This document shows, piece after piece, positions 1 through 20,909 of a DNA stretch of 20,909 nucleotides. Each line of letters begins with the position of its first letter. The first letter of the stretch is position 1. Both the position numbers and the translations under genes were made by a program. The stretch is taken from positions 1 to 20,909 of the IMG/VR virus record IMGVR_UViG_3300025910_000141; one strand, written 5' to 3'. The DNA comes from a virus. The notes under the pieces are model-generated. The model searched no databases and was not told where the DNA came from. It was given only the letters and a program-made list of their open reading frames with translations.

Positions 1-20
1 CGCCTTCTGGCGTCGTTTTC
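1..20. terminator. Partial hairpin at the left edge, probable terminator remnant
   Basis: CGCC-TTCT-GGCG forms a 4-bp hairpin at bases 1-12 and is followed by TCGTTTTC. This looks like the right part of an intrinsic terminator whose left stem lies outside the window. It would end transcription of an unseen gene to the left. The stem cannot be measured from here. Confidence 0.35.
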
Positions 21-225
21 ATCCGTTCGTACGAGGTGTGATCTAGACCGTTCGCAAGGTACCGTCGCTCTAAGGCGACGTTATCGATGGGGGTCGAACA
101 TGCGAGCGCAGAGGATGAGCACGCTCTACGCGTCGAACGCGCAAGCGAGCCGTCGCGGAAAAACAACGAAACCAAGCGACGCTAAAAGGCGACGGCCCGG
201 GACGTACCGTTGCAGCTCAGACACC

Positions 226-238
226 GCATACCGTATGC
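226..238. promoter_or_regulatory. Palindrome at the repressor start, candidate autoregulatory operator
   Basis: GCATAC-C-GTATGC is a perfect inverted repeat with a single central base. It ends two bases before the ATG at 241. If that ATG is the true start the site covers the -10 region and could be the repressor's own operator. The symmetry is seen; the role is inferred. Confidence 0.35.
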
Positions 239-240
239 GT

Positions 241-648
241 ATGAGCGACGCTTCCCGCCCGGTCGAAGACTGGGCCGGCTACCTACGCCGGATGACCGAC
301 CGGTCCGGCTGGAGCGTCGCGCGCCTCGCCCGGGACTCCGGAGTCAACCGGGCAACGATCTTCAGATGGATCAAGGGCGACACCGGCGTCACCGTCGACA
401 GCGTCCGCCGCATCGCCCTCGCGCTCGGCGACGACCCGGAGAACGCGCTCCGCGCCGCGGGCAGCAGCGGACAGCCGGCCGCGCCCGTGCAGGACGAAGA
501 GGTCGCGCTGATCATGCGCGCGCCCGTCGATGACGAGCTGCGGCAGGTAATGCTGCGCAAACTGAGCGAACGGCGCGAACGCGACCGGCAGCAACGGATC
601 GCCGACTTCGAAACGATGATCGAGCTTTCCAAGCAGCGCGAGGGCTGA
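241..648 (+). CDS. XRE/Cro-type HTH protein, candidate phage immunity repressor
   Basis: A 135-residue DNA-binding protein. A helix-turn-helix occupies about residues 22-62, with the pattern WSVARLARDSGVNRATIFRW, followed by VDSVRRIALALG typical of XRE repressors. The C-terminal third is charged and helical (roughly 95-135) and may dimerise. It lies 3 bases upstream of the integrase, the usual place for an actinophage lysogeny repressor, so it probably holds the lytic genes off and may be co-transcribed with the integrase. In-frame starts also exist at 100 (preceded by GGGGG) and 235. I prefer 241 because codons 100-234 have weak GC third positions while those after 241 are strongly GC3-rich. 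An excisionase or other regulator is the main alternative. Confidence 0.7.
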   Translation: MSDASRPVEDWAGYLRRMTDRSGWSVARLARDSGVNRATIFRWIKGDTGVTVDSVRRIALALGDDPENALRAAGSSGQPAAPVQDEEVALIMRAPVDDELRQVMLRKLSERRERDRQQRIADFETMIELSKQREG

Positions 649-651
649 GCC

Positions 652-1845
652 GTGTGGGTCGAGAAGAACGGGCCCACCTACCGCATCCGAGACCTGGTCG
701 CCGGCAGGAAGGTCACCGTCGAGTCCGGCTTCCCCACGAAGACCGCCGCCAAGAACGTCATGAAGGTCCTCGAAGGCGAGAAGATCCAGGGCATCTACAT
801 CGACCCCCGCGCCGGGAAGGTGACCGTCGAGGCGTTCGCCGAGATCTGGTGGCCCACCCACCTGCCGCGGTTGACGCCAGGATCGGCGAAGAGCGAGGGC
901 GCCCGGCTGCGCAACCACATCATCCCGCTGCTCGGCGAACTTGAGGTCGGCGAGGTGGACCGCCTCATCGTCACGGGCTGGGTGGCGCAGCTGCTCGCCG
1001 GCGACCCGGAGGACGAGGACTTCAACCGGGTGCCGCTGGCCCCGAAGACGGTCCGCAACGCGCACGGCGTGCTCTACTCGCTGTTCCAGGCCGCGGTGGA
1101 CAACAAGCTGATCCGGTCGAATCCGTGCTACCGCACCGGCCTTCCGAAGACGCCTATGAAGGAGCGCCGGTATCTCGACGACGCTGAGATCGGCCGCCTG
1201 GTCGCCGCGATGCCGCCGCACTGGCGGCCCATGATCGTGCTGATGGTGGCGACCGGGATCCGCTGGTCGGAGATGGCCGGGCTACGCGTGCAGCACGTCG
1301 ACGTGCTCGCCCGCGCGCTGCGCGTGGAAGAGACCCGGCACGAGCTGTCAGGTGGCGCGCCGCTGGTGATCGGGCCGCCGAAGACGGAGCACTCGCGGCG
1401 CACGGTGACGTACCCACCGGAGGTGGCCGAGCTGGTGGTGCCGCTCGTGAGCATGCGGCATCGGGACGCGCACGTGTTCTGCGCGCCGGAGGGCGCCGAG
1501 CTGCGGCAGCGGAAGTTCTGGAAGCAGGTGTGGTTGCGGGCGACCGCGGCGGCCGGGTTGGAAGGGCTGCGAATCCACGATCTGAGGCACACCCATGCCG
1601 CGCACCTGATCTCCCAGGGGATCCCGCTCACCGGCATCCAGAGGCGGTTCGGGCACTCGTCGATCTCCGTCACCAGCGACATGTACGGGCACCTGTTGCC
1701 GGTCGTCGACGAGAACATCACGGCCGCCACGTCGGCCTCCCTCGCCAAGATCGACTTTAGGGGAATCCTAGGGGAAACCGACGGGGAACAACGGGGAACA
1801 ACGGGGAACGACGAGGAACAACTAGCAGGTCAGCGCGCAGCATGA
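652..1845 (+). CDS. int: Phage tyrosine integrase (site-specific recombinase)
   Basis: A 397-residue tyrosine recombinase that should integrate the phage at a tRNA gene. The N-terminal arm-binding region (about 1-60) and SAM-like core-binding domain (about 61-165) precede the catalytic domain. Visible catalytic residues are Arg204 (in GIRWSE), Lys244 (in PPKTEHSRR), His309 and Arg312 (in HDLRH), His335 (in FGHSS) and the nucleophile Tyr345 (in DMYGH), so the enzyme looks intact. It starts at a GTG 3 bases after the repressor stop, suggesting coupling. Its 3' end points straight at the tRNA-derived core 20 bases downstream. The last 25 or so codons are unusual: they are built of repeated GGGGAA DNA motifs, giving a Gly/Glu/Thr-rich tail that probably reflects att-site constraint rather than protein function. 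Confidence 0.95.
   Translation: MWVEKNGPTYRIRDLVAGRKVTVESGFPTKTAAKNVMKVLEGEKIQGIYIDPRAGKVTVEAFAEIWWPTHLPRLTPGSAKSEGARLRNHIIPLLGELEVGEVDRLIVTGWVAQLLAGDPEDEDFNRVPLAPKTVRNAHGVLYSLFQAAVDNKLIRSNPCYRTGLPKTPMKERRYLDDAEIGRLVAAMPPHWRPMIVLMVATGIRWSEMAGLRVQHVDVLARALRVEETRHELSGGAPLVIGPPKTEHSRRTVTYPPEVAELVVPLVSMRHRDAHVFCAPEGAELRQRKFWKQVWLRATAAAGLEGLRIHDLRHTHAAHLISQGIPLTGIQRRFGHSSISVTSDMYGHLLPVVDENITAATSASLAKIDFRGILGETDGEQRGTTGNDEEQLAGQRAA
1758..1820. repeat. Phased GGGGAA repeats, candidate integrase arm-binding sites (int side)
   Basis: GGGGAA motifs begin at 1760, 1771, 1783, 1793 and 1803, with a degenerate GAGGAA at 1813. The spacings are 11, 12, 10, 10 and 10 bases, close to one helical turn. The first copy, TAGGGGAATCC (1758-1768), recurs exactly at 1965-1975 on the other side of the core. 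Direct repeats flanking a core are the hallmark of arm-type sites in attP of tyrosine integrases; the binding itself is inferred. Confidence 0.55.
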
Positions 1846-1923
1846 CCCCCTGACCTGCAGGGCTATAGGGGTTCGAGTCCCCTCTTCCGCACCATAGTTC
1901 GATCTACCCAGATGCAGGTCAGG
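1825..1923. repeat. GCAGGTCAG inverted repeats around the att core
   Basis: GCAGGTCAG occurs at 1825-1833. Its reverse complement lies within CCTGACCTGCA at 1849-1859, and TGCAGGTCAGG at 1913-1923 is the exact 11-base inverse of the latter. These copies bracket the tRNA-derived core. They may be integrase or excisionase sites, or a structure that protects the region. Confidence 0.45.
1867..1894 (+). other. attP: attP core: 3' end of a tRNA gene (T arm, acceptor strand and CCA)
   Basis: The sequence reads as a clean tRNA 3' end: T stem AGGGG (1867-1871), T loop TTCGAGT (1872-1878), T stem CCCCT (1879-1883), acceptor strand CTTCCGC (1884-1890), discriminator A and an encoded CCA (1892-1894). 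No matching 5' half (expected start GCGGAAG) lies upstream, where the integrase gene runs. It is therefore the copy a phage carries to restore the host tRNA after integration. The amino acid identity cannot be fixed from this piece, and shared identity with the host may start somewhat left of 1867. It could also be attL or attR; flanking repeats on both sides favour attP. Confidence 0.75.
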
Positions 1924-1946
1924 CCCGGTCTGATGACCGGGCCTGA
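1919..1946. terminator. 12-bp GC-rich hairpin after the att core
   Basis: TCAGGCCCGGTC (1919-1930) and GACCGGGCCTGA (1935-1946) pair perfectly around a TGAT loop. The hairpin separates the plus-strand integrase from the converging minus-strand genes and probably ends transcription from both. Neither side has a T tract, so it is not a classical intrinsic terminator. Confidence 0.55.
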
Positions 1947-1952
1947 ACCGTC

Positions 1953-1975
1953 ATAGGGGACTGGTAGGGGAATCC
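1953..1975. repeat. TAGGGGA repeats, candidate integrase arm sites (distal side)
   Basis: TAGGGGACTGG begins at 1954 and TAGGGGAATCC at 1965, 11 bases apart in the same orientation. The second is an exact 11-base copy of 1758-1768 inside the integrase gene, placing matching sites on both sides of the tRNA-derived core. Confidence 0.5.
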
Positions 1976-1977
1976 GT

Positions 1978-2523
1978 TCAGGGCGACCGCATCATGATGG
2001 CGTCAACGAACCCGGTCGAGTAGCCGTCCCTCTCCCCCACGATCTGGCCGTGCAACTCGGCGACGGCAACGTCCTCACGCCAAGCCCGGTCCACGATCCA
2101 GCCGACGTACGGCACCCAGCTGCCCACCATCGTCGACGCCAGCGCATAGGAGGGCCACTGAGCATCCACCTCCCCGATCTGCAGGCCGGTCCAGGCCAGT
2201 CCGACCCCTGCGGTCACCGCCATCAGCCCCGAGCCCACCAGACGGGGCGACAGCGGCCGCCTGTGCCGGCCGGCCGCCTGCGTGGTCTTCTGCAGCGGGA
2301 TCGGCACTGTCGTCGTCCCGGGCGCCCGGTAGGTGCGGGAGTAATGCACGTTGCAGGCCACGACGACGACGGAGACGATCCGGTCGGTCATCGCCTGAAC
2401 GGCGCTGGCCCAGTCGCTGATCCTGCCGGCGAGCTGGTATCCGCGACGGTGGACGTGCCGGGCGAAGTTGGCTGAGGTGGCCTCGTCCGGGTTTGGCGGA
2501 ACGAAGATCAAGGCCCTAGTCAC
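1978..2523 (-). CDS. Membrane protein with serine-recombinase-like N-terminus, function unknown
   Basis: 181 residues from a GTG. The first 60 or so residues (ALIFVPP, then HRRGYQLAGRISDW, then VVVVAC) follow the strand/helix rhythm of a resolvase N-terminal domain, but the catalytic serine motif is absent. Two hydrophobic segments follow, at about residues 96-117 and 127-147, so the protein is probably anchored in the membrane. It is a paralogue of the gene just upstream. The start at 2523 is preceded by GGGGG at suitable distance, and the sequence around it resembles the start of the paralogue. A longer form from a GTG at 2574 would overlap the upstream stop (GTGA) but lacks a ribosome binding site. 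I do not recognise a specific family. Confidence 0.65.
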   Translation of the reverse strand: MTRALIFVPPNPDEATSANFARHVHRRGYQLAGRISDWASAVQAMTDRIVSVVVVACNVHYSRTYRAPGTTTVPIPLQKTTQAAGRHRRPLSPRLVGSGLMAVTAGVGLAWTGLQIGEVDAQWPSYALASTMVGSWVPYVGWIVDRAWREDVAVAELHGQIVGERDGYSTGFVDAIMMRSP

Positions 2524-2570
2524 GGGTGTATCCCCCAATGTCTCGCTGGGTCCTGCAGCGCGAGAATCGC

Positions 2571-2807
2571 TCACTCTGCCGCTAGGTCGATGGCCACATG
2601 TGATCGGTACCGGTCAGGCAGCATGGCTTCACAGGCCGAGATGATGACCTGGATGCCGTAGTTCCGGATGGCGCGGTCGAGGTGTTCCCAGGTGCGCAGG
2701 ATGGCGACGAGCCGGTAGTCGCATTGGATCACGCGATCGTGGCATCTACGTGCATGGATGCCGTCGAGCGGGGCGTCCGGCGGGACGTAGATTGCGGCGC
2801 TGATCAT
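2571..2807 (-). CDS. Small serine-recombinase-like protein lacking the catalytic serine, function unknown
   Basis: 78 residues with the pattern AAIYVPPDAPLDG, CHDRVIQCDYRLVAIL and IQVIISAC. The spacing recalls the N-terminal fold of serine recombinases, but the usual R-V-S catalytic motif is replaced by VPPD and there is no DNA-binding domain. It is probably a regulatory or structural relative rather than a recombinase. The ATG at 2807 has a good ribosome binding site (GGGGAGG, 8-10 bases upstream). An in-frame ATG 45 bases further upstream looks weaker. It is the first gene of a two-gene unit with its longer membrane-bound paralogue and is read from a low-GC intergenic region. The homology is judged by eye only. 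Confidence 0.65.
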   Translation of the reverse strand: MISAAIYVPPDAPLDGIHARRCHDRVIQCDYRLVAILRTWEHLDRAIRNYGIQVIISACEAMLPDRYRSHVAIDLAAE

Positions 2808-2906
2808 GGGTTGATCCTCCCCGTGAGGTTTCATCCGTGAAGGAACCATCACAGCGCGTCAGTGATCAGATCCGAATAGTCAAATCGGTGAAGTTACCTG
2901 CGGAAA

Positions 2907-2931
2907 TACGAACGACCTTCAAGCGTTCGTA
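2907..2931. promoter_or_regulatory. Inverted repeat TACGAACG-N9-CGTTCGTA in a divergent promoter region
   Basis: Perfect 8-bp arms lie at 2907-2914 and 2924-2931, in the AT-richer gap between the divergent genes at 2807 (-) and 3068 (+). The half-site CGTTCGTA also occurs at 24-31, upstream of the repressor and integrase. The arms are about 17 bases centre to centre, so a dimeric regulator could bind here. Which protein binds is not known. Confidence 0.45.
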
Positions 2932-3067
2932 CCGACTTCGAACACCTGTCCACTACCTATTGCGAATCCGTCTCGTGTCGTGCATCATGTCGCGCGTCAA
3001 GTGATCAACTGCCCGGTGCATCCGCCCCGGGTGATCGTCCAGGGTGGACACCCCTACCGTCAGCGAC

Positions 3068-3280
3068 ATGCGCAGGATCCGACTCTGGGGTGCCGCGGAG
3101 ATCCGCGACGCCCTCGGCGTCGGCCGAACCCGCGCCTACGAACTCATGCACCGCAAGGGCTTCCCCGACCCCGCCGATGACACCCTGCGCCGCGGCGCCG
3201 TTTGGCTCCAGGACGAAGTCGAGGAGTGGATCGCGGCGAACCGGAAGGTCATCGCCGAGGAGCCCGAGGGCGACGCCTAG
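3068..3280 (+). CDS. AlpA/excisionase-type helix-turn-helix protein
   Basis: 70 residues with a winged-helix excisionase-like pattern: LWGAAEIRDALGVGRTRAYE forms the HTH, followed by HRKGFPDP, a wing with GAVWLQ, and DEVEEWIAANR. This matches the MerR-like/AlpA (HTH_17) class used as phage excisionases and transcription activators. No ribosome binding site precedes the ATG, but TACCGT (3055-3060) ends 7 bases before it, so the mRNA may be leaderless. A GTG at 3044 is an alternative start. A paralogue is at 4469-4669. It converges on the methyltransferase gene, with 15 bases between stops. It is a candidate excisionase, though it is not next to the integrase. Confidence 0.75.
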   Translation: MRRIRLWGAAEIRDALGVGRTRAYELMHRKGFPDPADDTLRRGAVWLQDEVEEWIAANRKVIAEEPEGDA

Positions 3281-3295
3281 CGCGGCCCCGCCGGC

Positions 3296-4084
3296 TCACG
3301 GCTTGCGCGCCACCGCGGCGTACGCCAGCGCCTCCGGATCGCTGACGACATCCCCGAACGGCCGCCACTGCGACGTCGACACCAGCCCCGGCTCGACCGG
3401 CTCCAGCCCGGCAAGGAAGCCGGCGACCTGATCCCAGGTCCGCGCCCGGAACGGGCCATGGGCGCCTGAACTCACCATCTCCTCGACCTTCGCGCGGACA
3501 TCGACCGGCAGCGGGTCGACAGTCGCGTGCGAGATCGCCACGTAGCTGCCCGACGGCAGCGCGGCCACCAGCTCGCGCACGCACGCCGCCGCCTCGGCGT
3601 CGTCCTCGATGAAGTGCAGCACCGCGCACAGCAGCACCCCGACCGGCCGCGAGAAGTCGAGGGGCAACCGGGCCGCGGAGATGATCTCCCGCGGGGCCAT
3701 CAGGTCCGCTTCGAGGTACCCGACGTCGCCGACGCCGTTGCCGGTCAGCAACGCCCGCGCGTGCGCCATGATCAGCGGGTCGTTGTCGACGTACACGACC
3801 CGGGCGGCCGGGTCGGCGGCCTGGGCGACGTCGTGCACGCTCTCGCCCGTGGGCATTCCACACCCGATGTCGAGGAACTGCCGGACGCCGGCCTCGGCTG
3901 CCAGGTAGCGCACGGCGCGGAGCACGAACTCGCGGTTTTCACGTATCGCTGTCCTGATCTGCGGCAGCTCCTCGCGCAGCAGATCCGCGGACGCCCGATC
4001 GGCCGCGAAGTTGTCCTTGCCGCCGAGCAGGTAGTCGTAGCGGCGGCCGGAATGCGGAACGTTGACGTTGAGCTCGGCGGTCAT
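3296..4084 (-). CDS. SAM-dependent methyltransferase, DUF574/PF04672 family
   Basis: 262 residues. The family signature RRYDYLLGGKDNFAADR is at 14-30. SAM-binding motif I, FLDIGCGMPTGESVHD, is at 70-85, and an acidic end of strand 2, VVYVDNDPLIMAHAR, is at 96-110. Rossmann-fold elements follow (VGVLLCAVLHFI, SYVAISHAT). The family is abundant in actinomycetes and its substrates are largely unknown. The start ATG overlaps the stop of the small upstream gene (ATGA), so the two are translationally coupled. In a phage this could be a lysogenic-conversion cargo gene, a modifier of DNA or a small molecule, or a host gene picked up by the phage. The function is not decided by the sequence. Confidence 0.88.
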   Translation of the reverse strand: MTAELNVNVPHSGRRYDYLLGGKDNFAADRASADLLREELPQIRTAIRENREFVLRAVRYLAAEAGVRQFLDIGCGMPTGESVHDVAQAADPAARVVYVDNDPLIMAHARALLTGNGVGDVGYLEADLMAPREIISAARLPLDFSRPVGVLLCAVLHFIEDDAEAAACVRELVAALPSGSYVAISHATVDPLPVDVRAKVEEMVSSGAHGPFRARTWDQVAGFLAGLEPVEPGLVSTSQWRPFGDVVSDPEALAYAAVARKP

Positions 4085-4296
4085 CGCGCACCCCGCCACC
4101 GGCGCCGTTCGGCTGCCTGCCACTCCCTGGCGTAGGCCAGGCCGTCGGCGTAGAGCCGTTCCGCGTCGCCCAGCTCGGCGCGGGCCAGCATGCGCTCGAC
4201 GTGGCAGGGGTAGGCCTCCAGTCCGCACCGGCAGACCGGGCGCCAGGGCGCGTACCAGCGCCGCCGAGGGCCGTGCTTGGGGTACAGGTCTCGCAT
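4081..4296 (-). CDS. Small Cys-containing basic protein coupled to the methyltransferase
   Basis: 71 residues, Arg-, Trp- and Tyr-rich. A central CRCG...PCHVERML cluster (about residues 23-37) has three cysteines and a histidine and might hold a metal. Its stop overlaps the methyltransferase start (ATGA), so the two form a translational unit and may work together, for example as a partner or substrate-binding subunit. A weak ribosome binding site (GAGG) precedes the ATG. A 7-bp palindrome lies 12 bases upstream. I do not recognise a named family. Confidence 0.6.
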   Translation of the reverse strand: MRDLYPKHGPRRRWYAPWRPVCRCGLEAYPCHVERMLARAELGDAERLYADGLAYAREWQAAERRRWRGAR

Positions 4297-4307
4297 GTCG
4301 CCTCGCT

Positions 4308-4323
4308 CTCACCCGAGGGTGAG
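4308..4323. promoter_or_regulatory. Palindrome CTCACCC-GA-GGGTGAG upstream of the methyltransferase unit
   Basis: Seven-base perfect arms around a two-base centre end 12 bases ahead of the ATG at 4296 (minus strand). The position suits an operator for the two-gene unit or a leader hairpin that blocks its ribosome binding site. Confidence 0.35.
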
Positions 4324-4468
4324 GCGGCGGGCAGAGCGCGGGTCCTGCCCCAAGCCCAGGTGAGAGCCCGCCACCTCAGGGGAGGCACTTTACAGCTTGC
4401 CAAGTAGCTGTGACTAGGAGTTGCGATATTACGTAGCCGACAAGTGGCACACCCATAGCGTGATCGTC

Positions 4469-4669
4469 ATGGCGGAAGTGATGGGCGCGGCGGAGATCGC
4501 CGAACGGCTGAGGGTGACTCGGCAGCGCGCCTACCAAATCACCAGCCGCCGCGACTTCCCCGAACCGATGGCGCATCTCGCGATGGGCCAGGTGTGGCGC
4601 ACGTCGGACGTCGAGCGGTGGATCTCGGAGCGCCGGCCTGAACTGAACGAGCCGGAGGGCGAGAGGTAA
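4469..4669 (+). CDS. AlpA/excisionase-type helix-turn-helix protein (second copy)
   Basis: 66 residues. GAAEIAERLRVTRQRAYQIT forms the HTH, followed by RRDFPEP, a wing GQVWRTSD and VERWISERR. It is clearly related to the 3068-3280 protein, sharing GAAEI, AY, FP-P, VW and EWI/RWI. It is probably an excisionase or small transcription factor. The ATG at 4469 lacks a ribosome binding site. TAGCGT (4456-4461) ends 7 bases before it, the same geometry as in the first copy, so both may be leaderless. A TTG further upstream in frame (4421) would add residues unlike the family. It is divergent from the methyltransferase unit and 65 bases upstream of the coiled-coil regulator. Confidence 0.75.
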   Translation: MAEVMGAAEIAERLRVTRQRAYQITSRRDFPEPMAHLAMGQVWRTSDVERWISERRPELNEPEGER

Positions 4670-4687
4670 GCCCTTTCCTAAAGGATC

Positions 4688-4728
4688 TCTAGCCCGCTAT
4701 AGACATGGGGTGTAGCGCGCTATAGAGT
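4688..4728 (+). promoter_or_regulatory. Promoter of the 4735 gene with two palindromic operators 23 bp apart
   Basis: Two copies of the TATAGCGCGCTATA palindrome lie at 4688-4701 (two mismatches) and 4711-4724 (one mismatch), 23 bases centre to centre. They overlap a plausible promoter: -35 TAGACA (4700-4705), a 17-base spacer, and -10 TAGAGT (4723-4728). Transcription would start at or beside the ATG at 4735, giving a leaderless mRNA. Confidence 0.6.
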
Positions 4729-4734
4729 CAGGTC

Positions 4735-5145
4735 ATGACGACGATCGAAGACCTGGCTCAGACCACCGCCGCGAGGTACGACATCCCGACCGACCCCGCA
4801 CGCAAGCTGGTCGCCACCTATGTCGACCAGATCAGCGACGACGCGGACCTGTGGGACGCCGGCGCGCAGACACTCACCGCCGACGGCGTCCAGGTCGTCA
4901 CCGACGCGATCAGTGAGGGCTACCGCCATGGCCTGAACTCCACGGCGGAGAGCCGCGTTCTGGCCGACCTGGAGGAGACCGCGGCCGAGCTGCGCCGGGC
5001 GGCCGAGGCCGTCGAAGCGCTGACGGCGAAGCGAGATCAGATGGTGCGGACCCTGATGACGACGGCGGTGAGCCGCAAGACGATCGCCGAGGCCGCCGGA
5101 CTGAAGGAGGCCCGGCTCTACCAGATCCGCGACGGGAGGCGCTGA
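4735..5145 (+). CDS. Coiled-coil protein with C-terminal HTH, candidate regulator
   Basis: 136 residues. The N-terminal 70 residues are mostly helical and acidic. About 75-103 (ESRVLADLEETAAELRRAAE onwards) is a likely coiled coil for dimerisation. The C-terminus (about 107-133) carries a helix-turn-helix, SRKTIAEAAGLKEARLYQIR, resembling sigma-70 region 4 or Trp-repressor-like motifs. The ATG at 4735 immediately follows a promoter, so translation is probably leaderless. The gene lies between two pairs of identical palindromic operators, so it may repress both itself and the gene at 5253. I do not recognise a named family. Confidence 0.7.
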   Translation: MTTIEDLAQTTAARYDIPTDPARKLVATYVDQISDDADLWDAGAQTLTADGVQVVTDAISEGYRHGLNSTAESRVLADLEETAAELRRAAEAVEALTAKRDQMVRTLMTTAVSRKTIAEAAGLKEARLYQIRDGRR

Positions 5146-5173
5146 GGCGCAGGTCAGGGCCAATATGTGCCAC

Positions 5174-5216
5174 TCTATAGCGCGCTATAGACATGAGCTA
5201 TAGCGCGCTATAGACT
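5174..5216 (+). promoter_or_regulatory. Promoter of the 5253 gene with two perfect palindromic operators 23 bp apart
   Basis: TCTATAGCGCGCTATAGA (5174-5191) is an 18-bp perfect palindrome, and CTATAGCGCGCTATAG (5198-5213) a 16-bp one. Their centres are 23 bases apart, exactly as in the upstream pair. They cover a promoter of the same build: -35 TAGACA (5188-5193), a 17-base spacer, and -10 TAGACT (5211-5216). A dimeric repressor here would block RNA polymerase. Confidence 0.65.
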
Positions 5217-5252
5217 TGTCTCATAAGCAAGCGAGAGACAAGGGAGACGGAA

Positions 5253-5504
5253 ATGACGATCACCGAGACCACCCAAGAGACCGAAGCCCACCAGGCCGAA
5301 ACCCACGGACACGAACTCGGATGCTTCCAGTGGCTCGCCGAGGAGATCATCGAGGACCTGGCCGAGCGGGGCATCGCCTACGAGACCGGGAACTTCGACG
5401 AGGACATCGCCGGAGTGACCATCCTGGACCGGATCATCCAGGCCCTCGAGAGCGGCAAGGCGAAGTGCCGGTGCGAGTGGCTCACCGCCGAGGGTGAGGA
5501 GTGA
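5253..5504 (+). CDS. Small acidic protein of unknown function
   Basis: 83 residues, rich in Glu and Thr, with an acidic N-terminus (TITETTQETEAHQAE), a probable helix WLAEEIIEDLAERGIAYE and a C-terminal CRCEW motif. The ATG has a ribosome binding site (AAGGGAGACGGAA). It is the only gene between a palindrome-controlled promoter and an intrinsic terminator, so it forms its own transcription unit, probably controlled by the upstream HTH protein. High charge and small size suit an early phage protein that binds a host factor, but no family is recognised. Confidence 0.6.
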   Translation: MTITETTQETEAHQAETHGHELGCFQWLAEEIIEDLAERGIAYETGNFDEDIAGVTILDRIIQALESGKAKCRCEWLTAEGEE

Positions 5505-5509
5505 GGGGT

Positions 5510-5534
5510 GGGGCTTCGGCCCCTTCCTTTCTCG
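5510..5534 (+). terminator. Intrinsic terminator with a UUCG tetraloop
   Basis: GGGGC-TTCG-GCCCC (5510-5523) is followed by the T-rich TTCCTTTCT. It begins 6 bases after the stop of the 5253 gene and should end that transcript. Confidence 0.75.
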
Positions 5535-5647
5535 ATCCTTTTGACACGTTTCATCCCGTGGGGAGCGCGCCCACCGATCGTCCACATCGCACCGACGATC
5601 ATCCGATCTGTCTCCCCCACGCTCGACCCGCACGCGTCCATACCTCA

Positions 5648-5671
5648 CCCTGTGATGGCCTCGTCACAGGG
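5648..5671 (+). promoter_or_regulatory. Inverted repeat covering the ribosome binding site of the 5684 gene
   Basis: CCCTGTGA (5648-5655) and TCACAGGG (5664-5671) are perfect 8-base inverse copies. The right arm contains most of AGGGAG, the likely ribosome binding site for the ATG at 5684. It could be an operator, or an RNA hairpin that hides the translation start. Confidence 0.4.
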
Positions 5672-5683
5672 AGATCGGACGCC

Positions 5684-6202
5684 ATGACCTACCCGCCCCA
5701 GCAGCAGGAGCCCCACAAGCCGCCCGTCATGCACGGCTACGACCCGCACCCGCCGCGAGGAGATTGGGCGCCGCCGCGGCGCGGAAGGATCCACCCGCTC
5801 GCCTGGGCGGCACTCGCCGTCGCGCTCGTCGCGCTAGCTGGCGTCGGATGGCTCGTCTACCAGCGGGAAACCGCGCCGGTCGGAACGATCGCGAACCCTG
5901 AGACCGTCGATGCCTTCGCCTCGGCCGCGGCCGCGCAGGCCGCCTTGCCAGCGTGCAAAGACGTGTTCCTGCCGGGCAAGGTTATCGATGCCAAGAAGGC
6001 CATGAACGGTTGCAAAGGCCCCGCTGGCAATACCATCTTCGTGGGCTCCTTTGACTGCACTGACGGCCGGAAGTTGTTCCAGGTGGACGCCAACACAGGC
6101 GCCCCGGCCGGATGGGGATTCGGCAACGGAAAGTACCGCGCCACGAAGGAAGCTGCGGCGGACCCGGCTTACAGCAAGGCGTATGGCTCCTGCAACGACT
6201 GA
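5684..6202 (+). CDS. Membrane-anchored protein with Pro-rich cytoplasmic N-terminus, function unknown
   Basis: 172 residues. A Pro/Gln/His-rich N-terminus (about 1-45) precedes one transmembrane helix, WAALAVALVALAGVGWLVYQ (about 48-68). A C-terminal domain of about 100 residues with four cysteines (CKDV, NGCKG, FDCTD, GSCND) should lie outside the membrane, where disulphides could form. This layout is common in actinomycete and actinophage surface proteins. Possible roles are superinfection exclusion or a lysogenic-conversion surface protein; neither is shown. The ATG follows AGGGAG, which lies in an inverted repeat. The gene ends 17 bases before a strong bidirectional terminator. No named family is recognised. 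Confidence 0.65.
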   Translation: MTYPPQQQEPHKPPVMHGYDPHPPRGDWAPPRRGRIHPLAWAALAVALVALAGVGWLVYQRETAPVGTIANPETVDAFASAAAAQAALPACKDVFLPGKVIDAKKAMNGCKGPAGNTIFVGSFDCTDGRKLFQVDANTGAPAGWGFGNGKYRATKEAAADPAYSKAYGSCND

Positions 6203-6219
6203 CGCCAGACGCGACGAAA

Positions 6220-6249
6220 GCCGCCCCCGACCCGAAGGTCAGGGGCGGC
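6220..6249. terminator. Bidirectional terminator between convergent units (late operon end)
   Basis: GCCGCCCC/GGGGCGGC (6220-6227, 6242-6249) plus GACC/GGTC (6229-6232, 6237-6240) form a stem with one C-A mismatch. On the minus strand the loop is TTCG and the stem is followed by TTTCGT, a good intrinsic terminator for the phage late operon. On the plus strand it would end the 5684 gene. Confidence 0.75.
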
Positions 6250-6290
6250 GCGGTTTGTCAGAGGGTGGCGCTACGGTGGCGCCGCGCGGG

Positions 6291-6476
6291 CTACGCCTCG
6301 GCGTTCCGCGTACGCCAGGTCGCCCAGCCGACAGCGGCCGCCGCGGCGGCGAACGCGCCGAGCGCCTGGCCGATCGTTGCGTCGTCGATGGTGCCGGCCT
6401 TGAGTACGACGGCCATGCCGGCGGCGACTCCGGCGCCGAGCCCAGCTATGACGGCCTTGCGGATGCGAGCGAGCAT
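6291..6476 (-). CDS. Holin
   Basis: 61 residues with two hydrophobic helices, AVIAGLGAGVAAGMAVVLKAG (about 8-28) and IGQALGAFAAAAAAVGWATW (about 34-53), a short linker and a charged C-terminus. This is the plan of small class II actinophage holins (r1t-like). It should form membrane lesions that let the endolysin reach the wall. The ATG has a strong ribosome binding site (AGGAGGGCATC). It is the last gene of the late operon, 374 bases after the XhlA-like gene. That gap holds an opposite-strand gene. Confidence 0.75.
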   Translation of the reverse strand: MLARIRKAVIAGLGAGVAAGMAVVLKAGTIDDATIGQALGAFAAAAAAVGWATWRTRNAEA

Positions 6477-6503
6477 GATGCCCTCCTGGTGCAGAGTGGG
6501 GAT

Positions 6504-6752
6504 GTGGAGCGGGTCGACCTGGCGCATGAACCGCACGCCGAGCGGCAGCGGTGGCGCAACGCCGGCGAGTGGGACCCGGACATGGTCGGCGTCGCGATCG
6601 GTGAGCTGCGCGACGGCCGCTGGTATGTGCGCTGCTACGGCGCCGTCGAGCCGGCGGCCCGGGCGTACGGGCCGAAGCACGCCGAGTGGTACGCCCGGCG
6701 CACGGCCGCGAGGTGGATGCGGACGTTCGGCGGCGAGTGGGTCGAGACGTAG
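6504..6752 (+). CDS. Small protein on the opposite strand inside the lysis region, function unknown
   Basis: 82 residues from a GTG. The reading MVGVAIGELRDGRWYVRCYG, then EWYARRTAARWMRTFGGEWV, has natural composition and nearly all GC third positions, while the minus strand here reads as an Arg/Pro-rich shadow. The protein is Arg/Trp/Tyr-rich and probably binds nucleic acid or protein; no family is recognised. The start is uncertain: GTG 6504 has GTGGGG only two bases away, and GTG 6489 and ATG 6582 are also possible. It diverges from the holin, whose start is 28 bases away. It would need its own promoter, running against the late operon. Confidence 0.6.
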   Translation: MERVDLAHEPHAERQRWRNAGEWDPDMVGVAIGELRDGRWYVRCYGAVEPAARAYGPKHAEWYARRTAARWMRTFGGEWVET

Positions 6753-6791
6753 GCTGGCGGCACGGATTCCGACGGGAGACCGAGTCGCCCG

Positions 6792-6841
6792 GGAGGGACC
6801 GGCTAGAGCTGGCGGACGCGCCCGGCGTTCCTGGTCCCTCC
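6792..6841. repeat. 9-bp inverted repeat between the lysis genes
   Basis: GGAGGGACC (6792-6800) and GGTCCCTCC (6833-6841) are perfect inverse copies with a 32-base GC-rich loop. It lies between the ends of the converging 6504 (+) and 6851 (-) genes and could slow or end transcription from either. Confidence 0.35.
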
Positions 6842-6850
6842 TGGACGCGC

Positions 6851-7150
6851 CTACTTCTTGTAGACCGCGATCAGGATCGCGGCGATCAACGACGCGAGCG
6901 GCAGCAGCACGGCCAGCGAGGCGAGCGGCCACTGACGTCGCTCCATCGCCCGAAGCCGCGCCTCGTGGTCATGCAACCGGTCCGCCGCGCCGGCCAGCGG
7001 CCGCAGCTCGACATCGTGCTCGGCGACCATTTGCTCGGTGCGTTCATGCCGGGACAGCGCCGTGTCGACCCGGGAAGTCAGCGCGATGAGCTGCTGGTAA
7101 ATGACCTCCAGGGTGATCAGCACTCCGCCACCGCCGGGCGTCGTGGTCAC
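6851..7150 (-). CDS. XhlA-like membrane protein of the lysis cassette
   Basis: 99 residues. A helical, coiled-coil-prone region (about 12-75) is followed by one transmembrane helix, SLAVLLPLASLIAAILIAVY (about 78-97), with a KK end. This matches the plan of haemolysin XhlA-type and single-helix lysis accessory proteins that assist the holin and endolysin. The GTG start overlaps the endolysin stop (GTGA), so its translation is coupled to the endolysin. It could itself be a second holin. Confidence 0.7.
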   Translation of the reverse strand: MTTTPGGGGVLITLEVIYQQLIALTSRVDTALSRHERTEQMVAEHDVELRPLAGAADRLHDHEARLRAMERRQWPLASLAVLLPLASLIAAILIAVYKK

Positions 7151-7956
7151 GCGCCCGACGCCGCGAGCTGGCGCAGCGCGGCGAGGATGGCCGCGGTCAG
7201 CTGCTCGTCGGTCACGGTAACCACGCCAGTCGGGAGCGCGGCCCTCACCGCGGCTGTCAGCTTGTCCTGCCCAACCGCGGCCAGCACGGCGGGCAGCTGG
7301 TCGTTCGTGGTCGCGTTGGTTCGGGCGTCGAGGGTGACCGCGACGCCGCCGGCGGAGGAGCCGTTCGACAGCTTGTGGGCCCAGACCGCCGCGGCGATCT
7401 CTTCAGCACTGGGCATGTCATCTCCATCCTCGATCCGCTCACGCACCAGCGCGCGGAAGGCGTTCATCCCGAACGTCGGGTCGGTCTTGTGGCCCGGGGT
7501 GTGCTCGCGGTGGCCGACGACCCGGGACTCCGGCCAGCCCATGCGGCGGCAGATCGCGGCGACGCCGGTCGCGTACGCCTGGTACTGCACGGCCGGCCAC
7601 GGCTCGCTGGCGTTGTCGTTGCAGGCCTCGATGCCCAGCGCGTGCGTGTTGCCCTGCCCTTCGAAGGGCCCGGCGGTTCCGGTGATCGTGGTGTTGCAGC
7701 GGCCCGCGGCGAGGACGTGCCAGCGGCCGGACCGGTCGATGCAGGCGTTCGCGATCGGCCCGTGCAGGTCGGCGCGGCCGTCGCGGACGATCCGCACCTG
7801 CGTGTCGTCGGCCTGGCCGGACGGCGCCGCGGTGGCGTGCGCGACGATGAACCGCGGCGACCAGTCGCCCGGGCGCTCCCGGGTCTGCCAGCCGGCGTGC
7901 TCGACGACCTCGAGGCCGGCGGTGCGCAGGACGTCGGCGAGCCATGTGATCCTCAT
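7147..7956 (-). CDS. Endolysin, N-acetylmuramoyl-L-alanine amidase (Amidase_2/PGRP type)
   Basis: 269 residues. The amidase domain covers about 20-185. The zinc-site pattern includes His40 (FIVAHATA), His149 (VVGHREH), Asp159 and the catalytic-type Lys157 (HKTDP), with THALGIEACND as the central strand. It should cut the bond between muramic acid and the stem peptide at the end of the lytic cycle. The C-terminal 75 residues (from MPSAEEIAAAVWAHKL) are Ala-rich and helical, as in other actinophage amidases, and may help bind the wall or oligomerise. There is no signal peptide, so export depends on the holin. The ATG overlaps the tail fibre stop (ATGA). Longer forms using starts up to 8298 would run through the fibre gene and are rejected. 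Confidence 0.9.
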   Translation of the reverse strand: MRITWLADVLRTAGLEVVEHAGWQTRERPGDWSPRFIVAHATAAPSGQADDTQVRIVRDGRADLHGPIANACIDRSGRWHVLAAGRCNTTITGTAGPFEGQGNTHALGIEACNDNASEPWPAVQYQAYATGVAAICRRMGWPESRVVGHREHTPGHKTDPTFGMNAFRALVRERIEDGDDMPSAEEIAAAVWAHKLSNGSSAGGVAVTLDARTNATTNDQLPAVLAAVGQDKLTAAVRAALPTGVVTVTDEQLTAAILAALRQLAASGA

Positions 7957-9203
7957 GAAATCCCCACCCACCATGCAGTCGGGTTGCCCGTTTGCGTGCC
8001 AATGTTGGACGGTGCCGCGGTGGTCAGCCCGGCGTCCGCGGTCGAGTAGCGCAGCGTCGGCGCGCTCATTCCCGCATTGAGGACGGCGGCCGAGATGTCG
8101 GCGGCCCGGGCCAGCGTTGGCCCTGTGGTGCCTCGGAACCACCACAGAACGCGGTACCAGGTGTATGGAGTGACGCCCTGGGCGACGGACAGCGCGCAGG
8201 TCTTGTAGCCGCTGGTGGCCCAGTTGGTGGATTGGTCGGCGGTGACCGCGCCCGCGCCGAGGAGTGCCCCGGCGTCGTTGTAGAGCGCGGCGAAGCACTG
8301 GCCCGCGGTCAGGTTGCTGCCGCCTGCGGTCAAATAGAGGTGGATGTTGGACACGACCGACGACAGCACACGGATCCGGGCGACCTGGGCGAGCCCGGCG
8401 GTCGGCTGGACGGTGCCCGCCTGGATCTGCGCCGGGTCGAAGGTCCAGCCGGTCAGGCCGTGGTCGACCGGCCGGGGGTGTGCAGTAGCCTGCCGGAAGT
8501 CGACGCCGGCCACGCTCAGGGAGGTTTCGAGGCTGACCGCACCCGTTGCCCGCTCAATGCCCAGCGGCGCGTCGAGCGCTTCACCGGCGTCGGAATAACG
8601 CACGATCCGCAGGTTGGATCCAGCGTTGCCTCCGGCCTCGGCGGTGTTGTTGACGTGGAATGACCAACGTGTGGCAGCCTCGGAGGCCCCGGACCCGTAC
8701 TGAATTTGCCGGAACGTCCCCGGGCCGCCGTTGACCCTCAGCACGCCGTCGTCGATGCTGAGGTCGGCCTGCACGGTCAGATCACCGGTCATCGTGTCAC
8801 CGGTCTTCGCAACCTTCTCGGCAAGCTGGGCGAGGGTGGCGTAGGTGACTCCGGATGTCGCGGCGCCGTCCCACTGGATCAGGTCGGCCAGTTCCACGCT
8901 GGTCGTCTGGTAGTCGAGCTGCAGCGTGCCGGAAATCGTGGCGCCGCCAACGTGCGCGGTAACCGTGTACGCCCAGCCGGACGGCGTCCACTGCGGGTCG
9001 TTGGTCGCTGGCAACTGGATCGACGCGGTGCCGTCAGCGGCGAGGTAGGCGGTCTGCGGGACCGGCGGCACGACGCTGCCGTCGGCTGCGCCGGTCAGGG
9101 GCCGCGGAATCCGGAAGACGACCCTGCCGACGGCGCCGCCGGAAGGTGGCGTGTCGAAGCGGATGGCGACGGTGACCAGCGTCAGAGTGGCGGGCCAGGA
9201 CAT
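7953..9203 (-). CDS. Tail fibre / minor tail protein (receptor-binding candidate)
   Basis: 416 residues. The N-terminal 110 residues are beta-rich (virion attachment). KVAKTGDTMTGDLTVQADLS (about 130-150) is the GDTMTG-L motif found in phage tail fibres. After a beta-repeat region, the C-terminal 170 residues (from about 245) form a Gly/Ala/Thr-rich beta domain that probably contacts the host. The ATG has a strong ribosome binding site (AGGAGGATCG). It is the last tail gene before the lysis genes, the usual place for receptor-binding proteins. Confidence 0.8.
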   Translation of the reverse strand: MSWPATLTLVTVAIRFDTPPSGGAVGRVVFRIPRPLTGAADGSVVPPVPQTAYLAADGTASIQLPATNDPQWTPSGWAYTVTAHVGGATISGTLQLDYQTTSVELADLIQWDGAATSGVTYATLAQLAEKVAKTGDTMTGDLTVQADLSIDDGVLRVNGGPGTFRQIQYGSGASEAATRWSFHVNNTAEAGGNAGSNLRIVRYSDAGEALDAPLGIERATGAVSLETSLSVAGVDFRQATAHPRPVDHGLTGWTFDPAQIQAGTVQPTAGLAQVARIRVLSSVVSNIHLYLTAGGSNLTAGQCFAALYNDAGALLGAGAVTADQSTNWATSGYKTCALSVAQGVTPYTWYRVLWWFRGTTGPTLARAADISAAVLNAGMSAPTLRYSTADAGLTTAAPSNIGTQTGNPTAWWVGIS

Positions 9204-9211
9204 CGATCCTC

Positions 9212-9652
9212 CTAGCTGACGATCCGGTCGACGCGTAGATACGCGGGCCGCGACGACGATGCGCGGATGCGATGGGCGGTGCCGGTGCCGACCGTGCGCT
9301 GCCCGGTCACCACGAAGATCTTCGCTCCGGTCGCGACGGCGGTGTACTCGACGTACATGCTCAGCGCGTATCCGTTGGCGGAGGTGGTGTTCAGGTAGAT
9401 CGGGGCGAACTGGATCTGTGTTCCGGCTGCGGAATCCTCACGGATCCGCAAGATGGCGGTGTCAGCCGGCACGTCCGATGAGATGTTCCCGAAGAAGTTG
9501 AGGGCGTAACGCCTGCCGGTGATCAGCGACGGTGTCACGGTGATCAGGGCGCCCGATTCGGTGGCGGTCCACGTCGTCGAGTCAGATGTCAGCGGCGAAT
9601 CGGTGATCCGCGTCGCGACGTCGGCCCACGTAATCGGGTCGCCTGAGGCCAC
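9212..9652 (-). CDS. Small minor tail protein (beta-sandwich)
   Basis: 146 residues from a GTG, 3 bases after the stop of the large tail protein. The whole sequence alternates short beta strands with Thr/Ser-rich turns (ALITVTPSLITGRRYALNFF, IFVVTGQRTVGTGTAHRIRA), as in jelly-roll virion proteins. Position between the large minor tail protein and the fibre suggests a tail-tip or fibre-associated part. No specific family is recognised. Confidence 0.7.
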   Translation of the reverse strand: MASGDPITWADVATRITDSPLTSDSTTWTATESGALITVTPSLITGRRYALNFFGNISSDVPADTAILRIREDSAAGTQIQFAPIYLNTTSANGYALSMYVEYTAVATGAKIFVVTGQRTVGTGTAHRIRASSSRPAYLRVDRIVS

Positions 9653-9655
9653 GGC

Positions 9656-12352
9656 TCACACTCCGTAGTAGTTGGTCGTGTAGAGGGTGATTGCCTCGCC
9701 GAACGCGTGAGCCTTGACCACGCCGTTGACCGATCTCGTCACGGTCGCTGTCTGCGTGTATGGGCCTGACCCGGACGCGGCGCCCATGAGGGTGACGGTG
9801 ACCCGCTCGCCGAGGATCCCCACGTCGTACGGGGTGCCGGTCGTCGACCACACCTCTTTTACGTCGACTGTCGAGAACGTCCAGGACGTCTGCGTCGCGT
9901 CCCGGGAGGCGCCCAGCGTGGTGCTGGTCGAGTCGGCCGGCGAGCTCGCCGAGTCGTACACGCCGACCCGCCACAGGCTCGCCGGCGAGCACGCCAGGTC
10001 GACGTCCCAGCCGTAGTCCGTCAGGGTCTCGGTCCAGCCCTCGACGATCAGATCCAGCGAGGCCCCAGCCACCGCCGACGGCGGGTTGGCGATCGTGAGC
10101 CGCGACCCGATCCGCATCTTCAGCCAAGCGGCGATCAGCGACGGGTTGCGGGCGAGGTTGAGCGTGATGCGCGGCCAGCGCAGGCCGTCGAAGGTACCCA
10201 GGTGCAAGCGCCAGTAGGCGTGGTAGTCGAGCAGGATGTCTGCGCCGACGTTGACGCTGAGGTCATCGGAGTAGACGCCCGAAGCGGCGATGGAGTTCTC
10301 GGACTCGGCGGTCACCTCACCGACGCCGGCCGGGCGGCGCAGCTTGATCTGATTCCGGACCCGCTGATCGTCGTCGGTAGGTTCCGGCGGCGCTGCGATG
10401 TGCCCGGAAGCGAAATCCAGGGTCATTGTCGGCGACGAACCCGGCGCCACGTACCGGGCGACCCGGGTCAGGTAGCCGAGGCCGGCGCCGCGTTCGTGCA
10501 GCACGCCTTGGTCGGCGTCCTCGCACTCCCGGAGCAGATCAAGCAGGGTCGCCGGGAGTTGGACGCCCATCGGTGTGGTGTTCGCTGTGTCGCCGATGAC
10601 CGTGAGCGGGATGCCCTCTTCCTCGCACAGGCGGGCCAGCCGGTCACCTGCAAGCTCGCCCGCGAATCCTGACTCGACGTTGTAGAAGGCGTAGTTGACG
10701 AACGGCAAGTTGTTGGCACCGAGCCACAGCATCGAGTAGGACATGCCGGCCAGGCCCGTCAGGGTGGCGCCGGTGAGCTTGTTGGCGCTGCCGCTGTAAC
10801 TGCCGCTGGTTCCGGTGAAAATGGGGTTGGTCGCGTTGTTCCAGGCCGCCTCCCAGGTCACGGTGCCGCCGGAAACGGTGACCATCAGCCGGATCGCGGT
10901 CCACCGGGTGGGATCCACCGTTCCCCACCCGGCCGCGCCCGTGGACACCACCGCGGCACCCGAAGAGTCGAACCCGTTGAACTTCACGCCGGCGCCGCCG
11001 GCCGCGGTGACCAGCTGCCATTTCGTGACGGTGCCGGTCGCGTCGAGCAGGCAGATCGTCGCGTCCGCCACGACGGCCGCGCTCTGTTTGAACATGACCA
11101 TGAATGTGTAGCCGTCCACCGTGTCCGGCGAGTTCGGGATCCTGCAGACGACCGTCGAGGCCGTGTTGTTCAGCTGGATCGCGCCGGCTGCGCCGGGCGG
11201 GCTGTCGGCCCCGAACGTCACGTCGTTGCAGATCCCGGCAGGCACGCGGGGAACCGCCGACGATGCCGCGGTCGAGTCCGAGCCGTCCTCGAGCGGCCAG
11301 AACCCGGCCGGCAGCCAGAGTGGTAGCTGTCGGTACATCGGCGAGCGGAGCGCGGACTGGCCTTGCGACAGGCGGCGCAGAATGCCGGCGCCAGCGATCG
11401 GCGCGGTGACGTCGCGGCCAGACTGGTCCCACCGGACCGGCCACTCAGGTACCGGGGTTATGGCTCGGATGACGTCGGATCGGAAGTTGTCGATGGTGCA
11501 GGTGAGCGTGCCGGCATTCGTGTTCCCGTTGGTGCGCCACTCGTACAGGCCCACGCCGGTGCCGGTGAGTTCGTCGTCGTCGACCTCGCACGTCCACGTC
11601 GTCGGCTCTGTACCGGAGTTGAGCCAGGCCCGGATCTGCAACCTTGCGCCGACTGCCCGCACGCGGGTCTTGATGACCGTGCCGGCGCTGTAGCTGACCC
11701 CGGCGTCGATGCTGTCGGTCAAATTGGTGGAGATCCCGCCGATAACGCGGTTGATCCTGCAGTTGATCACACCGCCCGGCATGAACTCGGTGTAGAGCCG
11801 GTAGAAGTTGCTGTCGTCGACCCGGCGGACGATGGTGGCGTCTCGCCACTGTGCACCGGTCGTCACCGCCGACAATGACGAGGTGTGTGTGACCTCCACG
11901 TCGTGTCCGCCGGCATCGACCGTCGCCTGATTGAACGTGTTTGCGCTGCTGAGTGCGCTGGTCGCGGCCGAGCCGGTCGTGGCCCACGTCAGGGCGACGG
12001 TTGTCCAGGTCAGCCCGGAGTCGGTGTCGGTGCCGAGCGCGCCGCTCCTCGTGAAGGTGTCGTTGATCCTGGTCACCGCGACGCTGATCGGGGTGCCTTT
12101 GGCGAGCTGCCCGTAGTAGGCACCCGACGGGTTCAGCCGGGTGTAATTCCCGGACCGGTTGTCGACGACCGCGCGGACCTGGGTGGCGTCGACGTCGTCG
12201 GACTCGTCCTGGCGGCCGACCTGGATCTGCACGCCGCCGGCCGCGCGGATGTCGTCGGAGATGTCGGTGAAGTTCCAGTCCGTCGGGCTTACCGGGTTGG
12301 CTCCAGGCGCGATGCCGACGACGATCGGCAGCGGAGTCGACGGGAACGCCAT
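9656..12352 (-). CDS. Large minor tail / tail-tip protein with two concanavalin-like regions
   Basis: 898 residues. The N-terminus (about 1-92) resembles the distal-tail type region of actinophage minor tail proteins (GGVQIQVGRQDESDDVDATQ, NRSGNYTRLNPSG). Residues about 94-293 and 350-560 look like lectin/LamG-like beta sandwiches. The second begins LPAGFWPLEDGSDSTAASSA, a common opening of this domain in actinophages. About 565-790 resembles the baseplate-hub part (GDRLARLCEEEGIPLTVIGD). It should link the tape measure and tube to the fibres and may bind wall carbohydrate. The ATG follows the tape measure stop directly (TAG-ATG). Confidence 0.85.
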   Translation of the reverse strand: MAFPSTPLPIVVGIAPGANPVSPTDWNFTDISDDIRAAGGVQIQVGRQDESDDVDATQVRAVVDNRSGNYTRLNPSGAYYGQLAKGTPISVAVTRINDTFTRSGALGTDTDSGLTWTTVALTWATTGSAATSALSSANTFNQATVDAGGHDVEVTHTSSLSAVTTGAQWRDATIVRRVDDSNFYRLYTEFMPGGVINCRINRVIGGISTNLTDSIDAGVSYSAGTVIKTRVRAVGARLQIRAWLNSGTEPTTWTCEVDDDELTGTGVGLYEWRTNGNTNAGTLTCTIDNFRSDVIRAITPVPEWPVRWDQSGRDVTAPIAGAGILRRLSQGQSALRSPMYRQLPLWLPAGFWPLEDGSDSTAASSAVPRVPAGICNDVTFGADSPPGAAGAIQLNNTASTVVCRIPNSPDTVDGYTFMVMFKQSAAVVADATICLLDATGTVTKWQLVTAAGGAGVKFNGFDSSGAAVVSTGAAGWGTVDPTRWTAIRLMVTVSGGTVTWEAAWNNATNPIFTGTSGSYSGSANKLTGATLTGLAGMSYSMLWLGANNLPFVNYAFYNVESGFAGELAGDRLARLCEEEGIPLTVIGDTANTTPMGVQLPATLLDLLRECEDADQGVLHERGAGLGYLTRVARYVAPGSSPTMTLDFASGHIAAPPEPTDDDQRVRNQIKLRRPAGVGEVTAESENSIAASGVYSDDLSVNVGADILLDYHAYWRLHLGTFDGLRWPRITLNLARNPSLIAAWLKMRIGSRLTIANPPSAVAGASLDLIVEGWTETLTDYGWDVDLACSPASLWRVGVYDSASSPADSTSTTLGASRDATQTSWTFSTVDVKEVWSTTGTPYDVGILGERVTVTLMGAASGSGPYTQTATVTRSVNGVVKAHAFGEAITLYTTNYYGV

Positions 12353-14821
12353 CTACGCCGTCACGGTGACCTTGAGCCGAGACTTGATCGCCGCAGCCAC
12401 TGCGGGTTGAGTGCGTACGGCCTTCGCCATCATGCGGCCGAACTCCGATTCGCCGAAGTCCAGCTTGAGGGTGATCTCGTCGCGACCGCCGGCAGCCGCT
12501 GGGCGCAGCGGCTGCACCTGGGCGCCACGTGGCAGGTGCAGCAACTCGGGGCCGGCGTCGCCGACCACGGCCGAGCCTGCCTGCATGATGGTGCCGCCGC
12601 GGGCCAGGAAGGGGATGTTCGGGGTGTTGAGGCTGCCGCCGCCGATGGTGCCGAGCACCGGAAGGGTGACGGAGGGGATTCGGAATGACAGGTTGTTCCA
12701 GCGGGCGATCACCCAGTTCAGGGCCGACCGGAACGCGTTCTTGATCCCGTCGAACATGCCCGAAGCGGCCTTGCCGATCCGGCCGGGCAGGTTCTTGACC
12801 GCGCTGACGAGAGAGTCGATTCGGCCCTTGATGATGTTGAAGGTCGCGGTGGCCTTGGTCTTGAAGTCGGAGATCTTGTCGGCTGCGTGGCGGAACCACC
12901 ACACGATCTTTTTGACGCCGTCGATGAAGTCGAGGATCTTCTTCTGGTTCTTCGGGTTGTCCAGCCAGTCCGAAATGTCTTCGAGGGTGAGGGCGAGTCC
13001 GGTGAGGAAGGTGTCGCCGCCCTTCTTCGCATCCGGGAAGATGATCTTGATGAACTTGCCGATGACCTTGACAACGTCCTCACCGACGCGCCAGATCTTG
13101 TAAAGGGTGTCCGCGGCGCCCTTGAAGAACTTGTCCAGCTCGCCCGTCTCGTCGGCCTTCGCGATCCACGCCGAGAACTTCTCGATCACCCGAGCGATGA
13201 GGTGTCCCAGTTTTTCGAGGAACGGGCCCGATGCCCGGGCCAGCCGGCCGAACGCGTCGACCAGCGGACCGGCGACCGCCCGGCCGATCTCACCGAGGGC
13301 CTTGCGTGCGGACTCGGCGCCCTTCGCCATGTTGTCGATGAACGACTTCCTGCTCGCCGACGCGACGAACGTCGAAGCGATCTGGTTGAACGTGCCCGCG
13401 AACCCGCCCAGCGTCTTGTGCAGCTGCGGCATCCACCGCTCCGCGAGCGTCCGCACGCGGTCACCCAGACCGGCGAACAACTTCTCCTGCACGTCCAGGC
13501 GCAGCCGCTCGAACGCTGGCCGCAGGTTCAGGATGGTGTTGAGGAACTGTCGGGCCGCCGGCGCCAGCTTCGTAATCTTCTGACCCGCACCACCCCCGCC
13601 GCCACCGCCGGACGCCTGCTGCTTGCGGGCGTCCGCCAGCCGCTCCTCGGCCTCCTTCTCGGCCTCGATCGCGTCGGCCACCCGCTGCCGGGCGTCCTGC
13701 TCACGCTTCTTCGCCTGAACGACCTCGTCGGAGCCCTCGACGCCCTTCTTCGCGTTCTCGGCGTTCGCCTCGGTCAGGTCGTCGACCCGGTTCTTCGCCC
13801 GTTCGAGCCCGAGCTTCGCTTCCTCGAGCGCCTCGTTGGCCTTCTTGATCTGGATCGGGTCGCCGGTGCGCATCGCGTTGGCGACGCCAGCCTCAGCCTC
13901 GGCCACCGCATCGGTTGCGTCTTTCTGGTCCAATCGGGCCTGCTTGAGGTCCAGCGCCTGGTCCCGCATGCGCTTCGACGCCGATTCGCGGGCCTCGTTG
14001 ATCGCCTGCTGCGCCTCCAGGGCGTCCTTCTGCGCATCTTTGATGTCACGTTCGGCGCGGGCGACCGCCCGGGCCGCCTGCTCGACGGCCCGGTTGGCGG
14101 CCGCGGCCTGCTTCGCCGCGCCTGACGAACCGCCGGTCGCAGTCGTCAGCCGCTTGTACTCGTCGCCCAGGCCGAACAGGCCGAGCTTCAGCGTTCCCAC
14201 AGCGGCGATGCCGCCAGTGAACATGCCTGGCAGCGAGCCGAGAATCCCGCCGAGCACGGAAATAGCCGGGCCCACCGAGACGAGAGCCAACAAGGCACCC
14301 TCGGTGGCCATGAGCGCCGCAACCAGAGGCGCATACGGCCCCGCTGCAGCGCTCGCCGAGCTGGCCATGCTTGCCGTTGTCGTTGCCGCGCGCGCCGCCG
14401 ACCCGCTCGCGGCGTCCCCCGCAGTCGAGAACACCTGCAGCGCAGACGCGAGCTTGCCGATCAGCCCGGGCCCTTCGGCAAGGCCGTCGAGGAAGCCGGA
14501 GAGTCCGCCTCGCCTGCCGCTGCTGCTGGTCTGCTCGATCTCGGTGCGGACTCGGCGCAGCTGCGTCAGTAGAGACCGGTCGCGGGCCATCTTGCCGAAC
14601 AGGGTCTTGTCGCCGGTCGCCGCGAACTCCCGGTTGAGCTCCGCGAGGTGCCGCTCGGTCTCCTGGATCTGCCGGTCGAGCCGCTCGGTGGAGACGTTCG
14701 CCTGATTCATGGCGGCCTCCGCGGAACGGCCTGCGGAGGTGAATGCTCCGCGGACTACGCCGAGGACCCTGCTGACGTTGTCGCGGCCGAGCAGGTTGAA
14801 GACGAGCGAGGTGTCCGACAT
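12353..14821 (-). CDS. Tape measure protein
   Basis: 822 residues. An N-terminal helical region (1-100) is followed by a hydrophobic stretch (about 160-218), a long Ala/Glu/Lys/Gln-rich coiled coil (about 233-402) and a Gly-only linker (404-413). A second helical half ends with the C-terminal pattern LARGGTIMQAGSAVVGDAGP, typical of tape measures. It fixes tail length and travels through the tube at DNA entry. By the usual rule of about 1.5 angstrom per residue the tail would be near 120 nm. The ATG overlaps the stop of the frameshifted chaperone (TGATG), the classical arrangement. Confidence 0.93.
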   Translation of the reverse strand: MSDTSLVFNLLGRDNVSRVLGVVRGAFTSAGRSAEAAMNQANVSTERLDRQIQETERHLAELNREFAATGDKTLFGKMARDRSLLTQLRRVRTEIEQTSSSGRRGGLSGFLDGLAEGPGLIGKLASALQVFSTAGDAASGSAARAATTTASMASSASAAAGPYAPLVAALMATEGALLALVSVGPAISVLGGILGSLPGMFTGGIAAVGTLKLGLFGLGDEYKRLTTATGGSSGAAKQAAAANRAVEQAARAVARAERDIKDAQKDALEAQQAINEARESASKRMRDQALDLKQARLDQKDATDAVAEAEAGVANAMRTGDPIQIKKANEALEEAKLGLERAKNRVDDLTEANAENAKKGVEGSDEVVQAKKREQDARQRVADAIEAEKEAEERLADARKQQASGGGGGGGAGQKITKLAPAARQFLNTILNLRPAFERLRLDVQEKLFAGLGDRVRTLAERWMPQLHKTLGGFAGTFNQIASTFVASASRKSFIDNMAKGAESARKALGEIGRAVAGPLVDAFGRLARASGPFLEKLGHLIARVIEKFSAWIAKADETGELDKFFKGAADTLYKIWRVGEDVVKVIGKFIKIIFPDAKKGGDTFLTGLALTLEDISDWLDNPKNQKKILDFIDGVKKIVWWFRHAADKISDFKTKATATFNIIKGRIDSLVSAVKNLPGRIGKAASGMFDGIKNAFRSALNWVIARWNNLSFRIPSVTLPVLGTIGGGSLNTPNIPFLARGGTIMQAGSAVVGDAGPELLHLPRGAQVQPLRPAAAGGRDEITLKLDFGESEFGRMMAKAVRTQPAVAAAIKSRLKVTVTA

Positions 14822-15377
14822 CAGCCCTCCTCGTCACGGTCGCGGCCGTAGTCGTCGAGCCAGTCGCAGAGCGCGAGAAACTCACCGACAGGAAGGGAGC
14901 CGATCTCCCACGGGCGGATGTGCAGGACGTGCGCGAAGTTCGCCAGGTGCTTCAGTCGGAGGCGTTCGAGGCTTTTCCCGGCTCGACCTCGACCGGCTCA
15001 GGCACCTCGCCAATACGTTCGCTGATCTCGTATTCGACGCCGGCCAGCACCGCGTCGCGTTCGTCGCTCGACAGGTCGGCCTTCAGCACCCGGTCACGGA
15101 TCTGGATCAACTCGTCCAGGTCGTACTCGACCCGCAGCTCGCGCATCCGGAAGTCCGGGGTGTCCTCGTAGCGAAGCTGCGGATGCTGCTGCCGCTGAAA
15201 GTGCCACAGCAAGATGCGACGAGCCTTGGCATCACCGCTACGTATCCCTGCGGCGAAGTCGTCCCAGGTACCCCCGAACCGCTTCTGAATAGCTTCGGCC
15301 TCGGACTGGCGAACATCGCCGGGATCCCAGGTCCACTCCTGAGGCTCACTGCCATCGGGCGCATAGGTGACCTTCAT
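14821..15377 (-). CDS. Tail assembly chaperone GT, -1 frameshift product
   Basis: The G reading frame (135 residues from 15377) switches -1 at GGGAAAA (14973-14979). It then reads 50 further residues (SLERLRLKHLANFAHVL... to ...DRDEEG) and stops at 14821-14823, giving a 185-residue protein. The extension frame is open with no start codon of its own and ends exactly on the tape measure start. This is the lambda G/GT design: G and GT hold the tape measure during tube polymerisation. The two zero-frame codons at the slip are GGA AAA, fully re-pairable after a -1 slip. Frequency and any downstream stimulatory structure are not known. Confidence 0.85.
14952..15377 (-). CDS. Tail assembly chaperone G (unshifted product)
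   Basis: 141 residues. The N-terminal beta region (KVTYAPDGSEPQEWTWDPGD) is followed by helices (EAEAIQKRFGGTWDDFAAGI, ARRILLWHFQRQQHP) and a C-terminal Glu/Pro-rich tail, as in actinophage G-type chaperones. The ATG at 15377 has a good ribosome binding site (AGAGGAGCACG) and overlaps the stop of the upstream gene (ATGA). A longer form starting at 15500 would overlap that gene by more than 120 bases and is rejected. Confidence 0.88.
   Translation of the reverse strand: MKVTYAPDGSEPQEWTWDPGDVRQSEAEAIQKRFGGTWDDFAAGIRSGDAKARRILLWHFQRQQHPQLRYEDTPDFRMRELRVEYDLDELIQIRDRVLKADLSSDERDAVLAGVEYEISERIGEVPEPVEVEPGKASNASD
14973..14979 (-). other. Ribosomal slippery site GGGAAAA
   Basis: Read on the minus strand the heptamer is G GGA AAA in the G reading frame, a perfect X-XXY-YYZ sequence. 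The unshifted frame stops 19 bases downstream, while the -1 frame stays open for 50 codons. Confidence 0.85.
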
Positions 15378-15865
15378 CGTGCTCCTCTGATCCTCGCGCT
15401 CATGTCGGTGACGGCACGTTCGACGGCCGCCCGGTACGCGGCCCGCCGCGCCCGGATCGGGTCGTCGAACCAGCCGGGCTTGCCGCGCTGGCCCACCCAC
15501 ACCTCGCGGTTGCCGAATACGGGGTGCCGCCAGCCGTCGCGGTTGGTGCGCCGCGGCGCCTGCCGGAACCCGCGGGGCATTCCGCGCGTCGACACCCGCA
15601 CCCGCACGCCGACGGTCTTGCCGGCAAGCCGGGCTTCCGCCTTCACCTGACGTGCGATCGCGTTTCGCAGCGGCTCACCCTCGTGCGGCAGGCCGGCGGA
15701 GCCCATCGACATGATCCGGCCCTTGGCCTCGGCCACTGCCGGGGCGACCGCCCGTCGCAGCTCCTTCGCAAGCTGTCGCCGAAGCCGCATGCCGTCTTCT
15801 TCATAGCGCAGCGCGGTGGCCGCGTCGGCGAGGTCGTCGGCGCTGATCGACCAGGCGCCGGCCAT
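15374..15865 (-). CDS. HK97 gp10-like virion protein (neck/tail component)
   Basis: 163 residues, Arg/Ala-rich and basic. Helical N-terminus (LADAATALRYEEDGMRLRRQ); a central GKTVGVRVRVSTRGMP strand; and a C-terminal block PVFGNREVWVGQRGKPGWFD then RAAVERAV. This block resembles the end of HK97 gp10-type neck proteins (H-P-x-FG-x-R...W). Such proteins usually lie before the tail tube gene; here it comes after both tube genes and just before the chaperones. Start and stop overlap neighbours (TGATG and ATGA), so translation is coupled. Confidence 0.6.
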   Translation of the reverse strand: MAGAWSISADDLADAATALRYEEDGMRLRRQLAKELRRAVAPAVAEAKGRIMSMGSAGLPHEGEPLRNAIARQVKAEARLAGKTVGVRVRVSTRGMPRGFRQAPRRTNRDGWRHPVFGNREVWVGQRGKPGWFDDPIRARRAAYRAAVERAVTDMSARIRGAR

Positions 15866-16275
15866 CAGGCTGTGGCGCGGGAAACGGCGCCGGTCGTCGG
15901 GAAGGTTACGCTGACTTCGGCCACGTCACCGACGCCGCCGGAGATGGGGTTCCACTGGCGAATGTTGGCGCTGCCCGTGTACTTCGGGTTGGACGTGCCG
16001 ACCGCGGACTGGGTGGCCCGAATCTCGAACGTCACCACTGTGAACGCGAGCGGCCACATGATGGCGTCGAGCGCCGCGGCGGCGACGTCCTGCTTGAACT
16101 GCAGAGCCAGCGAACCGCTTTTGATGCCCGACAGCTCCTCGTGCCAGCCGTTGCTGCCGAAGGTGGTCGTGTCCTTCGACTCCGCCTCGAACTGAGCCTG
16201 GATGCTCGAGCAGTAGCTCGACAGGTCGGTGCCGTTGAGGGCCACGAAGCCCGCAGTGAGAACGAACTTGGCCAT
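15865..16275 (-). CDS. Major tail (tube) protein, shorter paralogue
   Basis: 136 residues. MAKFVLTAGFVALNGTDLSS, then ESKDTTTFGSNGWHEELSGI, then SLALQF are typical of lambda gpV-like actinophage tube subunits, which stack as hexameric rings. About 70 N-terminal residues match the next gene upstream (FVL, ESKDTT-F, WHEE--GI-S-SLA). It has its own ribosome binding site (GAAAGGGC), and a hairpin lies in the 71-base gap before it, so it may be made in a different amount from its partner. Shortness and position next to the chaperones favour it as the main tube subunit. Confidence 0.85.
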   Translation of the reverse strand: MAKFVLTAGFVALNGTDLSSYCSSIQAQFEAESKDTTTFGSNGWHEELSGIKSGSLALQFKQDVAAAALDAIMWPLAFTVVTFEIRATQSAVGTSNPKYTGSANIRQWNPISGGVGDVAEVSVTFPTTGAVSRATA

Positions 16276-16304
16276 GACGTAGCCCTTTCAGTGCACAGCG
16301 AAGC

Positions 16305-16330
16305 ACCCCGCAGGCGGTGGCGCGCGGGGT
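16305..16330 (-). terminator. Hairpin between the two tube genes
   Basis: ACCCCGC (16305-16311) pairs with GCGGGGT (16324-16330) around a 12-base GC-rich loop. It lies in the longest non-coding gap of the structural operon, 29 bases before the shorter tube gene. It has no T tract. It may be a processing site, a pause, or an RNA stabiliser. Confidence 0.3.
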
Positions 16331-16346
16331 ACGAGGACGAGGACGG

Positions 16347-17084
16347 TCAGACGGCGATGCCGGCGGTGACGGCGAACAGAATGCTCGGGCCGGTGCCGGT
16401 GATCGTGTACGACACCCGGAACCAGTCGTCGGTGATCGGTCCTGCGACCCGGGTGATCTGTGAGCCGATCGCGGTCATCGCGGAGAACGTGGTGACGGTC
16501 GTGGGCGAGGGGAAGCCGACGGCGTTGTCCGACTGGATCGCCAAAGTGAGGCTGGGCGTGGTGCCGGATACGGAGAAGACGTGCACGGCGACGTACAAGC
16601 GCAGGCCGGTCGCGACGGCGCCGAGCTGCAAGGCGGTGCCGGTGCCGGTTGTCGTTCGGGCGGTGGGGGTGGCCAGTACCTGCCCGCGGGCCAATGGCCA
16701 CGCGCCGACCGACTGCCACGACCACGGGGCGACGTCGCCGACCGCGCCGAGGGCCTGGTATTGGCGGCGGTTGTACTGAGTGAGATAGGCGAGGGACCCA
16801 TCGGCGGCTGTCGCCGGGCAGACGGATACCGCGCCGACGGCGCCGAGGTTGCCGAACGCGTCATCGTCCGGCTTGGACAGGTCGCCCGCGTCCCATTGGC
16901 CGGAAGCGGCGAGGGACACCGACCTGATGCCGGTGATCTCCTCGTGCCACACGTTGCCTGTCGGCACGAACGCCGTGGTGTCCTTGCTCTCGCCTTCGGC
17001 GTTCAGCGCGATCTGGTTGTTGTAGGTGGTGAGGTCGGCGCCGCCGGCGAACAGCCTCACGTTCTGCAGGACGAACTTGCCCAT
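16347..17084 (-). CDS. Tail tube protein, longer paralogue with extra C-terminal domain
   Basis: 245 residues. The N-terminus (MGKFVLQNVRLFAGGADLTT, ESKDTTAFVPTGNVWHEEIT) is clearly related to the shorter tube protein downstream. Its C-terminal 130 residues or so (from about 115; RLYVAVHVFSVSGTTPSLTL, TDDWFRVSYTITGTGPSILF) form an added beta-sandwich-like domain. It could be the major tube subunit with a surface decoration domain, a minor tube or tail-completion variant, or a product of duplication. The ATG overlaps the stop of the tail terminator candidate (TGATG). Confidence 0.8.
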   Translation of the reverse strand: MGKFVLQNVRLFAGGADLTTYNNQIALNAEGESKDTTAFVPTGNVWHEEITGIRSVSLAASGQWDAGDLSKPDDDAFGNLGAVGAVSVCPATAADGSLAYLTQYNRRQYQALGAVGDVAPWSWQSVGAWPLARGQVLATPTARTTTGTGTALQLGAVATGLRLYVAVHVFSVSGTTPSLTLAIQSDNAVGFPSPTTVTTFSAMTAIGSQITRVAGPITDDWFRVSYTITGTGPSILFAVTAGIAV

Positions 17085-17530
17085 CAGCTGCTGCTCCCGA
17101 TCACGCGGACGGTCAGATTCGCGCCGTACCAGCTCGTTTCATTGGGACCGGGAACCATGCGGTAGCCGTCGATCCGGGTCACCCAGAGGTCGTCGGCCTG
17201 CCCCGGGATCGCGGCCACGCCCGGCGCCCCGCGAGCGGCCAGTAGCGCGGCGCGCACGGAGTAGGTGCCCGTGCGGGAGATCAGCCGGTCGAGCAGCTGT
17301 TGCCCGTCGGCGTCGTCGGCCGCCGACACGAGCAGCCGGCAGGTGATGTCGGCGGTGTCAAAGCCGCCGTCGGTGGGCCCGAATGAACCGTTGGGGTCGA
17401 TGACGACCTCGGCCGGATAGAAGCACGGCACGTGCGGTTCGTCCTTGGCGAACGCGTACGCGTCCAGCTTCGGTATCTCCGCGGCAATCACGGCGTCGCG
17501 CAGTGCCTGCTTGACGAGGTCGTACTGCAC
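17084..17530 (-). CDS. Tail terminator / head-tail joining protein candidate
   Basis: 148 residues from a GTG one base after the preceding stop. Helix YDLVKQALRDAVIAA at the N-terminus, then strands including HVPCFYPAEVVIDPNG, DITCRLLVSAADDADGQQLL, a helix ...LDRLISRTG, and a C-terminal strand YGANLTVRVIG. This alternating alpha/beta pattern, and the place just before the tube genes, fit tail terminator proteins that cap the tube and join it to the head. A longer reading to 17686 would overlap the small upstream gene and is rejected. Confidence 0.65.
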   Translation of the reverse strand: MQYDLVKQALRDAVIAAEIPKLDAYAFAKDEPHVPCFYPAEVVIDPNGSFGPTDGGFDTADITCRLLVSAADDADGQQLLDRLISRTGTYSVRAALLAARGAPGVAAIPGQADDLWVTRIDGYRMVPGPNETSWYGANLTVRVIGSSS

Positions 17531-17531
17531 G

Positions 17532-17762
17532 TCAGCCCTCGGCGGCCTTCGGTCCTCGGGCCGACTTCGGGACGACGAGCGCGGGCGGGTCTTCGAACTC
17601 GATCGGCGGGCCTTCGACGATTCCGCCCGTTGCCAGCCCGGCCAGCTCGGAGTGCAACCGTATCTGCGATTCGAGCGCCGCGGCATGCGCCGGGTCGATG
17701 GTCGCTGCGCGCTCTGCAGTCAGCCGCTCGACGGCCGCGCGGGAGTTGTCCTGCTGGGACAC
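17532..17762 (-). CDS. Small hypothetical virion-operon protein
   Basis: 76 residues from a GTG with a strong ribosome binding site (GAGGAGGCGCT). A helical N-terminal half (DNSRAAVERLTAERAATIDP, AALESQIRLHSELAGLATGG) is followed by a Pro/Glu-rich tail. It lies between the connector and tail terminator candidates, where a head-tail stopper is often found, but it is too short and unlike one to be called so. No family is recognised. Confidence 0.6.
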   Translation of the reverse strand: MSQQDNSRAAVERLTAERAATIDPAHAAALESQIRLHSELAGLATGGIVEGPPIEFEDPPALVVPKSARGPKAAEG

Positions 17763-17771
17763 AGCGCCTCC

Positions 17772-18635
17772 TCAGGCGATCAAGGGATTGATGTACGGGG
17801 CGATCAGTGCTTCGACGTCCGGGTCGACCCGGGACACCCGCACCGCACCCCACTCGGCGGAGCTGATGACGCCTTGCGGAGAGTCCTTTCTCCGGTAGAG
17901 CCGGGCGGCGAGCAGCGCGGCGGCCTGGGCGATCTCGTCCGGCACGGACGGGCACCCCCACCGGGCGGTGACCCGGGCCCTGCCTGATCGCGGCAGCCAT
18001 CCGACCTCGCCCCGGAGCCGGGTAATCGGCGCGGCAATAAACAGCAGCGGATCGTCGACGCCCGCGTCGAGGCCGGTGACCGCCGTCCAGCCTGCCGAGT
18101 CGGACCCGGTCTCGACGATCAGCCCCGTCGCGGTGGCGATGTCGGGCACCAGCAGAACCTGGTAGCCGTCCTCGCAGAACGACCGGCCGGTGATCGGCAC
18201 CGTCCGGGCGGTCGCCGTCTTGTCGGGCCAGAACCTGCGCCCGCACCGGCGGTCGATCCAACGTGAAGCCGCAAGAACAGCCCCACGGATCAGGTCGTCC
18301 CTGACGTCGACTGAGTCCTTGCCCAATGCCGCTTTGACCGTCTCCAGGCCGGCATACGCGGCCGGTCCCGGATCGGCCACGGTGAACGTGAAAGGAATGA
18401 CGTCAGTCACGATGCCCGTCACCGACCACGCCCCGTACCACAGCCCGATCTCGTCGGCGCTGTTCACCGCCGACCGATACGCGCCAGTCGATGGTGAGAC
18501 GACCGACGGATTCACGACGGCGCCGGACGGCTTGGTCACCGCGACGGTCACGGTGGCCGCGACGAGCTCGCCGTCGCGGTCATAGACGGTGTGCTCGAGC
18601 GGCACGCCGTCGCCGAGGCTGAAGACCGTTGTCAC
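17772..18635 (-). CDS. Head-tail connector with N-terminal Ig-like domain
   Basis: 287 residues. About 1-95 is an Ig-like beta domain (GELVAATVTVAVTKPSGAVV, STGAYRSAVNSADEIGLWYG). About 97-287 resembles HK97 gp6-type connectors: the helix LETVKAALGKDSVDVRDDLI, then AASRWIDRRCGRRFWP, then a C-terminal ARLYRRKDSPQGVISSAEWG. It should sit under the portal and let the tail dock. The GTG start overlaps the stop of the preceding gene (GTGA). In-frame sequence further upstream runs through other genes and is not part of it. The fused Ig-like domain may decorate the neck. Confidence 0.75.
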   Translation of the reverse strand: MTTVFSLGDGVPLEHTVYDRDGELVAATVTVAVTKPSGAVVNPSVVSPSTGAYRSAVNSADEIGLWYGAWSVTGIVTDVIPFTFTVADPGPAAYAGLETVKAALGKDSVDVRDDLIRGAVLAASRWIDRRCGRRFWPDKTATARTVPITGRSFCEDGYQVLLVPDIATATGLIVETGSDSAGWTAVTGLDAGVDDPLLFIAAPITRLRGEVGWLPRSGRARVTARWGCPSVPDEIAQAAALLAARLYRRKDSPQGVISSAEWGAVRVSRVDPDVEALIAPYINPLIA

Positions 18636-18901
18636 TTGTCGCCCGGCTTGGATGCCGCCTTGTCGGTCGGCTTCGGGGCGGCCTTCGTGGTGCGCCGCGG
18701 TGCCGGGGCGACCAGCTGCTCGTAGGCGGCGGCGTCGGCGTCGGCGATGGGCTCGCCGACCGGGTAGGCGAGGAACGCGGCCCGTGGGTCGCCGTCGGCC
18801 ACCAGCTGGCCGCCGGCGGTCCGGTACACCCGGATCGTGGCGAGCGTCCGGCCCGGTACGGCCGGAACTTCGGTGCGCTGTGTGGTGATCTGCTGTCCCA
18901 C
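18632..18901 (-). CDS. Small protein with Lys/Ala/Pro-rich tail, virion operon
   Basis: 89 residues from a GTG preceded by AGGAAGG. A compact N-terminal region (RTLATIRVYRTAGGQLVADG, AFLAYPVGEPIADADAAAYE) precedes a disordered, basic Lys/Ala/Pro/Thr tail of about 20 residues. Position between the capsid-associated protein and the connector suggests a head completion or minor head protein. No family is recognised. Confidence 0.6.
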   Translation of the reverse strand: MGQQITTQRTEVPAVPGRTLATIRVYRTAGGQLVADGDPRAAFLAYPVGEPIADADAAAYEQLVAPAPRRTTKAAPKPTDKAASKPGDK

Positions 18902-18913
18902 GGGCCCGCCTTC

Positions 18914-19306
18914 CTACAGGTAAAGGACGGCGACGCGGAATCGGCCCGCAGTCAGGGCCGCCGTCGCGATCGTGATGGCCAGCGACCGGACCGCCGTGGT
19001 CTTCAGCGAGCTGGCACCGGTGAACACTGGGGCGACCGACTTGCGGCCGGTCGTCGACCACGGGGCGCCGGACACGGCCGCGGCGGCGAGCAAGTCGCCG
19101 GCCGCCTCGCTGTTGACCGCCACGGTGGCCGAGCCGCCGGATGTGACCGCGGTGAGCACCTCGATGAACCCGCCGAGGATGTACGCCCCGGCCGGGATCG
19201 AGTTGTCGCCGCGCAGCGTGATCGTGGAGACCGCGCCGCCGTCGACGGCGAAGTCGTACTCCCCGATGCACGTCTTGATGCGGGTTGTGCCGTCGATCGT
19301 TCCCAC
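18914..19306 (-). CDS. Small virion protein after the capsid gene, decoration candidate
   Basis: 130 residues from a GTG, 3 bases after the major capsid stop. It is almost all beta (IKTCIGEYDFAVDGGAVSTI, RSLAITIATAALTAGRFRVA) with Ala/Gly/Thr-rich turns. Small beta proteins immediately downstream of an HK97-type capsid gene are often capsid decoration proteins that trimerise on the shell, so that is the favoured role. The sequence alone does not prove it. Confidence 0.65.
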   Translation of the reverse strand: MGTIDGTTRIKTCIGEYDFAVDGGAVSTITLRGDNSIPAGAYILGGFIEVLTAVTSGGSATVAVNSEAAGDLLAAAAVSGAPWSTTGRKSVAPVFTGASSLKTTAVRSLAITIATAALTAGRFRVAVLYL

Positions 19307-19309
19307 GGC

Positions 19310-20560
19310 TCAGATGCCCGTCACCGTGCAGATCGCGGACGGCCGGTACACGACCAGCGCCACCCGGACGTCGGCGCGGACCGCCTGCTTGCCCTCGACG
19401 AAGAACGTCGAGTGCGAGTTGGAGATCTGCACGTCGATGCCGCGCCGGGTCGACAGCTCCGTGAAGGACGTGTCGACGGTCAGGCCGGTGTTCTGGGTCT
19501 GCGCGTCCGACTGGGCGACCGGCAGGCCCCACAGCCGCTCCGGGCCCGCCTCGGACGGGTTGCCCCAGATGTAGACGCCGTCCGCGGTGCGCAGCAGCCG
19601 AACATCCTGCCAGTCGAGCGGGTGCATGATGTGCAGGTTCGGCAGGGCACGGCCGGTGACCCGCACCAGAGTCATCGCCTTGTAGAAGGCGTCCGGCACC
19701 GGGTCCGCGCCCTTGGCCTGGGTCTGGATGCCGACGACGTTGTTGAAGCCGCGCAGGTTCGGTGCGGTGCCGTTGCCGACCAGAATCTGAGAGTCGAGGC
19801 GCTGCATCAGCATGAACCGCAGCCGGTTGTCGACGTAGCCCTGCGCCTGGTCGACGTCCTCGAGCTGCTCGTCGGTCATCGGCAGGAACGTGGCGATCTT
19901 CCGCACCGGGCTGGACTGCTCGGTGAGTGCCAGCGCCGACTCCGGGAAGGACCCGGCCTCGGCGGTCTCCGCCGCGGCGTTGGTGAAGGTCGTCTCCTCC
20001 ATGTAGACGATCGCGGCCTGCCGCGTGGTCGTCTGCGGGATGAGGTCGATGACCTGGATCGGCCGGGTGGCGAAGTCGACCACCTTGCCGGTGCGGGTGG
20101 TCTCCGGCACCCAGCCGGCGGTCGTGGTCATCAGCGTCTTGAGGCTGATGTCCAGGTGCGACTCCGGGCCGGAATTGCCACGCTTGAGCTTGAACGCGTC
20201 CGACTTGACGAACAGCTCACCGAAGCTCTTGGTGTTGACCTCGACGTGGCCGGGCGCGTCGTCGGGCTCGCCCGGCTCGGCGCCGGACTCCTTTGCCGCC
20301 GCCCACGCCTTCGACCGGGCCGCCGCCCGGGCGACGCTCTTGTGCTTCTCCACGTCCTTGCCGAGGTCGTCGATCTCCTCGTTCAGGACGCGGATCGCTT
20401 CGACCTTCGCCGCGGTGTCGCCGGACAGCGACTTGACCAGGGCCATGTCCATCGTCGGGCCGGCCTCGGTGAAGATGCCGTGCAGTTCCTTGTTCTTCGC
20501 GTCGAGCTTGCCCTGCGCCTCCTTGAGCGCCGGGAAGTCGAGCAGGTCGATGTCAGCCAA
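19310..20560 (-). CDS. Major capsid protein, HK97 fold
   Basis: 416 residues. A helical, charged N-terminal delta-like region (about 1-105) acts as internal scaffold and is probably cut off by the prohead protease. The shell domain follows, with MTTTAGWVPETTRTGKVVDF, RFMLMQRLDSQILVGNGTAP and a P-domain/loop region ending TFFVEGKQAVRADVRVALVV. These match actinophage HK97-type capsids. The start is a rare TTG at 20560-20558, overlapping the protease stop by 8 bases and preceded by GAGAGG at suitable distance. No better ATG or GTG lies nearby. Confidence 0.93.
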   Translation of the reverse strand: MADIDLLDFPALKEAQGKLDAKNKELHGIFTEAGPTMDMALVKSLSGDTAAKVEAIRVLNEEIDDLGKDVEKHKSVARAAARSKAWAAAKESGAEPGEPDDAPGHVEVNTKSFGELFVKSDAFKLKRGNSGPESHLDISLKTLMTTTAGWVPETTRTGKVVDFATRPIQVIDLIPQTTTRQAAIVYMEETTFTNAAAETAEAGSFPESALALTEQSSPVRKIATFLPMTDEQLEDVDQAQGYVDNRLRFMLMQRLDSQILVGNGTAPNLRGFNNVVGIQTQAKGADPVPDAFYKAMTLVRVTGRALPNLHIMHPLDWQDVRLLRTADGVYIWGNPSEAGPERLWGLPVAQSDAQTQNTGLTVDTSFTELSTRRGIDVQISNSHSTFFVEGKQAVRADVRVALVVYRPSAICTVTGI

Positions 20561-20909
20561 CGCTGATGCCTCTCGTCCTGGCGACGTGCCGCAGCCATTC
20601 AGCCGTCAGCTCGTCGGGTTGGGTGGATGCGGGTTCGGGCGCGAGTAGCTCGCCGAGACGCTTGGTCTGCGCCTGGATCCGGTCGAGCAGCTCCGACGAC
20701 TCAGCGCCGAGGCCCTTGCCCTTGTGCTGCCGCTTCGCCAGGACGTCCGCGGCGCGATCGGTGAGGTTCGTGAGGTCGGCCAGGACCGCCTCTGCCTCAC
20801 CGGCGAATGTGAGGCCGCTCTTGACAGCCAGGGTGCGGGTGCCGACGCCGGCGCCCTTGATGACCGGCGACACCTCGCCGCCGGTCATCAAGGGCGCCGG
20901 CGTCGGCAC
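20553..20909 (-). CDS. Prohead protease, C-terminal fragment (cut by the window edge)
   Basis: The reliable part reads EVSPVIKGAGVGTRTLAVKS, then VLADLTNLTDRAADVLAKRQ, ELLDRIQAQTKRLGELLAPE and a C-terminal ELTAEWLRHVARTRG. This matches the C-terminus of actinophage HK97-type prohead proteases, beginning at the conserved EVSPV strand. The catalytic domain lies beyond the edge. The first 10 or so residues (VPTPAPLMTGG) are encoded by an exact inverted copy of downstream sequence and are probably not real. It lies directly upstream of the capsid gene with an 8-base overlap, the usual protease-capsid order. Confidence 0.65.
   Translation of the reverse strand: MPTPAPLMTGGEVSPVIKGAGVGTRTLAVKSGLTFAGEAEAVLADLTNLTDRAADVLAKRQHKGKGLGAESSELLDRIQAQTKRLGELLAPEPASTQPDELTAEWLRHVARTRGISVG
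20839..20909. repeat. 31-bp perfect terminal inverted repeat (likely fold-back artefact)
   Basis: Bases 20839-20869 are repeated as their exact reverse complement at 20879-20909, with a 9-base loop (ACACCTCGC). It sits at the very end of the window and inside a coding gene. The most likely cause is a fold-back read or a hairpin-terminated contig. Confidence 0.85.

Follow-up and report, generated by a model that had tools for sequence, protein, structure and literature searches.

A small HTH protein of temperate actinophages as the likely reader of paired palindromes over two duplicate promoters

In the window analyzed here, i.e., the whole 20.9-kb stretch (20,909 nucleotides) taken from an IMG/VR virus record, a gene for a small helix-turn-helix (HTH) protein lies between two nearly identical promoter regions, each overlapped by a pair of palindromes, the second of which precedes a gene for a small acidic protein. 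The locus thus raises the question of whether the HTH protein reads these palindromes and, if so, whether it controls its own gene, the gene at 5253, or both.

The promoter-operator modules and their setting

The window is a fragment of a prophage, from a temperate tailed phage of an actinobacterium, and covers one of its ends. A gene for an XRE-type repressor-like protein (100-648, plus strand), which matches transcriptional-repressor families, directly precedes the tyrosine integrase gene (652-1845) in the left part of the window, while the endolysin gene (7147-8298) and, in the right part, the tail and capsid genes lie on the strand opposite to the regulator. Since the integrase is on the left and the endolysin, tail and capsid genes are on the right, the window represents the prophage end with the switch between the lysis genes and the integrase, and the regulator gene (4735-5145) occupies the place between the integrase and the endolysin. 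Between the integrase and the regulator are an S-adenosyl methyltransferase gene (Methyltransf_19; 3296-4312, minus strand) and, just before the first module, a gene for a small excisionase-like HTH_17 protein (4469-4669, plus strand), possibly the Xis of this phage. For mycobacterial and Gordonia phages, lysogens have been shown to express genes from the central part of the genome, close to those for integration and immunity, and some of these are defence genes (PMC6426596, PMC6426606).

A search of the whole window for TATAGCGCGCTATA with up to three mismatches returned exactly four matches, at 4688, 4711, 5176 and 5199 (2, 1, 0 and 0 mismatches, respectively), while the chance expectation is 0.17 and none of 100 shuffles gave four. 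The palindromes are 23 bp apart in both pairs (4688/4711 and 5176/5199), and the surrounding modules, 4686-4726 and 5174-5214, form a 41-nt direct repeat with 88% identity, thus bearing out the earlier note on this DNA, which had described two duplicate modules with identical spacing. Only two sigma-70-like promoters were found within 4300-6300 (0.2 expected from shuffling). These are P1 (4700-4728, plus strand), with the -35 hexamer TAGACA at 4700-4705, a 17-nt spacer and the -10 hexamer TAGAGT at 4723-4728, and P2 (5188-5216, plus strand), with TAGACA at 5188-5193, a spacer of the same length and TAGACT at 5211-5216. The -35 of P1 is covered by the putative operator O1a (4686-4703), a degenerate palindrome TCTCTAGCCCGCTATAGA, and the -10 by O1b (4710-4725), a palindrome GTGTAGCGCGCTATAG 23 bp further on; at P2, the corresponding putative operators are both perfect palindromes, TCTATAGCGCGCTATAGA of 18 bp over the -35 (O2a, 5174-5191) and, again 23 bp after it, CTATAGCGCGCTATAG of 16 bp over the -10 (O2b, 5198-5213). 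As the hexamer starts are also 23 bp apart, the palindromes meet both hexamers with the same edge. The promoter architecture proposed earlier (TAGACA, a 17-base spacer and TAnnnT, with one palindrome overlapping each hexamer, the first at the -35 and the second at the -10) was therefore found in both modules, as was the difference between a degenerate upstream pair (2 + 1 mismatches) and a perfect downstream one (0 + 0).

Both open reading frames assigned to these promoters, 4735-5145 and 5253-5504, are present. The ATG of the regulator at 4735 is situated 6 nt past the -10 of P1, so that the P1 transcript is probably leaderless. The gene under P2 (5253-5504, plus strand) encodes an acidic protein of 83 aa (pI 4.3), with GGGAG at 5242-5246, 6 nt before the ATG, and its unit is closed by a terminator-like stem-loop GGGGCTTCGGCCCC followed by the T-rich TTCCTTTC (5510-5523, plus strand). 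We looked for a terminator between the regulator and P2 and found none, so read-through of 5253 from P1 is possible. The 5253 protein has no match among Pfam or PHROG families (E below 0.01) or in PADLOC, no homologues in either phages or viral contigs, in which the regulator does have relatives, and a single-sequence structure model of low confidence (pLDDT 53), too weak for use. Small acidic genes recur under the operator: in two other loci (L008 and L010) a small acidic protein with a pI of about 4.1 is encoded by the first gene past the operator, before the HTH gene, with no evident sequence similarity among these proteins and 5253 (pI 4.3).

The regulator protein and its relatives among known systems

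The regulator (4735-5145, plus strand) is a protein of 136 aa that ends in EARLYQIRDGRR at the stop codon. It consists of a helical N-terminal domain (residues 1-66), a long helix (71-107) and an HTH formed by helices 114-121 and 125-132. The AlphaFold model, which is that of a monomer, has a mean pLDDT of 93 and a pTM of 0.53 and places the second HTH helix at 125-132; the long helix is likely to be a dimerization element. Comparison with the PHROGs profiles assigned the protein to phrog_686 (E 8.5e-6, residues 77-134, over the HTH), and all 35 aligned relatives match the same family (best 1.2e-19). Their alignment revealed a conserved R-x-Y-Q-I-R-D-G-R-R abutting the stop codon and a helix before it, while the N-terminal parts vary, and some members of only about 64 aa comprise just the helix and the HTH. 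No close relatives were found by tblastn with the regulator in genome_contigs, phages or plasmids. The statement of the earlier note that the switch matched no named system thus holds for the operator, as far as the open-licence literature goes, and does not hold for the protein, which belongs to a catalogued family.

The named members of phrog_686, annotated as 'HTH DNA binding protein', include gp44 of Mycobacterium phage DeadP, gp48 of Mycobacterium phage Avani and gp32 of Gordonia phage Bunker. They share with the window protein the same HTH and the ...R[VIL]YQIRDG.R end; in DeadP and Avani the gene lies between the integrase and lysis genes, just as in the window, and in Bunker it adjoins the integrase. 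In DeadP, AGCGCGCTTGCC is found about 40 bp before the gene, and in Avani and Bunker, AGCACGCTTGCC. In contrast to these members, the window protein has about 66 additional aa that form an N-terminal domain, and its locus has perfect paired palindromes and a second module for 5253.

More distant parallels concern the logic of the switch. KorA/TrfB proteins of IncP plasmids are small HTH repressors that control their own synthesis, with palindromic operators lying across the promoter of the operon they belong to; the HTH of KorA is not at the very C-terminus. The regulator shows a weak HTH similarity to this family, but all its Pfam HTH matches are sub-threshold (KORA, PF16509, 16.8 bits vs. 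a cut-off of 26.7), so it is a non-member, and the operator and its half-site spacing differ. Fold comparison of the regulator model gave weak matches to common HTH arrangements, and KorA was not among the listed matches. The Trp repressor and further autorepressors of the classical type, whose operators are part of the promoter, follow the same logic, and the HTH geometry shows a weak alignment (Z about 5), without an apparent sequence relation or a known ligand.

Association of the protein family with the palindrome

The earlier note had suggested seeking the operator together with the gene in other actinobacteria. In a protein-first sample, viral contigs bearing codons for YQIRDGRR, the last eight residues of the regulator, gave 37 stretches, 36 of them usable. 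Of these 36 loci, 21 contain the palindromic core AGCGCGCT (36 copies) no more than 700 bp upstream of the HTH end, while the runner-up among the 256 palindromic 8-mers reached 7 loci. Its density was 1.63/kb upstream and 0.031/kb elsewhere in the same loci, i.e., about 52-fold higher upstream. These loci are related to varying degrees, so the co-occurrence counts represent non-independent events. The 15 loci lacking the exact core nearby include truncated ones and some with degenerate sites (L062, L075); in L079, L082, L084, L090 and L091 no site was seen near the HTH gene. A higher figure, with sites at 36 of 50 genes, includes loci fetched by the operator and relies on a matrix built from the same sites, which makes 21/36 the less biased estimate.

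The opposite, operator-first approach required a relaxed core, because no exact double TATAGCGCGCTATA was found in the viral contigs. The pattern WAGCGCGCTW-13-WAGCGCGCTW (23 bp apart) was found in 11 viral contigs, and tblastn detected the HTH near the relaxed pair in L006, L008-L011 and L015. The same relaxed pair occurred in 22 loci of genome_contigs, mostly of low G+C and without the HTH, often hairpin-like, and these were taken as chance. Further searches used the single 14-mers TAGCGCGCTTGACA and TGTAGCGCGCTACA. Among loci found by an operator 14-mer only, the HTH lay within 1.2 kb in 7 of 14 with a G+C of at least 0.64 and in 1 of 76 with lower G+C; the background was 10 of 1172 random positions in G+C-rich loci. 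Several homologues found by way of the operator end in YQIRDRRR, YQIRDNRR, YQIKDGRR or YQIRDGTR, which shows that the operator search was more than a repetition of the protein search. In the 32 operator loci compared, the HTH was present in all, partly by selection, and the next shared family in 5. The co-occurrence spans viral contigs of 0.62-0.73 G+C.

Taken together, the sequence comparisons make the regulator-operator link well supported, and the protein encoded at 4735-5145 is likely the reader of the palindromes. Neither the operator sequence nor the YQIRDGRR tail was found in the open-licence literature, and the family-wide operator appears to be undescribed.

The relatives differ in layout. 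The spacing of the operator pair is mostly 23 bp (10 cases) or 42 bp (9 cases). Pairs of the 23-bp class cover the -35 and the -10, often with a start codon 6 nt past the -10, whereas in pairs spaced by 42 bp TTGACA is part of the first site, and the second is located downstream of the presumed -10. The closer relatives L062 and L075 have a 23-bp pair over TAGACA-17-TAGAxT as in the window, with CTATAG flanks. In L004, whose protein is 49% identical to the regulator, four sites lie between the regulator and a divergent 56-aa gene preceded by a similar leader GGGAGACGGAcATG; comparison of this gene, which is under a second module, with 5253 showed them to be unrelated. As judged from the sites, the putative autoregulatory module is common in the relatives and the second module is an extra, so the design is not unique to this phage. 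A shortened homologue in L005 has no operator, looks like a remnant and was dropped as evidence. A single regulator gene appears to be split between two metagenome contigs, the end of L014 and the start of L083 (...EARICEEGW / ICEEGWRDT...), with the operator in L014.

In whole-record scans of other operator-bearing phages, strong sites were confined to one or two promoters adjoining the regulator. The exception is G008 (L044/L045), with scattered sites and no detectable phrog_686 member: seven related palindromes of the TGTTAGCGCGCTTGCC and CGCTAACG type are distributed over 38.6 kb (at about 5204, 8584, 11532, 14523 + 14546, 15026 and 38419), which resembles a multi-site regulon under a different reader. 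A 111-kb record, G309, bears two family members (L062 and L188, at about 52.9 kb and 15.9 kb) and a weak third, and L062 and L188 are each preceded by their own operator variant (CTCTAGCTCGCTATAG and GTGTAGCGCGCTACAC). Across the family, L or M before the tyrosine tends to go with A at position 3 of the half-site (CTAT-AGC, GTAT-AGC), and I, V or A with G/C: G/C was found in 7 of 9 cases with I/V/A vs. 3 of 29 with L/M (Fisher p 3e-4, with kinship ignored and the grouping made post hoc). This may reflect a protein-DNA code linking the residue before the tyrosine to the half-site base.

Autorepression and the alternatives

Most probably, the regulator acts as an autorepressor at P1 and also represses 5253 at P2 by means of the TAGCGCGCTA palindromes. 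We infer that its C-terminal HTH would bind them directly, the protein most likely being dimeric, with one dimer over the -35 of P1 or P2 and a second one 23 bp on over the -10, and that the bound dimers would exclude RNA polymerase and so repress rather than activate. The operators cover both hexamers of the regulator's own promoter, which points to autorepression by such exclusion. Repression of P1 would cap the level of the repressor itself, and that of P2 would hold down the 83-aa protein, whatever its role may be; loss or titration of the repressor, with entry into a new cell or induction as the presumed signal, would free P1 and P2 together. The earlier suggestion that the protein acts on both modules is thus retained at the level of sequence, 5253 being its likely second target. 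As to the accompanying proposal of tight control of 5253 and weaker self-control, the greater symmetry of the downstream pair suggests tighter control there, but the family matrix does not rank this pair higher (13.5 for O1a and 22.8 for O1b vs. 19.6 for both O2a and O2b).

One could suppose that a host factor binds the palindromes and that the HTH gene is merely among its targets, since 7 of the 14 G+C-rich operator-first loci have no HTH nearby. We consider this unlikely: the operator tracks the HTH gene across viral contigs of 0.62-0.73 G+C, the single host of G309 would have to account for two members with two operator versions, the residue before the tyrosine covaries with the half-site base, and TAGCGCGCTTGACA is present in only 3 of 296 actinobacterial genomes. 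That the protein is instead an activator, or a minimal sigma-like factor recruiting RNA polymerase, seems very improbable. Some family members give weak Sigma70_r4 or sigma70-ECF matches, some phage homologues are annotated as 'RNA polymerase sigma factor', and both halves of the regulator model align weakly with sigma factors; however, a Z of about 5 may reflect merely a common arrangement, the regulator itself has no sigma family match in Pfam or NCBIfam, and the shortest members are reduced to the helix and the HTH. Moreover, the sites cover the -35 and the -10 of promoters resembling ordinary sigma-70 ones, and their dyad symmetry fits a dimer, not a sigma factor.

An HTH protein, probably autoregulated and encoded near the integrase of a temperate phage, might also be taken for the immunity (lysogeny) repressor. 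We consider this improbable, as the XRE protein beside the integrase is a better candidate, the named relatives have separate annotated repressors, and the scanned records of other phages show the operator beside the regulator only; for this phage, the window does not extend to the early lytic region. Antitoxins usually repress their own synthesis, and two small adjacent genes under a common operator, together with the match of one family member to an antidote model, could indicate a toxin-antitoxin or similar addiction pair in which 5253 is the partner of the regulator, the latter being the autorepressing antitoxin. We regard this as highly unlikely, because 5253 is acidic, matches no family, has its own promoter instead of forming one operon with the regulator from a common start and, unlike the regulator, lacks detectable homologues among phages and viral contigs.

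Autorepression with 5253 as a second target thus remains the preferred reading, and the circuit is ordinary in mechanism and logic. More tentatively, a large actinophage family might read a portable palindrome (GTGTAGCGCGCTACAC and close variants) in 23- and 42-bp layouts with a code in the last helix, so that a phage could harbor several insulated switches and recruit accessory genes such as 5253 by module duplication; we find this conceivable but somewhat doubtful. What the comparisons offer is a DNA target and a likely role for a common, functionally unassigned HTH family of temperate actinophages. The candidate repressor-operator pair is compact (136 aa and 40 bp) and could work as a switch in actinobacteria, and the search for paired palindromes provides a route to the genes under the control of such prophages.
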